A stretch of 64,000 bases of DNA, from assembly GCA_015486075.1 (NCBI GenBank), contig WFSG01000041.1, positions 1 through 64,000 of the forward strand. The letters run 5' to 3'. The notes beneath the pieces were generated by a model. The model did not search any database. It was not told the DNA's origin and was given only the letters and a program-made list of their open reading frames with translations. Below are positions 1 through 64,000 of this stretch, in pieces. This DNA is from Deltaproteobacteria bacterium. Its GTDB lineage: Bacteria > Desulfobacterota > Desulfomonilia > UBA1062. A program made the translations under genes and the position numbers. Position 1 is the stretch's first letter; each line of letters begins with the position of its first letter.

Positions 1-55
1 AAGTCTAGAACAAAGTGGTTGTTGGCTAACATAACAGTCATATTAACTGGGAATC

Positions 56-86
56 CGTAGAGAGACTGCTAGCAGAGATGTCTACG
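56..86. repeat. Interrupted inverted repeat downstream of tRNA-Phe
   Basis: Outer arms CGTAGA (56-61) and TCTACG (81-86) flank a perfect 10-base palindrome CTGCTAGCAG (66-75). It lies about 20 bases past the 3' end of the tRNA gene, so it may act as a weak terminator or processing hairpin for that transcript. There is no U-tract, so this is only a suggestion. The rest of 1-103 shows no gene. Confidence 0.3.
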
Positions 87-103
87 TCTGAGTGAGAAAA
101 TCC

Positions 104-179
104 TGGTGCCGAGAGACGGAATCGAACCGCCGACACGAGGATTTTCAGTCCTCTGCTCTACCTACTGAGCTATCTCGGC
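104..179 (-). tRNA. tRNA-Phe (anticodon GAA)
   Basis: Read on the minus strand the gene begins GCCGAGATAGCTCAGT and ends TCTCGGCACCA. The seven-base acceptor stem GCCGAGA/TCTCGGC pairs perfectly. The D-loop (AGCTCAGTAGGTAGAGC) and T-arm (GGTTCGATTCC) are canonical. The anticodon loop CTGAAAA gives anticodon GAA, phenylalanine. The 3' CCA is encoded in the DNA (104-106). A strong promoter lies immediately upstream at 191-219. Confidence 0.97.
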
Positions 180-190
180 AACCATGAGGT

Positions 191-219
191 TATCTAAATA
201 AATGCCTGGTAGTTGTCAA
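191..219 (-). promoter_or_regulatory. Sigma-70 type promoter of tRNA-Phe
   Basis: On the minus strand there is TTGACA (219-214), a spacer of exactly 17 bases, and TAGATA (196-191), followed about 11 bases later by the first base of the tRNA. The -35 box overlaps the stop codon of the upstream zinc-ribbon gene, so the tRNA has its own promoter inside the end of its neighbour. Confidence 0.75.
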
Positions 220-494
220 GGAGTTTTGTGATCCTCGAAGTTGAAGTCGACAAGGTCCTGGGTCTCCTGGGTGAGGAGCTCCTCTACGGAGAGGTTTCCT
301 TTCCTGTTATCCTGTATCGTATCGTTTGAATCAGAGCCTATCTTGGAGAGGTTAAAACCCTCCTCTCCCATCTCCATCTCTGGTGGCCTGGTATATATGT
401 TTAATTTTATCTTGGTAGGTACCAGGTCCTCACCGCAAACCTTGCATTTGTCAAGGTAATCAAAGCTCGTATATCCACAGTTAGGACACTTCAT
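216..494 (-). CDS. Small zinc-ribbon protein, function unknown
   Basis: This 92-residue protein opens with MKCPNCGYTSFDYLDKCKVC, two CxxC pairs (residues 3-6 and 17-20) that form a classic zinc ribbon. The remainder is polar, acidic and probably disordered, ending in a short acidic helix-like segment. A good ribosome-binding site (AAGGAGG) precedes the ATG. The fold is clear, but I recognise no specific family. Such proteins often bind nucleic acid or protein partners, which is inference here. It lies upstream of tRNA-Phe on the same strand and may share a transcript with it, although the tRNA also has its own promoter. Confidence 0.8.
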   Translation of the reverse strand: MKCPNCGYTSFDYLDKCKVCGEDLVPTKIKLNIYTRPPEMEMGEEGFNLSKIGSDSNDTIQDNRKGNLSVEELLTQETQDLVDFNFEDHKTP

Positions 495-591
495 ACTAAC
501 CTCCTTGATATGCTATATCTTCTGTATCGGAAGGCTAAAGGCATGTCATTAATGCAAGGTATGGGTTCATCAAGACATCACATCTAAATAA

Positions 592-603
592 AACCCATGG
601 GTT
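592..603. repeat. 12-base palindrome AACCCATGGGTT
   Basis: A perfect 12-base palindrome sits in the 197-base gap between the alkylsulfatase 3' end and the zinc-ribbon gene. A partial copy of one arm (ATGGGTT) occurs about 30 bases to the left. It could be an operator or chance. No other structure is evident in the gap. Confidence 0.25.
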
Positions 604-691
604 GCCCAATATCCCCTCTAAGGCTGTTGAGACTATTTTGTAACGCGGCATTGTATGCATATACCCAATTGTACTATAGGCTTGTCTCTCG

Positions 692-2410
692 CTAGTCCTT
701 AAACATGTTGAGGAACCTTACCAGTTTCAGGAGTCCGCCCTTTACCTTGATGTCCCCTCTCGCAAAGGCCAGTGCAGGGTTTCTTACCTTGGCTACCAGC
801 TCCTTCCATACGTTAGAATTTACTGTTACCACTATATCGGGATTCTTAGGGAAATGTGGCTGTATCTCGGCAACCCCGTACCTCACGTGCACGGTGTATG
901 CCGAGTTGATGTCAGGGAACCTGAAGCCAACACAAGTGTTAGAGTCCTGGCTTTTCTTTGGATTGAGCTCCACTGCCATGGCGTTGAAGATGGCTTCAAG
1001 GGGTATGCTATCTATAAGACGCCTGTTTTTGTTCATAGGCACCCGGCCTATGCTTAGTTCTCCTGTGACTTCGAGGGCAGATGTTAGATAATAATTCCTT
1101 GCAGGCGCATTTATCTCCCCGCCAGCAAGACCCCTAAGTGCAATTGCCCTCAGCTTGTTTACATCCTTAGTTCCTGGATTTAACGTGGTCAGCTGCTCGG
1201 TGAGGAATAGTGCCCACTGGTAGTCACGGTGGCTTATGGCTTTTCTTGCGACTTCCATCAGCCTATCTGGGCCTCCGGCTAGTGAAGCAATGTGAAGTGC
1301 CTTCTGATATTGATCAAGTGGCCTCAGGTCCGTGGGATTCCCAGAGAACCAGCCAAGATAGTTATCAAATATAGCCCTTACAGAGAACTCGACGCTGCCG
1401 TAGTATTCCTTAAGATATGGCTTTTTGGCGAGGCGCCTTGGGAGTTTTACAGTCTCTACGAGTTCGTCTGGGGTAAGACCCCTGTTCATGCCCCTTATGG
1501 TCTGGTCATGCACGAACTGGATGGCATCCCTGTAATCCGTAAGCGTCCTGTAGATCCTTTTGCGACCTGTGATTGGTCTCGTGTGCGATGGGATCAGGTA
1601 CTTAGCTTTTAAAGAACGCATTTTGTCCAGGCTATGAACCCAGTCCATTACACCCCTTGGTGAAGTGCCTCGTATGGTATAGAGGTTAGGAAAGGAATTG
1701 TAGAAGTTATCTGCACACAGTAGGGTCTTTTTGTCTGGGAGCCATATAAAGATCTGGTCAGGGGTTTCTCCAGGAGCATGAACTAGCTTTAGCTTTACAC
1801 CTACTATAACCAGGTCTGTTTCATCTGTGCTGAATGTCTTGTTGGGAAGTAGAAGCCCTATTGTCTTGTTCATGTCATAGTTGAGAAAAGGTCCCACTCC
1901 GTCATTTATCAGTTCTCCGGGTGGCAAGAAGTTACCAAACATCCTCATTGCTCTTTTGTAGGTAATATCCCTAGTTATTGTGACAATGCGTTCAAGATAC
2001 TTTTTCGTGGTCACGTAGGAGTATATATCCGGGTTGTCGCTGGCTGCCATAGCTGTTGCACCAAAGGTGTGGTCAGGATGATAATGTGTATATATTATGG
2101 CCTTTACCGGTTTAGAGCTTATACGCATAAAAGCCTTTTTAACAGGTATGGCAGCTTCCACTGATTCCATAGTGTCGACTATTATGACGCCTGTATCACC
2201 CACAATAAGTTCCGAGTTGGCTAGGCCGTAACCTATAGCCACGTATACCCCCTCGGTTACCTTAACCACACCCTTTTCAAACTGGCTGGAATGCCTGAGA
2301 AGATCGGGCTGCATTCCGACTTGGATTTTCTCGGGCCCCTTTATGGGTGCACAGGATATAAGAACTAGTAAAGTGAAACACATGGCCACAAAGCGGGTTA
2401 TCCTATTCAT
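692..2410 (-). CDS. Alkylsulfatase-like metallo-beta-lactamase-fold lipoprotein (BDS1/SdsA family)
   Basis: The 572-residue product matches linear primary-alkylsulfatases in its order of parts. It has a lipoprotein signal (VLISC lipobox, Cys about 20), then a metallo-beta-lactamase domain with the zinc motif THYHPDH (about 108-114) and later GET and SHTRP segments, then an alpha-helical dimerisation region. The C-terminal domain (about 455-572) is SCP2-like. The enzyme would hydrolyse alkyl sulfate esters in the periplasm or at a membrane surface. The substrate is inferred from the family. The start at 2410 is preferred over an upstream ATG (2431) because AAGGAGG lies nine bases before it and inside the upstream extension. 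It is divergent from an EmrAB-type exporter, which suggests a shared role against amphiphilic compounds. Confidence 0.8.
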   Translation of the reverse strand: MNRITRFVAMCFTLLVLISCAPIKGPEKIQVGMQPDLLRHSSQFEKGVVKVTEGVYVAIGYGLANSELIVGDTGVIIVDTMESVEAAIPVKKAFMRISSKPVKAIIYTHYHPDHTFGATAMAASDNPDIYSYVTTKKYLERIVTITRDITYKRAMRMFGNFLPPGELINDGVGPFLNYDMNKTIGLLLPNKTFSTDETDLVIVGVKLKLVHAPGETPDQIFIWLPDKKTLLCADNFYNSFPNLYTIRGTSPRGVMDWVHSLDKMRSLKAKYLIPSHTRPITGRKRIYRTLTDYRDAIQFVHDQTIRGMNRGLTPDELVETVKLPRRLAKKPYLKEYYGSVEFSVRAIFDNYLGWFSGNPTDLRPLDQYQKALHIASLAGGPDRLMEVARKAISHRDYQWALFLTEQLTTLNPGTKDVNKLRAIALRGLAGGEINAPARNYYLTSALEVTGELSIGRVPMNKNRRLIDSIPLEAIFNAMAVELNPKKSQDSNTCVGFRFPDINSAYTVHVRYGVAEIQPHFPKNPDIVVTVNSNVWKELVAKVRNPALAFARGDIKVKGGLLKLVRFLNMFKD

Positions 2411-2739
2411 GCCAAAAGGCCTCCTTATCATGTCTTGGAAATCATTATTATGTTGAGCTAAATACCTGGTGGGCTCTTTACTCTATATCTCTATAACAGC
2501 AGGGGATCAAGGATATTGCTGAAAAATTTTACACATCCTGGGCATAAAGCATGTCTTTACCTAGCTTTATTGTTAAAGACCCTGCTTGACAAGTAGACCG
2601 TCATTATTTTAGTAGTTTAACGTTAGGCTTAAACCGATATCGCTTTATTGATTATATATGGGGGTTAGTTCAGGATACAGGTGCGAAGTTTTCTCTCTTT
2701 TATAGAAAGCAGGCCTTGGGCCTGTGAGGTAATACAGGA
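2411..2739. other. Divergent intergenic region between alkylsulfatase and efflux pump
   Basis: This region of about 330 bases separates two divergently transcribed units and should hold both promoters. A possible plus-strand promoter is TTGACA (2586-2591), a 17-base spacer, and a weak TTAGTA (2609-2614), leaving a leader of about 120 bases before the efflux adaptor gene. A-T rich sequence surrounds it. I see no clear operator, small ORF or terminator. Confidence 0.35.
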
Positions 2740-3741
2740 ATGAATAGAAAAACAATCGGTCTTTTTGTGATCATTGGTTTCGTGGCCGGAATGATCGTCT
2801 TTGGGTTCTTCTATTGGAGACACTCGCAGTTGTATCCGAGCACTGAAGATGCATACGTCAATGGAGATATATTTGCCGTGTCCTCAAGGGTACCTGGTAC
2901 TATACTAACCATCCCTGTCGTGGAAAACCAGCTTGTAAAGAAAAACCAGCTTATAGCTACGCTGGATCCACGCGACTATGACAAGGAGGTTGAAAAGGCG
3001 GAGGCAGGTCTTGCGGAGGCAGACTCCGTGCTTGCACTTGACAATGTCCGTATAACACAGGCCCAGGCCCAGGTGGATGCTGCGAAAAGCCAACTTGATC
3101 TTGCCAAGATAGAGATGAAGCGTGCTACAAGGCTATACAAAACCGGATCCATGCCCAAACAGAAATACGACAAGGCCATGACAGCCTATAGAGTGGCATC
3201 GGCCCAATATGAGGTTGCACTAAAGGCACTTGACATGGCCAGGGCAGAACTAAGGGTAAGCCAGGAAAGGGCCAAATTGGCCAGGGCAAAGCTCGACAAG
3301 GCCAAGTTGAAACGTTCATATTGTACCATTGTGTCGCCGGTTGAAGGTATTGTGAGCAAGAAGACGGCTGAAGTCGGCCAGGTTGTTGCCCCGGGCCAGC
3401 CCCTTTGCTCGGTGGTGCCACTGAGGGGTAAACATATATGGATAGAGGCCAATTTCAAAGAGACGCAGCTAGCAAGGATAAGGCCGGGCCAGAGCGCAAC
3501 CTTTTATACCGACGTTAATCCGGGGCGCAAGTACAGGGGACATGTGGAGAGCCTGAGTGCTGGGACTGGTGCTGCTTTTTCTCTGCTCCCACCCGAGAAT
3601 GCCACTGGTAACTGGGTGAAGATAGTACAGAGGTTACCCGTACGTATTGCCCTTGATCCTGGTACAAACAAGGACTATAGCCTGAGACTTGGGCTCTCAG
3701 TACATGTGAAGATAGATACAACAACAGGTAATCTGCAGTAA
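2740..3741 (+). CDS. HlyD/EmrA-family membrane fusion protein
   Basis: This 333-residue protein has one N-terminal membrane anchor (about 6-26) followed by the EmrA signature STEDAYVNGDIFAVSSRVPG, the first half of a lipoyl-like domain. A long Ala/Lys/Gln-rich coiled coil (about 85-200) comes next. The second lipoyl half contains SPVEGIVSKKTAEVGQVV, and a beta-barrel domain ends the protein. It would be the periplasmic adaptor joining the inner-membrane MFS pump encoded next (82-base gap) to an outer-membrane channel. No TolC-like gene is encoded nearby, so the channel must be elsewhere. The exported substrate is unknown. The start ATG follows a GAGGT ribosome-binding site. Confidence 0.88.
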   Translation: MNRKTIGLFVIIGFVAGMIVFGFFYWRHSQLYPSTEDAYVNGDIFAVSSRVPGTILTIPVVENQLVKKNQLIATLDPRDYDKEVEKAEAGLAEADSVLALDNVRITQAQAQVDAAKSQLDLAKIEMKRATRLYKTGSMPKQKYDKAMTAYRVASAQYEVALKALDMARAELRVSQERAKLARAKLDKAKLKRSYCTIVSPVEGIVSKKTAEVGQVVAPGQPLCSVVPLRGKHIWIEANFKETQLARIRPGQSATFYTDVNPGRKYRGHVESLSAGTGAAFSLLPPENATGNWVKIVQRLPVRIALDPGTNKDYSLRLGLSVHVKIDTTTGNLQ

Positions 3742-3823
3742 GACCGTTGAATATAGCGGTCTGGACACGGCTAGTTATCAACATTTCCAGCGTTATGCAT
3801 TGAGAGGTGGTGTGTAGGCTGAC

Positions 3824-5368
3824 ATGTCCATGAGAGACAACAAGTACGTAATCGCCCTCACCGTGATGCTAGGAACCCTCGTAGAGGTTATTGATACGTC
3901 AGTAGCAAACGTATCCTTGCCTCACATGCAGGGTACATTCTCTGCCGGCGTGGATGAGATTACCTGGGTTGTGACTTCATACCTTGTGGCAAATGCCGTT
4001 ATACTACCCATAACCGGATGGCTGGGCAATTACTTTGGAAGGAAACGTTTTTACCTCCTGTGCATAGTTGTGTTTACTATTGCATCATTTGGCTCGGGAG
4101 CAGCACCTTCCCTCATGTTTCTCATATTGATGCGGGTAATACAGGGTGCAGCAGGTGGGGCCATGGTGCCCATGTCCCAGGCTATCTTGCTTGAATCGTT
4201 TCCAAAGGAAGAGCATGGCAAGGCAATGGCCCTGTTTGGCGTAGGGGTGGTGTTTGGTCCTATAATAGGTCCAACACTAGGAGGCTGGATTACGGACAAC
4301 TGGGGATGGCGCTGGGTGTTTTACATAAACATACCAGTTGGCATGCTTGCATTTCTTCTGGGATACCTTTTTATAACCGATCCGCCTTATCTAAAGAGAC
4401 CAGAAGGTAGGGTTGACTACTGGAGCTTTATCTTTATTTGCCTAGGCCTTGGTAGTCTTGAGATAATGCTTAATAGGGGTGAACGCTATGACTGGTTTAA
4501 CAGCAACTTCATAAATATCCTTGCATGTCTTTCATTCACGGGTATTGCATTATTTATCTGGCGATCCCTTACTGCAAGGCACCCACTGGTAGACCTGTCC
4601 CTTTTTAGGTACAAGGAGTTTGCCTCGGGCAACTTCCTCATGTTCCTTACCGGTTTTGGCCTTTACGGCGCATTTACCATGCTGCCACTTTTCCTCCAGC
4701 ATCTAATGGGTTACACGGCAACATGGTCAGGCCTTGTACTATCGCCTGGTGGGCTTGCTGCTCTTATTGCCATGATACTGGTGGGAAATCTCATAGGAAA
4801 GATAGATACTCGTATACTCGTTTTTCTGGGTGCAATATTCAACATACTATCCCTATGGATGCTTAAGTACCTTAACATGGATATAGATTTTTTCTATGTT
4901 ACTGTAACAAGAATTTTGCAGGGCTTTGGCATCGGTTTCCTGTTCGTACCGATAACTACTGCAGCCTTTGTACGTTTGAAGCCCAGGGACATGGGACAAG
5001 GCACTGGCCTGTTCAATCTGTTCAGGAACGAAGGTGGCTCTGTTGGTATAGCAATTGCGGCAACGATACTGAGCAGACGCGCCCAGTTTCACCAGGCAAG
5101 GCTAGTTGATCACTTAACACCGTATAATCCCATATACAACGAACGCTTGGCCGGGGCGGCAAAGGCTCTCTTCACCCTCTCTGGTAAAGATCCAGTGACA
5201 AATAAGGCTTTGACCCTCAAGTTCATGTATGAACTGTTACGTCAGCAGACAGGCGTTCTTGCCTATATAGACGTATTTTGGACACTCATGCTTGCCTTTA
5301 TCATATTTATTCCCTTTATCCTTTTGCTCTCAGGCAGGAAGACCAAGGTTATCATTCCCGAGATATAG
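3824..5368 (+). CDS. EmrB/QacA-family (DHA2) MFS drug:proton antiporter
   Basis: This 514-residue polytopic protein has about 14 hydrophobic segments and DHA2 motifs: LDTS-like EVIDTSVANVSLP near residue 20, and the motif C region FGVGVVFGPIIGPTLGGWI near 140. WITDNWGWRWVFYINIP follows, typical of EmrB. It would export hydrophobic compounds using the proton gradient, working with the adaptor encoded just upstream. Substrate specificity cannot be read from the sequence. An alternative ATG six bases downstream (3830) is equally plausible. The unit ends without an adjacent terminator. The nearest strong one is at 5608-5643, about 240 bases further on. Confidence 0.9.
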   Translation: MSMRDNKYVIALTVMLGTLVEVIDTSVANVSLPHMQGTFSAGVDEITWVVTSYLVANAVILPITGWLGNYFGRKRFYLLCIVVFTIASFGSGAAPSLMFLILMRVIQGAAGGAMVPMSQAILLESFPKEEHGKAMALFGVGVVFGPIIGPTLGGWITDNWGWRWVFYINIPVGMLAFLLGYLFITDPPYLKRPEGRVDYWSFIFICLGLGSLEIMLNRGERYDWFNSNFINILACLSFTGIALFIWRSLTARHPLVDLSLFRYKEFASGNFLMFLTGFGLYGAFTMLPLFLQHLMGYTATWSGLVLSPGGLAALIAMILVGNLIGKIDTRILVFLGAIFNILSLWMLKYLNMDIDFFYVTVTRILQGFGIGFLFVPITTAAFVRLKPRDMGQGTGLFNLFRNEGGSVGIAIAATILSRRAQFHQARLVDHLTPYNPIYNERLAGAAKALFTLSGKDPVTNKALTLKFMYELLRQQTGVLAYIDVFWTLMLAFIIFIPFILLLSGRKTKVIIPEI

Positions 5369-5482
5369 ACAAAAATATTGTGATTGTGGTTTTTCGTAGC
5401 ATAGGCACTAGGTTGGACAGATATGATACGAGCCTGTGGTACATACCCCCCTGTGCAAGGTGTTTCTATACATAGAAAACAC

Positions 5483-5510
5483 TTGACAGCAATGCCCAAT
5501 ATATTAATAA
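5483..5510 (+). promoter_or_regulatory. Candidate promoter of the ior-liv operon leader
   Basis: TTGACA (5483-5488) is followed after 16 bases by TAATAA (5505-5510). Transcription from here would produce a leader of roughly 160 bases before iorA, containing a 33-codon ORF and a terminator hairpin. An alternative is TATACT (5652-5657) just after the terminator, but it has no recognisable -35 partner. Confidence 0.45.
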
Positions 5511-5580
5511 ATACCTCTGTTATGGTATTTGGGAGTTTCTTTTTTACTTACTTTAGCTATGTTTATTGGAGACTGAAGAC

Positions 5581-5682
5581 ATGCCCATAGGCTTATCCTT
5601 GGGTAAGAAAAAGGAGGCCATGGGCGCCATGGCCTCCTTTTTTATTGCAGGTATACTATTTCTCTCAAGGGGTTTGTCATGA
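5581..5682 (+). CDS. Putative 33-residue leader ORF coupled to iorA
   Basis: An ATG at 5581 follows GGAGA (5568-5572) with eight bases of spacing. It opens a 33-codon frame whose TGA overlaps the iorA ATG as ATGA. The predicted peptide starts MPIGLSLGKKKEAM, then has a hydrophobic stretch ASFFIAGILFL, so it resembles a tiny membrane peptide. An intrinsic-terminator hairpin (5608-5643) lies inside codons 10-21, so translation of this frame would compete with terminator folding. It may be a regulatory leader, a real small protein, or chance. The good ribosome-binding site and the exact stop/start overlap argue for translation. Confidence 0.4.
   Translation: MPIGLSLGKKKEAMGAMASFFIAGILFLSRGLS
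5608..5643 (+). terminator. Strong intrinsic terminator just before iorA
   Basis: Arms GGAGGCCATGG (5613-5623) and CCATGGCCTCC (5627-5637) pair perfectly with a three-base loop. Flanking A5 and T6 tracts extend the stem to about 16 pairs and give a U-run on the plus strand. It ends 35 bases before the iorA ATG. It could end emrB transcripts, or act as an attenuator if transcription starts at the promoter near 5483. Confidence 0.75.
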
Positions 5683-7406
5683 AGAAGATATTAAGTGGGA
5701 ACGAGGCAATAGCAAGGGGAGCCATGGAGTCTGGGGTCAGGTTTGCCTCTGCTTACCCTGGTACACCTAGCACAGAGATTCTTGAGACCATAGCAAGAGA
5801 ATTCCCCGAGATCCATGCAGAGTGGACGCCCAATGAAAAGGTTGCCCTAGAGGTCGCAGCAGGTGCATCATATGCAGGTGCAAGGGCATTGGCGGCCATG
5901 AAGCACGTGGGCGTGAACGTGGCCGCAGACCCCCTCATGACACTGCCGTACACCTTGATAAGGGGCGGGCTAGTACTAGTGAGCGCAGATGATCCTGAGC
6001 TGTTCTCGTCGCAGAACGAGCAGGATAACCGCAATTATGCAAGATTTGCGAAGATACCTATGCTGGAGCCCTCATCATCGGAGGAGGCAAAGGACTTTGT
6101 TAAGACGGCCTATAGGCTAAGCGAGGAATTCTCGACCCCTGTGATGCTCCGTACCACGACACGCATATCACATTCAAAAGGCATTGTGGAACTGGAAGAA
6201 CCAGAAGATCCACCTAGAGCATCCCTTGAGAGGCATCCCGTGGAATGGGTGATGCTGCCTGCAAATGCCAGGATAAGGCACCCAGTCGTTGAGGAGAGGC
6301 TCAATAGGCTTAAAGATTATTCCAATAGCTCAGAGTACAATGTCATGGAGATAAACGATGCATCTTTGGGTATTATAGCTTCGGGGGCTGCTTACCAATA
6401 TGCAAAGGAGGCCTTTCCAGACGCGTCATTTTTGAAACTAGGACTCTCCTATCCTCTGCCAGATGTGCTTGTGCGTGAATTTGCTGCAAAGGTAAAGGAG
6501 CTCTGGGTGGTGGAAGAGCTAGATCCCTTTATAGAAAGACAGGTAAAGGAACTTGGTATAGATTGCCACGGAAAGGATCGCATACCCATGTGCGGTGAAC
6601 TAAATCCAGACATTGTAAAGAAGGCTATCTCGGGTAGTGTGAACACTGGATCAAGCTCTCTAAAGCTTCCTGCTCGGCCGCCGAACATGTGCCCTGGGTG
6701 TCCTCATAGGGGCATGCTGTGGGCATTAAAGAAAAACAAGTGCTTTATTGCAGGTGATATCGGGTGCTACACCCTGGGTTTTCTGCCACCGCTTGATGCG
6801 ATAGATACCTGCCTTTGCATGGGAGCAGGGATAAACCATGCCCATGGCATGTCAAAGGTTCTAGATGGTGGCAAGAAGAAAATAGCAGCCGTCATAGGCG
6901 ACTCCACGTTTTTCCATTCAGGTATGACCGGCCTATTGAACTTGGCCTACAACAAGGGTATTGCCCTCGTGGTTATACTGGACAACAGGACCACGGCAAT
7001 GACAGGCGCTCAAGATCACCCTGGTACCGGCATTGCCCTTGATGGATCTAAAAACATAGAGATAGACTTGGAGGCCTTGGTTAAAGCCCTTGGCATAGAT
7101 TGGGTTAAGAGGGTTGATCCATACGACGTGGACACGACTAGGCAAAAGGTCAAGGAGGCCTTGGAACAGGAAGGCCCCGCTGTAATCATATCCTCTGCAC
7201 CGTGTGTGCTTTTGCCTTCCAGAAGGGTGTCAGGGGTGCCACTTAAGGTAGATTCCGATAAATGTACGGGTTGCAAGGTTTGCTTGGGCATTGGTTGTCC
7301 TTCCATAGAGTTTAAGGATAAAAAGGCTATTATACTGGATACCTGTACTGGTTGCGGAATATGCAAGGCAATATGCCCATTCGATGCTATTGGGGGTGAT
7401 GTATGA
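5679..7406 (+). CDS. iorA: Indolepyruvate:ferredoxin oxidoreductase alpha subunit
   Basis: This 575-residue subunit carries thiamine pyrophosphate and iron-sulfur clusters of the enzyme that converts aryl-pyruvates plus CoA to aryl-acetyl-CoA, CO2 and reduced ferredoxin. The N-terminal pyrimidine-binding domain contains SAYPGTPSTEI. A mid-protein CPGCPHRG motif (about 340) comes next. The TPP-binding region has GDSTFFHSGMTGL, and two ferredoxin-like cysteine groups lie at about 529-540 and 556-566. The first group (CTGCKVCLGIGC) has the atypical spacing usual in IorA. It overlaps iorB by four bases. The gene context (PaaK, ACT, Liv transporter) points to aromatic amino-acid oxidation or the reverse synthesis. 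Confidence 0.95.
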   Translation: MKKILSGNEAIARGAMESGVRFASAYPGTPSTEILETIAREFPEIHAEWTPNEKVALEVAAGASYAGARALAAMKHVGVNVAADPLMTLPYTLIRGGLVLVSADDPELFSSQNEQDNRNYARFAKIPMLEPSSSEEAKDFVKTAYRLSEEFSTPVMLRTTTRISHSKGIVELEEPEDPPRASLERHPVEWVMLPANARIRHPVVEERLNRLKDYSNSSEYNVMEINDASLGIIASGAAYQYAKEAFPDASFLKLGLSYPLPDVLVREFAAKVKELWVVEELDPFIERQVKELGIDCHGKDRIPMCGELNPDIVKKAISGSVNTGSSSLKLPARPPNMCPGCPHRGMLWALKKNKCFIAGDIGCYTLGFLPPLDAIDTCLCMGAGINHAHGMSKVLDGGKKKIAAVIGDSTFFHSGMTGLLNLAYNKGIALVVILDNRTTAMTGAQDHPGTGIALDGSKNIEIDLEALVKALGIDWVKRVDPYDVDTTRQKVKEALEQEGPAVIISSAPCVLLPSRRVSGVPLKVDSDKCTGCKVCLGIGCPSIEFKDKKAIILDTCTGCGICKAICPFDAIGGDV

Positions 7407-7990
7407 ACGTTGTAATGGCAGGTGTGGGAGGTCAGGGGATAATACTGGCCTCTGATATTTTGGCTGAAGTAGCCATGCGCCATGGATACGATGTAAAAAA
7501 GTCCGAGATACACGGTATGGCCCAGAGGGGTGGTAGTGTAATGTCCCATATCCGTTTTTCAGAGAAGGTGTTCTCGCCTGTTATACCGGAGGGAGAATGC
7601 GATATACTTCTGTCTTTTGAAGAGTTGGAGACAGCGAGGTACCTTGATTTCTTAAGACCTGATGCATGGGTCTTAATAAACAGATACAGGTTGCCGCCGC
7701 CTACCGTAAGCATTGGTAAAGAAATGTATCCTGAAGTGGAAGGCATTGTAAGGGAAAAGACGCGAAGGATAGTGTTCGTGGATGCCGGTGATATTGCCCT
7801 TTCCCTTGGCAACAAGAGGGTTCTGAACTCAGTTTTGCTGGGTGTTCTGTCCACGCTGCTTGAACCGGATACGGACACGTGGGAACAATGCATAGCAGAG
7901 AGACTCCCTGAGAAGGTAAGGGATGTGAATATAATGGCCTTCAGGATGGGAAGAGATATAAGGCAAGAAAATAAAGTGAGAGGAGGTTAG
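7403..7990 (+). CDS. iorB: Indolepyruvate:ferredoxin oxidoreductase beta subunit
   Basis: This 195-residue protein is the gamma-type 2-oxoacid oxidoreductase domain that completes the IorAB enzyme. It begins MNVVMAGVGGQGIILASDIL, the typical GxGGQG nucleotide/CoA-side motif, followed by KKSEIHGMAQRGGSV, a conserved IorB signature. It starts within the iorA stop codon (ATGA), so the two subunits are translationally coupled. The next gene, paaK, follows after three bases. Length is normal for the family. Confidence 0.94.
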   Translation: MNVVMAGVGGQGIILASDILAEVAMRHGYDVKKSEIHGMAQRGGSVMSHIRFSEKVFSPVIPEGECDILLSFEELETARYLDFLRPDAWVLINRYRLPPPTVSIGKEMYPEVEGIVREKTRRIVFVDAGDIALSLGNKRVLNSVLLGVLSTLLEPDTDTWEQCIAERLPEKVRDVNIMAFRMGRDIRQENKVRGG

Positions 7991-7993
7991 CGT

Positions 7994-9295
7994 ATGATAT
8001 TCAATGAGGAGTTTGAAACTCTACCAAGAGAGGCCCTGGAAGCCCTTCAACTCAAGAGACTGAAACAGGTGGTGCAGAGGGTTTATCACACCGTTGGCTT
8101 CTACAGGAAGGCCTTTGATGATGCAGGCGTCAGGCCTGAGGACATAAAGACGTTGGACGACCTGAAGAGACTACCGTTTACCACGAAGCAAGACCTGAGA
8201 GATAACTACCCTTTCGGCATGTTCTCCGTACCCATGAGCAACGTGGTGAGGATACATGCATCATCAGGTACTACAGGAAGACCAACGGTAGTGGGTTACA
8301 CCAAGAGGGACATAGATATGTGGGCAGGGCTTATGGCAAGGTGCTTTGCCGCTGCAGGGCTTACAAAAAATGACGTAGTACACAATGCCTATGGATACGG
8401 GCTCTTTACAGGTGGTCTCGGTGCCCATTACGGTGCTGAGAAGCTAGGTGCAAGCGTTATTCCCATGTCAGGAGGCAACACTAAAAAACAGATAATGATA
8501 CTCCAGGATTTTGGACCTACTGCCATCTGCTGTACTCCCTCTTATGCCCTGTACCTGGCAGAGATGGGTGAAGAGATGGGTGTGGACATGCGTTCTTTAA
8601 GGCTTAAGGTCGGTATACTCGGTGCAGAGCCATGGAGCGAAAAGATGAGGATAGAGATAGAAAATAAGCTGGACATAATGGCCCTCAATATCTATGGGCT
8701 TTCCGAGGTCCTGGGCCCAGGGGTGTCTATGGAGTGTGCAGAGGGCAGAAACGGGCTTCACGTTTTCGAGGATCATTTCATAGTGGAGGTCATAAACCCT
8801 GAGTCCGGCGAGGTATTACCCTATGGGGAGACCGGTGAGCTCGTGTTCACCACACTGACAAAGGAGGCATTCCCCTTGATCAGGTACAGGACAAGGGACA
8901 TATCCAGGCTTATGCCAGAGACATGCAAGTGTGGGAGGACGTTTGTAAGGATGGACAGGGTCTCAGGACGCAGCGACGACATGCTTATCATAAGGGGCGT
9001 GAACGTATTCCCATCGCAGATAGAAAGCGTTCTTATGGATGTAGAGGGGCTTGAGCCTCACTATCAGCTTATAGTGGACAGGGAAGGGGCGCTTGATACT
9101 CTCGAGGTTCAGGTAGAGGTAAGCGAGAAGATATTTTCTGACGAGGTGAGAAAACTCCAGGAAATGGAGAAGAGGATAGCAAAGGACATAAAGGATTACC
9201 TAGGTGTAACAGCAAAGGTAAAGCTCGTTGAGCCCAAAACGCTAAAAAGATTCGAGGGAAAGGCACAGCGAGTTATTGATAAGAGGAATATTTAA
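7994..9295 (+). CDS. paaK: Phenylacetate-CoA ligase
   Basis: This 433-residue AMP-forming ligase activates phenylacetate (or a related aryl acid) to its CoA thioester in the cytoplasm. The nucleotide-binding loop [14 protein letters not shown] (about 90-103), the [11 protein letters not shown] motif (about 235), IRYRTRDI (about 296), and the C-terminal EGKAQRVID lysine region are all intact. A GAGGAGGTTAG site precedes the ATG. Beside iorAB, PaaK-type ligases can run in the direction that conserves ATP from aryl-acetyl-CoA or primes free acids. Direction is inference. A degenerate paralogue sits at 14187. Confidence 0.93.
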
Positions 9296-9311
9296 AAAGG
9301 AGGTTAAGCCA

Positions 9312-9743
9312 ATGAAGGTTGAACAGATATCCGTATTTTTGGAAAACAAACCAGGTGGGCTGGCCCAGGTTACTAGGGTATTAAAGGAAAGGAATATAAA
9401 CATCAGGGCATTATCCCTGGCAGATACTACGGACTTCGGCATACTCAGACTTATAGTGGACAAGGTCCAGGAGGCAAGGGATATATTGAAGACCGAGGGA
9501 TTCACCGTGGGCCGCACCGAGGTGGTTGCAGTAGAGGTTGCTGATAGGCCAGGCGGGCTTCATGCCATAGTGGATGCACTATCTAGTGAGGGCATTAACG
9601 TGGAATACATGTATGCCTTTGTGGAGAGAAGCGGTGAGAATGCCGTGATAATATTCAGGCTCGACGATACTGACAGGGCAATAGAGGTACTCCAAGAAAA
9701 AGGGTTGAAGGTGTTACCAGGGGAAAAGGTTTATAGGCTTTGA
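9312..9743 (+). CDS. Tandem ACT-domain protein
   Basis: This 143-residue protein consists of two ACT repeats (about 1-68 and 70-143), each beginning with the hallmark xPGGL loop (NKPGGLAQV and DRPGGLHAI). ACT domains bind amino acids. Stand-alone double-ACT proteins are frequent beside paaK and ior genes in anaerobes, where they are presumed to sense an aromatic or branched-chain amino acid and control the neighbouring enzymes. The ATG at 9312 follows AAAGGAGGTTAAG and is chosen over an upstream in-frame start (9276) inside paaK. About 100 bases separate it from livK. Confidence 0.88.
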
Positions 9744-9804
9744 TATTGCGGGCATTGGATAAGTTCATGGAAGTAAGAGCATGAGGAACTATGTTTTGTT
9801 CCTT

Positions 9805-9816
9805 GTTAAATTTAAC
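9805..9816. repeat. Palindrome GTTAAATTTAAC before livK
   Basis: A perfect 12-base palindrome lies 30 bases upstream of the livK start, in the 102-base gap after the ACT gene. Just before it, AGGAAC and GTTCCT form a six-pair hairpin. It may be an operator or an mRNA structure that separates expression of livK from the genes before it. Evidence is the symmetry only. Confidence 0.3.
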
Positions 9817-9845
9817 TTGGATAAAACGATAAAAGGAGGTTAGAG

Positions 9846-10976
9846 GTGAAAAGGTTTATTCTGGGAGTTTTGTTAGGAGTGTTAGTTTTTGCAGTCATAG
9901 GGTTTACAGGCTGCACAAAGGAAAAGGTGGTAAAGGTAGGCGCTATTCTTAGGCTCTCGACAGGGGCTTCCGATGGTCTTCCTGCCAAGAGGGGCATAGA
10001 GATTGCCGTGGAGGAGATAAATGCTGCAGGTGGTATAAACGGTAAACCTTTGAAAGTTATATACGAGGACAGCAAGGATTCACCTCAGGCATCTGTCACT
10101 GCATTCGAAAAACTCATCTCCATGGACAAGGTAAAGGTTGTGATAGGCCCCATGATGAGCGGTAATACACTTGCCGTGGCACCCATAGCTGAGAGGGACC
10201 ACGTGGTTGTCATCACGCCCAATGGCACGTCTCCCAAAATATCGGATGCAGGTAAGTACATATACAGGGGATGCACCAGGATAGACAGACAGGCCGAGGC
10301 ACTTACCAAGTATGCCAAGGAGAGGATGGGAGTGAAAAGCGTTGCCATACTGTACAGTAACGAACCGTACGGTAAGGGATGCAACAAGCTGTTCTCCAAG
10401 TATTTTAATGATCTTGGCATAGATGTTGTGGCAGACGAGAGCTTCATGAGAGGGGACAGGGATTTCTCAGCACAGCTCACGAAGATAAAACAGAAAAAAT
10501 TCGACCTTCTTTTCATACCGGGTTACCTGCAGGAGACAGCCCCTGCCATTGTACAGGCAAGAAAGATGGGTATAAATGCCCCTTCTATGGGTGTATTCGG
10601 TGACATGGCGCCTAAATACATTGAGCTTGCGGGCAAAGCGGCCGAGGGACACGTGATTGCTGGCGAATACGATCCTGATTACAATACACCTACAAACAAA
10701 CGGTTCAAAGAAAAGTACATGGACATTGTAAAATCCCATAAAAACGAGCCTAACAATATAATGTTTGCCGCGATAACCTATGACATGACGAGAATAGTGG
10801 CCGATGCGATAAAGAATAGGGGTTACAATGCTGATGCAATAAGGGATTACCTGGACGGTCTCAAGGATTTTGACGGTGTAACTGGAAGGCTTAGCTTTGA
10901 CAAAAACGGTGACGTGGTAAAACAGGGCGTCTACATATTCAAGGTAGAGGGTGGCAAGTACGTAAAGGTAGAATAG
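9846..10976 (+). CDS. livK: Branched-chain/aromatic amino-acid ABC transporter substrate-binding lipoprotein
   Basis: This 376-residue periplasmic binding protein of the Leu/Ile/Val type begins with a lipoprotein signal (hydrophobic segment, then VIGFTGC, Cys about 23). The mature part starts VVKVGAILRLSTGASDGLPA and contains the conserved IGPMMSGNTLAVAPIAE and ITPNGTSP segments of the ligand cleft. The start is GTG (9846) behind AAAGGAGGTTAGAG. The ligand could be branched-chain or aromatic amino acids. Its position between ior/paaK/ACT and a second PaaK favours an aromatic ligand, but that is inference. Confidence 0.9.
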   Translation: MKRFILGVLLGVLVFAVIGFTGCTKEKVVKVGAILRLSTGASDGLPAKRGIEIAVEEINAAGGINGKPLKVIYEDSKDSPQASVTAFEKLISMDKVKVVIGPMMSGNTLAVAPIAERDHVVVITPNGTSPKISDAGKYIYRGCTRIDRQAEALTKYAKERMGVKSVAILYSNEPYGKGCNKLFSKYFNDLGIDVVADESFMRGDRDFSAQLTKIKQKKFDLLFIPGYLQETAPAIVQARKMGINAPSMGVFGDMAPKYIELAGKAAEGHVIAGEYDPDYNTPTNKRFKEKYMDIVKSHKNEPNNIMFAAITYDMTRIVADAIKNRGYNADAIRDYLDGLKDFDGVTGRLSFDKNGDVVKQGVYIFKVEGGKYVKVE

Positions 10977-11834
10977 GTGTTCTGGCAGCAGGCCTTAAAT
11001 GGTGTAGTAATAGGATGCGTGTACACACTCGTCGCACTGGGCTATACAATGGTCTATGGCATCCTAGGAATCATAAACTTTGCCCAGGGCGAAATTTATA
11101 TGTACGGTGCCTATGGTGCAGTCATAACGCTAGGCCTGACAGGAAACCTGACTTTATCTGTACTGGTGGGCATAAGCCTAAGCTGCGTGGTGGGTGTACT
11201 GCTTGAACGCGTGGCATTTAAACCGCTTAGGGGCTTGAACCCCTTGATCTCCCTTATAAGTGCCATCGGTGCATCTATTTTTCTGAGCTCGTCGGCGCGT
11301 TTTATCTTTGGACCTGACGAGAGGCCATTTCCCATACATTTTGCATCCCACATGTACAATTTCCTAGGGGTTGATATATCTGATATGCAGTTGATAATAA
11401 TAGGAGCTTCTTTACTTCTCATAACCCTCCTCTATGTCATAGTAAACCACACCAAGAACGGAAGGGCCATGAAGGCAGTTGCCATGGATGCTGAGGCAGC
11501 GATGCTTATGGGTATAGACGTGGATAAGACCTACATGTTTACCTTTTTAATTGGTTCTGCGCTAAGCGGAGTGGCTGGTATACTCATGGCGATATATTAT
11601 AACACTACATATCCAACCATGGGTACTTTGCCAGGGCTCAAGGCATTCTCTGCCGCTGTACTGGGTGGGGTAGGCAGCATACCAGGTGCGGTAGTGGGAG
11701 GGCTTACCCTCGGAGTTGCGGAAAACCTCGGGGCTGCATACATATCTTCGGGGTTCAAGGATGCATTTGCATTCCTCGCCCTGGTGCTCGTACTTGTTAT
11801 AAGGCCGAGTGGAATCATGGGTTCAAAGAGATGA
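10977..11834 (+). CDS. livH: Liv-type ABC transporter permease LivH
   Basis: This 285-residue inner-membrane permease has about eight hydrophobic helices and the LivH signatures ALNGVVIGCVYTLVALGYTM at the N-terminus and AFSAAVLGGVGSIPGAVVGG near residue 225, the EAA-like loop that contacts the ATPases. The start codon is a GTG directly abutting the livK stop (no gap), and the stop overlaps the livM ATG (ATGA). It pairs with LivM to form the membrane channel. Confidence 0.93.
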   Translation: MFWQQALNGVVIGCVYTLVALGYTMVYGILGIINFAQGEIYMYGAYGAVITLGLTGNLTLSVLVGISLSCVVGVLLERVAFKPLRGLNPLISLISAIGASIFLSSSARFIFGPDERPFPIHFASHMYNFLGVDISDMQLIIIGASLLLITLLYVIVNHTKNGRAMKAVAMDAEAAMLMGIDVDKTYMFTFLIGSALSGVAGILMAIYYNTTYPTMGTLPGLKAFSAAVLGGVGSIPGAVVGGLTLGVAENLGAAYISSGFKDAFAFLALVLVLVIRPSGIMGSKR

Positions 11835-12700
11835 CACCGTACATACTTCACGTGGGCATCATTATAATCCTGTTCTCCATCTTGAGCCTTAGCCTGAACA
11901 TGGCAGTTGGCATGGCTGGCCTTGTCTCCTTGGGACACGCTGCATTTTTCGGTATAGGTGCTTATGCCAGCGGCTTGATGATGCTTGAAGGCCTACCGTT
12001 TATTGTATGCCTATTGCTATCGGGTATTATAACCTCTTTATTTGGTTTACTCCTAGCTATACCCTCCTTGAGGGTAAAGGACGACTACCTAGCCATTGTG
12101 ACCTTGGGCTTTGGCATTATAACCGTGATCGTGCTCATGAATATGGGTATAACAGGTGGGCCGGATGGTCTCACAGGCATACCACAGGCCAGTGTGTTTG
12201 GCTTTGATATTACATCCAAGCCAGTTTACCTTGTATTCTGCGTTTCCATCCTTGCCGTAATGGTGCTCACCACGTCGAGGCTCAAGGCATCTAAGGTTGG
12301 TAGGGCATGGGCTGCAATAAGGGATAATGACACGGTTGCCATGTTCATGGGTATAAATATATACTATTACAAAATTTTGTGCATGGTAATAAGTTCATTC
12401 TGGGCAGGTATAGCAGGTAGCCTGTATGCCCATTACACAGGTTACATAAATCCCATGACCTTTGGGATGCAGACATCCATAATGATACTCGCCATGGTGG
12501 TTCTCGGCGGTATAGGTAGTATCCCGGGTTCCATAATAGGTGCTGCAGCACTTGTGATACTCCCCGAGTTGCTGAGAGGGCTAGAGGCGAATCAGGGTAT
12601 TTTCTACGGTGCATTGCTTGTTGCAATGATGGTATTGAGGCCCCAGGGTATTATGGGCAGGATGAAGGTTACAGATATCTTTGCAAGGGGGGGATCCTAG
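11831..12700 (+). CDS. livM: Liv-type ABC transporter permease LivM
   Basis: This 289-residue polytopic protein carries LivM hallmarks: LSLNMAVGMAGLVSLGHAAFFGIGAY near the N-terminus, RVKDDYLAIVTLGFG (about 82) and the ATPase-contacting loop MVVLGGIGSIPGSIIGA (about 223). About eight or nine transmembrane segments are predicted from hydrophobicity. It starts in the livH stop codon and abuts livF with no gap. It is the second channel subunit of the importer. Confidence 0.92.
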   Translation: MTPYILHVGIIIILFSILSLSLNMAVGMAGLVSLGHAAFFGIGAYASGLMMLEGLPFIVCLLLSGIITSLFGLLLAIPSLRVKDDYLAIVTLGFGIITVIVLMNMGITGGPDGLTGIPQASVFGFDITSKPVYLVFCVSILAVMVLTTSRLKASKVGRAWAAIRDNDTVAMFMGINIYYYKILCMVISSFWAGIAGSLYAHYTGYINPMTFGMQTSIMILAMVVLGGIGSIPGSIIGAAALVILPELLRGLEANQGIFYGALLVAMMVLRPQGIMGRMKVTDIFARGGS

Positions 12701-13429
12701 ATGCTAGTTGTGTCCAATCTACATACTTACTATGGCCGTATACACGCATTGAAAGGGATCTCTCTCCATATGAAACCTATGGAGGTGGTAGCACTTATCG
12801 GTGGCAACGGCGCTGGCAAGAGCACGGTACTGAAATCAATCTCGGGAATAGTACGATCTGCCTCGGGGAGCATAACATTAAACGGTGATGATATTACCCA
12901 CGTCTCACCCGAGAAGATAGTGATGTCTGGTGTAAGCCATGTACCGGAGGGAAGAAGGATATTCCCAAGGCTGACCGTCGAGGATAACCTGCTCCTTGGT
13001 GCGTTCACGAGAAAAGATTACTCAGAGATAAAGAAAGATATGGCAAGAATGCAAGAGCTTTTCCCGGTTCTTGCAAAAAGGAGAAAACAATATGCAGGGA
13101 ACCTCTCTGGTGGTGAACAGCAGATGCTCGCCATAGCAAGGGGGCTCATGTCAAGGCCTATGCTCCTCTTGCTGGATGAGCCCACAATGGGCCTGGCCCC
13201 TGTTGTTGCCAAGGATATATACAGGCAGATAAGGTATCTCAACAAGGAACGGGGTCTTGGCATACTTATAGTGGAACAGAATGCCAGGGTTGCTCTTGGA
13301 CTTGCTGACAGGGGCTATATCATTGAGACCGGCCGTATTGTGTTGGAGGGTAATGCAAGCGAGCTAAGGCAGAGTAACGAGATAAAAAGGGCATACCTAG
13401 GGAAAGATTACAGGGAAGTATGGGAGTAA
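12701..13429 (+). CDS. livF: Liv-type ABC transporter ATP-binding protein LivF
   Basis: This 242-residue ATPase has a Walker A motif GGNGAGKST (about 34-42), the ABC signature LSGGEQQMLAIARGL, and Walker B LLLLDEPTMGLAP. The HVPEGRRIFPRLTVEDNL segment is diagnostic for LivF rather than LivG. It follows livM without a gap and overlaps livG by ten bases. The order livF-livG is reversed from the E. coli operon, which has livG before livF. Confidence 0.93.
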   Translation: MLVVSNLHTYYGRIHALKGISLHMKPMEVVALIGGNGAGKSTVLKSISGIVRSASGSITLNGDDITHVSPEKIVMSGVSHVPEGRRIFPRLTVEDNLLLGAFTRKDYSEIKKDMARMQELFPVLAKRRKQYAGNLSGGEQQMLAIARGLMSRPMLLLLDEPTMGLAPVVAKDIYRQIRYLNKERGLGILIVEQNARVALGLADRGYIIETGRIVLEGNASELRQSNEIKRAYLGKDYREVWE

Positions 13430-14190
13430 TACTTAAGGTAGAATCTGTACACAAGAGCTTCATGGGCGTAAGCGCATTAAAGGGCGTGGATCTTGAGGTG
13501 GAAGAAGGCCAGATACTTGGCATAATAGGACCCAACGGTGCTGGTAAGACCACGCTTTTCAATGTAATAACAGGGCTCATAAGACAGGACTCGGGAAGGA
13601 TTTACCTTAACGGAGAAGACATAAGTGGAACACCTATTTACTCAAGGGCAAGACTCGGAATGGCAAGGACATTCCAGAACCTTGAGATATTCAAGGACAT
13701 GAGCGTGCTGGAGAATGTCATGTCTGGTGGGCACCTACACTTGGACTCGGGGCTTCTCGAGTGCATATTAGATTCGAAGAGAAAAAGACAGGAGGAGGAG
13801 GATCTTATATCGCGTGCGATGGCTCTGTTAAGACTCTTTGGTATTGAAGACAAGGCCGATCAGGATGCGTTCACATTGTCCTACGGTGAGCAAAGAAAGG
13901 TCGAGATTGCAAGGGCAATTGCCACTAGACCAAGGGTACTCTTCCTTGACGAGCCTGCTTCTGGCATGAACCCGAGAGAGACAGAAGAACTGGATTCTTT
14001 GATCAAGAGGATAAAAGAGGATATGCAGCTCACGATAGTACTCATAGAGCATGACATGAACCTTGTGATGGACATGTGCGAGGAAGTCGTCGTTATGTTT
14101 GAGGGTTCAGTACTTACCTCTGGTTCGCCCAGAGAGGTGCATAGAGACCAAAGGGTTATAGATGCTTACCTGGGGAGGGACGTTGTATGA
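13420..14190 (+). CDS. livG: Liv-type ABC transporter ATP-binding protein LivG
   Basis: This 256-residue ATPase has Walker A GPNGAGKTT (about 37-45), the signature LSYGEQRKVEIARAIA, Walker B LFLDEPASGMNP, and RLGMARTFQNLEIFKDMSVLENV, which marks LivG. It starts inside livF and its stop overlaps the start of the second paaK gene (ATGA). The whole importer plus the paralogous ligase therefore reads as one translational chain. Confidence 0.93.
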   Translation: MGVILKVESVHKSFMGVSALKGVDLEVEEGQILGIIGPNGAGKTTLFNVITGLIRQDSGRIYLNGEDISGTPIYSRARLGMARTFQNLEIFKDMSVLENVMSGGHLHLDSGLLECILDSKRKRQEEEDLISRAMALLRLFGIEDKADQDAFTLSYGEQRKVEIARAIATRPRVLFLDEPASGMNPRETEELDSLIKRIKEDMQLTIVLIEHDMNLVMDMCEEVVVMFEGSVLTSGSPREVHRDQRVIDAYLGRDVV

Positions 14191-15470
14191 CCTATTTTGA
14201 ACCTATTCTGGAGACAATGCCAAGGAAAGAACTGGATGTGCTCAGGCTGGAAAGATTACAATCAACACTTAACAGGGCATATCTAAATGTAGCCCATTAC
14301 AGAAGAGCCTTTGATAGTGTTAATATCTTACCAGAAGATATAAGGTCCATCGACGACCTTGAGAGTCTCCCTTTTACAACCAGGGATGATGTAGAGGCCA
14401 ATTATCCCTATGACATGTTTGCAGTCCCATTAAGGGAAGTTGTAAGGATGCATAGTCCGTCTGCCAAGTCTAGTAAGCCTGTGGTTACCGGTTATACCAA
14501 AAATGACCTTGTGCACTGGGCAAAGCTGGTGGCTAGGTACATGGTAGCTGCAGGGGTAACAAAGGATGACGTGGTGCAAGTTGCCTTCCGTTACGGTTTG
14601 TTGTCTGGGGGATTTGGCATGCATGCAGCAGCAGAGCTCGTAGGAGCATCGGTTATACCGACAGGCGTTGGTAATACCGCAGAACAGATAATGATAATGC
14701 AAGATTACCTTACGACAGTGCTGGTATGCACGCCTAGGTATGCCCTTGTTATCATGGATGGTATGAAGCAAAAACAAGTAAACCCGAAGGCATTGCGCCT
14801 GAGGATAGGTGTCATGGGAGGTGAACCACTATCTCATGAGCTAAGGCAGGAGATAGAGTCTGGTCTTGGCATAGAGGTATTCGACAACTACGGTTCCAGC
14901 GTGGTAATAGGCCCGGGCATAGCGGGTGAATGCCAGGCACACCAAGGGCTCCACGTATATGAAGATTATTTCATAGCCGAGGTTATAGACCCATATAGTC
15001 TCAAGAGACTTGAACCAGGCGAGAGAGGAGAGCTCGTTATTACAACCCTGGCAAGGGAGGCCTATCCTCTTATACGGTATCGCACTGGAGATATTACGTC
15101 CGTAATGAAAGATAAATGTCCCTGCGGCAGGACCCATATGAGGTTGAGTGGTTTCTATGGTCGGGTCGATAATAGCTTCAAGGTAAAGGGAGTCATGGTT
15201 AGTCCAAACAGGATTGAAGAGATACTCGCTGAGCAGGGTATTGATACGAAGTTTCAGGCTAGGGTTTACACGAGTGGTGCAAGGGAGATCATCGAGGTGC
15301 TCCTAGAGGTTAAGGAAGGGCTGTTCTTCGATGAAATGAGGGCACAGGAGACCTTTATTGAGAGGATAGAGAGGGCAATGCATGCAGGCCTTGGTGTAAG
15401 GGTGAAAGTAAGGATAGTACCTGCCAAGGCATTTGTGGGCAAGGGTGTAGTTGTAGATGAAAGGCTGTAG
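14187..15470 (+). CDS. Degenerate PaaK-like paralogue (probable non-catalytic)
   Basis: This 427-residue protein aligns end to end with the PaaK encoded at 7994, but key motifs are altered. The nucleotide-binding loop SSGTTGRP becomes PSAKSSKP (about 91-98), losing both glycines and both threonines. The [11 protein letters not shown] motif becomes YGSSVVIGPGI. The hinge region [11 protein letters not shown] becomes GRVDNSFKVKG. The fold, the LIRYRTGDI segment and a C-terminal lysine (VGKG) are kept. It is therefore an adenylate-forming fold that probably cannot activate acids normally. It could be a regulator, a partner subunit of PaaK, or a thioester-handling enzyme. Coupling to livG argues that it is expressed. 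Confidence 0.8.
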   Translation: MTYFEPILETMPRKELDVLRLERLQSTLNRAYLNVAHYRRAFDSVNILPEDIRSIDDLESLPFTTRDDVEANYPYDMFAVPLREVVRMHSPSAKSSKPVVTGYTKNDLVHWAKLVARYMVAAGVTKDDVVQVAFRYGLLSGGFGMHAAAELVGASVIPTGVGNTAEQIMIMQDYLTTVLVCTPRYALVIMDGMKQKQVNPKALRLRIGVMGGEPLSHELRQEIESGLGIEVFDNYGSSVVIGPGIAGECQAHQGLHVYEDYFIAEVIDPYSLKRLEPGERGELVITTLAREAYPLIRYRTGDITSVMKDKCPCGRTHMRLSGFYGRVDNSFKVKGVMVSPNRIEEILAEQGIDTKFQARVYTSGAREIIEVLLEVKEGLFFDEMRAQETFIERIERAMHAGLGVRVKVRIVPAKAFVGKGVVVDERL

Positions 15471-15526
15471 GGAAGGTATGGGGTTGAAGTCTCAAGGTAT
15501 AAAGGATAAGGTTCTTGGGGGCTGAG

Positions 15527-16492
15527 ATGATAAAGACTAGGGTTAGCGATTTACTTGGCATAGAGTATCCCATACTCAAGGGTGGTATGGTCTGGGTATC
15601 CAATTCCAGGCTCACGGCAGCAGTTTCCAATGCAGGCGGGCTTGGTGTGATGGGCATAGGTGCCATGGACATGGATACTTTTGCCAAGGAATTAGAGGCA
15701 TTGAAAGGGATGACGGATAAGCCCTTTGGCGTGAGCTGTCCGCTTATAAGGCCGGATTACGAGACCATGCTGGGTGCAGCCATTGAAAGTGGCGTGAATG
15801 TAATCGTGACATCTGCAGGCAATCCAGCCAAGGTAAACAGAATGCTACTCGATGCCGGGGTAACAGCCATACACGTGGTAGCCAATGTAAGAATGGCTAA
15901 AAAGGTAGAAGACCTTGGTTACCACATGGTTGTTGCCGAGGGTTTTGAGGCAGGGGGTCACAACGGGAGGGATGAACTGACCACGTTTACGCTGGTTCCC
16001 CAGGTTGTGGATGCCGTGAGCATACCTGTTATTGCAGCAGGTGGCATTGCGGATGCGAGAGGCATGGTAGCAGCCTTTGCCCTGGGTGCAGAAGGTATAC
16101 AGATGGGTACAAGGTTTGTTGCAACAAGGGAGTCACCGGTACATGATAACTTCAAAATGGCAATAGTAAATGCTAGGGATACAGATACCACGATAACCGG
16201 AAGGGCATTCAGTGACCCCACTAGGGTTATCAAGAATGCCTTTACCGAGAAGATTATCGATGCCGAGAGAAAGGGTGTTGATCCCGCCAAGATACTCGAG
16301 ATGATAGGTTCTGACAGGACTTACATTGGTTCAGTGAAAGGTGACCTGCAGAACGGGTCCTTGATGAGTGGACAGGTTGCAGGTATGATAAAGGAACTGA
16401 AGAGCGTGCAAGAGGTAATGGAGGATATCATCTTAGGCCTTGGTCCTGTAATAGGTAGGCTCTCTGATACGTTCAAGACCCTGCCTGGCTAG
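15527..16492 (+). CDS. FMN-dependent oxidoreductase, FabK / nitronate monooxygenase family
   Basis: This 321-residue TIM-barrel flavoprotein opens MIKTRVSDLLGIEYPILKGG, followed by SNAGGLGVMG, then the FMN phosphate-binding run EAGGHNG (about 145) and IAAGGIADARG and GAEGIQMGTRFVAT. Family members are enoyl-ACP reductase II (FabK), nitronate monooxygenase, or 2-enoyl reductases, and these cannot be separated by eye. It ends the ior-paaK-liv operon, 56 bases after the PaaK paralogue. An ATG at 15527 is preferred over a TTG twelve bases upstream. A role in reducing an unsaturated acyl-CoA in the same pathway is possible but inferred. Confidence 0.85.
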   Translation: MIKTRVSDLLGIEYPILKGGMVWVSNSRLTAAVSNAGGLGVMGIGAMDMDTFAKELEALKGMTDKPFGVSCPLIRPDYETMLGAAIESGVNVIVTSAGNPAKVNRMLLDAGVTAIHVVANVRMAKKVEDLGYHMVVAEGFEAGGHNGRDELTTFTLVPQVVDAVSIPVIAAGGIADARGMVAAFALGAEGIQMGTRFVATRESPVHDNFKMAIVNARDTDTTITGRAFSDPTRVIKNAFTEKIIDAERKGVDPAKILEMIGSDRTYIGSVKGDLQNGSLMSGQVAGMIKELKSVQEVMEDIILGLGPVIGRLSDTFKTLPG

Positions 16493-16571
16493 GGATCTAG
16501 TACCAGGTATAAAGTACTTGCAGAAGCTAGTACTATTGTCGCCAGTTTTAAAAGATGTACCTTCGCAGTCA

Positions 16572-16600
16572 TTGACAATCCCTGTCTTATTGGGTTAGAT
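16572..16600 (+). promoter_or_regulatory. Candidate ileS promoter
   Basis: TTGACA (16572-16577), 17 bases, then TTAGAT (16595-16600), placing the transcription start near 16607 and leaving a leader of about 25 bases before ileS. The leader is too short for a T-box, and no stem-loop specifier structure is evident in the 136-base gap. Confidence 0.55.
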
Positions 16601-16631
16601 TGCCAGTTTCATACAGCCTAGGAGGAATATG

Positions 16632-19418
16632 ATGGGTTACAAGGATACACTTTGCTTGCCGAGGACCGGCTTTCCCATGAAGGCCAAGCTGGCCGAGAAA
16701 GAACTGGATTTCATCAAGAAGTGGGATGAAATGGGTTTATACAAAATGATTATGGATGCGTCCCAGGGTAGGGACAAGTTCATACTCCATGATGGCCCGC
16801 CCTATGCCAACGGGCACATTCATCTGGGCACTGCTCTTAACAAGATACTGAAAGACATCATTATAAAATCAAGGTTCATGATGGGATATAATAGTTTTTA
16901 CAGGCCCGGGTGGGATTGCCACGGATTACCCATAGAGCACCAAGTGGAGAAGGATATAGGGGGCAAGGAAAACATACGCTCCAAGTCAGAATTACGCAAG
17001 GCCTGCCGTGAATATGCTGGCAAGTATCTCGACATACAAAGGAATGAATTCAAAAGACTTGGCGTGCTCGGCTTGTGGGAAGACCCGTATCGTACTATGA
17101 CCTATGATTACGAGGCCACAATAGTAAGGGAACTTGGGAGGTTCATAGAACAGGGTTCAATGTACAAAGCAAGGAAACCTGTTTACTGGTGTGCCAGTTG
17201 CAAGACCGCCCTTGCCGAGGCAGAGGTGGAATACCATGACCAGGTGGCGCCCTCCATATTTGTAAAATTCAAGATAATCTCAGGTATGAAGGATAAGATA
17301 CAAGGACTTTCCACCGATGGCGACGTCTACATAGTGATATGGACAACCACACCATGGACCATCCCTGCCAATCTTGCCATTGCAGTTCATCCAGACGTGG
17401 AGTACTCGGTAGTGAAGACGGATAAGTTTGGTATTCTCATCGTTGCAAGTGATCTTGTAACTTCTGTCATGGAGAAGATCGGCTCAGCAGATTACACAAC
17501 GCTTGCGGCTGTAAGCGGGCGTTCGTTGGAAGGACTAAAGACCATGCATCCTCTCTACGAGAGAGAGTCCGTGGTTATACTTGCACCTTTCGTAACCCTG
17601 GATGCTGGTACAGGTTGTGTACACATTGCACCTGGCCACGGTGAAGAGGACTATGACATAGGGAGGCAATATGGCCTTGAGGTATATTCGCCCGTTGATG
17701 ACGATGGAAGATTTACGGACGATGTGGAGGGCTTTGCCGGAAAGTTCGTCTTTGATGCAAACGAGGCTGTAATTGATGCACTGAGCGAAAAAGGTGCTTT
17801 ACTAAAGTCCGAGGATTATGAACACTCATACCCATACTGCTGGAGGTGCAAGAACCCCATTATATTTAGGTCCACTAACCAGTGGTTTATCTCCATGGAG
17901 CAAAACAACCTGAGGCAGAGAGCTCTTGAGGCAATAGACAGGGTAAACTGGATACCTTCCTGGGGTAGGGATAGAATATATTCCATGGTGGAGAACAGGC
18001 CTGACTGGTGCATATCAAGACAGAGGGCATGGGGTGTGCCCATTCCTGTGTTTTACTGCAAGACCTGTGGAGAGCAGATAGCATCCAGGGAGATTGCAGA
18101 GCATGTGGCCGCTATATTTGAGACAGAAGGAGCAGATGCATGGTTTAACAGGAGTGAGAAGGAACTCCTGCCCGAGGGTACCAGGTGTCCCAAGTGTTCA
18201 AGCGAAGAGTTCATAAAAGAAGAGGATATAGTTGATGTCTGGTTTGATTCGGGCGTGAGTTATGCGGCTGTGTGCGAAAAGGATCCCAGGCTGGGTGTGC
18301 CCGTGGATATGTACCTAGAAGGTTCTGACCAGCACAGAGGATGGTTCCAGAGTACATTGCTCGCTTCGGTAGGTACAAGGGGTAACGCGCCGTATCTCTC
18401 CGTACTTACCCATGGCTTTGTGGTCGATGGAGAGGGGAAGAAAATGTCCAAGTCAGTAGGTAATGTCATATTTCCCCAGGATATAATAAACAAGTACGGG
18501 GCAGAGATACTGAGGCTATGGGTAAGTGCACAGGATTATACTACAGATATCAGGATATCTAAGGAGATCATAGATAGGCTGGTAGAGACCTACAGAAGGA
18601 TAAGGAATACATCAAGGTTCATGCTAGGTAATCTCTATGACTTTGATCCTGACAATAACATGGTTGAATACAAGGATATGCTCGAGATGGACAGGTTTGC
18701 ACTTCACCGGTCTCAGGAACTACTTGGAAGGGTAAGGAAGGCATACGAGGATTACGAACCGCATACCATTTATCAACTTATACATAATTTCTGCGTGGTA
18801 GATATGAGTTCCTTCTACCTGGATGTGCTGAAGGACAGGCTGTATATCTACAGGCCAGATTCTCTTCCCAGGAGATCAGCACAGAGTGCTATCTTCAGGA
18901 TACTAATGGATCTTACCAGAATGATAGCACCGATACTATCCTTCACCTCCGAGGAGATATGGTCCCATATGCCTAGTTTTGAAGGAAAGGAGCGAAGTGT
19001 TCACCTAACTCGACTACCAGAGATTGACCTAGGGCTTATGGATGATGCCCTCAAGGCGAAGTGGGAGAGGATTCTTTCCCTAAGGAGAGAGGTGGCAAGA
19101 TCAATGGAAGCGGCAAGAAGAGATGGCATAATAGGCCATTCACTGGATGCAAGAGTCAGACTGTTTGCAGATGGCAAGACCTTTGATTTCATAAAACAGG
19201 TTAAAGAATTCCTCCAGGAGGTATTTATTGTATCCTCGGTGGAGGTTGCAAGGGATTCCTTCCCTGGTGAACAGGAAGGTGATTTTTCTGGACTTAGGAT
19301 AGAGATAGATAGGGCAAAGGGAAAGAAGTGCAGCAGGTGCTGGCATTACAGCGAGGAGATTGGCCGCAGCGAGAGGTACCCGGACATATGTCCAAGGTGC
19401 GAAGAACAGCTTTTATGA
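16632..19418 (+). CDS. ileS: Isoleucyl-tRNA synthetase
   Basis: This class I synthetase of about 928 residues charges tRNA-Ile. The HIGH motif is NGHIHLG (about 60-66), the KMSKS motif KKMSKSVGN is near 603, and the editing domain contains TTTPWTIPANLAIAV and GTGCVHIAPGHGEEDY. The C-terminus has a CxxC...CxxC zinc finger (CSRCWHYSEEIG and CPRCEEQ), as in bacterial type IleRS. Two adjacent ATGs exist. The second (16632) is better spaced from AGGAGG, the first (16629) cannot be excluded. The stop codon overlaps the lspA start, an ileS-lspA pairing common in bacteria. Confidence 0.97.
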   Translation: MGYKDTLCLPRTGFPMKAKLAEKELDFIKKWDEMGLYKMIMDASQGRDKFILHDGPPYANGHIHLGTALNKILKDIIIKSRFMMGYNSFYRPGWDCHGLPIEHQVEKDIGGKENIRSKSELRKACREYAGKYLDIQRNEFKRLGVLGLWEDPYRTMTYDYEATIVRELGRFIEQGSMYKARKPVYWCASCKTALAEAEVEYHDQVAPSIFVKFKIISGMKDKIQGLSTDGDVYIVIWTTTPWTIPANLAIAVHPDVEYSVVKTDKFGILIVASDLVTSVMEKIGSADYTTLAAVSGRSLEGLKTMHPLYERESVVILAPFVTLDAGTGCVHIAPGHGEEDYDIGRQYGLEVYSPVDDDGRFTDDVEGFAGKFVFDANEAVIDALSEKGALLKSEDYEHSYPYCWRCKNPIIFRSTNQWFISMEQNNLRQRALEAIDRVNWIPSWGRDRIYSMVENRPDWCISRQRAWGVPIPVFYCKTCGEQIASREIAEHVAAIFETEGADAWFNRSEKELLPEGTRCPKCSSEEFIKEEDIVDVWFDSGVSYAAVCEKDPRLGVPVDMYLEGSDQHRGWFQSTLLASVGTRGNAPYLSVLTHGFVVDGEGKKMSKSVGNVIFPQDIINKYGAEILRLWVSAQDYTTDIRISKEIIDRLVETYRRIRNTSRFMLGNLYDFDPDNNMVEYKDMLEMDRFALHRSQELLGRVRKAYEDYEPHTIYQLIHNFCVVDMSSFYLDVLKDRLYIYRPDSLPRRSAQSAIFRILMDLTRMIAPILSFTSEEIWSHMPSFEGKERSVHLTRLPEIDLGLMDDALKAKWERILSLRREVARSMEAARRDGIIGHSLDARVRLFADGKTFDFIKQVKEFLQEVFIVSSVEVARDSFPGEQEGDFSGLRIEIDRAKGKKCSRCWHYSEEIGRSERYPDICPRCEEQLL

Positions 19419-19906
19419 ATAACTGGTCTGCATGGCTGATCCTTTTTGTTGTTCCTCTATATGTGCTTGACCAGCTGACAAAGTGGCTCGTGTACACGAG
19501 CCTACCAGTGGGGCGTGGGGTAGTGATAGTGCCTGGCTTTTTTGAGATTATACACGTGAGAAACACGGGTGCTGCTTTTGGTATTCTGCAGGGGCTTCCT
19601 CCCTCGTGGAGGACCATATTCTTCCTTATGGTCACAATAGGTGCATGCTATGTGATAGGCCTTGTGTTGATAAGGCAGGGTACCGGGGATGCTTTTCTAA
19701 AGGCGATGTTCTATCTCGTCATTGCAGGTGCTTTGGGCAATCTAACGGACAGGCTCAGGTTCAAAGAGGTGATTGACTTTTTAAATTTCCATGTGGGCAC
19801 CTTGTCGTGGCCCACGTTCAACATGGCAGACACGTACATATCGATTGCCATTGTGGGGATATTCATCAAAACCTTTGTGAAGGGCGAAAAGGGCCAGTCT
19901 CAGTAA
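19415..19906 (+). CDS. lspA: Lipoprotein signal peptidase II
   Basis: This 163-residue inner-membrane aspartic protease removes the signal peptide from prolipoproteins. It has four hydrophobic helices, the conserved RNTGAAFGIL segment (about 49-58), and both catalytic aspartates, in GNLTDR (Asp 112) and FNMADTYIS (Asp 139). The start at 19415 overlaps the ileS stop (ATGA). A longer frame opening within ileS is not needed. Its last 41 bases overlap the 3' end of the convergent HPt-CheW gene. The window encodes several lipoproteins that would be its substrates. Confidence 0.95.
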   Translation: MNNWSAWLILFVVPLYVLDQLTKWLVYTSLPVGRGVVIVPGFFEIIHVRNTGAAFGILQGLPPSWRTIFFLMVTIGACYVIGLVLIRQGTGDAFLKAMFYLVIAGALGNLTDRLRFKEVIDFLNFHVGTLSWPTFNMADTYISIAIVGIFIKTFVKGEKGQSQ

Positions 19907-21269
19907 CAGCTGACGTATCTTTAACTATCCATTCTTCTGGCTGTATGAGGGATTCAGCGTCCAGCAGTATAACCATCTGGTCCTGCTCGTCTCTGTAAAC
20001 GCCTTCGATGAATTCAGTTGGTATGCTGTTTGGGAACGCGGGTGTCTGCTGTACATTGGCTCGGTTTATAACAAGAATGTCTAGGACCTTGTCTACAACC
20101 ATACCTATGGTACGCCCCTGGGTCCTTGTTATAAGAAATACCGTAAACTGGTTATAGGGTTTTTGTTCAAGTCCGAACTTAAGCCTCATGTCTATAACAG
20201 GTATAATATCGCCCCTAAGGTTGATAACTCCTTTAACGAAATCAGGTACATTGGGTAAAAGGCTTATATCCTGAGGACCGATTATCTCCTCTATCATGTA
20301 TATAGGTATTGCGTATACCTCTTCACCTAGTAGGAATGTAATAAACTCCATGTAGCCTTCGTGGCTTCTCTCCTCCTCCTTGCGGGGGGAATCTCCAGTG
20401 TTGCCCTCGACCTCGTGATGGTGTTCCAGGTTATGGGCTGCATCTCGTTCGTCTCTGGATACAGCTGGATTGGAGTCTTCTTGGCCATGGTATTCTACAT
20501 CCGTAGAGGCCTTATCCAAATGGTAATCCATATCTTCCCGGGTTATTTCAGCTACTAAGCCCTGGTCCATACCAAGGGCATTGGGTAGGAGATCCTTTTC
20601 TATTATGGATGAAAAGAGCATGTGAACAACCAGAGATTCATCTGTCACCTCATCCAGATCAACGAAGCAATCCATAATATCTCCAAGTTTTTCCATCTCA
20701 TCTATTAGTTCCAGTGGAGATCTTCCTTTGTTCTCACATGCATTCTTCATGTCCAATGTGATGTGGTAAAGATTGCCCCTATCAAGTGCAGCTTCTATTG
20801 TCTTTCTATCGAGGTCAAAGACGGATATATCATTGCTGCTAAGCCTGTCCATGGTCTTGTGCTGAGGTTTCTTTTCAGGGGAATGTGTGCTGTCTAGTAT
20901 TGCCTGTAGTTTCTCTAGATGAGGTCTTATATCCAGATTGTTACTTGACATAATATCATCGAACATGGTCTTTAACATGTCTGAAGCGTCTAGCAGGGCT
21001 GACATCACCTCATTATCGGGAATTATTTCTCCATTCCTGATCAGGTTTAGGACATCTTCCATCCTGTGCGCTAGATTGCCTATGTTGTGGAAATCCAGAA
21101 ACTTGGCACTTCCTTTTATGGAATGGGCCGCACGGAAGACCCGGTTAACAACCTCCTGTTCTATGTTTTCCCTGTCAGCCTCTATCTTGATCAGGTCTTC
21201 TTCTATATCGGCCAGGTGTTCGCTGGCCTCGGTGACAAATTCCTGTATGAGATCGTTGAATTCACCCAA
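19866..21269 (-). CDS. HPt-CheW chemotaxis-like protein lacking a kinase domain
   Basis: This 467-residue protein joins an N-terminal HPt domain (about 1-105, phosphorylatable His near 49 in RAAHSIKGSAKFL), a CheA P2-like module (about 150-240, with SPLELIDEMEKLGDIMDC), a charged linker, and a C-terminal CheW domain (about 304-445, containing GVINLRGDIIPVIDMRLKFG). The dimerisation and ATPase domains of CheA are absent, so it cannot phosphorylate itself. It could dock into a chemoreceptor array through CheW and act as a phosphate acceptor or sink. The start is TTG at 21269 behind GGAGA. No other chemotaxis gene is in the window. Confidence 0.85.
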   Translation of the reverse strand: MGEFNDLIQEFVTEASEHLADIEEDLIKIEADRENIEQEVVNRVFRAAHSIKGSAKFLDFHNIGNLAHRMEDVLNLIRNGEIIPDNEVMSALLDASDMLKTMFDDIMSSNNLDIRPHLEKLQAILDSTHSPEKKPQHKTMDRLSSNDISVFDLDRKTIEAALDRGNLYHITLDMKNACENKGRSPLELIDEMEKLGDIMDCFVDLDEVTDESLVVHMLFSSIIEKDLLPNALGMDQGLVAEITREDMDYHLDKASTDVEYHGQEDSNPAVSRDERDAAHNLEHHHEVEGNTGDSPRKEEERSHEGYMEFITFLLGEEVYAIPIYMIEEIIGPQDISLLPNVPDFVKGVINLRGDIIPVIDMRLKFGLEQKPYNQFTVFLITRTQGRTIGMVVDKVLDILVINRANVQQTPAFPNSIPTEFIEGVYRDEQDQMVILLDAESLIQPEEWIVKDTSAVTETGPFRPSQRF

Positions 21270-21404
21270 GGTCTTAGTCTCCGTATGTTGTAAAGGGTAT
21301 TACACTTAGATTGTATCGGCACGAAGATGTAATAAACTTTAAAGTATATTGACAAATTGTATCCTAGGCAGGTATATGCGTTGTACTTACTATTAAGGAG
21401 GCGC

Positions 21405-21839
21405 ATGCCAGTGCGTTATTTCAGGTCTTTTCTGGTAATCGGGGTGTTTACTGTATTTCTAGGATTATTCGGGTGCAGCTCTGGTATAAACAAGGCAGAG
21501 GGCGTAACCATTGGTACACCCATTGAGGTGAGCCAGGTACACGAGGGTCTCCAAGAGAACATAGGCCTCTCGGGCTTTATCTTCGGCACGTTTCTACTCT
21601 TGAATGCCTATGTGGTTATAATAGCAAGCTGTATTCTACTCATAATAAAGGACAGCACGGCAAAAAAGGTCTTGGACGGGTTAAACATGGTCTTACAATT
21701 AACTGGATCTTCAGGTGACAAAGGCCTCCCTTCTTTTGTAGTTGTCTTGGCAGAACATGATACCAGGCAACTCTACGGCACTATCGGCCTAACCGCTGGC
21801 CTATTGCTTGCTTATCTAGGTGCATGGATTGCACTTTAG
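21405..21839 (+). CDS. Small lipoprotein with two membrane segments, unknown
   Basis: This 144-residue protein begins MPVRYFRSFLVIGVFTVFLG and has a lipobox LGLFGC (Cys about 22). A polar segment follows, then a long hydrophobic helix (about 50-75) ending IIKDSTAKK, and a final hydrophobic helix (about 124-144). An AAGGAGG site is five bases before the ATG, so an upstream in-frame start at 21357 is not used here. I do not recognise the family. Topology suggests an envelope-anchored protein with a short cytoplasmic loop. It lies between two minus-strand genes as a single-gene unit. Confidence 0.7.
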   Translation: MPVRYFRSFLVIGVFTVFLGLFGCSSGINKAEGVTIGTPIEVSQVHEGLQENIGLSGFIFGTFLLLNAYVVIIASCILLIIKDSTAKKVLDGLNMVLQLTGSSGDKGLPSFVVVLAEHDTRQLYGTIGLTAGLLLAYLGAWIAL

Positions 21840-21881
21840 CCCCTGGTGCGCTGTTAATTAAGCAATTGATTATAAGGATAT

Positions 21882-22184
21882 TCAGTCAATACTTTTGACT
21901 ATGGTAGAGTAGATCTTATTGTTCAGAGTATTATTAAACTCAGCACCTAGTTCTGTATCCTTTTGCCAGCGCACCTTTATACCTTTATCAGAAGGAATCT
22001 TTCCAATTCGGATGGTCATGTTTCTAGAGATGAACTTGGCGTCCCTTAGGTTATTAAACCTTATCCTTATTCCATCCTTTGAGATGTTAAGGGCAGTTGC
22101 ATTTGCCCAGGTACCTTTACCCTTTGATATCTTAACGGGAACAGGCATATGAACCCTGACGAACCTGCGTTTCTCATCTTTCAT
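21882..22184 (-). CDS. PilZ-domain protein (c-di-GMP binding)
   Basis: This 100-residue protein is a single PilZ domain. The N-terminal KRRFVRV matches the RxxxR c-di-GMP motif, and ALNISKDGIRIRF matches the (D/N)xSxxG motif, followed by the beta-barrel with GAEFNN at the end. Single PilZ proteins bind cyclic di-GMP and control motility, adhesion or polysaccharide partners. The partner is unknown. A strong GGAGGGG site precedes the ATG. It is divergent from pcm. Confidence 0.88.
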   Translation of the reverse strand: MKDEKRRFVRVHMPVPVKISKGKGTWANATALNISKDGIRIRFNNLRDAKFISRNMTIRIGKIPSDKGIKVRWQKDTELGAEFNNTLNNKIYSTIVKSID

Positions 22185-22314
22185 AAGCCCCCCTCCTGTC
22201 TAAAATATATTCCATTTAAGGTATATGTCAAGTCGGGTAGGACTTTGCCCTAGATACGGGGTTTTGGGGCCACGGGTTACAGTTGCTCCACCGTCTTTTT
22301 CTTCCTTCAGATGG

Positions 22315-22343
22315 TTGATATTATAGATATATAATTGTATAGA
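22315..22343 (+). promoter_or_regulatory. Candidate pcm promoter
   Basis: TTGATA (22315-22320), a 17-base spacer, then TATAGA (22338-22343), in an A-T rich stretch of the 259-base divergent gap between the PilZ gene and pcm. The resulting leader would be about 95 bases. No riboswitch fold, including c-di-GMP type, was recognised in that leader. Confidence 0.4.
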
Positions 22344-22443
22344 TACGAAGATGATGTTTATTTGTAATGTTATGGGGTTTGATGTATTACATGAAAATCC
22401 TTGAAAAATCCAGCCATGAGAGTAAGGGGGCTTTACACTAGGT

Positions 22444-23085
22444 ATGGATCCGTACATTGCAAGAAAGGCCATGATTGATGAACAAATAATTGCACGCGGC
22501 ATAATGGATCAGAGGATCATAAACGCATTCCTCGAGGTCCCTAGGCATAAGTTTGTTGATGAGCACCTCAAGTACAAGGCATACGAAGATTATCCCCTAC
22601 CCATAGGGTATGGCCAGACCATATCCCAACCATACATAGTGGCGCTTATGACACAGGCCCTTAATCCTGGTCCCAAGGACAAGGTCCTGGAAATAGGCAC
22701 GGGTTCAGGTTATCAGGCAGCCATACTTTCCAGGCTGTGCTCTGACGTGTATACCGTGGAACGGTTGGCACCACTTGCATCAAGGGCAAGAAAGATCCTG
22801 GATGAAATCGGTTATTTTAACGTCCATATAACCATTGGTGATGGCACAGAGGGGCTTGAGGAATATGGACCGTACGATGGTATCATAGTTACGGCCGGGG
22901 CACCCAGCGTTCCCAAGACACTGGTGGAACAACTCAAGCCCGGGGCAAGGCTTATCATACCTATTGGGGGAGAGAACTCTCAGGATCTTAAGCGCATAGT
23001 AAAAACAGATAAGGGTTTTGAGGAAGAGTCCCTAGGTGGTTGTAGATTCGTAAAGCTTGTTGGTAAACGTGGATGGAGCGTGTGA
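22444..23085 (+). CDS. pcm: Protein-L-isoaspartate O-methyltransferase
   Basis: This 213-residue SAM-dependent methyltransferase repairs isoaspartyl damage in proteins. It shows the family N-terminus ([27 protein letters not shown]), the SAM motif [16 protein letters not shown] (about 80-95), and GDGTEGL followed by [14 protein letters not shown]. Length is normal. It stands alone here. In many bacteria pcm adjoins surE or rpoS, but neither is present. It converges on hisH with a 19-base gap inside an inverted repeat. Confidence 0.95.
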
Positions 23086-23106
23086 AATAGGTGCACCATC
23101 CACGTT
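23066..23106. repeat. Inverted repeat at the pcm/hisH convergent junction
   Basis: AACGTGGATGG (23066-23076) and CCATCCACGTT (23096-23106) are a perfect 11-base inverted repeat with a 19-base loop. It covers the last codons of pcm and the hisH stop codon. It is placed where a bidirectional terminator is expected, though neither side has a long T-run. Confidence 0.5.
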
Positions 23107-23716
23107 ATTCCATGCCGTCCCATTTGCTGAAGTTATAAAGGATCTTCAGGCCTTCTTTCCCGCTCTTTTCAGGGTGAAACTGTGTTGCCACGATATTGCC
23201 GTTTGCAATTACAGAGGCAAACGTTATTCCATAATCTGTTCTTGCCACCACTGATTTATTATCTTGGGTTTCAGGGTAGAAGGAATGGACAAAGTAAAAC
23301 TGTGCCCTTCCATCTATGCCTTTGAATACAGGGTGCATTCTGAGTAGTTCTATGTTATTCCATCCCATATGTGGAATCTTGAGACCTAGGTTAGGGAACC
23401 TTCTTGCCTTACCCTTTATAAGACCGAGGCACTCTGTGTTTCCTTCTTCACTTTCATCCAGTATTATTTGTGTACCAAGACAGATACCGAGGAAAGGCGT
23501 TCCCCTTTTCACCACTTCTAGGAGTATATTATCAAGGCCCTTTTCTTTTATTATCTGCATGGCCTTCCCTGCAGCACCCACGCCCGGGAATATAACCCTA
23601 TCTGCCCCAAGTATCTCATCGTGCTTGTCTGTGATCTTTGACACCAAGCCCAGGTGGCTAAGTGCCCTTGATACTGAAGTGAGGTTCCCTGCCTCGTAAT
23701 TAACAATGGCTATCAT
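23105..23716 (-). CDS. hisH: Imidazole glycerol phosphate synthase glutaminase subunit
   Basis: This 203-residue class I glutamine amidotransferase supplies ammonia to HisF in histidine synthesis. The oxyanion strand GVGAAG (about 45-50), nucleophile Cys in FLGICLGTQIIL (about 79), and the C-terminal His-Pro-Glu of TQFHPEKSG are present. It begins MIAIVNYEAGNLTSVSRAL, typical of HisH. No other his gene is in the window, so it is separated from its partner hisF. Some HisH-like proteins work with non-histidine synthases, so the assignment rests on motifs. Confidence 0.9.
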   Translation of the reverse strand: MIAIVNYEAGNLTSVSRALSHLGLVSKITDKHDEILGADRVIFPGVGAAGKAMQIIKEKGLDNILLEVVKRGTPFLGICLGTQIILDESEEGNTECLGLIKGKARRFPNLGLKIPHMGWNNIELLRMHPVFKGIDGRAQFYFVHSFYPETQDNKSVVARTDYGITFASVIANGNIVATQFHPEKSGKEGLKILYNFSKWDGME

Positions 23717-23761
23717 TCAACGCTATTCCTTTCTATTTTCTTGTGAAATGAATCAAGAAAC

Positions 23762-24043
23762 TTATATTGCAAGGATCTCTTCAATAGTAAGGTCTTCCAC
23801 CTTGGACGGGTCTATTCCCTTTATCCTTGCTGCGAGCTCCTTTGTAGACATCTCGGGTGCAAACTTTACTATCTTCCAGCCGTTATCTTTGAGCCAGTTG
23901 TAAAATCTCCATGCATAGCAGTCTTTGCAGTACTCTGCCTTTTTACTCATGTATTCCTCGCCCTGTAGTCCTTCGAGTGCCTTGTGATGGGCACAGTTGA
24001 TTGCCATGCAAAAGGTCCCTGATTCATAGGTCTTTTCTTTCAT
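23762..24043 (-). CDS. Small Cys-rich protein, unknown
   Basis: This 93-residue protein has a Cys at 12 and 17 (FCMAINCAHH), two adjacent histidines, and a CKDCYAWRFYNWL segment near 39, a set of residues that could bind zinc or an iron-sulfur cluster. The C-terminal half (about 60-93) is a small acidic helical domain. A GGAGGTG site precedes the ATG. I recognise no named family. It sits 45 bases upstream of hisH on the same strand, and the two may be cotranscribed. Confidence 0.7.
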   Translation of the reverse strand: MKEKTYESGTFCMAINCAHHKALEGLQGEEYMSKKAEYCKDCYAWRFYNWLKDNGWKIVKFAPEMSTKELAARIKGIDPSKVEDLTIEEILAI

Positions 24044-24181
24044 GTAACACCTCCATGATCTATTATTAATATTACCAAATCTGATGTCTCTAGCCTTATC
24101 TCCTGGAAGTGGTTACGGTCTTATATATCCTACCATATTCTAGCTCAAGTTTGGCCTGTCAAGCCCGAGGATAGTAGTACC

Positions 24182-24946
24182 TTAGCCCAGTTCCCACCTA
24201 GGTTCTCTCTTTTCCAGGAATGCCATGGCACCTTCAAATGCGTCCTTAGAGTTTATTATCTCCTCGAATTTCTTTGCACTGTACTCGTAGCCACCTAGGC
24301 CCCTGTTTATTGCCTCCTTCGTCATCCTTACAGCTATTGGCCCGGCCTTTCTTATCTTATGGGCCATCTCTAAGCATGCTTCCATGAGCCTCTCGTGCTC
24401 TACCACGTGATTAACCAGGCCGATCCTGAGTGCCTCATGTGCCGATATCCTATCGCATGTCATGATTAGCTCCTTGGCCTTTGCCCTTCCTATCTCCTCT
24501 GCGAGCCTTATTATGGCGTAGGGACAGGTTACTCCCCTTATTGGGCCTATGAAACCGAATTCAGCCCTGTTAGATGCAATTATAATATCGCACATGAGTG
24601 CGAGTTCAGCACCATGGCCCAGTGCATAGCCATCTACTGCAGCAATGGTAGGCTTGGGACAATCGATCAATTTTATCATGGGTGATTTGCCTGAGTCCGG
24701 ATTGAATTCCTCTCTTATCATGGTAATTGCCTTCATGGGATCGCTGAAATCTGCGCCTGAAGAGAATATTCCGCCAGTACCAGTTATTATTATAAATCTT
24801 ATTGCCCTGTCCTTTTCTGCATTGTCTATGGCTTTACCCAGCTCCTGGGTGAGTTCTAGAGATATTGCATTTTTCTTGTTCGGACGGTTCAACCTTATAA
24901 TCGCCACATCTCCGTCTTTCTCAAAGAGGATGTTCTCAAATGACAT
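24182..24946 (-). CDS. Crotonase-fold enoyl-CoA hydratase/isomerase family protein
   Basis: This 254-residue crotonase-fold protein has the CoA-binding GTGGIFSSGADF oxyanion segment and DGYALGHGAELALMCDIIIAS. Of the two glutamates of rat enoyl-CoA hydratase, the one equivalent to Glu144 is kept (Glu 114). The position twenty residues later, equivalent to Glu164, is Gly (134, in FGFIGPIRG). It is therefore probably not a simple hydratase. Isomerase, hydrolase or other crotonase chemistry is possible. An AAAGGAGGT site precedes the ATG. No other beta-oxidation gene is adjacent. Confidence 0.85.
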   Translation of the reverse strand: MSFENILFEKDGDVAIIRLNRPNKKNAISLELTQELGKAIDNAEKDRAIRFIIITGTGGIFSSGADFSDPMKAITMIREEFNPDSGKSPMIKLIDCPKPTIAAVDGYALGHGAELALMCDIIIASNRAEFGFIGPIRGVTCPYAIIRLAEEIGRAKAKELIMTCDRISAHEALRIGLVNHVVEHERLMEACLEMAHKIRKAGPIAVRMTKEAINRGLGGYEYSAKKFEEIINSKDAFEGAMAFLEKREPRWELG

Positions 24947-25088
24947 TGACTTAGACCTCCTTTATATCTTTATCCATGGTTGTCTCTGGATAAATAATGG
25001 GTTATGACGAAAATATAACATATGAATTGGTTTTAGCCTAGACTCTGTTACCAGTCAAATGGAAAGGAAAACATAATAAATAGATGTG

Positions 25089-25117
25089 TTGACATGGGCC
25101 AGGCCTGTCACTACATG
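25089..25117 (+). promoter_or_regulatory. Candidate promoter/operator before the FmdB-type gene
   Basis: TTGACA (25089-25094), 17 bases, then TACATG (25112-25117). TGACA and an inverted TGTCA (25106-25110) form a symmetric element across the spacer. It lies 48 bases before the small zinc-ribbon ORF and is the only candidate promoter noticed in the 218-base gap. Confidence 0.35.
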
Positions 25118-25164
25118 AAACCTGCCACAAGATAGATAATAAAAAAGATGTATCTTTGGGGAAC

Positions 25165-25320
25165 ATGCCCATATACGAGTACAGGTGTGATGAATGCAAA
25201 GAGGATTTTGAGGCCCTTGTGTCGTTCAGTTCTGGCGAGGAAGTGACCTGCCCATTCTGCGGGAGTAATAATACAGAGAAGAAAATGCCTGTTTTCACCT
25301 CTGATACATGTAGTGGATAG
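25165..25320 (+). CDS. FmdB-family zinc-ribbon protein
   Basis: This 51-residue protein begins MPIYEYRCDECKEDFEALVS, the family hallmark, followed by VTCPFCGSNNTEKKMPVF. The two CxxC pairs form a zinc ribbon. FmdB/regulatory zinc-ribbon proteins are widespread in anaerobes and may be transcription-linked, but their role is not established. It is a single-gene plus-strand unit between minus-strand genes. Confidence 0.88.
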   Translation: MPIYEYRCDECKEDFEALVSFSSGEEVTCPFCGSNNTEKKMPVFTSDTCSG

Positions 25321-25380
25321 CGCACGAGCTCAGGTTGATTTACCTGAGCAGCATGATCTTGTGCTTGGTCGGGGTATTCA

Positions 25381-26658
25381 TTAGAAGAGTTTTTTCATGA
25401 CTATTGTCTGGCTTCTCTTCGGGCCTAGTGAGATGAGGGATGCCTTTATGTTAAGGCTGTTTTCAATGTATTCTATGTAACCCCTGCAGTTCTTGGGGAG
25501 CTTATCAAAGCTTGTAATGTCTGATATGTTTTCCTGCCAGCCAGGTAGCTCTTCGTACACAGGTTCTATGTCGGGGTAAAGCTCTAGGTCGGCGGGCATG
25601 TCTTCCATTACACCATTACTTGTCTTATAGGCCACTGCCACTTTTATGGTATCAAGACCCGATAGAACGTCCAGCTTTGTTATTGCCAGATAAGATGCCG
25701 AGTTTAGCCTTGTTGAATGTCTTAATGCCACAAGGTCCAGCCAGCCGCACCGTCTTGGCCTGCCCGTAGTGGCACCGTATTCACCTCCGAATGCTCTCAA
25801 CCTTTCTCCTATATCGTCGTTTAGCTCGGTTGGAAATGGTCCTTCGCCGACCCTTGTGGTGTATGCCTTGCAAATACCTACCACTGTGTCTATCTGCGTG
25901 GGTCCTATCCCTGTCCCAGCACATGCAAAACCAGCGGTTGTGTTTGATGATGTTACATAAGGGTAGGTACCATGGTCAATATCTAGCAATGCCCCCTGCG
26001 CCCCCTCGAACAGAAGATTCTTGCCCTGGTCCAGTGCCTTGTTTAAAAATATGGAAGTATTAGTGATAAAGGGTTCCAACTGGGTACCATAAGAGATGTA
26101 CTGGTCGAAGATGGCATCCTTATCTAGACCTTTGGATTCAAGTATCTTGACAATGTATCCCTGCTTTTCCTCGAATATAGTATCAAGTTTTTTCCTGAAC
26201 AGTTCTTCATTTATTATGTCTATCATCCTTATACCACTGCGTTTTACCTTGTCTTCGTACGCTGGCCCAATACCGCGACCAGTTGTGCCGAGCCTCTGGG
26301 TATCTCTTAGATGGTCTATTGTCTTGTGATATGGCATGATCACATGTGCGCGTTCACTTATAAGCACTGTCTCTGGAGATACATTATGTCCTGCTTCTCT
26401 TAGTTCCTTCATTTCTCCAAGTAGTACCTCGGGATCGACCACTACGCCGGGGCCAATGACACATGCCTTGCCCCTGTGTAGTATACCGGATGGTATAAGA
26501 TGGAGTATTACCTTGTTGTCGCCAATGACCAAGGTATGACCAGCGTTGTTGCCACCCTGGAACCTTATTACTACGTCGGCGCGCTCGGTCATGAGGTCAA
26601 CAACCTTGCCCTTTCCCTCGTCACCCCACTGGGTGCCCACTACTACTATACATGCCAT
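25381..26658 (-). CDS. purA: Adenylosuccinate synthetase
   Basis: This 425-residue GTP-dependent ligase joins IMP and aspartate in AMP synthesis. The N-terminal phosphate loop GTQWGDEGKGKVVD (about 7-20), the FQGGNNAGHT IMP-binding segment, GPAYEDKVKRSGIR and the C-terminal base-binding region (SLGPKRSQT) are all intact. The length matches the family (about 430). The ATG follows GAGGTGTGAG. It lies about 150 bases downstream of serA on the same strand and may be cotranscribed. Confidence 0.97.
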   Translation of the reverse strand: MACIVVVGTQWGDEGKGKVVDLMTERADVVIRFQGGNNAGHTLVIGDNKVILHLIPSGILHRGKACVIGPGVVVDPEVLLGEMKELREAGHNVSPETVLISERAHVIMPYHKTIDHLRDTQRLGTTGRGIGPAYEDKVKRSGIRMIDIINEELFRKKLDTIFEEKQGYIVKILESKGLDKDAIFDQYISYGTQLEPFITNTSIFLNKALDQGKNLLFEGAQGALLDIDHGTYPYVTSSNTTAGFACAGTGIGPTQIDTVVGICKAYTTRVGEGPFPTELNDDIGERLRAFGGEYGATTGRPRRCGWLDLVALRHSTRLNSASYLAITKLDVLSGLDTIKVAVAYKTSNGVMEDMPADLELYPDIEPVYEELPGWQENISDITSFDKLPKNCRGYIEYIENSLNIKASLISLGPKRSQTIVMKKLF

Positions 26659-26809
26659 CTCACACCTCTATGTCTTGGTAATGCCACATTGAAATCAGGA
26701 CCTCTAGCCTTGCTTGTGTTAGCATCTGTTACCCGTGCACCTGTCCTTTGCTTGTTTTTATATAACCTACATCCTCTGTATCTGTACCGATCCTTATCAC
26801 GTCCTGGGT

Positions 26810-28384
26810 TTACAGGATTACCTGCTGTACCGAGATTATGTTGGGTATATCTTCCAGCTTTTGAATTACCTTGTCCGGCACCTCTGAATCCAGGTTTATA
26901 ATTATAATGGCAGTACCCTGCTCCCTATCTCGGCCCAAGAAGAGGCGGGCTATGTTTATATCTGCATCACCGAGCACTATGCCTATGTTACCCACCGTGC
27001 CGGGGAGATCCCTGTTATATATGACCAACATGTTCCTTTCAGGGATTACTTCTATTGGGTAGTTGTCTATCTTTACTATCCTTAGGTCGTGGGGTTTAAA
27101 AAGGGAGCCGGCCATGGTTCTTGTGCCGGAATCCAGGTCGACCTGGACTTCTATCATGTTAGAATAGGTCTCTGTCTTTGAAGACTTGGACTCAACCACG
27201 TCTATACCCCTTTCTTTTGCTATGAATGGGGCATTTACGTTGTTTACATCACTTACCATGGCAGAGAATATGCCCTTTAGTAAGGAGACCGTAACTGGAG
27301 ATGCCTCGAGTTCTGCAATGTCTCCGCTATAACTGACGTTTATTCTCTTGATCCTGCCTGTGAATACCTGACCTGCAAACACTCCCATCTTCTCTGCCAA
27401 CTCTGCATAGGGCATTACCCTAGGTAGTACCTCTGGTGCTACAGATGGGGCGTTTAGCGCGTTTGCTATTACACCTTTCTTGAGATAATCTATGATCTGA
27501 TGTGCCACTGCAACAGCCACGTTTTCCTGTGCCTCTTCAGTGGATGCACCGAGATGGGGTGTGCATATAACCTTTGGATGCTTTACAAGTGTCCAGTCAT
27601 CGGGTGGTTCCTTCTCATACACGTCTATGGCAGCCCCTGCCACCTTTCCAGAGTCAATAGCCTCAATAAGGGCGTCATTGTCTATGAGTGGGCCTCTTGC
27701 ACAGTTTATAATCATGACTCCGTCCTTCATCTTCTCGAAGGCTTCCTTGTTTATTATGCCCCTTGTCTCCTTCGTGAGCGGTGTATGTATGGTTATGTAA
27801 TCAGATCTGGTATAGATCTCGTCTAGCTCAACTATCTCTACACCCATTTTCTCGGCAACTTCTTTTGATATAAAGGGGTCATATGCTATCACGTTCATCT
27901 TAAAACCCTGGGCCCTGGATGCAACAATAGATCCTACTCTGCCCATACCTATAATACCAAGTGTCTTGTTGAAGACTTCCCTACCCGAGAACTTTTTCTT
28001 TTCCCACTTTTCTGCCTTCATGGATGCAACTGCCTGGGGTATGTTTCTGGTCAGGGCCATCATCATGGCTATAGTATGCTCACCCGTTGTTATGGAATTA
28101 CCGCCGGGCGTGTTCATGACAAGTATTCCGCGTTTACTAGCGGCTGGTATGTCTATGTTATCTACGCCTATGCCTGCCCTGCCTATTGCTTTTAGCTTGG
28201 TGGCCTTCTCTATTACATCTGGAGTGACCTTTGTTGCAGATCTCACTACAAGTGCATCATAATCACCGATTATCTTTTTCAGCTCTTCCTTGTCTAGACC
28301 TGTCTTTACGTCAACATCCAGACCACCTTGCCTTAAGATTTCAACCCCTTTCTCCGAGAGCTTGTCGCTAACTAGTACTTTCAA
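26810..28384 (-). CDS. serA: D-3-phosphoglycerate dehydrogenase
   Basis: This 524-residue enzyme starts serine synthesis by oxidising 3-phosphoglycerate. It shows the long form of the family: catalytic and NAD-binding domains (GMGRVGSIVASRAQGF near 148, INCARGPLIDNDAL, and the catalytic HLGASTEEAQ), then an intervening ASB domain, then a C-terminal ACT domain (about 450-524, RDLPGTVGNIGIVLGDADIN). The ACT domain implies serine feedback. The start is TTG (28384) behind AAGGAGG. Upstream is a minus-strand promoter at 28421-28449. Confidence 0.96.
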   Translation of the reverse strand: MKVLVSDKLSEKGVEILRQGGLDVDVKTGLDKEELKKIIGDYDALVVRSATKVTPDVIEKATKLKAIGRAGIGVDNIDIPAASKRGILVMNTPGGNSITTGEHTIAMMMALTRNIPQAVASMKAEKWEKKKFSGREVFNKTLGIIGMGRVGSIVASRAQGFKMNVIAYDPFISKEVAEKMGVEIVELDEIYTRSDYITIHTPLTKETRGIINKEAFEKMKDGVMIINCARGPLIDNDALIEAIDSGKVAGAAIDVYEKEPPDDWTLVKHPKVICTPHLGASTEEAQENVAVAVAHQIIDYLKKGVIANALNAPSVAPEVLPRVMPYAELAEKMGVFAGQVFTGRIKRINVSYSGDIAELEASPVTVSLLKGIFSAMVSDVNNVNAPFIAKERGIDVVESKSSKTETYSNMIEVQVDLDSGTRTMAGSLFKPHDLRIVKIDNYPIEVIPERNMLVIYNRDLPGTVGNIGIVLGDADINIARLFLGRDREQGTAIIIINLDSEVPDKVIQKLEDIPNIISVQQVIL

Positions 28385-28420
28385 ACCCGCCTCCTTGGCT
28401 TACTTTTTTAGGCACCGTCT

Positions 28421-28449
28421 CTACTAACAGAAGGTCATACTCATGTCAA
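28421..28449 (-). promoter_or_regulatory. Candidate serA promoter
   Basis: On the minus strand TTGACA (28449-28444), a 17-base spacer, and TAGTAG (28426-28421) precede the serA TTG start by about 37 bases. The -10 box is weak but the -35 box is consensus. Confidence 0.5.
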
Positions 28450-28598
28450 TAAAAAGCAAGGTTGTGGTCCATAATATAGATGCGTTCTAGCTCTGGGAGC
28501 TCTTATACCATGGGTTAGGTGATGGGCTGGGTCATCAGCATCCATCTCTTATTAGCCTTTAGAGTAAAGACATACATTATAGGTTCCGGGCCTAGGTA

Positions 28599-28626
28599 TT
28601 GACTTTGGTCAATGGATATATATTAT
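28599..28626 (+). promoter_or_regulatory. Candidate promoter of the pectinacetylesterase-family gene
   Basis: TTGACT (28599-28604), 16 bases, and TATTAT (28621-28626) give a start near 28633 and a leader of about 175 bases. This leader contains a short ORF and a long hairpin, described separately. Confidence 0.55.
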
Positions 28627-28694
28627 TAAAATGGTTATTTCTTGTTGATTAACTATGTTATGGCGTCTCTTTTCCACATTGAAGGAGGACAATC

Positions 28695-28730
28695 GTGATC
28701 TATGTGTTGTCTACATACAAAGTAGGCTAG
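28695..28730 (+). CDS. Putative 11-residue leader peptide
   Basis: GAAGGAGG (28681-28688) is followed after six bases by GTG, opening a frame that encodes MIYVLSTYKVG and stops at TAG (28728-28730). The stop lies inside the left arm of the downstream 21-bp hairpin, so a ribosome paused there would block the hairpin. An overlapping frame from ATG at 28702 (MCCLHTK) is less well spaced. Translation is inferred from the ribosome-binding site and position only. Confidence 0.4.
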   Translation: MIYVLSTYKVG

Positions 28731-28787
28731 TTCTGCCCCTGGTGGATCTTTGAGAGTGATACCAGGGGCAGAACTAGCCTAGCCTTT
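28723..28787 (+). terminator. 21-bp hairpin with short U-run (possible attenuator)
   Basis: The left arm (28723-28743) and right arm (28761-28781) are perfectly complementary over 21 bases with a 17-base loop, and the right arm runs into AGCCTTTTG, a four-U run on the plus strand. It is 29 bases before the esterase ATG. No plus-strand gene precedes it for 3.4 kb, so it is unlikely to end an upstream operon. It is better explained as an attenuator or an mRNA-stabilising structure. Confidence 0.6.
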
Positions 28788-28810
28788 TGTAACAAAACAA
28801 GGAGGTAAAG

Positions 28811-30037
28811 ATGAAGCGTTCAACGTATATAAAAATGGCGACCATTTTTCTTGCAACAATCTTAGCTGCTTCGATTTCTTTTGCCAATGATAACTGTTCT
28901 GGCTTCTTGGTTCCGGACATACCAGGTGTATGGACGAAGATAATACCCTCAGAGGTTTATCCGGACTTCGAGTACAATGGTCTGAAACCGGGATGTGCTG
29001 CATGTCCTGGTTGCAACCCGGAGTACTCCTTCTTCGTGAAGGGTGGAGTCAAGGATAATCTGGTTATCTATTTTGAGGGTGGTGGAGCTTGCTGGGATTC
29101 CATGAACTGTCTTTACGTGCCCACGTACACCCAGGAAGTGAATGTAGACGAGGATGCCCTGAACAATTACAAGAGTGGAATCTTTGATACAGATAACCCA
29201 GGTAATCCATTCAAGGGATGGTATTTTGTGTTCATACCGTACTGCACTGGTGACATCCACTGGGGTGCTACGGATACGGTCTACCAGGACTATCTTGATC
29301 AGATTCCAGGCGTAGATAGCTGGACCATTCATCACAGAGGCTTTGTGAATTTCCAGGTGGTTCTAAAGTGGGTAACTGACAATTTCCTGTGGCCAAGAAA
29401 AATATTCGTAACAGGGAGCAGTGCCGGTGGTTACGGTGCGATCATGGCCTTTCCTTACATCAAGCAGGCATTCCCATTTTCCATGGTATATGTGCTTGGT
29501 GACGCAGCAAACGGTGTTATAGGCCAGGATTTCCAGAACAGCTCCATATACAACTGGAATATCCAGATCCCCACATGGATACCTGGTTTCGAAAATGGCT
29601 ATACACCTGACATAACCATGGAAGATGTGTACGTGGATATTGCACGCTATTATCCCTTTAGCAAGCTTTCTCAGTTTTCAACTGCATGGGACTGGAACCA
29701 AACATTTTTCTACTATGTGATGCTGGATCTATATAACCCCGGCGACTGGCAGACAGGTTGGACAAGCGTATGGTGTGACTGGCATAACCAGATGTATACC
29801 TACGTACACGAGACCGCTGACAAGGCTCCCAACTACAGGTATTACATAGGTGCAGGCCAGTACCACACAATAATGGGCTCTCCACAGTTTTATACCGAGA
29901 AGTCGGCAGGAGAACTTTACTCTGAGTGGGTAAGGGCCATGGTAAGGAACCCGTTTGGCGTGTTTGGTGGTCCCCTGCAAGGGAAGTGGAAGAACCTGGA
30001 ATGCAAGGACTGTCAGGATCCTGTCCCTTGCCAGTAG
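28811..30037 (+). CDS. Secreted pectinacetylesterase/Notum-family serine hydrolase
   Basis: This 408-residue protein has a Sec signal peptide (about 1-26, ending ISFA-ND) and the pectinacetylesterase fold: the oxyanion segment YFEGGGACWDSMNC (about 87-100), nucleophile elbow TGSSAGGYGA (Ser about 204), an Asp in LGDAANG, and a His in GAGQYHTIM. Ten or more cysteines, including GCAACPGC and the C-terminal ECKDCQDPVPC, suggest disulfides and an exported location. Substrates in the family are acetyl or acyl esters of polysaccharides or polymers. The bacterial substrate is unknown. Isoleucine codons are more mixed (ATT/ATC/ATA) than in the neighbours, a weak hint of transfer. Confidence 0.8.
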   Translation: MKRSTYIKMATIFLATILAASISFANDNCSGFLVPDIPGVWTKIIPSEVYPDFEYNGLKPGCAACPGCNPEYSFFVKGGVKDNLVIYFEGGGACWDSMNCLYVPTYTQEVNVDEDALNNYKSGIFDTDNPGNPFKGWYFVFIPYCTGDIHWGATDTVYQDYLDQIPGVDSWTIHHRGFVNFQVVLKWVTDNFLWPRKIFVTGSSAGGYGAIMAFPYIKQAFPFSMVYVLGDAANGVIGQDFQNSSIYNWNIQIPTWIPGFENGYTPDITMEDVYVDIARYYPFSKLSQFSTAWDWNQTFFYYVMLDLYNPGDWQTGWTSVWCDWHNQMYTYVHETADKAPNYRYYIGAGQYHTIMGSPQFYTEKSAGELYSEWVRAMVRNPFGVFGGPLQGKWKNLECKDCQDPVPCQ

Positions 30038-30093
30038 ATAAGCTCAAGTTGTATTTTAGAAAAACTTGTATAAAACCTGAGGTTCGAGAGGTT

Positions 30094-30137
30094 AAAGGGT
30101 GCCTGCCACTGAAATGAAAGCGTACCAGGCACCCTTT
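30094..30137 (+). terminator. Hairpin terminator after the esterase gene
   Basis: AAAGGGTGCCTG (30094-30105) and CAGGCACCCTTT (30126-30137) form a perfect 12-pair stem with a 20-base loop, 57 bases after the esterase stop. The terminal T-run is short (three), but A-T ends make it symmetrical, so it may stop phoU transcripts from the other side as well. Confidence 0.6.
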
Positions 30138-30191
30138 GCCATTTCACTGTGCAGAACACCATAATATAATGCCTGTGACTAAATGATAAGC

Positions 30192-30854
30192 CTAGTTCTC
30201 ATCATCCACGTGGTGCTTAATGACTCTTCCCTCGACCATGTATATCACGTCCTCTGAGATATTTGTACTCAGGTCTGCCACCCTCTCCATGTTGTTGGCT
30301 ATCCTTATAAGGTGTAGAGATCTCTCTATGGTGGTGGGGTCTGATGTCATGAACGTGATTAGTTCCCTTATAATCTGGTCCCTAAGGCCATCAACAATGC
30401 TGTCCCTCTCACACACGTCCTTTGCTAGCACTGCATCCTCTTCCACGAAAGAGTGTATGCTATCGTCTAGCATACCCATTACGGTCTCTGCCATCCTGGG
30501 TATATCTATTAGTGGTTTTACCTGAGGTTTCTCTATAAGGTAAAGGGCATGGCCACATATGTTTACTGCATGGTCACCCATTCTTTCAAGGGTAGACGTT
30601 ATCTTTGATATCATGAGTATGGTTCTCAGTGTCTTTCCTGCTGGCTGGTGCTGGGCTATGAGTGCCACGCACTGTTCATCTAGCTCTATCTCAAACTCGT
30701 TTGCCCTTGGTTCATCATTCTCCATGACACCTAAAAGAAGGTCTTTATCCTTCTCCTTCAGACCCTTGATGCTCCTCTCAAGCATGGATTCTACAAGGGA
30801 CGCAAACCGAACCAGGCTCTCCTTTATGTTGACCAGCTTCTTCTCTACTATCAT
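30192..30854 (-). CDS. phoU: Phosphate signalling protein PhoU
   Basis: This 220-residue all-helical protein has two PhoU repeats, each with the metal-binding E(K)xxxD pattern, for example VCERDSIVDGLRDQIIREL and MENDEPRANEFEIELDEQC. PhoU links the Pst transporter to the PhoR kinase and represses the Pho response when phosphate is plentiful. It is the last gene of the pst unit, 94 bases after pstB. Length matches the family. Confidence 0.95.
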   Translation of the reverse strand: MIVEKKLVNIKESLVRFASLVESMLERSIKGLKEKDKDLLLGVMENDEPRANEFEIELDEQCVALIAQHQPAGKTLRTILMISKITSTLERMGDHAVNICGHALYLIEKPQVKPLIDIPRMAETVMGMLDDSIHSFVEEDAVLAKDVCERDSIVDGLRDQIIRELITFMTSDPTTIERSLHLIRIANNMERVADLSTNISEDVIYMVEGRVIKHHVDDEN

Positions 30855-30948
30855 TTATCTCCTCCTTCCATGGCGTGAATGATTCTGCTTTTTCATCCAG
30901 CGTCCAAACGTGTATGTCTCGGGTACTAAACCGAGCGAATCGTTTTCA

Positions 30949-31710
30949 TTAGCCAAACCTACCGGCCAAGTATTGTTCTGTCATCTTCTTCTCTGGTACA
31001 GTGAATATCTTGGATGTAGGCCCAAACTCTATGAGCTCGCCAAGGTATAGAAAAGCAGTAAAATCAGATACCCTTGCTGCTTGCTGCATGTTGTGTGTCA
31101 CTATCACTATTGTGTAATCGTTTTTCAATTCCAGGATGAGTTCCTCTATCTTCTTTGTTGATATGGGATCAAGGCTTGCGCAGGGCTCGTCAAAGAGTAT
31201 GACCTCTGGCTCCACTGCAATGCACCTTGCTATGCATATCCTCTGCTGCTGACCCCCAGAGAGCATAAGGGCGTTTTCATTAAGTCTGTTCTGGACCTCT
31301 TCGTAAATGGCTGCCTTCTTAAGGGATTGCTTTACACGTTCCCTTATGAATGACCTGTCTTTGAGACCGTTTATGGTAAGCCCGTAGGCGATATTCTCAA
31401 AGACCGTCTTTGGGAAAGGGTTTGGTTTCTGGAATACCATGCCCACGCGTCTTCTTAGCTCAACCACATCGGTCCTAGGGGAGTATATGTCCTTGCCATC
31501 CAGTAGGATCTGCCCTTTCATGCGTGCCCCTGGTATTAGGTCATTCATGCGGTTTAGAAGCCTGATGAAGGTCGATTTCCCACACCCTGAAGGACCTATT
31601 ATGGCCGTTACCTGATTTGAATATATATCGAGGGAGATATTTTTTAGTACATGGGTCTTTGAGTAAAAGAAGTTGAGGTTTTCTACCTTTATTTTTACCT
31701 CATTTTCCAT
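30949..31710 (-). CDS. pstB: Phosphate ABC transporter ATP-binding protein PstB
   Basis: This 253-residue ATPase drives phosphate import. Walker [10 protein letters not shown] (about 39-47), the PstB-specific [23 protein letters not shown], signature [16 protein letters not shown], and Walker [14 protein letters not shown] are present. It overlaps pstA by eleven bases. The context is pstS-pstC-pstA-pstB-phoU, the standard order. Confidence 0.97.
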
Positions 31711-32620
31711 ACATCCTCCTCTGTCTCTGTCTCAGTACTATTGCAACGGCTGATACGCTAAGTACAAGGCATAAAAGTATAAGTGCACATCCATAGGCAA
31801 TCTGTGTCTGGATATCAGGGTGTGTACCCTCAGTCATAAGTGCATAGATGTGGTAGGGTAGTGCCATTACCTCCGAGAATATTGAGTGCGGGAATCCCCT
31901 TGTGTAGAACGTGGCAGCAGTGAAAAGGATGGGGGCAGTCTCTCCTGCAACCCTTCCCACGTTAAGTATGACACCCGTAAGTATGCCAGGGAGTGCAGTG
32001 GGTAGTACAACCCTTTTTATGGTGTCCCAATGGGTTGCCCCGAGTGCCAAGGATGCCTCCCTGTATGACTGTGGTACTGCAAGTATTGCATCCTGCGATG
32101 TCGCGATTATGCCGGGTAGTGCCATTATACCCAGTGTGAGGCCACCGGAAAGGATTGATACTCCAAAGCCAAATGCGTTTACAAACACTGCAAAGCCGAA
32201 CAGGCCGAATACAACGGATGGTACACCTGCAAGATTGTTTATGCTTAGGCGTATGATGTTTATGGCCGTGCTTTTTGGGCTGTACTCTGTGAGATAGATA
32301 GCACATGCTAGACCTAGCGGGAATGCAAAGGATATTGATACAAGGGTAAGGTAGATGGTGCCAACGATTGCAGGGGCAATACCGCCTTTTGTCATGGCCA
32401 TTCTGGGAACATCAGTAATAAATTCCCAAGATATCACCCTAATGCCTCTTATGCTTATGAAGTAGATAATAGAACCCAGAAACAGTAGAGTAATGCCTAT
32501 ACACAAAACCAGTAACAGAAAGCCAAGGCCCTGGGATATATCCTTTGCTTTAATGCCGTGGGTTTCAGCACCCTGCATACTTCTGCCTAGTAGTGGTGAT
32601 TTGTCATGTACCTTCTTCAT
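31700..32620 (-). CDS. pstA: Phosphate ABC transporter permease PstA
   Basis: This 306-residue inner-membrane protein has about six hydrophobic helices and the PstA segments [18 protein letters not shown] and [16 protein letters not shown]. The EAA loop [20 protein letters not shown] contacts PstB. It overlaps pstC by four bases (ATGA) and pstB by eleven, indicating tight coupling. It forms the channel with PstC. Confidence 0.96.
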
Positions 32621-33495
32621 CGTCCGAGTCCTAGCCTTTCTCTAAACCTCCTACTCACCATCTCTGCAATGATATTGAATATGAATGTGATCACGAATAG
32701 GACTAGACCTATTGCAAATAGCGCGTGAAAGTGGAGGCTACCCACCACGGCCTCCCCCATCTCGGCAGCAATGGTTGCGGTCATGGGCCTCACAGGATCG
32801 AATATGGAACTTGGTATAACAGCAGCCCCCCCAGCCACCATAAGTACAGTCATGGTCTCTCCAACCGCCCTACTCAAACCGAGTATTATTGCCGTGGATA
32901 TACCTGAGCCGGCTGCCGGTATTGTTACCTTTACAAGTGTTTGCCACCTGTTTGCACCAAGCGCGAGCGATGCTTCTTTAAAGCTTCCAGGTACTACGTT
33001 TAAGGCATCTTCTGAAATGCTACACACAGTTGGCGTTGCCATCACACCTAGTATAAGACTTGCAGTAAATGCATTGAAACCCGTTGGTATACCGAAAAAA
33101 CGCTGTACCATGGGGGCCATTATAACCATGCCAAAAAAGCCATAAACTATGGACGGTATGCCTGCGAGTATCTCTATGGCAGGCTTCATTATTGCCCTTT
33201 GTACAGGACCTGCAAGCTCGTGTAGATATAAGGCACTACCAACACCTAAAGGTATGCACACAAATGCCGCACCTGTTGTTACCATGGCTGATCCAAGTAT
33301 GAGGGGAAGTATACCGAAACTTGCCGGGTCGTAAGTAGGATACCAATACTTACCACCTATGAACTCCAGGATGCCTACCTTCTTAAACATTGGTAATGCC
33401 TGGACCAGTAAGGTTATCATTATACCCAACAGGAAGAACAAGGATGAGAAGGCCAGGATGGAGAATATCCACCTGTAAATCCGTTCCTTTGTCAT
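32617..33495 (-). CDS. pstC: Phosphate ABC transporter permease PstC
   Basis: This 292-residue permease has about six hydrophobic helices, the PstC segments FGILPLILGSAMVTTGAAFV and GIPSIVYGFFGMVIMAP, and the EAA loop [20 protein letters not shown]. It is 35 bases downstream of pstS and overlaps pstA. With PstA it forms the phosphate channel. Confidence 0.96.
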   Translation of the reverse strand: MTKERIYRWIFSILAFSSLFFLLGIMITLLVQALPMFKKVGILEFIGGKYWYPTYDPASFGILPLILGSAMVTTGAAFVCIPLGVGSALYLHELAGPVQRAIMKPAIEILAGIPSIVYGFFGMVIMAPMVQRFFGIPTGFNAFTASLILGVMATPTVCSISEDALNVVPGSFKEASLALGANRWQTLVKVTIPAAGSGISTAIILGLSRAVGETMTVLMVAGGAAVIPSSIFDPVRPMTATIAAEMGEAVVGSLHFHALFAIGLVLFVITFIFNIIAEMVSRRFRERLGLGR

Positions 33496-33530
33496 CTACA
33501 CCTCACCACTAAAGAAGCAGATTATGGAAC

Positions 33531-34388
33531 CTAGTGACCATTGTGGCCCGATATACCCACGTAGCCCTGTTCCCTTACAAGTTTCTGGCCCTCTTCGCTT
33601 AGAACGAATTCAATGTAGTTATTTATAATTCCCCTTGGGTTACCGTTCGTGTACATGAAGAGTGGCCTTGAGAGAGGGTACTGGCCTGATATTACCGTTT
33701 TCACGGTGCATGGTATGCCGTCTACCTTCACTGCCTTTACCCTGCTCGAAAGGTAGCCTAAACCTATGTAGCCGATTGCGCCAGGCGTATTGGCAACTGT
33801 TATGGCTACCTGCTTGTTGGATGCTGTTGTGAGTGCATCTGGTCTGACTCGTTCTCCCTTAAGTGCGAGCTTTTCAAAGGCCTCGTACGTTCCGCTCGAG
33901 GTATCTCTAGATACTACCACTATCTTCGTGTTCGTTCCACCCAGGCTAGACCAGCTTGAGACCTTGCCCGTGTATATGTCCAGTATCTGGTTTGTGCTAA
34001 GATGGTCTACGGGGTTTGAGGGGTGCACGATAACAGCGATTCCGTCCTTTGCAACTATAATTTCGTGTGGATATACACCCTTTGACTTGGCCTTTATTAC
34101 CTCGTTTTTCTCCATGGGTCTTGAGGTATCTGCAATGTCCGTGGAGCCATCTATCAGGGATGCGATCCCGAACCCTGAGCCCCCTCCTTGGACGGATATG
34201 TTCACGCCGGGGTGCCTATCCATGAATACCTCTGCAGTTGCCTGTGCTATGGGTAGGACCGTAGTGGAGCCCTTTATTGTAATGGTCAGCTGTCCTGCTT
34301 TAAGCGTTGTAGTAAAGATGCTTGAAGCTAACGCGATGAAGAGAAACATGATGCCAGTATGTCCGCACATGATTATGATTTTCTTCAT
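33531..34388 (-). CDS. pstS: Phosphate-binding protein PstS
   Basis: This 285-residue periplasmic protein has a signal peptide (about 1-31) and the phosphate-site motifs GSTTVLPIAQ (about 40-49), QGGGSGFGIASLIDGSTDIADTS, and RDTSSGTYEAFEKLAL. The start has a strong GGAGG site after a run of A. A promoter with a PHO-box-like direct repeat precedes it. It captures phosphate for PstCAB. Confidence 0.95.
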   Translation of the reverse strand: MKKIIIMCGHTGIMFLFIALASSIFTTTLKAGQLTITIKGSTTVLPIAQATAEVFMDRHPGVNISVQGGGSGFGIASLIDGSTDIADTSRPMEKNEVIKAKSKGVYPHEIIVAKDGIAVIVHPSNPVDHLSTNQILDIYTGKVSSWSSLGGTNTKIVVVSRDTSSGTYEAFEKLALKGERVRPDALTTASNKQVAITVANTPGAIGYIGLGYLSSRVKAVKVDGIPCTVKTVISGQYPLSRPLFMYTNGNPRGIINNYIEFVLSEEGQKLVREQGYVGISGHNGH

Positions 34389-34450
34389 GGCTTTCCTCCT
34401 TTTTTTTTACATTTATCTTGTGAAATGCACTATCAGCTAGTTATTAAGCT

Positions 34451-34480
34451 ATTATAAAACTATTGTTAATTTTCTGTTAA
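34451..34480 (-). promoter_or_regulatory. Candidate PhoB-controlled pstS promoter
   Basis: A consensus -10 box TATAAT (34456-34451, minus strand) lies just downstream of a 7-4-7 direct repeat: TTAACAG, AAAA, TTAACAA (34480-34463). The repeat resembles a PHO box in its spacing (11-base period) but reads in the inverse sense, as CTGTTAA on the plus strand. It overlaps the phoR stop codon. No -35 box is present, as expected for an activator-dependent promoter. Confidence 0.45.
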
Positions 34481-36201
34481 CATGGCAGTACTATCGTGAA
34501 GGTAGTGCCTCTGTAAGGTGCACTTTCTACCTCTATCGATCCCATGTGGAGTCCTGCTATGTGTTTTGCAATGGCAAGGCCAAGACCAGTACCTCCAACC
34601 TTTCTTGATCTTGACTTGTCTACCACGTAGAAACGGTCGAATATCCTATCCAGATGTTCTCTTGGTATGCCTATGCCGGTGTCCTTTACTTCCACCCTTG
34701 CTTGCTGTGCATCGCTTTTAATGGATATGGTTACAGAACCTTTATCCGTGTACTTTATGGCGTTATCTATAATATTCATAAAAAGCTGCTCCAATCTGAA
34801 TGCATCACCTTGCACCACCACGGGTGTCCCAGGTATGACCAGGTTTATGCTAAGGCCTTTTGCGTTTGCCTGCTTGCTCAATGCTTTTAATACGCCCTGG
34901 ACCACGCCTTTGAGGTCCACGTCCTCAATGTTCAACCTGATCTCTTTGTTCTCGAGACTGGATAACTCAAGCAGGTCTTTTACTATGTTTATAAGCCTGT
35001 CCGTGTGATGTTTTATTATACCTAGATATCTAATAGCTTCTACCTCGCACTTGTTTTCCTCTAATAGAGTGTCCGTAAAACCCTTTATGGCTGTAAGGGG
35101 GGTTCTAAGTTCGTGCGAAACACTCGTCACGAGGTCTCTCTTCATCCCATCCATCTCCCTAAGTTCTGTTACGTCGTGCATTACAACAACACTCAAGTCC
35201 AGGGTGGAGACAGGTGTAACACTTACAAGGAAGGTCCTGTTCTTTAAGTTGATCTCTTTTCTCACTGGTATCTCCATGCCTTTTGAGACAAGCTCGTGGA
35301 AGTCCCTTGATATAAAGGCCTCCCAGTAATATTTCCCGCGCATGTTTCCTATGTCTGATTTGTTCTTGGCAGCCTCGTTGTACTTTATGATCTTGCCTTC
35401 TTGGTCGAGCACAAGCAATCCCTCTGAGATTGAAGATATAATGCTTTCCAGCTCATCTTTCTGGTGGGATATCTCTTCGAACGACTTCTCCAGGCGTCCC
35501 ACCATTTCGTTGAAACGCTTTGCAAGCTCGCCTATCTCGTCCTCGCTATCCACGTTGATATTTGGCTCAAGTGTCCCCTTCTCGTGGTTTCTTAATGCGT
35601 TAGTAAGTTTCCTTACGGGCTCAGATATCATACGTGATAGTATGAGCCCAACTAGGATAGATATTAGGAGCACTACAAAGGCCACCTCTAGTATCCTTGC
35701 CTTGAGGGAATAAAGAAGCGCATCTACGCTGTCCAAAGGTAGACTAAGCCTTATTACCTTAGGTGTCTGTTCTTCTCCCCTGTAAGGTATGGCATAGTAG
35801 AGCATATATTTTCTAAGGGTTGTACTATAACGCGTGGTGCTCTTAGACGAACCCCTAAGCGCGGATGCCACCTCTGGCCTGTTTCTATGGTTTTCCATGA
35901 GAAGCGGGTTTTTCTCCGAGTCTGCAAGGACTCTGCCCTTTTCATCTATCACAGTGATCCTTATGCCAGTGCGTCTTCCTAAGTCACGCACGTATGCATT
36001 CAACTTTCCTAGGTCTTTGTTCTCCAGCATGGGTTGTATTAAATCCCTTGCCGCGATTCCCGTGCGTTCGAGGAAGTCTTTTGTTGTATCAATGTAGTTG
36101 GATCTTATTATTCTAAAGGACGAGATTACTGTGACTGAAAAAACCAAGGTGAGCACGGCAAGGTAACCCAAAAAGATCTTGAGAAATATGTTTCTCCTCA
36201 T
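34477..36201 (-). CDS. phoR: Phosphate-regulon sensor histidine kinase PhoR
   Basis: This 574-residue membrane kinase has an N-terminal helix (about 8-28), an extracytoplasmic region, a second helix (about 165-190) and a HAMP domain. A PAS domain (about 250-350) follows, then a HisKA box HELRTPLTAIKGFTDTL and HATPase motifs (NIIDNAIKYT, DTGIGIP, GGTGLGLAIAKHI). It phosphorylates PhoB when phosphate is scarce. The phoB stop overlaps its ATG (TAATG). The large periplasmic loop and HAMP domain make it longer than E. coli PhoR (about 430 residues), a form common outside the enterics. Confidence 0.93.
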   Translation of the reverse strand: MRRNIFLKIFLGYLAVLTLVFSVTVISSFRIIRSNYIDTTKDFLERTGIAARDLIQPMLENKDLGKLNAYVRDLGRRTGIRITVIDEKGRVLADSEKNPLLMENHRNRPEVASALRGSSKSTTRYSTTLRKYMLYYAIPYRGEEQTPKVIRLSLPLDSVDALLYSLKARILEVAFVVLLISILVGLILSRMISEPVRKLTNALRNHEKGTLEPNINVDSEDEIGELAKRFNEMVGRLEKSFEEISHQKDELESIISSISEGLLVLDQEGKIIKYNEAAKNKSDIGNMRGKYYWEAFISRDFHELVSKGMEIPVRKEINLKNRTFLVSVTPVSTLDLSVVVMHDVTELREMDGMKRDLVTSVSHELRTPLTAIKGFTDTLLEENKCEVEAIRYLGIIKHHTDRLINIVKDLLELSSLENKEIRLNIEDVDLKGVVQGVLKALSKQANAKGLSINLVIPGTPVVVQGDAFRLEQLFMNIIDNAIKYTDKGSVTISIKSDAQQARVEVKDTGIGIPREHLDRIFDRFYVVDKSRSRKVGGTGLGLAIAKHIAGLHMGSIEVESAPYRGTTFTIVLPC

Positions 36202-36878
36202 TATTCCAGCTTGTAACCCACCCCCCTTACACTTTTTATGAGGCTCCCTGAACTTCCAAGTTTGTGCCTCAGGTGCAGTATGTGCACGTCAACTGTCCTG
36301 TCAACCACAGCCTTTTCGTCACCCCACAGGTGATCCAGTATTTCCTCGCGGGTGAAAACCCTCCCTCTCCTTGAGGCAAGAAGGTAGAGTATCCTGAACT
36401 CTACCGTAGTGAGGTCTACTGCGTTGCCATTCACCTGTACGTTGAAACTCTCGGGGTCTATGTGTATCTTATCCTCTATACTTATGGGAGACTGTGTTGC
36501 TGCTCTAGTAATCCTTCTTAAGACAGCCTTTACCCTGGCGACGAGTTCCTTGGGAGAAAATGGTTTGACCACATAGTCATCTGCACCAAGCTCAAGGCCT
36601 AAGACCCTATCTGATTCGTGATCCCTTGCAGTAAGCATTATTACAGGTATACCGGAATACCTGTTATCTGATCTGAGACCTTTCAATATCTCTATGCCAT
36701 CTATGTCCGGGAGCATCAGGTCAAGGATTACAAGGCCCGGTATTTCCCTTGCAAGGGATGCCAGGAATGATGATCCATCGGCAAAACCCTTTACATCGAA
36801 GTGAGCCCTTTTAAGGTGCAGGATTACGAGTTCCAATATGTCAGGCTCATCGTCTATCACTGCAATATAAGTAGCCAC
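36201..36878 (-). CDS. phoB: Phosphate-regulon response regulator PhoB
   Basis: This 225-residue OmpR-family regulator has a receiver domain with acidic pocket DDE and phospho-Asp in LVILDLMLPDIDGIE (Asp about 53), LTARDHESD and VKPFSPKEL, then a winged-helix domain (RVFTREEILDHLWG, RTVDVHILHLRHKLG). It starts at GTG and overlaps phoR. It would activate pst and the divergent porin gene through PHO boxes. Confidence 0.95.
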   Translation of the reverse strand: MATYIAVIDDEPDILELVILHLKRAHFDVKGFADGSSFLASLAREIPGLVILDLMLPDIDGIEILKGLRSDNRYSGIPVIMLTARDHESDRVLGLELGADDYVVKPFSPKELVARVKAVLRRITRAATQSPISIEDKIHIDPESFNVQVNGNAVDLTTVEFRILYLLASRRGRVFTREEILDHLWGDEKAVVDRTVDVHILHLRHKLGSSGSLIKSVRGVGYKLE

Positions 36879-37037
36879 ATTTCCTTCCCTTGGACAGGCT
36901 TTATCCTACCATTGGGCACGCTTAGTCCACAAGTATTTTCCGTGACATGACTCCAGAAGGATGCATAAAGCATAGGTTCAGGTCGTACTGCTCTTAAATT
37001 CTTTTTAATCTGTGTGGAGTAATACTCTACAGTATTA

Positions 37038-37096
37038 AATTTAACCAAGAATTTATCAGGTCTTAATCCGCTGTTAATACTAGTCTGGTAGATACT
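37038..37096 (+). promoter_or_regulatory. PHO-box-like tandem repeats and porin promoter
   Basis: Four seven-base units with an 11-base period lie head to tail: AATTTAA (37038), GAATTTA (37049), GTCTTAA (37060) and CTGTTAA (37071), each separated by four bases. The last two match the PHO-box form best. Thirteen bases later comes a -10-like GATACT (37091-37096), then the porin ribosome-binding site AGGAGG (37117-37122). The arrangement and position next to phoB suggest PhoB activation. Confidence 0.5.
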
Positions 37097-37129
37097 GCAA
37101 GCAAAATAAGTAACGTAGGAGGTTAGTAG

Positions 37130-38404
37130 ATGATTTCCAGTAAGGACCATGTGGCAAATTCAGAATGGATATGTAGGTTGGGTAAACATAGGGGATGCAA
37201 GTGGCTGTTTCCATTGATTGTTTCAATCGCCGTCATCCTACTATCTTTGAGCACAGCCTTTGCAAGTGACATAGACACATTGGTAGACAAACTTGTTAAG
37301 AAAGGCATACTTACAAAAGAAGAAGCAAAAAAGGTAGAAAAACAGGCTAAAGATGAAAATGTACCTTCGTGGATGAAGGGTATAAAGTTTAAAGGGGATT
37401 TCAGGCTTATGTATCAGTGGCAAAACGAGACTGATAAGCCGGAAAGAACTAGGGGTAGGATAAGGCTAAGGCTAGGCGTTCTTAAAGAGATAAATAAACA
37501 ACTAAAGGTTGGCTTTGGCTTGGCAACGGGTGGAAAGGATCCCCGTTCAACAAACGTGGATCTATCCGATACCTTCTCGAGCCCTGATACAAGGGTTGAC
37601 TATGCCTATGCTGAGTACACACCAAACACATGTTTAAGCATATGGGGTGGTAAATACAAAGGGATTAAAAAAGCAGTGTGGATGGCCTCTGATTTGTTAT
37701 GGGATTCAGACATCCGGCCTGAAGGCCTGGGCCTCAGATTGAATTGCACTGCAGGTTCAGGTATGCATCTTTTTGCCAATACAGGCGTATGGATTCTGGA
37801 TGAGCAGAAAGAGAACTCTGATCCTATTATGTATGTTATTCAACCGGGCCTAACATGGACCAACTCGAAGAAGGGTATACAGGTAAAGGCAGCCATTGCC
37901 TATTATGGGTTCAATGCCGTCCAAGGCCATTCATTGAACCATTCATCAGGTTCAAATACTCTCTATGGGGATGCCCTGGGTAATAATGTCCTTAGGTATG
38001 ATTACGACTCATATGCCCCTAGTTGTGAGATAGGCATAATGAACATCTCCAATCATATTTCATACCTTGCTTTCTTTGGTGATTACGTCCATAACACGGA
38101 TCCTAATACTAAAAATAATGGATACCTTGTAGGTCTGAAGGTCGGACATAAAAGGGTCAAGAAGTCCAGGCAATGGCAGTTGAATTACATGTTCAGGCGG
38201 CTGGAGAAGGATGCATGGTTGGATGTCTTTCCTGATTCGGATGCATTTGGAGGAAAGACAGATGTAAAGGGCCATGAGGTGATCTTTAAATACGGTCTTG
38301 GCAGGCATACCAGCCTTGGATTTGACTATTATCATATGAGAGATATAAGCGGTAACGCAAGGAAACAAAACCTTTCACAGGTATACATAGTGCTTGCGTT
38401 CTAG
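37130..38404 (+). CDS. Outer-membrane porin, probably phosphate-starvation inducible
   Basis: This 424-residue protein has a long signal peptide (about 1-45, ending STAFA-SD), a short helical coiled segment (LVDKLVKKGILTKEEAKKVEKQ), then a beta-barrel of alternating polar/aromatic strands from KFKGDFRLMYQWQ to the terminal LSQVYIVLAF, which ends in Phe as most barrels do. It fits the putative-porin (Porin_5-like) group. Its place divergent from phoB and the upstream repeats suggest an anion or phosphate channel. The selectivity is inferred. Confidence 0.8.
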   Translation: MISSKDHVANSEWICRLGKHRGCKWLFPLIVSIAVILLSLSTAFASDIDTLVDKLVKKGILTKEEAKKVEKQAKDENVPSWMKGIKFKGDFRLMYQWQNETDKPERTRGRIRLRLGVLKEINKQLKVGFGLATGGKDPRSTNVDLSDTFSSPDTRVDYAYAEYTPNTCLSIWGGKYKGIKKAVWMASDLLWDSDIRPEGLGLRLNCTAGSGMHLFANTGVWILDEQKENSDPIMYVIQPGLTWTNSKKGIQVKAAIAYYGFNAVQGHSLNHSSGSNTLYGDALGNNVLRYDYDSYAPSCEIGIMNISNHISYLAFFGDYVHNTDPNTKNNGYLVGLKVGHKRVKKSRQWQLNYMFRRLEKDAWLDVFPDSDAFGGKTDVKGHEVIFKYGLGRHTSLGFDYYHMRDISGNARKQNLSQVYIVLAF

Positions 38405-38662
38405 TTATGATACCTAGTTATCGATGCTATCTAGTAGTTGGCATTTGCAAAAGGTATCCTTGGAAGTTTTTGTTTGCCGGGCATTTTTTCATCTCGTGCT
38501 TGGGGCATATTGGCACTACAGTGAAAGGCCAATGTATTAGCATGCGGCCTTCAAGATAAGGGCCCCTATTCCAGGACATAATACTTATCCCAGCGCTGTT
38601 TTTCGCATATTTCCTAAATGCTATTGACAAACTCTCGCTCTTAAAGCAGTTTATAGACTGTA

Positions 38663-40135
38663 ATGTCGGTTCCAGTAAACAGGAAGAAAGAAAGGTTTTA
38701 TCCTGATCCTAAGAGAGTCATCGCAAGGTTTTTTATGCCTGGAGGTCATGAGAGGGCAAAAATTACCATAGAGAGGATACTGAGCCTTTCCGACGAGGAA
38801 ACTTATTCCAACCTACACAGGGTACTTGCAAGTTTTTCACTTAGGCACAGGAACGTCACAAAGATCTTCGAGGACCATTTTGACAGGATTGTAGATATAA
38901 TGAAGGAAGAGGTGGATATTGGACCTGACACCATCAGCCTCGAGAGGAAGCTACTCATGGGTGCATACTTTACCATGGAATATGCTATAAGTTCTGCTGC
39001 ATTTTTTAACCCATCCATAGTTGAAGATCCTGACCAGTACAACCTTGAGGACGGCCAGAAGAGGGTAATACTTAGTTTCAGGGCAACAGGCGAGGGGCAT
39101 ATATCCTCAATAGAGTTCAGAGGAGGTGTGCTAGATAAGGATAACAACCTTAGGCTTGAACCTGCAGGCGAATTGGTAGACGTACCAGAGACGGTCAAGA
39201 GGCATGTCTATGACAAGAAGCATTTTCTGAAAAAACTTCATGAGATGAAGTTACCCAGGGACGTGATAGGCATGGTCGTGGATAATCTGCCTGACAAGTT
39301 TATATACGGTGAACTTCAGGCAAGCATTGCACACTGTTTCAAGGAACAGGACGTGGGCTTCCATACAAGAAAGATACTACGTTCCATAAACTGGGTCGCC
39401 AAGTCTCACTACGAGGTAAGTTTTTCCCTTGACACGGCCATCTCGGAGCGTGTCATATTTCCCGTGTCATACACTGAGAGCAAGGGCATAGAAGATGCCA
39501 GGTTCGTCAGGTTCGTGGACGATGACGGAAGCGTAACATACTATGCTACCTATGTTGCGTATAACGGGCTGGCCATACTACCCAAGCTGTTGGAGACAAA
39601 GGATTTTTACCATTTCAAGGTATCGCCTCTTTACGGTGAGTGTGTTCAGAACAAGGATCTGGCACTGTTCCCGAGGAAGATAAACGGTAAGTATGCAATG
39701 GTCTCACGCTTTGACAATGTAAACAACTACATAATATACTCTGAGGACATCCACATATGGCAGAATGCGCATAAAATACAGGAACCCAGGTATGCATGGG
39801 AACTGATGCAGGTTGGCAACTGTGGATCACCCGTTGAGACCGAAGAAGGCTGGCTCCTGATCACTCATGGCGTGGGACCAATGAGGACATATAGTCTGGG
39901 TGCAGTACTCCTTGATCGCAAGGATCCAAGCAGGATAATAGGCCGCTTAGAGGAACCACTTATAAGCCCTAACGAGGAGGAAAGGGTGGGTTACGTGCCC
40001 AATGTGGTCTATTCCTGCGGTTCCATAATACATAACAATGAACTGGTCATACCGTACGCAATGTCTGACTATGCATCAACCATTGCAACCGTGCCCCTGG
40101 ATGCACTGCTTGGTGCCATGGCTAAAGGTGGTTGA
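38663..40135 (+). CDS. GH130-family glycoside phosphorylase/hydrolase
   Basis: This 490-residue protein has a helical N-terminal extension (about 1-130) and a five-bladed propeller domain with the GH130 signatures EDARFVRF (about 275), the GNCGSPVETEEGWLLITHGVGP segment (about 390), and a C-terminal VVYSCGSIIHNNELVIPYAMSDYA. GH130 enzymes cleave beta-mannosides or related links, mostly by phosphorolysis, which conserves energy as sugar 1-phosphate. Specificity is not readable here. A clear ribosome-binding site is missing before ATG 38663. The 258-base gap before it shows no strong feature. Confidence 0.85.
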   Translation: MSVPVNRKKERFYPDPKRVIARFFMPGGHERAKITIERILSLSDEETYSNLHRVLASFSLRHRNVTKIFEDHFDRIVDIMKEEVDIGPDTISLERKLLMGAYFTMEYAISSAAFFNPSIVEDPDQYNLEDGQKRVILSFRATGEGHISSIEFRGGVLDKDNNLRLEPAGELVDVPETVKRHVYDKKHFLKKLHEMKLPRDVIGMVVDNLPDKFIYGELQASIAHCFKEQDVGFHTRKILRSINWVAKSHYEVSFSLDTAISERVIFPVSYTESKGIEDARFVRFVDDDGSVTYYATYVAYNGLAILPKLLETKDFYHFKVSPLYGECVQNKDLALFPRKINGKYAMVSRFDNVNNYIIYSEDIHIWQNAHKIQEPRYAWELMQVGNCGSPVETEEGWLLITHGVGPMRTYSLGAVLLDRKDPSRIIGRLEEPLISPNEEERVGYVPNVVYSCGSIIHNNELVIPYAMSDYASTIATVPLDALLGAMAKGG

Positions 40136-40162
40136 ATAGGCCAGGTCTATTGGGAGGTTATC

Positions 40163-40807
40163 ATGCGTATAACATTATTGTACGATAATACGACGTCAAG
40201 ACAGGATCTTGAGGCTGATTGGGGTTTTTCATGCTTGGTGGAGGTAGAAGGTAGTTCCCCCATGCTGTTCGATACAGGAGCCAAGGGGGACATATTGTTG
40301 CGCAACATGGGGAGGCTTTCAGTGGATCCGCGTTCGATCTCAGATGTATTTATTTCCCATGATCACTGGGACCACACAGGTGGTCTCAATGCGTTCCTGG
40401 ATGTCAAGGGAAGCGGAATAAGGCTTTTTGTACCCCGGAGCTTCACTGGCAGACCCGATGTGGATGGCCTCAAGATAATTGATGGTCCAGAGGAGATTAT
40501 GGAAGGTGTTTTCTCAACCGGTGAGCTCGCTGGTATAGAGCAATCCTTGGTGGTAAATACAGAGAAAGGGCTTGTTGTAGTAGTTGGATGTTCCCATCCG
40601 GGTGTTGAGTCCATCCTGAAGGCTGCTTCAGAATTTGGTACGCCCTATGCACTTATTGGTGGACTACACGGCTTTAATAGATTCGAGGTCCTCAAGGGGC
40701 TTTCTCTCATATGCCCATGTCACTGTACCCAGTATCAGAAGGAGATATTCTCGCTTTATCCAGACGTAAGTATCCAAGGCGGTGCAGGTAGGGTGATATC
40801 TTTATAG
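40163..40807 (+). CDS. Metallo-beta-lactamase-fold hydrolase
   Basis: This 214-residue protein has the metal motif SHDHWDHTGG (about 65-74), an upstream LFDTG and later GCSHPG and GGLHGFN, the pattern of the MBL subgroup annotated as dihydropterin-ribofuranosylaminobenzene phosphate synthase-like. The true substrate is unknown. It follows the GH130 gene by 27 bases behind GGGAGG, and is probably cotranscribed. It converges on alr. Confidence 0.8.
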   Translation: MRITLLYDNTTSRQDLEADWGFSCLVEVEGSSPMLFDTGAKGDILLRNMGRLSVDPRSISDVFISHDHWDHTGGLNAFLDVKGSGIRLFVPRSFTGRPDVDGLKIIDGPEEIMEGVFSTGELAGIEQSLVVNTEKGLVVVVGCSHPGVESILKAASEFGTPYALIGGLHGFNRFEVLKGLSLICPCHCTQYQKEIFSLYPDVSIQGGAGRVISL

Positions 40808-40854
40808 GGAATGATGATTGGGAGTTGTGACAAGGTATCTAAAAGGCCTGATAT

Positions 40855-41982
40855 TTAAGTTGCGGTTAATCTTTGGCTATTCTCGGTGTAGACACGCTGT
40901 ACCCTCCTGGACATGTTACAGGTGATCTCGTAGGGTATGGTGTCAGCCCACAAGGCAACTTCCTCTGCTGTTATACGGTCTCTACCGAAAAGTATAACCT
41001 CTTCACCTGGGGCATACCTAGTATCCCCGAGCTCTACAAGGCTCTGATCCATACATACCCTTCCCACTATCGGGTATTCCTTTCCTCGTATAATAACCCT
41101 TGCCCTGTTGGACAGTGACCTTGGGTAACCATCAGCATATCCGACAGGAACAGTGGCTATGAATGTGTCCTTTTTCGTCCTGTATGTATGACCATAGGAA
41201 AGACCTGTACCCGTGGTTACTCTCTTTACGAACATTATGGCGCTCTTAAAGGTCATGGCAGGTACCACGTCGAGTTTCTTAGGAAGATCAGGTGAGGGAT
41301 AGAGCCCATAGCATAGTATGCCTGGCCTTACCATGTCCATGTAGGAATCGGGCGTTGTGAGTATGGCACCCGAATTTGCCAGATGTCTCAGGCCGGGGTT
41401 TATATTGAGCTTTGCGAGTTTATTTACCATGGAATTGAACCTATCCACCTGCATGAGGGTAAAGGACGTGTCCGTAGTATCAGAGAGTGGAAAGTGAGTG
41501 TACGTACCCTCTATGTGCAATTCCTTCATTGTAGATATGCGGTTTATAATCTCTACGGTCTCTTCTGGTGAGAGACCTAGCCTACCCATACCTGTGTCCA
41601 CCTTGACATGTATACCCAGTGATCTCTGCCACCTGTGGGATCCTGATACAAGGAGGTCAACTATGGACATGTCCACCACGGTAGGGATAAGGTTATAGTT
41701 GAATATTGCATCTATGTCGCCCACTGATGGTTCTATGAGGGCAAAGATGACTATGGGAAGCCTTACTCCTGCTTCTCTCAGGCTTATTCCCTCTTCGATA
41801 CTGGCCACGCCGAACATGTCGGCCAAAGAATGTTTCTCAATGAACCTGCCCACCACTTGTGCACCATGGCCATAGGCATCGGCCTTTATGGCCATCATTA
41901 TCCTTGTCTTGGTAAGGTCCCTTATGGTCTTCAGGTTGTGGTGTATCGCAGAGAGGTCAATTTCGACACGGGTTGGTCTCAT
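40855..41982 (-). CDS. alr: Alanine racemase
   Basis: This 375-residue PLP enzyme makes D-alanine for peptidoglycan. The PLP lysine motif MMAIKADAYGHGA (about 31-43) and the catalytic Tyr in GLSYGHTYRT (about 256) are present, with the C-terminal beta domain. It lies 11 bases after ftsZ and closes the division/cell-wall cluster, an uncommon position. No ddl gene is found in the window, so the D-Ala-D-Ala ligase is elsewhere. Confidence 0.95.
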   Translation of the reverse strand: MRPTRVEIDLSAIHHNLKTIRDLTKTRIMMAIKADAYGHGAQVVGRFIEKHSLADMFGVASIEEGISLREAGVRLPIVIFALIEPSVGDIDAIFNYNLIPTVVDMSIVDLLVSGSHRWQRSLGIHVKVDTGMGRLGLSPEETVEIINRISTMKELHIEGTYTHFPLSDTTDTSFTLMQVDRFNSMVNKLAKLNINPGLRHLANSGAILTTPDSYMDMVRPGILCYGLYPSPDLPKKLDVVPAMTFKSAIMFVKRVTTGTGLSYGHTYRTKKDTFIATVPVGYADGYPRSLSNRARVIIRGKEYPIVGRVCMDQSLVELGDTRYAPGEEVILFGRDRITAEEVALWADTIPYEITCNMSRRVQRVYTENSQRLTAT

Positions 41983-41993
41983 GCGCGTGCAAG

Positions 41994-43163
41994 CTAATCT
42001 GCTTTCTTCCTGAGAAACGTAGGAATCTCGAATTCCTCCTCGTCAAGGACGCTTTCATCCACCACCATTCCCATCTTTATGACCTCCTTTTTCTCCTTGT
42101 TCTCGTTTTTTCTCATGAAAGCAGGCCTGTCATAGTTAGCTACCTTCGCATCTTGAAGGGCGCTATCGAGTCTGTACGAGTCGTCCTTCCTGGAAAGTAC
42201 CACAGGCTTGGAGGAAAACCCTGTTGCTACCACTGTTACGTTCATCTGGTCGTTCATGCTCTCGTCTATAACAACACCCCATATTATGTTTGCGTTTTCG
42301 TCCGCAGCACTCTGGATTATTGAGGATGCTTCCTGAATTTCGTCCATGCTTATGCTCGGGTCACAAGTAATGTTTATTAACAAGCCCTTTGCCCCAGTGA
42401 TGTCCATGTCTTCCAGTAGTGGGCTAGATATGGCAGAATGTGCTGCATCCTTAGCCTTATTATCCCCTGTGCCAGTACCTATACCCATGAGAGCTTTTCC
42501 TCTCTCGCACATTACCGATCTCACGTCGTTGAAATCAACATTCACAAGGCCAGTGTTATTTACAAGGTCTGATATGCCTTTTACTGCATTGAGCAGGATA
42601 TCATCTGCCTTTTTAAATGCCTCCAGCATGGGCAAACTCTTTCCGCCTATGCTGAGTAGCCTGTTGTTAGGTATTATGATAAGTGCATCAACATTTTCGC
42701 TGAGTATCTGTTCTCCCTCCTCTGCCTGCTTCATCTTACGTTTACCTTCGAACGGGAAGGGCTTTGTCACCACGGCAACGGTAAGAGCCCCGAGCTCACG
42801 GGATATGCGTGCTATTACAGGTGATGCCCCTGTACCGGTTCCACCACCGAGGCCGGCCGTGACAAACACCATGTCAGCGCCTTCTAGTGCTGCCCTTATG
42901 TCCTTCTCACTTTCTTCGGCTGCATTGAGCCCGATCTCGGGGTTGCCCCCTGCACCCAGACCCTTGGTCAACTCAGCCCCGAGCTGTACCCGGTTAGATG
43001 CAAGTGATACCTTAAGCGTCTGTATGTCCGTGTTAGCGGCAAGAAATTCAACACCCTTGAGGTTGGAATTTATCATGTTGTTTACGGCATTACAGCCGCA
43101 ACCCCCAACACCCATTACCTTGATCCTTGCACCTACCTGTTCCATGTCTTCTAGTTCAAACAT
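41994..43163 (-). CDS. ftsZ: Cell division protein FtsZ
   Basis: This 389-residue tubulin-like GTPase forms the division ring. The GTP signature GGGTGTG (about 106-112) is followed by ASPV instead of the usual AAPV. The T7 loop NVDFNDVRSVM and the C-terminal tail EIPTFLRK, which binds FtsA and ZipA-like partners, are intact. A GGAGGTG site precedes the ATG. It sits 25 bases after ftsA. Confidence 0.97.
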   Translation of the reverse strand: MFELEDMEQVGARIKVMGVGGCGCNAVNNMINSNLKGVEFLAANTDIQTLKVSLASNRVQLGAELTKGLGAGGNPEIGLNAAEESEKDIRAALEGADMVFVTAGLGGGTGTGASPVIARISRELGALTVAVVTKPFPFEGKRKMKQAEEGEQILSENVDALIIIPNNRLLSIGGKSLPMLEAFKKADDILLNAVKGISDLVNNTGLVNVDFNDVRSVMCERGKALMGIGTGTGDNKAKDAAHSAISSPLLEDMDITGAKGLLINITCDPSISMDEIQEASSIIQSAADENANIIWGVVIDESMNDQMNVTVVATGFSSKPVVLSRKDDSYRLDSALQDAKVANYDRPAFMRKNENKEKKEVIKMGMVVDESVLDEEEFEIPTFLRKKAD

Positions 43164-43188
43164 CCCTTCACCTCCATGGCTTGCGTTT

Positions 43189-44415
43189 TTAAAAGACCTC
43201 CTTGAACCAATGTTTCATTATCTCGAGGATCCTCTCAAGGATAGAAGATCCCTTGCTTCCGTAGTTGTAGTTGTTCCTCGAACTCTCATACAGACAGAGC
43301 CCTACGGCCGTTGAAAAAGCAGGGCTACTGACCAGCTCAACTAGACCGTTTACACCCCTAGGTATTCCCACCCTAACTGGCATGTGCAATATACTTTCAG
43401 CCAGTTCGGCAACCCCTTCCAGGGAACTTGTACCACCGGTGAGGACTAGACCCGCGGAGAGCTGGTCTGATATGCCCGTGTTTCTTATCTCCAGGTAAGC
43501 TAGCTTGAATAGCTCCTCCATCCTTGATTCAATGATCTCGGATAATACCCTTCGTGGTATCGTCCTGACCGTGTCACCGCCTATGGAAGGTACCTCGATT
43601 TGCTCTTCCCTAGAGACATTCGAGGAGATTGCCTGCCCGTACTTTATCTTAAGCCTCTCTGCCTCGGCAATTGGTGTCCTGAGCCCCACTGCAATGTCGT
43701 TTGTTACATGGTCACCGCCGAGGCCAAGAACAGCTGTGTGCCTTATGGATCCACCGTTGAATACGGCGATATCCGTTGTTCCACCGCCTATGTCCAGTAA
43801 TGCCACGCCAAGCTGCCTTTCATCCTGTGTGAGGACGGCTGCTGCAGATGCAATTTGCTGTAGAACTATATCCTGCAGGCCAAGCCCGGCTTTTTGTGCA
43901 CACTTTGTTATATTGCTTACCGCTGAAACTGATCCAGTGACTATGTGGACTCTGGCTTCAAGCCTTGAGCCTGCCATGCCAACAGGGTTTGCAATACCTG
44001 ATATGTCGTCCACAGCGAATTCCTGAGGTAAAACGTGGATTATCTCCACACCAACGGGTTTTGCAAAGTCCTTTGCCTGTTCAACTACCCTTTTTTTGTC
44101 AGCCTGTGTTATCTCGTCACCCTTGATCGCTATTACACCACTGGTGCTTATGCCCTGGATATGACCACCAGCAATACCGGTGTAGACCTCGTCAACCCTG
44201 ATTCCTGCCATTTTCTCTGCGTCTTCTACAGCATGTCTTATGGCATTTACCGTTTGCTCCATGTTCACTACAAGGCCCCGTCTCAGGCCCTTGGACTCAG
44301 AAAGGCCAAAACCTATTACTTCCAGTTTATCATCCTCTCCAAGTTCGGTGATAAGGCAACATATCTTTGTAGTGCCAATATCAAGCCCAACTATAATTCT
44401 GTCTCTTGAAGTCAT
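43189..44415 (-). CDS. ftsA: Cell division protein FtsA
   Basis: This 408-residue actin-like ATPase anchors FtsZ to the membrane. The N-terminal IIVGLDIGTTKICCLI, the ALLDIGGGTTDIAVF phosphate loop, and VLTGGTSSLEGV are present. The C-terminus (SILERILEIMKHWFKEVF) forms an amphipathic membrane-targeting helix. It begins five bases after ftsQ. Confidence 0.97.
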   Translation of the reverse strand: MTSRDRIIVGLDIGTTKICCLITELGEDDKLEVIGFGLSESKGLRRGLVVNMEQTVNAIRHAVEDAEKMAGIRVDEVYTGIAGGHIQGISTSGVIAIKGDEITQADKKRVVEQAKDFAKPVGVEIIHVLPQEFAVDDISGIANPVGMAGSRLEARVHIVTGSVSAVSNITKCAQKAGLGLQDIVLQQIASAAAVLTQDERQLGVALLDIGGGTTDIAVFNGGSIRHTAVLGLGGDHVTNDIAVGLRTPIAEAERLKIKYGQAISSNVSREEQIEVPSIGGDTVRTIPRRVLSEIIESRMEELFKLAYLEIRNTGISDQLSAGLVLTGGTSSLEGVAELAESILHMPVRVGIPRGVNGLVELVSSPAFSTAVGLCLYESSRNNYNYGSKGSSILERILEIMKHWFKEVF

Positions 44416-44420
44416 GAGAA

Positions 44421-45191
44421 CTATGCCCCCTTGCCAGAGAAGCTCAATACTACCTTATTGTCGAAGCCTAGATCCATACACATCCCCTCCCTTGGTCCCA
44501 ACCTCTTCATGACAATAAAAGCCCGCTTTATCCTGAACATATCTATTCCGTCCCATAACACTAGGCTAATCCTACCCCCAAGGTTTATAGTCGTCCTCAT
44601 ACCTGGCCCCAAGTCCACGCTACATACCTTGTAGCCCTGCTTTTCTATGGCCTGCACAGCCCCCGTCAGGGTCTTGAGAAATGATGCCCTGGTCTTAGCG
44701 GGTAGGTAATTTATGCCCTTAATGACAAGGCCCGTGAAGGATTTGGGTGCCAAGGCAAATACCTTACCTCCCGTTGACACTAGGTATTTTCTTCCGCCTA
44801 TTATTGCACAGGCCTCGGGCTTGTATTCCTGTATTCTTACAGTAACAGATGCAGGTATAAAACTCCTTGAGATACTGACGGACTTAATCCATGGGTATCT
44901 TTCAAGTCTTTCCTTTGCGAGTTCCATGTCCCATGAAAATATATTATCTCCCTTATCAAGATCGAGAATGGACATCACACGATCCTTCTTCACATGGGAA
45001 ATTCCATTAATTCTGATGGATCTTACCAGGAATACCTTTGACGTCGAGATGTATGCAAGTGCACATATACCTATTAGTACAATGGATATCGTTATGGAGA
45101 CCCATATGGACAGCTTCAGCAGGTCGTTTACATAGCCAAGTTTCTTTTTCTTTGACTTTGTTTTCTTTCTTTGTTTGAAGTCCTCAACCAA
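44421..45191 (-). CDS. ftsQ: Cell division protein FtsQ/DivIB
   Basis: This protein of about 256 residues has a basic N-terminus, one membrane helix (about 27-50), a POTRA domain (VRSIRINGISHVKKDRV) and a FtsQ beta domain ending KRLGPREGMCMDLGFDNKVV. It connects FtsL/FtsB to the division machine. The preferred start is TTG at 45191, nine bases after GAGGAGG. An ATG at 45209 lies upstream in frame but has no ribosome-binding site. Confidence 0.88.
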   Translation of the reverse strand: MVEDFKQRKKTKSKKKKLGYVNDLLKLSIWVSITISIVLIGICALAYISTSKVFLVRSIRINGISHVKKDRVMSILDLDKGDNIFSWDMELAKERLERYPWIKSVSISRSFIPASVTVRIQEYKPEACAIIGGRKYLVSTGGKVFALAPKSFTGLVIKGINYLPAKTRASFLKTLTGAVQAIEKQGYKVCSVDLGPGMRTTINLGGRISLVLWDGIDMFRIKRAFIVMKRLGPREGMCMDLGFDNKVVLSFSGKGA

Positions 45192-46020
45192 TGAGCCTGA
45201 CCTCCTCATCCAGGTCTACATGGAACTTGGATTTCACCCTTTGCTTTATTATGCCAATAAGTGTCCTTACATCGTTGGCGCTGGCGTCATTGTCGTTTAC
45301 TATAAAATTTGCATGTATGGGGGATACCACTGCACCGCCTATCCTGTAACCCTTTAGCCCAGCCTGCTCGATAAGATAACCGGCAGATGTGCCCTCAGGG
45401 TTTTTAAATACAGAACCACTAGTAAAACCCTTGGGCTGGTTTTTCCTTTTCTCAAGATAATCCCTTGCACGCCTCCACACATGTTCTAGGTCGGTGCGTT
45501 CAACCGCTAGTAAAGCACCTGTGATCACAGCATCATCGGGTAGATTCCCAGATCTGTAAGTTGGTAGGATGTCCTTTCTCTCCAGGCTGAAATTCCCTTT
45601 TTTGTCCGAGAGTTCGATGGATATAACGCTATCCATTATCCATTCGTCACGCGTACCTGCATTCATAGTGAGGGCTCCGCCGAGGCTGCCAGGTATACCT
45701 GAAAGAAATTCTATGCCAGTCAATCCCTTTTCCAAGCAGAATTTTAAGATCTCTGTGATTGGAGTCTTGGCCCCTGCATGTATGGCCTTGCCTTCAAGTT
45801 TTATAAAGGAGAAAGCCTCCCCTAGTTTGAGAATGGGTATGTCTATGGGCTTGTCTGCGAATATGGTATTGGTCCCTTCACCGAGTATGAAAAACCTGCG
45901 GTTAGTCGCAAGAAAACGTACAATATCACTCGCATCCTCTGCTATGAATACATCTGTTATATGCCCGCCACAATGTATTGATGTAATTTCCTTTGCGCTT
46001 ACATTATACAAATGCTTCAC
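45184..46020 (-). CDS. murB: UDP-N-acetylenolpyruvoylglucosamine reductase
   Basis: This FAD-dependent enzyme of 278 residues makes UDP-MurNAc. It has the FAD motif FILGEGTNTIF (FLGxGSN-like), the GIEFLSGIPGSLGGALTMNAG block, and SGSVFKNPEG with the catalytic Ser region. GTG at 46020 overlaps the murC stop as GTGA and is chosen over an upstream ATG (46056) inside murC. The short murB form (no extra loop) is normal for non-enteric bacteria. Confidence 0.94.
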   Translation of the reverse strand: MKHLYNVSAKEITSIHCGGHITDVFIAEDASDIVRFLATNRRFFILGEGTNTIFADKPIDIPILKLGEAFSFIKLEGKAIHAGAKTPITEILKFCLEKGLTGIEFLSGIPGSLGGALTMNAGTRDEWIMDSVISIELSDKKGNFSLERKDILPTYRSGNLPDDAVITGALLAVERTDLEHVWRRARDYLEKRKNQPKGFTSGSVFKNPEGTSAGYLIEQAGLKGYRIGGAVVSPIHANFIVNDNDASANDVRTLIGIIKQRVKSKFHVDLDEEVRLIG

Positions 46021-47387
46021 CCCAGTAGCTCCAGTAACCTTATGCCTTGTCTCCATATATCCCCAGCCCCAAGGAACACCACTATGTCGCCTGGCTTTAG
46101 TTCCTTGATTACGGTCTTGGGGATGTTGTCTTTTTCTTCTACGTAGTAGGCCGATCTATGTCCGTGTTCCTTTATGCTGTCCAAGAGTTTCATGGCTGAT
46201 ACACCGTCTATGGGTTTCTCAGATGCAGGGAATATATCCGTTAGGTAAAGTAGGGCAGCATCGTAGAACGCGGTAACAAAGTCGTCGAACAGGGCCTTTG
46301 TCCTCGAATAGCGATGTGGCTGGAACACGGCTACTATTCTCCTTCCCGGAAATCCAAGCCTTATAGCGTTCAGGGTATTCCTTATCTCTGTTGGGTGATG
46401 ACCGTAATCATCCATTACCATTATGCCTTTCTTTTCTCCCCTTACGTGGAATCTTCTTTGTACCCCCTTGAATTGCGAAAGGGCATCCTTGATGGTTCCA
46501 AAGGGGATCTCGAGTTGCATAGATACGGCAAGTGCTGCCATGGCATTCAGGCAGTTATGCATACCTGGGACTCCCATTTTGATCTCGCCCAGCATTTCAC
46601 TACCTTTGAAGGCATTGAACATTGATGTGGATTCCTTAAAACTTGCTGCCGTACACCTGTAGTCTGCCTGTGCACTCGTGCCGTATGTGATTACCTTTCT
46701 CTCTAGTTCTGGAAGTATTGACTGTATGTTCTCATCGTCCAGGCACACAACATCGAAACCATAGAAAGGCACCTTGTTGAGGAATGTCAAGTACGTAGAC
46801 TTGATATCGTCAAGGTCCGTGTAGCAGTCCATGTGTTCTTTCTCAATGTTTGTAACAACAGCCACTATTGGTGCCAGCTTGAGAAATGACCTGTCACTCT
46901 CGTCTGCCTCTGCCACGAGGATCTCGCTTTCTCCAAGTCTTGCGTTGGAATCGAAAAAGTCCAGTTTTCCACCTATCACGGCGGTTGGATCGAGTCCTGC
47001 CTTTGCCAGGATAGTCGCCAGCATGGATGTGGTGGTTGTCTTTCCGTGCGTACCTGCTACGGCAATGGAGTACTTCATGCGCATAAGCTCGGCAAGCATC
47101 TCTGCCCTTGGTATAACAGGTACACCCCTGTTTATTGCCTCTCTGCACTCGGGGTTATCCAGGCCTATAGCAGATGAATATACAACCACCTGTGAAGAGT
47201 GTATATTCTCAGGCCTATGGCCTATGCTTACCTTTGCCCCAAGGTGCCTGAGCCTTGCTATTATTTCTGAGTCCCTTATGTCAGAGCCGGAGACCTCGAA
47301 TCCCAGGTTCAGGAGTAACTCGGCTATGCCACTCATACCTATGCCACCTATACCCACGAAGTGTATTCTCCTGATACCGTCAAACAC
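46017..47387 (-). CDS. murC: UDP-N-acetylmuramate-L-alanine ligase
   Basis: This 456-residue Mur ligase adds L-Ala to UDP-MurNAc. Key motifs are VGIGGIGMSGIAELL (UDP site), the ATP loop GTHGKTTTTSML (about 111-122), EADESDRSFL, and HHPTEIRNTL. GTG at 47387 is preferred on ribosome-binding-site spacing. A TTG six bases upstream (47393) is an alternative that overlaps murG by 14 bases. Confidence 0.95.
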   Translation of the reverse strand: MFDGIRRIHFVGIGGIGMSGIAELLLNLGFEVSGSDIRDSEIIARLRHLGAKVSIGHRPENIHSSQVVVYSSAIGLDNPECREAINRGVPVIPRAEMLAELMRMKYSIAVAGTHGKTTTTSMLATILAKAGLDPTAVIGGKLDFFDSNARLGESEILVAEADESDRSFLKLAPIVAVVTNIEKEHMDCYTDLDDIKSTYLTFLNKVPFYGFDVVCLDDENIQSILPELERKVITYGTSAQADYRCTAASFKESTSMFNAFKGSEMLGEIKMGVPGMHNCLNAMAALAVSMQLEIPFGTIKDALSQFKGVQRRFHVRGEKKGIMVMDDYGHHPTEIRNTLNAIRLGFPGRRIVAVFQPHRYSRTKALFDDFVTAFYDAALLYLTDIFPASEKPIDGVSAMKLLDSIKEHGHRSAYYVEEKDNIPKTVIKELKPGDIVVFLGAGDIWRQGIRLLELLG

Positions 47388-48450
47388 GAACAATCTCCTC
47401 CACGATCCTTGTTGATCCGTTAGCCGTAAATAGCATACCCATTGCCCTTGATGCCATCTTCAATCCCCTGGTGTCCTTTATTCTATGCTCGATCTCGTTT
47501 GCCAGCCTCTCTGGCGAGAGTTCAGGCTCTGGTATGACCCACCCACCTCCACAGGATGCAACGTATCTGGCATTTACCATCTGGTGATTATCCGCTGCAA
47601 AGGGGTAGGGTATCATTATGGCAGGGATTGAACAGGCCATGAGTTCAGTTAGCGTGATAGCCCCTGCCCTGCATACAGCCAGCCTAGAGTCCCTGTACAC
47701 CTGTGCAATGTCATCAATGAAATCAAAGATCCGTGCATCTATGGACATTTCTTTGTAACCCTGTATAACCCATTCATAATCACGTGGCCCTGTCTGGTGT
47801 ATTACGGGCAGACTAATGCCGTTGTCTCTGCATATTCTCAGTGCATCGAGGACTACACGGTTGATCCTGGTTGCACCGAGGCTTCCACCCATAACGAGTA
47901 GAGAAGTAGCATTCGGCCTGTCCTTAATATGGTTTAGTGCTTCTATGTTTTTTCTTATGGGATTTCCTGTGACCACCGATTTACCTCTGGGGAAGAAACC
48001 ATTGGCACCTTCCATGCCTAGGAATACCTTATGCACCATTTTCCCAAGTATCCTGTTTGCCAGGCCGGGTATGGCATTTTGTTCCTGTATGGCACACTTT
48101 GCTCCAGAGACAAGGCCTGCCAAAACGACAATGCCGGTTATGTAACCACCTGTACCTATAACCCAATCAGGCTTGAAGCGCCTGATTGTACTAAGCACAT
48201 TTAGGAATGCCTTGATATCCAGGTAAAGTGCCCTCGCGATTTCTTTTTTAGTCTTCTTGCCCCTGATCCCTTCTGTTTTCAATGTCATGAATTCGATTGA
48301 GTATTTTCTTGCAACAGTTTCTTCCAGGCCCCTGTCAGTACCCACAAAGAGTATTTGAGAACTAGGTAACCTCTCACGCAAGGCCTCTACAATGGATACG
48401 GCTGGCATTACGTGACCGCCTGTACCACCTGCTGTGATAAGGATTTTCAA
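47380..48450 (-). CDS. murG: Undecaprenyl-PP-MurNAc-pentapeptide GlcNAc transferase
   Basis: This 356-residue GT28 transferase makes lipid II at the inner face of the membrane. It opens KILITAGGTGGHVMPAVSI and contains GTGGYITGIVV, MGGSLGATRIN and the GAITLTELMACSIPAIMIPYP acceptor region. The start is TTG at 48450 after AGGAGG, overlapping the ftsW stop as TTGA. A longer frame upstream, inside ftsW, lacks MurG features and is discarded. Confidence 0.95.
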   Translation of the reverse strand: MKILITAGGTGGHVMPAVSIVEALRERLPSSQILFVGTDRGLEETVARKYSIEFMTLKTEGIRGKKTKKEIARALYLDIKAFLNVLSTIRRFKPDWVIGTGGYITGIVVLAGLVSGAKCAIQEQNAIPGLANRILGKMVHKVFLGMEGANGFFPRGKSVVTGNPIRKNIEALNHIKDRPNATSLLVMGGSLGATRINRVVLDALRICRDNGISLPVIHQTGPRDYEWVIQGYKEMSIDARIFDFIDDIAQVYRDSRLAVCRAGAITLTELMACSIPAIMIPYPFAADNHQMVNARYVASCGGGWVIPEPELSPERLANEIEHRIKDTRGLKMASRAMGMLFTANGSTRIVEEIVRV

Positions 48451-49568
48451 ATCCTTGACCTCCTGGACACGGATAGTATAATACCCGATGCAACCGATAC
48501 CATTAGCATAGCAGACCCACCGTAGCTGAAGAATGGTAATGCCATTCCAGTAGTGGGTAGTATCGACATGGTTACTCCCATGTTTATTATGGCCTGTAAC
48601 CCTATGAATGTACACGATGCAATCACTAAGTAGAATCCAAAGGAGTCTTTGGTTGCAAGTGCAATGAAAAATGCCCTCCATATCCATATGCAGAAGAGTG
48701 CTATTACAACTAATACCCCAAGCAGGCCGAGCTCTTCACCTATAACAGAAAATATGAAGTCAGTATGTGGTGCAGGTAGATAGAACAGCTTCTGCGTGCC
48801 TTCACCAAGCCCTACACCCAGTAGGCCGCCCTTTGCAAAGGCCAGCATGGAATGGACTATCTGGTAACCAGTGTTTTGAATATGGGACCAAGGGTCGAGG
48901 AAGGCAGTAAGCCTATTCCTCCTATACGGGGCGCTCAAAAGCATCAACACGACGATGGGAAGGCTACCCGATCCAATGAGGAATAGGTGTTTCCATCTCA
49001 TGCCTGCTATGAAGAGCATTGTCATTGCCCAGATCAGGAGTAATGCTGCCGTGCCGAAGTCAGGCTCCAGAAATATGAAAATCGCCGCTGTACCGGTTAT
49101 AATCAATATGGGTAAAACCCCCACGGAGAATTTCCCAATAGATTTAGATTTCCTGGCAAGGAAGTGACTGATGAAAAGTATCAATACTATCTTCATCAAC
49201 TCGGATGACTGGAACGTAAATCCCATGATACTTATCCATCTCCTGGCATTTCCTCCTCTCACGCCTATGCCTGGTATGAAGCACAAAAACAGAGAAGTGA
49301 AGCCTGCTAGAACTGCAAGGTAGGCAAGGGTTTTCGAATTCAACTTACGGTAGTCCAGTTGCATTAGCGAGAACATGATACCTATGCCTATGCTCAGGTG
49401 TATCAGGTGTCTTACCATGTAGTACGCGCCTGAGTTCGATATCTCCCTGGACACGCAGAAACTGGCCGAGTAGACCATGATTGCACCCAGTGAAAGCAGT
49501 GAAAGTGTTACCACCAAGAATATAAGATCGCAGTCTAATTCTTTTTCGTCAACCTGTCTCTTACGCAT
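48447..49568 (-). CDS. ftsW: SEDS peptidoglycan polymerase FtsW
   Basis: This 373-residue polytopic protein of the SEDS family has about ten helices, the GARRWI-like GGNARRWISIMGFTFQSSELMK segment, LEPDFGTAALL, and the terminal TTGMALPFFSYGGSAML. FtsW polymerises septal glycan together with FtsI. It overlaps murD by 34 bases and murG by three. Confidence 0.95.
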   Translation of the reverse strand: MRKRQVDEKELDCDLIFLVVTLSLLSLGAIMVYSASFCVSREISNSGAYYMVRHLIHLSIGIGIMFSLMQLDYRKLNSKTLAYLAVLAGFTSLFLCFIPGIGVRGGNARRWISIMGFTFQSSELMKIVLILFISHFLARKSKSIGKFSVGVLPILIITGTAAIFIFLEPDFGTAALLLIWAMTMLFIAGMRWKHLFLIGSGSLPIVVLMLLSAPYRRNRLTAFLDPWSHIQNTGYQIVHSMLAFAKGGLLGVGLGEGTQKLFYLPAPHTDFIFSVIGEELGLLGVLVVIALFCIWIWRAFFIALATKDSFGFYLVIASCTFIGLQAIINMGVTMSILPTTGMALPFFSYGGSAMLMVSVASGIILSVSRRSRI

Positions 49569-50824
49569 TTTGCAAATATATCCCCCCTGTGTTCATAATT
49601 TCTGAACATATCAAAACTAGAGCAGCCTGGGCTTAGAAGCACCGTATCACCAGTGGACGCTGTCTCAATTGCTTGCACGACCGCGTCCTCCATGCCTTCT
49701 GCCATGTATGTGTCAACAAAGCGTGATACCTCCTTTGCTATTCTTGGCCTTGCTTCCCCCATGACGATTGCTTTCTTTATCAGGGGTGCAAACCTTTGAG
49801 CAATACTGGAGAAATCACCACCCTTGTCCTTTCCACCAAGAATCAAAACCACTCTTGATCCAATATCTTCCAGGGCCTTCTCAACAGCTCCTACGTTGGT
49901 TGCCTTTGAATCATCTATGAAGCGTATACCTCCCATTTCTGCTATTAACTCGAACCTGTGTCTAATCCCTCTGAATCTCCTGAAGACTTCTTCCATAACC
50001 TCAGTGGATGCTCCTAGGAAACGGGTTACAAGGGCAGAGGCCATCATATCCTCGACTAGGCCTTTACTTCTGATCCTCGCGTGCTTTAATGATGGGCCTT
50101 TTCCCTCTATCTCCCCGTAGAAATAGATATCTCCATCCTTCAAGTATGCGCCTGAGGTCCTTGTACCTTTGAAGGGGGCAAACCCGGCCGTAACATTGGC
50201 AAGCTTGATCTCTTTTAGGTATGGATCATCATCGTTTATCACAGCAATATCATCTGTACACTGGTTCTGGAATATCTTCATCTTTTGCGATGTGTATTCC
50301 TCCATGTCTTTGTAGCGGTCCAGGTGGTCAGGGCTAAGGTTAAGACATACCGCAATAAAGGGTCTGAACTCTTCTATCCACTCGAGTTGGAATGAGCTTA
50401 CCTCTGCTACAACGATCTCTGGATCAGCCCCAACAAGGCTGATAAGTGGGGGTGATATGTTACCCCCTAGACCTACGTCGAGTCCGGATGCGTTGAGTAT
50501 CGAGTGAATAAGGGTTACTGTCGTTGTCTTGCCGTTTGTGCCGGTTACACCTATAATTTTCCCATGCAACAGCCTGGATGCAATCTCTATTTCAGAGGCG
50601 ATTTTCTTTGCCCTCAAGAGAAGGGGATGATGCCTTGGTATACCTGGGCTAGGGATAACGAGTTCTGCCCAGTCGATATCACTGGGTTCGATCGGCTTTA
50701 CAGGTATATCCATGTCTTTAAAGGGCATGATCTCATCCACTAGTCTTACTTCATGGCCTTGTCTTTTCATCTCCCTTGCGGTTGATATACCTGTGCTCCC
50801 TGTACCCCAGACAAGTATTCGCAC
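49535..50824 (-). CDS. murD: UDP-N-acetylmuramoyl-L-alanine-D-glutamate ligase
   Basis: This 429-residue Mur ligase adds D-Glu. Motifs include WGTGSTGISTAREM at the N-terminus, VTGTNGKTTTVTLIHS (about 94-109), HRFELIAEMGGIRFIDDSKATN, and LSPGCSSFDMF. The start is GTG at 50824, directly abutting the stop of a 41-codon ORF (TAAGTG). Confidence 0.95.
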   Translation of the reverse strand: MRILVWGTGSTGISTAREMKRQGHEVRLVDEIMPFKDMDIPVKPIEPSDIDWAELVIPSPGIPRHHPLLLRAKKIASEIEIASRLLHGKIIGVTGTNGKTTTVTLIHSILNASGLDVGLGGNISPPLISLVGADPEIVVAEVSSFQLEWIEEFRPFIAVCLNLSPDHLDRYKDMEEYTSQKMKIFQNQCTDDIAVINDDDPYLKEIKLANVTAGFAPFKGTRTSGAYLKDGDIYFYGEIEGKGPSLKHARIRSKGLVEDMMASALVTRFLGASTEVMEEVFRRFRGIRHRFELIAEMGGIRFIDDSKATNVGAVEKALEDIGSRVVLILGGKDKGGDFSSIAQRFAPLIKKAIVMGEARPRIAKEVSRFVDTYMAEGMEDAVVQAIETASTGDTVLLSPGCSSFDMFRNYEHRGDIFAKCVRDRLTKKN

Positions 50825-50950
50825 TTATTTCATCCTCTCAAGCCCTTGGTATATCTTTAGCAGAAAACTTAACATGCCCTGATCCCCGTTCATCATATAG
50901 AAGATGAGTACCTTTTGAAGCCTCTCTATTGCCTCTTTGATTTCCTCCAT
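50825..50950 (-). CDS. 41-residue ORF between mraY and murD
   Basis: An ATG (50950) behind GAGGTAAG opens a frame that stops exactly before the murD GTG. The peptide starts MEEIKEAIERLQKVLIFYMM, then NGDQGMLSFLLKIYQGLERMK. It reads as two amphipathic helices joined by an NGDQG turn, with no cysteines. Its codon style (AGG, ATA, AAG) matches the neighbours, it fills a gap that would otherwise be 132 bases in a cluster with almost no gaps, and it would couple to murD. I know no such dcw gene. Confidence 0.6.
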   Translation of the reverse strand: MEEIKEAIERLQKVLIFYMMNGDQGMLSFLLKIYQGLERMK

Positions 50951-50956
50951 TTTTAC

Positions 50957-52036
50957 TTACCTCAGTTTTAAAGTGCTTATTGCGACCATTGCAAGGAATA
51001 TGGATATTATCCAGAACCTTACAATGATCTTTGGTTCAGCCCAGCCCTTTAGCTCGAAGTGGTGATGTATGGGTGCCATCTTGAATATTCTTTTGCCGTT
51101 GGTTACCTTGAAGAAGGATACCTGGAGTATCACGGAGATAACTTCAAGCACGAATATACCACCTACCACTACGAGCAGTATTTCCTGCTTGGTTATGACC
51201 GCTATGGCACCAATAACGCCTCCCAAGGCCAGGGATCCAACATCACCCATGAATATCTGGGCAGGATATGTGTTATACCAGAGAAAGCCCAACCCTGCCC
51301 CAACTATGGAGCCTAGGAAGATGCACAGTTCGCCCACACCTGGTATGAAAGGAAACTGCAGGTAGCTGGCCGCTTTGAAGTTGCCTGCCACATAGGCAAA
51401 GACTAGGTATGTGGCGGCTGCTATTGTACACGGGCCTATGGCAAGGCCGTCCAACCCATCAGTCAGGTTTACGGCATTTGCACTGCCTACTATAACCAGG
51501 GTTACGAATAGGATATAGAATGAACCTAGGTTAGGGTGTAGGTGCTTCAGGAACGGTATGACAATAGATGTGTCGAAGCCAGGTATGGTGACAAGAGTGT
51601 ACCCAACTATTCCTGCGATGATGAACTCAAGGGTCAGCCTTACAAGACCCGGTATGCCAGACATATTACCTTTTACCGTTTTCATGTAGTCATCAGTGAG
51701 CCCGATTAGGCCGTAACTTACCAGTACGAGAATACCGAGCCAGGTATAGATGTCAGCTAGATCAACCCATAATAAGGTTGCAATGAGTATTGCAGATATA
51801 ATGAGTATACCACCCATTGTAGGCGTGCCTGATTTTCCCCTATGTGTAGTGGGAGTGTAGCCGTTTATTCTCTCTCCCAGGTGATATTTCTTAAGCTTTC
51901 TTATTGTCCACGGTCCTAGCAACAAGCATATGCTAAGGGACGTGATCGTGGCGTATATGCTTCTGAAGGTTATATACTTGAATACGTTGAATATGCTTGA
52001 GTGTGTATGAAGTGGGTACAGGAGATGATACAGCAT
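50957..52036 (-). CDS. mraY: Phospho-MurNAc-pentapeptide transferase MraY
   Basis: This 359-residue membrane enzyme makes lipid I. It shows [29 protein letters not shown] (catalytic DD), [16 protein letters not shown], and the C-terminal [18 protein letters not shown] with the HHH motif. About ten helices are expected. It follows murF by two bases. Confidence 0.97.
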
Positions 52037-52038
52037 GC

Positions 52039-53406
52039 TCAGGCCACCGCCTTGAGATAGCCTACTATTCTATCAAGTTGCACTGCCCTAGATGCCTTGA
52101 CCAGGACAACTGCATCCTTGTCCAGGGTATTGGACATGAGCTCTTTTACATCTTCAATACCATCCGCCTTGAATACAGAGGATGCATCCATGCCTTCTGA
52201 GATTGCAGATTCTGTAACAAGGTCGGCAAACTTTCCTGTTACTATAAGTCTGTCAACACCACTGAATGCAACCCACCTGCCGAGCTGTTCATGCCAGTAG
52301 TATGAATCGTTCCCGAGCTCTAGCATGTCGCCAAGCACGGCTACCTTGAAGGTATGTGGGAAGTCTTTGAGTATATCTAGAGCAGCCTTCATTGATGCAG
52401 GGTTTGCATTGTAACTGTCATCTATGATGGTAAGTGCATCTGATACGATTACCTCCATGCGGCTCCCTGGGAAACCAGCATTCTCGATGCCGTAGGCAAT
52501 TGCCTCCGTATCTATTCCCAGTGCAATGGCTGAAGCAGACGCGGCGAGTGCATTCATAATGTTATGCATACCTGGAATGCCGACCTTTATTCTTACATCC
52601 TTTCCAGCTATGTCTGCTATGAACGTGCTACCTTGAATGTTGTTAGAGATGATATTTCTTACCCTGACATCTGTGTTCTCAGACAGAGAAAAGGTGATGC
52701 TGTCGAGGGATTTAGGTACTTCCATCCTGTCCATGTAATCCAGGTAAGGGTTGAAAACAGCCACACCATCAGGGAGTGTGTTTCTGAAGATAGCCTGTTT
52801 TTCATTTATAATCCCATCAATGGTTTTAAGACCGTTTAGATGGGCAGGGGATATGTTGGTTATAATGGATATGCTTGGGCGTGCAATGGAGGAGAGCCTT
52901 TCTATTTCTCCGGGCCTGTTTGTTCCCATCTCAACGACAGCAAAATCGTGGTTTCTTGTAAGCTTGAGTAGCGTTAGTGGAACTCCTACGAGATTGTTAA
53001 AATTCTTTTCTGTCTTAAGGCATTCTCCTTCGGTAGATAATATGGACGCTACAAATTCCTTGACCGTTGTCTTTCCTGTGGAACCTGTTATCCCAACGAC
53101 AGGTAGGTTGAATCTTGCCCTCAGGTAATGGGCCAAATCTCCCAGGGCAATTAAAGTGTCTTTTACAGATATCACGGTACCGGGGTAGTCCATGGATGCA
53201 TCCATTACAAGGGCCCCCCTTGCTCCCCTTAAGAATGCATCTCTGATGAATGCATGGGCGTCGTGATGTTCTCCTTTTAGTGCTATGAATAACTCACCCT
53301 GGGCAATGCTGCGCGTATCCGTTGATATTCCGGTGAATTCAATATCCTGCTGACCAGAGATAAGGATGCCGCCCGTTGCAGCAATTATATCATCTAGGGT
53401 CCACAT
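52039..53406 (-). CDS. murF: UDP-MurNAc-tripeptide D-Ala-D-Ala ligase
   Basis: This 455-residue Mur ligase adds D-Ala-D-Ala. It has [19 protein letters not shown] (ATP loop), [32 protein letters not shown], and [13 protein letters not shown] 53406 follows the murE stop by five bases. The frame also extends upstream into murE, but that part carries no family features. Confidence 0.95.
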
Positions 53407-53411
53407 CAGTT

Positions 53412-54857
53412 CTAAAAGACCTCCTCTAGGCATTTAAGCACATGTGCCCTGTCATCGAAGGGGATTCTTTCTTTACCCACTATCTGGTATTTCTCGTGGC
53501 CCTTTCCAGCGACCAGAAGGCAATCACCTTTATCCGCGGCCTTTATTGCTTTTTTTATTGCCTCGTGACGGTCCTGCTCCACCATCACATGGTTATGGTT
53601 TTCTATCCCTGACAAGATATCCTTTATAATTGCCTTTGGGTCCTCTGTCCTCGGGTTGTCCGATGTTATGATTACTAGGTCTGAGAGCGTAGAGGCAATT
53701 TTCCCCATTACAGGCCTCTTGCCCCGGTCACGATCGCCACCACAACCAAAGACTGTTATTACTTTACCCTTGGTAAGGTTCCTTGATGTCCTTATGGCGT
53801 TCTCGAGGGCATTGGGTGTATGTGCAAAGTCTACAATGATGTTGAAACCATACGGGTTTGATATTCTCTCCATACGTCCGGGTATGCGGGAGAGCGAAGC
53901 CACGCCGGTCTTTATTTGATCTTTTGCTATGCCTGCATCGAGCGCAACACCAACTGCTGCCATTATGTTGTATGCCTGTATGTTGCCAAGAAGACTGCTC
54001 TTTATAGTTATGTCTCCCTTGGGCGTTGATATGGTGGCCTGTATGCCATGTTCGTCCGCGTTGATCTTCAAAGGTCTTATGTGCGCTTGGCTGCTAAACC
54101 CAAAGCCTAGGCAAGAAGGGATCTGTTTCGCAAGTCGCGTTCCATAGGGATCGTCTATGTTGATCAGGGCTGTCCCGTCTAGATGGTCGATGAACAATTT
54201 CTTCTTTGCCTTGAAATAATCTTCCATGTCCTTATGGTAGTCGAGGTGATCCTGGGAAAGATTCATGAATACGGCCTTTGTGAACACCAGATTATCAACT
54301 CTGTCTTGGTCCAGTGCATGAGACGTCACCTCCATCACGCATGAATCCACTCCAGATAACTTCATCTCAGTGAGTATCTTGAAGAGCTCAACAGGCCCTG
54401 GTGTTGTTATAGAGGAAGGAACCACCTTATCCTTGAAGCGTGTTTCTATGGTACCGATTAGCCCCGGTGTCTTTCCGGATGCCTTTAGTATGGATTCTAT
54501 GAGATATGTGGTGGTTGTTTTCCCATTTGTACCGGTTATACCTATGAGATCCAGATCATCAGCATCAGGGTAAAACTGACGGAGTATCCTTGGCAGGCTT
54601 TCCTTTGTGTCATTAACCTCAAGTATACATACCCCTTCTATGTCAATGAACCTGCCGGCATTGCAGATAATACAACTCGCTCCCCCTGAGAGTGCATCCT
54701 TTATGAAATCATGGCCGTCAGACGTTGTACCTTTGAGGGCAACGAACGCCATTCCGGAGCTTGCCCTGCGTGAGTCTAGGGTCAGTCCAGTCAATTCTGC
54801 ATCAGGTCCCTTCATGGTAGCCCCAGGTATGCGATCCCTTAAGTGAGATGCCCTCAC
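53412..54857 (-). CDS. murE: UDP-MurNAc-tripeptide synthetase, meso-diaminopimelate adding
   Basis: This 481-residue Mur ligase adds the third residue. It has the ATP loop ITGTNGKTTTTYLIES and SDNPRTEDP near the C-terminus. The DNPR motif marks meso-diaminopimelate specificity rather than lysine. The start is GTG at 54857 behind AGGAGA and overlaps the ftsI stop (GTGA). An ATG further upstream (54947), inside ftsI, is not used. Confidence 0.95.
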   Translation of the reverse strand: MRASHLRDRIPGATMKGPDAELTGLTLDSRRASSGMAFVALKGTTSDGHDFIKDALSGGASCIICNAGRFIDIEGVCILEVNDTKESLPRILRQFYPDADDLDLIGITGTNGKTTTTYLIESILKASGKTPGLIGTIETRFKDKVVPSSITTPGPVELFKILTEMKLSGVDSCVMEVTSHALDQDRVDNLVFTKAVFMNLSQDHLDYHKDMEDYFKAKKKLFIDHLDGTALINIDDPYGTRLAKQIPSCLGFGFSSQAHIRPLKINADEHGIQATISTPKGDITIKSSLLGNIQAYNIMAAVGVALDAGIAKDQIKTGVASLSRIPGRMERISNPYGFNIIVDFAHTPNALENAIRTSRNLTKGKVITVFGCGGDRDRGKRPVMGKIASTLSDLVIITSDNPRTEDPKAIIKDILSGIENHNHVMVEQDRHEAIKKAIKAADKGDCLLVAGKGHEKYQIVGKERIPFDDRAHVLKCLEEVF

Positions 54858-56560
54858 CTCGTATCTCCTTTTCTGGCCACTTTTAACACAGGGTAGAGCC
54901 CCAGTGTATTGATACACCCGTGACCGATCTTTCTGAATACAGGACATGCCACCTCGCTTGCATAGTGATATGGATGAGGTTCGTTGATCGAGACGATCAT
55001 GGTAAGGGCAGGCCTGCCAAACGTATCCATGATACCCCCTACAAAGGTGGCAACATAGGCATTCTTGGAATAGGTGCCTGTTATCGGGTCGACCTTCTGT
55101 GCAGTGCCTGTTTTACCGAAAACCTGGTAGTTTTTTATTTGTGCTTTCTCTCCCGTACCACCGTCGGACGCAACCTGCCTCATGATTTCAAGTGCTTTCT
55201 CGGACGTGGAGGAAGAGATCACCCTTCTTTCAATGGTGGAGATGGATGTGTGTATTATGTTACCGTGTGCGTCTCCTATGTATTTAAGCAGGTGAGGGCG
55301 AACAATAAAACCACCGTTAACAAGTGCATTGAATGCAGTTATTAGCTGTATGCCTGACACGCTGAGGCCTTGGCCAAATGCCAGTTCAGCCCTGTCAACC
55401 GAGGTCCACCTTGTGTATGGCCGTACCAGGCCATTTGTCTCTCCAGGGAAATCCAGGCCTGTCTGTGTACCGAATCCAAAACTCTTTAGACATTTATACA
55501 TAGAGCGTGGTTCTATATAGCTTACTAGTTTTACCATGCCTATATTGCTGCTGTGCTTTACCACATCACTCACAGTGAGCCAACCAAACTTTTCGTGGTC
55601 GTGGATGGTGGTCCTGTGCACCTTGAACTCGCCGTTTTCGCAGAATACCTTTTCATTCGGGTTGAACAGATTATTATCCAACCCCCATGCCACCCAGATC
55701 GGCTTCAACGTGGATCCTGGTTCAAAGGTGTCCACTACAGCCCTGTTCTTGTGCGACAGGAGATCGGTATAAGACAAGTTGTTAGGATTAAAACTGGGGA
55801 ATGATGCCATTGCATATATCTCACCCGTCATAGGATTTGTTATGATAACAAATCCGGAACGTGCATTGTTTTTCATGACGGCTTCCCGTAAGGCTTGGAA
55901 TGCGATGTACTGCAAATGCCTATCAATGGTGAGACATACTGTTTCACCCTCACGGGCCGAGGTTTTGGGCAAGCCCCTTGCATATATGATTCTCCCAAGG
56001 CCATCTTGCTCTACCACTACGTACCTAGGGGTACCCTTGAGCACCTTGTCATAGTATAATTCCAGCCCTTCCAGTCCGTCGCCGTCTATACCCACTATTC
56101 CAAGTACGTTAGCAAGAGAGATACCCTCGGGATAGAATCTCCTCGTCTCGGTAAAATAGCTTATTCCCTTGATGTTTAGTCTGTCTATCCTGGCTACTTC
56201 ATCCGGTGTGGCATACCTCTTTATCCATACAAAGTATTTGCGGCTACTTAGCCTTTTCTTGAGACGAGATGCGTTCAGAGATAGTATCTTTGCGAGCCTT
56301 CTTGATAATAGGCCTGGGTTTCTTATCATTCGTGGATTGGCCGCAATCGACTTAACACTGACACTTATGGCTAAAGGCTGGCCACGTCGGTCAAGGATAA
56401 AACCCCTACGTGCACTCAACTTTACAGTGTGGTCTATTCTATTATACACACGAGAGACTAGGTCTGTGTTTGTGACTACTTGAAGGTCAAATGCCCTTAT
56501 CCCTAGCAGGGCCAGCATCGACATAAGCATGTATAATATGAGTTTTACTCGTCCAGCCAT
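54854..56560 (-). CDS. ftsI: Septal penicillin-binding protein FtsI (PBP3)
   Basis: This 568-residue class B penicillin-binding protein has an N-terminal helix (about 7-25), a dimerisation domain (ARRGFILDRRGQPLA), and the transpeptidase motifs GSTLKPIWV (SxxK), HSSNIGMVK (SxN) and GKTGTAQKV (KTG). It cross-links septal peptidoglycan with FtsW. It overlaps ftsL by 16 bases. No PASTA domains are evident. Confidence 0.95.
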   Translation of the reverse strand: MAGRVKLILYMLMSMLALLGIRAFDLQVVTNTDLVSRVYNRIDHTVKLSARRGFILDRRGQPLAISVSVKSIAANPRMIRNPGLLSRRLAKILSLNASRLKKRLSSRKYFVWIKRYATPDEVARIDRLNIKGISYFTETRRFYPEGISLANVLGIVGIDGDGLEGLELYYDKVLKGTPRYVVVEQDGLGRIIYARGLPKTSAREGETVCLTIDRHLQYIAFQALREAVMKNNARSGFVIITNPMTGEIYAMASFPSFNPNNLSYTDLLSHKNRAVVDTFEPGSTLKPIWVAWGLDNNLFNPNEKVFCENGEFKVHRTTIHDHEKFGWLTVSDVVKHSSNIGMVKLVSYIEPRSMYKCLKSFGFGTQTGLDFPGETNGLVRPYTRWTSVDRAELAFGQGLSVSGIQLITAFNALVNGGFIVRPHLLKYIGDAHGNIIHTSISTIERRVISSSTSEKALEIMRQVASDGGTGEKAQIKNYQVFGKTGTAQKVDPITGTYSKNAYVATFVGGIMDTFGRPALTMIVSINEPHPYHYASEVACPVFRKIGHGCINTLGLYPVLKVARKGDTR

Positions 56561-56838
56561 ACGTACATCACCTGATCTGATCTTGGTACATGTAGCCCAA
56601 GGGTATTCTTTGCTATGTCCTCAAGGCGGCCAGAATTCTTGAGGGTCGATATCTCCAACCTTAGTGCCTTGTTCTCGCTTGAAAGTCTCTCGTTTAGTGC
56701 CTGCTGTGCCGAGAGCTTGTAGCCAAGATCAATGGCCAAGTTTCTGGTCCAAACATGAAAGATACCCCATGCCCCGAAAAAGACAAAGAGTGTTATAATG
56801 GCAAGAAAAGTACCCAGTGATACCCTTGTCTTTCTCAA
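56545..56838 (-). CDS. ftsL: Cell division protein FtsL-like
   Basis: This 97-residue bitopic protein has one helix (about 8-30), then a coiled coil (LSAQQALNERLSSENKALRLEISTLKN) and a conserved end SGRLEDIAKNTLGLHVPRSDQVM. The position between rsmH and ftsI is that of ftsL. It starts at TTG (56838), overlapping the rsmH stop as TTGA. Sequence alone is weak in this family, so the call rests on topology and location. Confidence 0.88.
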   Translation of the reverse strand: MRKTRVSLGTFLAIITLFVFFGAWGIFHVWTRNLAIDLGYKLSAQQALNERLSSENKALRLEISTLKNSGRLEDIAKNTLGLHVPRSDQVMYVWLDE

Positions 56839-57719
56839 TCGATCCTCCTTGCTGCCCTAAGTCTTGCGCTCCTGGCCCTAGGATTCTGTGCCAATTCTCT
56901 ATCGTTTGGCCGTATAGGCTTTTTGTAGATGGTCCTCAGTGTGACACCTGCTTCGCTATAACCTTCTCTAAAGAAGCGTTTCACTATCCTGTCTTCCATG
57001 GAGTGGAAAGAGATGATAGCAATAACCCCGCCAGGCCTGAGAAGCCCAGAGGCCGCATTAAGGAACTCTTTAAGCCTATCGAGCTCCTTGTTTACCTCTA
57101 TCCTTATTGCCTGGAATGTTCGGGTGGCGGGATGGATTTTTCTAGGCCAGTGATGTCTGGGTATAGCCATACTCACTATGTCTGCAAGTTGAGTCGTGGT
57201 ATTTAGCGGGCGTTTCTTTACTATTGCAGTTGCGATACGATTTGCAAACCTCTCCTCTCCATAGTTTCTTATTATAGTTGTTAACCTTTCTCTTGGGTAT
57301 TTGTTGACCACATCGTATGCTGTAATCTCACCCTTGGAAGAATATCTCATGTCAAGGGGTCCTTCGCTTTTGAAAGAAAAACCCCTAGGGCTATCATCAA
57401 GGAGCATAGAGGATAGCCCCAGGTCAACAAGGATTCCGTCCAACTCTTTCCAACCGAGTGACTGGCATATCCTGCCTATCTCGGTGTAACATGAATTGAA
57501 CAGATAGAATCTGCCCTTATACCTAGAGAGGGTTTGATTTGCCTTCTTTATTGCATTTTCATCCAGGTCAGTGCCTGCAAGCAGGCCTCTAGGCGTACTC
57601 TTTTCAAGAATGGCCTCGGCATGACCACCTGCGCCCACGGTTCCATCAAAGTATTTACCTCTGTCATTAGGTGCTATCACTTCAAGAACCTCCTTGAGCA
57701 GAACCGGTACATGCTTCAT
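56835..57719 (-). CDS. rsmH: 16S rRNA (cytosine-1402-N4)-methyltransferase
   Basis: This 294-residue SAM methyltransferase (MraW) modifies 16S rRNA in the decoding site. It has HVPVLLKEVLEVIAP, DGTVGAGGHAEAIL (SAM loop), LVDLGLSSMLLDDSPRGFSF, and HSMEDRIVKRFFRE. It is the second gene of the cluster, starting three bases after mraZ. Confidence 0.97.
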   Translation of the reverse strand: MKHVPVLLKEVLEVIAPNDRGKYFDGTVGAGGHAEAILEKSTPRGLLAGTDLDENAIKKANQTLSRYKGRFYLFNSCYTEIGRICQSLGWKELDGILVDLGLSSMLLDDSPRGFSFKSEGPLDMRYSSKGEITAYDVVNKYPRERLTTIIRNYGEERFANRIATAIVKKRPLNTTTQLADIVSMAIPRHHWPRKIHPATRTFQAIRIEVNKELDRLKEFLNAASGLLRPGGVIAIISFHSMEDRIVKRFFREGYSEAGVTLRTIYKKPIRPNDRELAQNPRARSARLRAARRID

Positions 57720-57722
57720 GGC

Positions 57723-58169
57723 CTACAGACCAAGATCAGCAAGTCCCTCTCTTAATTTGTCTTCATCTTCTAGGGCTGCCTCCATAAATTTGTCATATGT
57801 TTCTTGATCCCATATCTCGAACCTATCTATTATACCAACGAACAGGCATTTCCGCTTAAGACCTGCGTATTCTCTGAGACATGAGGGTATTAGTACTCTC
57901 CCCTGGGCGTCGACGTGACATTCCTCTGCAGAACCTATAACGTGCCTTCTGAAAACGATCTCTGCCTTGCGCACCATGGAAAGCTGCCTGGCCTTGTCTT
58001 CTATCTTCTCCCACTCAGAGGGTATAAATGCCATAAGGCATTTTTCGGGTAATCCTTTTGTTATCACAAGGTAATCCGCCTCCCATCTATCAATAACTTC
58101 GCGGAACTTGGATGGTATGCTTAACCGACCCTTCTCATTGATAGAGTTTACAAAATGTCCTTTGAACAC
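57723..58169 (-). CDS. mraZ: Transcriptional regulator MraZ
   Basis: This 148-residue protein has two SpoVT/AbrB-like repeats, for example FVNSINEKGRLSIPSKFREV and CHVDAQGRVLIPSCLREYAGL. MraZ forms rings and represses the dcw cluster by binding short direct repeats in its own promoter. It starts at GTG (58169) behind AAGGAAGG. The repeats at 58358-58384 upstream are candidate targets. Confidence 0.95.
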   Translation of the reverse strand: MFKGHFVNSINEKGRLSIPSKFREVIDRWEADYLVITKGLPEKCLMAFIPSEWEKIEDKARQLSMVRKAEIVFRRHVIGSAEECHVDAQGRVLIPSCLREYAGLKRKCLFVGIIDRFEIWDQETYDKFMEAALEDEDKLREGLADLGL

Positions 58170-58538
58170 CTATGCCTTCCTTCTAGCCAAGGGCAACCTG
58201 TGGGCAAACCATTACAGATGTAAACACCATTCCCTGATTCCAGATGGCCGTATCAAGATTAACTCTGTACGCCCTTTTCACTGACCGATAACTCCTTATT
58301 ACCTACCGTAACTATATCAATGTATTGCTACCTAAATAAATCAAACTTACACATTAATGACACAAAATGACACTTTATGACATATATAGCAGCAAATATC
58401 CGGATGTCAATACAAAATTATTGTTAGTAACAAAATTTTCTTATTAAAAATAAAGCTATTATATGCGAAACCAAAGGTTGGCAAAAAGTGTCATGTTTCT
58501 TCTGTATTTTTATTTCATAATTGTTTAGTATATGTACA
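58170..58538. other. Divergent mraZ / histidine kinase control region
   Basis: The gap of about 370 bases is A-T rich and contains no long ORF. It holds three GTGTCAT-like direct repeats (58358-58384) and an inverted copy (58488-58494). I found no convincing -35/-10 pair for either direction, so promoters are unassigned. Confidence 0.5.
58357..58384 (-). promoter_or_regulatory. Candidate MraZ operator (three 10-bp-spaced repeats)
   Basis: Read on the minus strand there are three head-to-tail units ATGTCATAAA, GTGTCATTTT, GTGTCATTAA, a period of exactly ten bases. The middle one is preceded by AAA, giving AAAGTGT, the form reported for Mycoplasma MraZ targets. E. coli MraZ also binds direct repeats with a ten-base period. 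An isolated AAAGTGTCAT occurs at 58485-58494 on the plus strand. The match in period and position is suggestive, but the regulator is inferred. Confidence 0.5.
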
Positions 58539-59528
58539 ATGGATGAGTCTCGGTTCCTGGAGATATTGGAAGCAATACCTGACGGTGTTATATTAGCGGA
58601 TAGGAATGGGAAAATAGTATATGCAAACACCAGTGCGCTGGGCTGTCTTGATATCGGTCTTGATGCCATTGTTGGGAGGGATCTTAAAAGGTTTCTTTCT
58701 CCTCTACCCCTGGTAGAAGGAAAAAGGGAGGCCATGCTCAGGCTAAAGGAAGGCAGAAGACCTGTAAGGATTATACTATCCAGACTTTCCAACATGGATT
58801 GGATGGTTTTCATAGATGATATAACCGAGATACATAGATTGCAGAATGAAATATTAAAAATAGACAAGCTTGCCTCCCTTGGCGGTCTAACAGCTGGTAT
58901 TGCCCACGAGATAAGAAATCCCCTTGCAGGCATAAAGACAACGGTCCAGGCACTGGAGGGAGAACTGGGCAGGCATGATACAAGGAGAGTTTATCTGGAA
59001 AGGATTGTGCACGAGATCAACAGGTTGAACAAACTCTTGCAGAGTTTCTTTGATTTTGCCAAGCCTAGGAATCCTGAGATGCGCGTGTGCGATGTAAGGG
59101 ATATAGTAGAGAATGCACTTGTCTCTGTAAGGAGTATAGCGAAACAGAACCATATAGACTTGATGCAATCCTACCTTGCTTCCAATAGTATGGTATATAC
59201 AGACCCTGACATGGTATCCCAAGTATTGGTAAACATATTTATCAATGCCATACAGGCTGTGGGACATAACGGAAGGGTAGATGTGCGCATAGAGGATGAA
59301 GGCAAATCGATTATAATATCTGTAATTGACACAGGACATGGAATACCCGAGAATATAAGGTCCAAGATATTTGATCCCTTCTTTACGACTAGGCCCGATG
59401 GCATGGGTCTTGGGCTGTCAATCTCCTACAGGCTAATGAGGATGTTAAGGGGAGATATAGGTCTTGAGACATCTGATGCAGGTACCACCTTTAGGGTATT
59501 CGTTCCAAAATATACTGTGTCGATCTGA
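58539..59528 (+). CDS. Soluble PAS-domain histidine kinase
   Basis: This 329-residue protein of NtrB/AtoS type has an N-terminal PAS domain (about 1-105, AIPDGVILADRNGKIVYAN), a HisKA domain with phospho-His in AHEIRNPLAGIKTTVQ (about 124), and an ATPase domain with NIFINAIQAVG, DTGHGIP and GMGLGLSIS. There is no membrane helix, so it would sense an internal signal or partner. No response regulator is adjacent. The start is uncertain: ATG 58539 has no clear ribosome-binding site, and a TTG lies 18 bases upstream. Confidence 0.88.
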   Translation: MDESRFLEILEAIPDGVILADRNGKIVYANTSALGCLDIGLDAIVGRDLKRFLSPLPLVEGKREAMLRLKEGRRPVRIILSRLSNMDWMVFIDDITEIHRLQNEILKIDKLASLGGLTAGIAHEIRNPLAGIKTTVQALEGELGRHDTRRVYLERIVHEINRLNKLLQSFFDFAKPRNPEMRVCDVRDIVENALVSVRSIAKQNHIDLMQSYLASNSMVYTDPDMVSQVLVNIFINAIQAVGHNGRVDVRIEDEGKSIIISVIDTGHGIPENIRSKIFDPFFTTRPDGMGLGLSISYRLMRMLRGDIGLETSDAGTTFRVFVPKYTVSI

Positions 59529-59555
59529 TTCTCGCATGGACATTAGGAGATACTG

Positions 59556-59561
59556 TATAAT
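59556..59561 (+). promoter_or_regulatory. Possible -10 box of the tol-pal operon
   Basis: A consensus TATAAT lies 64 bases before tolQ in the 96-base gap after the kinase gene. No -35 match is present at a suitable distance, so the assignment is weak. The surrounding A-T rich run (TATAATATAAAAAAATATA) would melt easily. Confidence 0.3.
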
Positions 59562-59624
59562 ATAAAAAAATATAGGGTAAACACATGAGCTTCAAACTAA
59601 AGACCCTTTTACAGGAGGTATTTA

Positions 59625-60335
59625 ATGCATTTAATAGAGTCCACTGCTTGGGCATCTCCATCTCAGTTTAGGGGTGACATAGGGGCCATGATAATTGATG
59701 CTGACCCTGTTGTAAAACTGGTACTATTGGTTCTAATCATCTTTTCGGTCATTTCGTGGGGTATAGTTGTTTACAAGTGGGTATTATTCCGCAGGTCAAT
59801 AAGGGGAGATGATGCCATACTCGATAGTTTTTCAAGTCATAGCCTAACGGAGATAGCCAAGGCTACAGCAAGGTTTAAGAATGCCCCTTTGTCTAAGTTA
59901 TTCGATGAGGCATATGCTGAATTGAGCCAGATTACCGATAAAACAACCACTATACCACTCGCAGTATTGAACAACGTGGAGAACAAGATAACGGATACAA
60001 AACTTAGGCATGGCATGGAACTCTTTAGCGGCCTAGGTTTCCTTGCTTCCATAAGTAATGCAAGCCCTTTTATAGGTCTTTTTGGCACTGTATGGGGTAT
60101 AATGGACGCATTCAGAAAGATAGGGCTAATGGGCTCTGCAAACCTTGCAACTGTGGCCCCCGGCATATCAGAAGCCCTCATAGCAACGGCAACTGGTCTT
60201 TTTGTGGCCATACCTGCAGTGCTCTTTTACAATTACTTTGTTGGGTTTCACGATAGGATCAACTCCCAGATGGAAACATTCCAGACTGATTTTATGAACC
60301 TTGTCAGGAGAGGTATGGTACATGCAGGCAAATAA
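59625..60335 (+). CDS. tolQ: Tol-Pal system proton channel subunit TolQ
   Basis: This 236-residue inner-membrane protein of the MotA/TolQ/ExbB family has three helices. The conserved segment ISNASPFIGLFGTVWGIMDAF (about 143-163) and ATVAPGISEALIATATGLFVAIPAVLFYN line the proton channel. A GGAGG site precedes the ATG. It works with TolR and TolA to energise the outer-membrane constriction at division. ExbB is an alternative name for relatives, but the downstream tolB-pal genes decide. Confidence 0.95.
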   Translation: MHLIESTAWASPSQFRGDIGAMIIDADPVVKLVLLVLIIFSVISWGIVVYKWVLFRRSIRGDDAILDSFSSHSLTEIAKATARFKNAPLSKLFDEAYAELSQITDKTTTIPLAVLNNVENKITDTKLRHGMELFSGLGFLASISNASPFIGLFGTVWGIMDAFRKIGLMGSANLATVAPGISEALIATATGLFVAIPAVLFYNYFVGFHDRINSQMETFQTDFMNLVRRGMVHAGK

Positions 60336-60747
60336 GAGATCCACCCTTGTATCAGGTATAAACGTAACACCCCTAGTGGATGTTATGCTGGTGCTCCTGA
60401 TAATCTTCATGGTATCTGCACCCCTTATGAAGGAAGGTATGAAGGTAGACCTTCCAGAGGTCCAATCAAAGGCCCTGCCAACGCAGGCAGAGAACCTGGT
60501 TGTTACCATAAAAAAAGATGGATCGGTAGACATAAACGGGGCACAGGTAGAAAATTCCAGGCTTAGCTTAATATTGGGGCAGATCAGACAACAGAGAAGA
60601 ATTGATAGTGTCTATATCCAGGCGGATAGGGCCGTGTCTTACGGATATGCCGTTAGCATTATAGGGGCAATTAAAAAGGCAGGCTTTACAAAGGTTGGTC
60701 TTGTAACCAAACCTCCAGAATACAGAAAAACAAGGCACAGGAAATAA
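60322..60747 (+). CDS. tolR: Tol-Pal system protein TolR
   Basis: This 141-residue ExbD/TolR protein has one helix (about 18-38) with the proton-conducting Asp in INVTPLVDVMLVLLIIFMV (Asp about 22) and a periplasmic domain ending GFTKVGLVTKPP. ATG 60322 is chosen over an upstream in-frame codon at 60301 because it lies 14 bases before the tolQ stop and follows AGGAGAGG. Confidence 0.94.
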   Translation: MQANKRSTLVSGINVTPLVDVMLVLLIIFMVSAPLMKEGMKVDLPEVQSKALPTQAENLVVTIKKDGSVDINGAQVENSRLSLILGQIRQQRRIDSVYIQADRAVSYGYAVSIIGAIKKAGFTKVGLVTKPPEYRKTRHRK

Positions 60748-60750
60748 GAG

Positions 60751-61446
60751 ATGGCTGGTCTGGGTAAATTCATCGCTATTTCCTTGGTCATCCACATTCT
60801 GTTTTTGTCCGTCTTGCTAGGAATAAAGACCCAGGCCGAACCGGTTGGTTCCAGTGTGTACGAGGTATCCATAATATCTTTGCCACGCTTGGGTAATAAT
60901 AATGTGAAAAGAGCGAAGATGGTTTATTCTAAAGGAGTGAGTATAAATAGGCTGCATGTACACAAGGAGATCCTACGTGGGCCTGGTAAAGAGATGACGA
61001 TCAACAAGGGTACTATTAATATCAAATCCCCGGAAATAAAGCTCCCTAAATACATGACTGCTATGGCAGGGACAACTGGTCCTGGGCATACGTTACACAT
61101 TCCCTCCGAGAAGACCGGCCTTTCCAATGGTACGATGGGTGGTAATGACATTGCTATGTACAAGTTGCTTATACGGGATGTAATAAGGAAAAGATGGAAG
61201 GTACCACCAGAGATAGCCGTCTCTCGAAATCCCCTTAAGGCTTCCTATATGATAAAGATTTCCAGGGATGGGCACGTGCTGGATAAAAAGCTTATTATGA
61301 CATCGGGTAATCAGCCTTACGATTTATCCATACTCATGGCACTGAATAGTATAACCAGCTTACCGGTTCCACCCCTGAGGCTTATAGCTGGCTCGGATAC
61401 CCTGGAGATTATAATGACATTTACCTCTGAGGAGATGAAGAATTGA
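60751..61446 (+). CDS. tolA: TolA/TonB-type energy-transducing protein
   Basis: This 231-residue protein has one N-terminal helix (about 6-24, FIAISLVIHILFLSVLLG with the SxxxH motif), a basic mid region of variable sequence, and a C-terminal domain (about 130-231, IRDVIRKRWKVPPEIA and LPVPPLRL). The C-terminal fold is that of TolA/TonB. It is short compared with enteric TolA (about 420), lacking the long Ala/Lys helix, as in many Desulfobacterota. The position between tolR and tolB supports TolA. Confidence 0.85.
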   Translation: MAGLGKFIAISLVIHILFLSVLLGIKTQAEPVGSSVYEVSIISLPRLGNNNVKRAKMVYSKGVSINRLHVHKEILRGPGKEMTINKGTINIKSPEIKLPKYMTAMAGTTGPGHTLHIPSEKTGLSNGTMGGNDIAMYKLLIRDVIRKRWKVPPEIAVSRNPLKASYMIKISRDGHVLDKKLIMTSGNQPYDLSILMALNSITSLPVPPLRLIAGSDTLEIIMTFTSEEMKN

Positions 61447-62708
61447 AGCAGAAGTTTTACATGTTAACCATAGTTGTAATTATAGCTATCATAGTTGGTG
61501 GGGCTAAGATCCACGTTAACATTACCTCCCCTGGCTTCTCAAAGCTAAAGGTGGCTATGCCCATGTTTTCAGGGCCTTCAGACGTTTCATTACGTCTCTG
61601 GAAACTTGCCAAAAAGGATATCGAGATATCTGGTGTCTTTGAGCTGATAGATCCTGGTACTTACCTTCACCAGGGGCCAGTCTCAGACATACCCACAGGC
61701 ACGCTCAAAGACTGGGATTTGATAGGAGCTGATTTTGTAATGGTGGGTAAGGCAGATAAAAAGGGTAATGGGTTAACGTTAAAGGTTACCGTGGTGGAGA
61801 CATCAACGGCGGATAAGGTGCTAGATAAGACATATATATGCGAAAGTGATAACCAGCCCAAGATGGTGCACAGTCTCATGGATGATTTTCTAGAGGGATC
61901 TATTGGGCTAAAGGGAATATTTTCTACGAAGCTAGCATGTATTGCGGACAATGGTAGCTCAAAGCAATTATACACTTGTTTCCCAGATGGGAGCGGCGGA
62001 TGCCTCTTTAATGGCCTGGGCAAGCTCGTACTTGATCCAGCTTGGTCACCTGATGCCAGCAAGATAGCCTTTGTGTCATACAAGAGGGGTAATCCTGACA
62101 TCTACGTTGTTGACATCAAGACCAAGTCAACCAGGCTAGTGTCATCCTTTCCAGGGCTCAATACAACACCTTGCTTCTCACCCGATGGAAGACACATTGC
62201 CTTTACCCTATCAAAGGATGGCACCCCTGATATTTACATAAAGTCCCTGGACACAAATAAGATATCACGGCTTACTAACAACTGGGCAACTGATACTTCT
62301 CCATGCTTTTCCCCTGACGGTAGGGAGATGGTTTTCTGCTCTAACAGGGGGGGTAGTCCCCAGATATACCTTAAGGAGATGTCAACAGCTAATGTAACCA
62401 GGCTTACATTTAAAGGTTCTTATAATACAGAGCCTGTGTTCTCTCCGAGGGGTGACTGGATTGCCTTTTCACACCTCGCGGCAGATGGGCATTTTCACAT
62501 AGCCATGATAAGGCCAGATGGAACAGATATGGTGGTTCTGAAAGGCACCGCAAAGGGTGACGAATCACCGTCTTTCTCACCTGATGGCAGGCTTTTAGTT
62601 TTTGCATCATCGGATGGCAACTTGTATATTACTGATATCACGGGAAACACGCTGGTAAGGATAACGGATGGAAAATATATATATAGTGAACCATCATGGC
62701 AAGATTGA
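61443..62708 (+). CDS. tolB: Tol-Pal system periplasmic protein TolB
   Basis: This 421-residue protein has an N-terminal signal/anchor segment, a small alpha/beta domain (about 30-165, FDLIDPGT-like VFELIDPGTYLHQ), and a six-bladed beta-propeller of repeats of the type PAWSPDASKIAFVS, PCFSPDGRHIAFT, PSFSPDGRLLVFAS. It starts at TTG (61443) overlapping the tolA stop as TTGA, with GAGGAG upstream. It binds Pal and the outer membrane. Confidence 0.94.
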   Translation: MKQKFYMLTIVVIIAIIVGGAKIHVNITSPGFSKLKVAMPMFSGPSDVSLRLWKLAKKDIEISGVFELIDPGTYLHQGPVSDIPTGTLKDWDLIGADFVMVGKADKKGNGLTLKVTVVETSTADKVLDKTYICESDNQPKMVHSLMDDFLEGSIGLKGIFSTKLACIADNGSSKQLYTCFPDGSGGCLFNGLGKLVLDPAWSPDASKIAFVSYKRGNPDIYVVDIKTKSTRLVSSFPGLNTTPCFSPDGRHIAFTLSKDGTPDIYIKSLDTNKISRLTNNWATDTSPCFSPDGREMVFCSNRGGSPQIYLKEMSTANVTRLTFKGSYNTEPVFSPRGDWIAFSHLAADGHFHIAMIRPDGTDMVVLKGTAKGDESPSFSPDGRLLVFASSDGNLYITDITGNTLVRITDGKYIYSEPSWQD

Positions 62709-62746
62709 ACATATGGATGTCTATTACATTCATATATACTTTCAGC

Positions 62747-62775
62747 TTGATTTGTGTTAGCAAAAATTTATTACT
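62747..62775 (+). promoter_or_regulatory. Possible internal promoter before pal
   Basis: TTGATT (62747-62752), 17 bases and ATTACT (62770-62775) occur in the 115-base gap between tolB and pal. An internal pal-cpoB promoter would fit the higher Pal abundance known in other bacteria. The match is weak. Confidence 0.25.
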
Positions 62776-62823
62776 AGTATTAAGCATCACGTAAAGGAAT
62801 CCAGTATGTTCGAGGAGGTATTT

Positions 62824-63384
62824 ATGAAGAGTTATGTGAGGCGTATAGGTACATTAGTATCGATAGTTGGGATATTATTTTTTGTAGGTTGTGCGAAGAA
62901 ACCTGTTGAACAGGTAAAGGAAGTGAGTCCTCCAAAGCAGGAGGTAGCTCCGGTACAGGAGGTCAAGCCGGTACAGCCCGTGGAAGTGCCCAAGGTTGAA
63001 AAGAAGCCTGAGGTCAAGGTGCCTAGCCTTGCTGATCAGATAAAGGAGTTTGAGTCAGTGGACATACATTTTGATTTTGACAGGTTCAATTTAAAGCCTG
63101 AAGCCAGGAAGATACTTGCGGAGAAGGCAAGTTTTCTAAAGGCTCATCCAGGTCTCAAGGTAAGGATTGAGGGTAATTGTGATGAGAGGGGGACAAGGGA
63201 ATACAATCTGGCGCTGGGTGAGCGCAGGGCAAAGGCCGCGATGGACTATCTTGTTTTTCTGGGCATAAATCCTGAAAGGATCTCCACCATAAGCTATGGG
63301 GAGGAGAGGCCACTGGATCCACGTCACTGTGAAGAGGCATGGAGTAAGAACAGACGAGATCACTTTGTTATAATAGGAGAATAA
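62824..63384 (+). CDS. pal: Peptidoglycan-associated lipoprotein Pal
   Basis: This 186-residue protein has a lipobox ending FFVGC (Cys about 23), a Pro/Val/Lys-rich linker (EVKPVQPVEVPKVEKKPEVK), and an OmpA-like peptidoglycan-binding domain (about 80-186, DIHFDFDRFNLKPEARKIL and GNCDERGTREYNLALGERRA). ATG 62824 follows GAGGAGG. An upstream ATG in the same frame (62806) lies inside the ribosome-binding region. Confidence 0.95.
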   Translation: MKSYVRRIGTLVSIVGILFFVGCAKKPVEQVKEVSPPKQEVAPVQEVKPVQPVEVPKVEKKPEVKVPSLADQIKEFESVDIHFDFDRFNLKPEARKILAEKASFLKAHPGLKVRIEGNCDERGTREYNLALGERRAKAAMDYLVFLGINPERISTISYGEERPLDPRHCEEAWSKNRRDHFVIIGE

Positions 63385-63391
63385 TATACGT

Positions 63392-64000
63392 ATGTACAGG
63401 CATGTACTGAGCCTTTCGATGCTACTGTTGCTTGTACTTGGTGGATGTGCCTCCCAGCAAGATCTTGATGCCCTGAGGTGGGAAGTAAACGACTTGCAAA
63501 CCAAGGTTGTCAGGATGGACAGGAAGCAGATGTCGGATTATGCATCCCTTAAAAAGCAGTCAGAGCAGCTTTTTAAAGATCAGGCTGAGCTGGAGTCTCA
63601 TTACACAGACATTATGACCCAGATAACGGATATACAGGGTAGAATAGATGAACTTTCCTCCAGTTCCAGTAAGGTCCAGGCAGACAAGGAAGAGATTAAG
63701 AAACTTGAGTCTGATATTGCATCCATAAAGGAATACCTTGGTATGACATCTGGGGGTAAACCATCGCTATACGAGCTAGGCCTGAAAGAATACAGGGAAA
63801 AGAAGTACGACAGGGCAATAAGATTTCTTAATCAGTATGTAAAGACGAATCCAGGCCAGCCCATGTCAGGCGATGCATATTTTCTGATAGCAGAGTCGCT
63901 CTATGCTAAGGGTAAATATGAAGATGCCATACTGGCCTACGATACTGTGCTAAAGAGATATAGGAAAAGCAAGAGAATACCCCAATGTCTCCTTAGGGAG
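63392..64000 (+). CDS. cpoB: Tol-Pal system protein CpoB/YbgF (partial, runs off the edge)
   Basis: The 203 codons present encode a lipoprotein signal (LLVLGGC, Cys about 19), a long coiled coil (about 20-120), and the start of a TPR domain (LYELGLKEYREKKYDRAIRFL, AYFLIAESLYAKGKYEDAI). This is the order of CpoB/YbgF, which coordinates cell-wall synthesis with Tol-Pal. The gene has no stop before 64000. It follows pal by seven bases. Confidence 0.9.
   Translation, partial: MYRHVLSLSMLLLLVLGGCASQQDLDALRWEVNDLQTKVVRMDRKQMSDYASLKKQSEQLFKDQAELESHYTDIMTQITDIQGRIDELSSSSSKVQADKEEIKKLESDIASIKEYLGMTSGGKPSLYELGLKEYREKKYDRAIRFLNQYVKTNPGQPMSGDAYFLIAESLYAKGKYEDAILAYDTVLKRYRKSKRIPQCLLRE

Follow-up and report, generated by a model that had tools for sequence, protein, structure and literature searches.

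A structured 5′ leader with a putative 11-codon reading frame upstream of a secreted esterase gene in a deltaproteobacterial genome

The divergent spacer between a serA-like gene (26810-28384, minus strand) and a secreted esterase gene houses a promoter, a short leader ORF and a perfect 21-bp stem. We tentatively favour reading this as a structured 5′ leader of the esterase, transcribed from that promoter and restricted to one genus as far as shown, which may act on translation or mRNA stability and not as an attenuator. Seen more broadly, the element is probably a 5′ leader of an ordinary, lineage-specific kind. The window, meaning the whole 64,000-nt stretch of DNA that was analysed, is part of a 2.3-Mb genome in 49 contigs. 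In window coordinates, the features of the region are as follows.

28599-28626, plus strand: sigma-70-like promoter TTGACT-16-TATTAT (sequence; GGTNTTGACTTTGG also in the same-genus genome G001)
28682-28688, plus strand: AAGGAGG ribosome-binding site of the leader ORF (sequence)
28695-28730, plus strand: putative 11-codon leader ORF, GTG start at 28695, MIYVLSTYKVG, UAG at 28728-28730 within the stem (sequence; G001 counterpart ungapped)
28723-28743, plus strand: left arm of the perfect 21-bp stem (inverted-repeat scan)
28744-28760, plus strand: stem loop, 17 nt (inverted-repeat scan)
28761-28781, plus strand: right arm of the 21-bp stem, followed by GCC and then U4 (inverted-repeat scan)
28782-28806, plus strand: weak hairpin, -6.5 kcal/mol, with CCUUUUGU paired to the esterase ribosome site (predicted folding; none predicted in G001)
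28811-30037, plus strand: secreted pectinacetylesterase-family (PF03283) hydrolase with a signal-peptide-like N-terminus (Pfam PAE, E 9e-16)

Most of the anatomy given in a preliminary description of this DNA was found as described: the promoter-like pair, the AGGAGG sequence with a GTG opening MIYVLSTYKVG, the stop codon inside the left arm, the 21-bp stem (confirmed by script) and the esterase ATG 29 nt beyond the stem end. The four U's placed after the stem are present, but they are not adjacent to it, as three nucleotides (GCC) intervene. The same description held that no plus-strand gene lies upstream, and no plausible one was found before 23085. Its assignment of the ORF and stem to the esterase's own 5′ UTR was upheld, with the promoter lying upstream and its -35 element conserved in G001.

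The stem is exceptional within the window. Its predicted energy is -45.2 kcal/mol, and no perfect inverted repeat in the 64 kb is longer (runners-up 16 and 12 bp); the longest in any of five Markov shuffles of the window was at most 13 bp. The folding z-score of a 90-nt segment was -9.15. Among the 16 window genes preceded by a spacer of 100 nt or more, an SD-led uORF occurred only at the esterase; stems exceeding 7 bp were likewise confined to it, the terminator of an iorA-like gene excepted. No second copy of the stem sequence was found in the genome; a dispersed palindrome of the REP or MITE type was therefore ruled out.

The preliminary description had proposed alignment of the leader with relatives. 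G001 (L018), a deltaproteobacterial metagenome genome (isolate B14_G9), was the only other same-genus genome compared; its esterase is 88% identical in protein sequence to that of the window. The spacer between the serA-like gene and the esterase was heavily gapped in the alignment, yet despite the gaps the -35 element, the SD, an ungapped ORF (MIYMWSTYKGT, then stop) and the position of the UAG were kept. The upper 10 bp of the stem were retained, with core GCCCCTGGTA/TGCCAGGGGC; the lower half was imperfect and absent from the predicted fold of G001. Leaving aside the esterase SD, the hairpin was the best-conserved part of the UTR. Between the two ORFs we counted 12 substitutions in 33 coding bases, distributed 4/4/4 across codon positions, so that no third-position bias was seen. 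The peptides share 7/11 residues; with the start excluded, 6/10 were identical against a mean of 3.9 under random placement (P about 0.06). Conservation of the leader peptide is thus suggestive only. With even substitutions and this P value, the leader ORF is plausible, short of proven. The only exact matches to the nine-residue motif MIYxxSTYK were in the two members of the genus, and clearly homologous leaders appear confined to these two genomes, that is, to one genus as far as shown.

Orthologues of the esterase are sporadic, being present in 7/24 genomes of the family and 26/395 across the phylum. Two of the more distant ones, in G010 (63%) and G194 (61%), have an SD, a start codon and a 12-14-bp GC-rich stem at comparable distance; in both the upstream ORF continues, overlapping or joining the esterase frame. 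Local-alignment tests gave no significant homology of their leaders to that of the window (G010, p 0.72; G194, p 0.07). An apparent shared register of S...K and GCYCCYGG with G010, G194 and the leaders of two further orthologues, L019 and L021, likewise failed these tests. The latter two orthologues (L019 at about 2768-2830, L021 at about 2858-2935) carry a different SD-led short ORF, reading MHLKLPLSRS and stop in one and MKLKIVILRSWKRSVSLLGACC... in the other, which runs into a hairpin GCTCCTG...GGGAGC. Their leaders resembled each other with p 0.003 before any correction for the 36 pairs compared, and the same score was reached by a pair that is evidently spurious. A search for the L021 leader peptide elsewhere returned chance matches only, and a search for the leader family found nothing in viral contigs and only distant pectinacetylesterase-like genes in plasmids.

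In two other orthologues, a riboswitch match lies directly upstream of the gene: c-di-GMP-I at L020 (2235-2352) and c-di-GMP-I-GGC at L026 (1371-1445), suggesting cyclic-dinucleotide control of this secreted hydrolase in other genomes. These riboswitches (RF01051, RF03167) resemble the window leader in being 5′ leaders of the same esterase family, and differ from it in that the window leader has no covariance-model match. No riboswitch was found in the window, where the weak matches were mostly to generic microRNA hairpin models and all sub-threshold. The literature searched contained neither a link between a riboswitch and a pectinacetylesterase nor a description of a leader of this type.

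For the structured leader that we favour, the following course may be envisaged. A ribosome would initiate at the strong AGGAGG site, translate the 11 codons and be released at the UAG; with its footprint there, it would occupy the greater part of the left arm. The very stable stem would re-form between ribosomes. Its effect would most likely be post-transcriptional, slowing ribosomes or nucleases before they reach the esterase ribosome site. That the ORF is translated, at what level the leader acts and whether it answers a signal are matters of inference, and we hold the mechanism with moderate to low certainty. The favoured reading is supported by the observed retention of the -35 element, SD, ORF, UAG and upper stem, the length and z-score of the stem, its uniqueness in the genome, the SD-led uORF not shared by any other of the 16 genes, and the lack of a U tract in G001; the SD, start and stem in G010 and G194 also count in its favour, with the homology not significant. 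Counting against it are the small number of homologous leaders (two), the even substitutions and marginal P value, a lower stem unpredicted in G001, and a pairing of the esterase ribosome site that a modelled ribosome leaves unaffected.

A useful contrast lies in the same window, about 23 kb from the esterase leader, in a region on which the preliminary description was silent.

5522-5642, plus strand: attenuator region before the iorA-like gene (sequence, folding, family comparison)
5522-5590, plus strand: Phe/Tyr-rich leader peptide MVFGSFFFTYFSYVYWRLKTCP, then stop (sequence)
5608-5642, plus strand: iorA terminator with six U's at its 3′ edge (sequence, folding)
5679-7406, plus strand: iorA-like gene (TIGR03336, E 4e-226)

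In this leader GCCCATAGGC, around the leader stop, can pair with GCCATGGGC as an antiterminator. The parts of the attenuator were present in 16 genomes of the family, where the leader peptides are Phe/Tyr-rich (for example ...AYYYCFYFRKGGCP, then stop; that of G011 was unreadable by script), and where GCCCATAGGC and its GGCCATGGGC partner reappear in slightly altered form. Predicted energies across the family were -14 to -24 kcal/mol for the antiterminators and about -20 to -30 kcal/mol for the terminators, which have U tracts. In G022 the pair is changed on both sides (GTCCATAGGCC...GGCCGTGGAC). Judged from these sequence features, the iorA leader is a complete, textbook aromatic-amino-acid attenuator, and as a finding it probably stands on firmer ground than the esterase leader. 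There was no Rfam match to it in the window, and in the literature searched no leader-peptide attenuator was linked to indolepyruvate ferredoxin oxidoreductase.

The esterase leader is without the diagnostic parts that the iorA attenuator displays. The preliminary description had proposed that translation of the leader opens or closes a terminator. An SD-led short ORF that stops in the left arm of a strong stem, with four U's soon after it, would fit such a ribosome-mediated transcription attenuator. A terminator reading, however, requires a U tract and normally also an alternative helix. The U4 is short, begins 3 nt past the stem and has no counterpart in G001, which lacks a U tract. No antiterminator was found in the window or G001 sequence; in the window, upstream sequence folded together with the left arm reached -18.3 kcal/mol at best, far from the energy of the stem itself. 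Nor does the leader ORF contain a regulatory codon run, whereas at iorA U6 abuts the stem and both antiterminator and aromatic codons are present. Terminator scans of the window and G001 called none, but weigh little here because they allowed loops of 3-8 nt only, to which a 17-nt loop is invisible. The trp and phe leaders are ribosome-mediated transcription attenuators. Bacillus bmrCD is reported as another (PMC4191407). The esterase leader shares with these systems an SD-led short ORF just ahead of a stable 5′-UTR stem. It differs in that its relative lacks a U tract and that neither an antiterminator nor a regulatory codon run is present. We consider transcription attenuation distinctly unlikely; a perfect stem plus uORF is insufficient for an attenuator call, as the iorA leader illustrates. 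A classical translational attenuator was not supported either. The erm and cat leaders, which are of this kind, also have a short ORF and hairpin upstream of the regulated gene. Here, the esterase ribosome site lies outside the long stem, is weakly paired with CCUUUUGU in the window, and has a predicted pairing of 0.86 both when free and with a ribosome at the leader stop; stem-dependent hiding of the site was seen in neither the window nor G001. On this modelling, the classical form is therefore unsupported.

The hairpin might instead stabilize or insulate the mRNA, with the 11-codon ORF incidental and non-functional. In favour are a perfect, very stable 5′-UTR stem that is, apart from the esterase SD, the most conserved part of the UTR in G001, and an ORF whose constraint is not significant; yet G001 keeps the SD, start, frame and stop free of gaps, and the esterase is alone among the spacer-headed genes of the window in having an SD-led uORF. 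We regard this as somewhat unlikely, if less so than attenuation. That the inverted repeat works at the DNA level, for instance as a repressor-bound operator, is very improbable: GCCCCTGG is common to both arms in both genomes, but 17 bp separate the arms, which lie downstream of the promoter, extra bases in one G001 arm break the dyad symmetry, and the genome has no other copy. It also seems highly doubtful that a leader peptide of the form M....S.(2-3)K acts as a signal-sensing nascent peptide which, with the stem, replaced a cyclic-dinucleotide riboswitch, with similar uORF-stem leaders accompanying the gene in G010 and G194. Read-through of the UAG was rejected: in the window the frame stays open until shortly before the esterase start, but in G001 it contains stop codons. 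No slippery site for programmed frameshifting was seen.

If functional, the favoured structured leader would control in cis an unstudied, secreted hydrolase of the NOTUM/pectinacetylesterase-like kind in deltaproteobacterial lineages from sediment. Orthologues of this hydrolase in other genomes are preceded by riboswitches of the c-di-GMP-I type. The match of the esterase protein to NOTUM structures was distant and weak (E 0.0023). At the other end of the gene, a 12-bp stem, AAAGGGTGCCTG/CAGGCACCCTTT, occurs right after the coding sequence at 30094-30137 and is likely a 3′ hairpin of the transcript.
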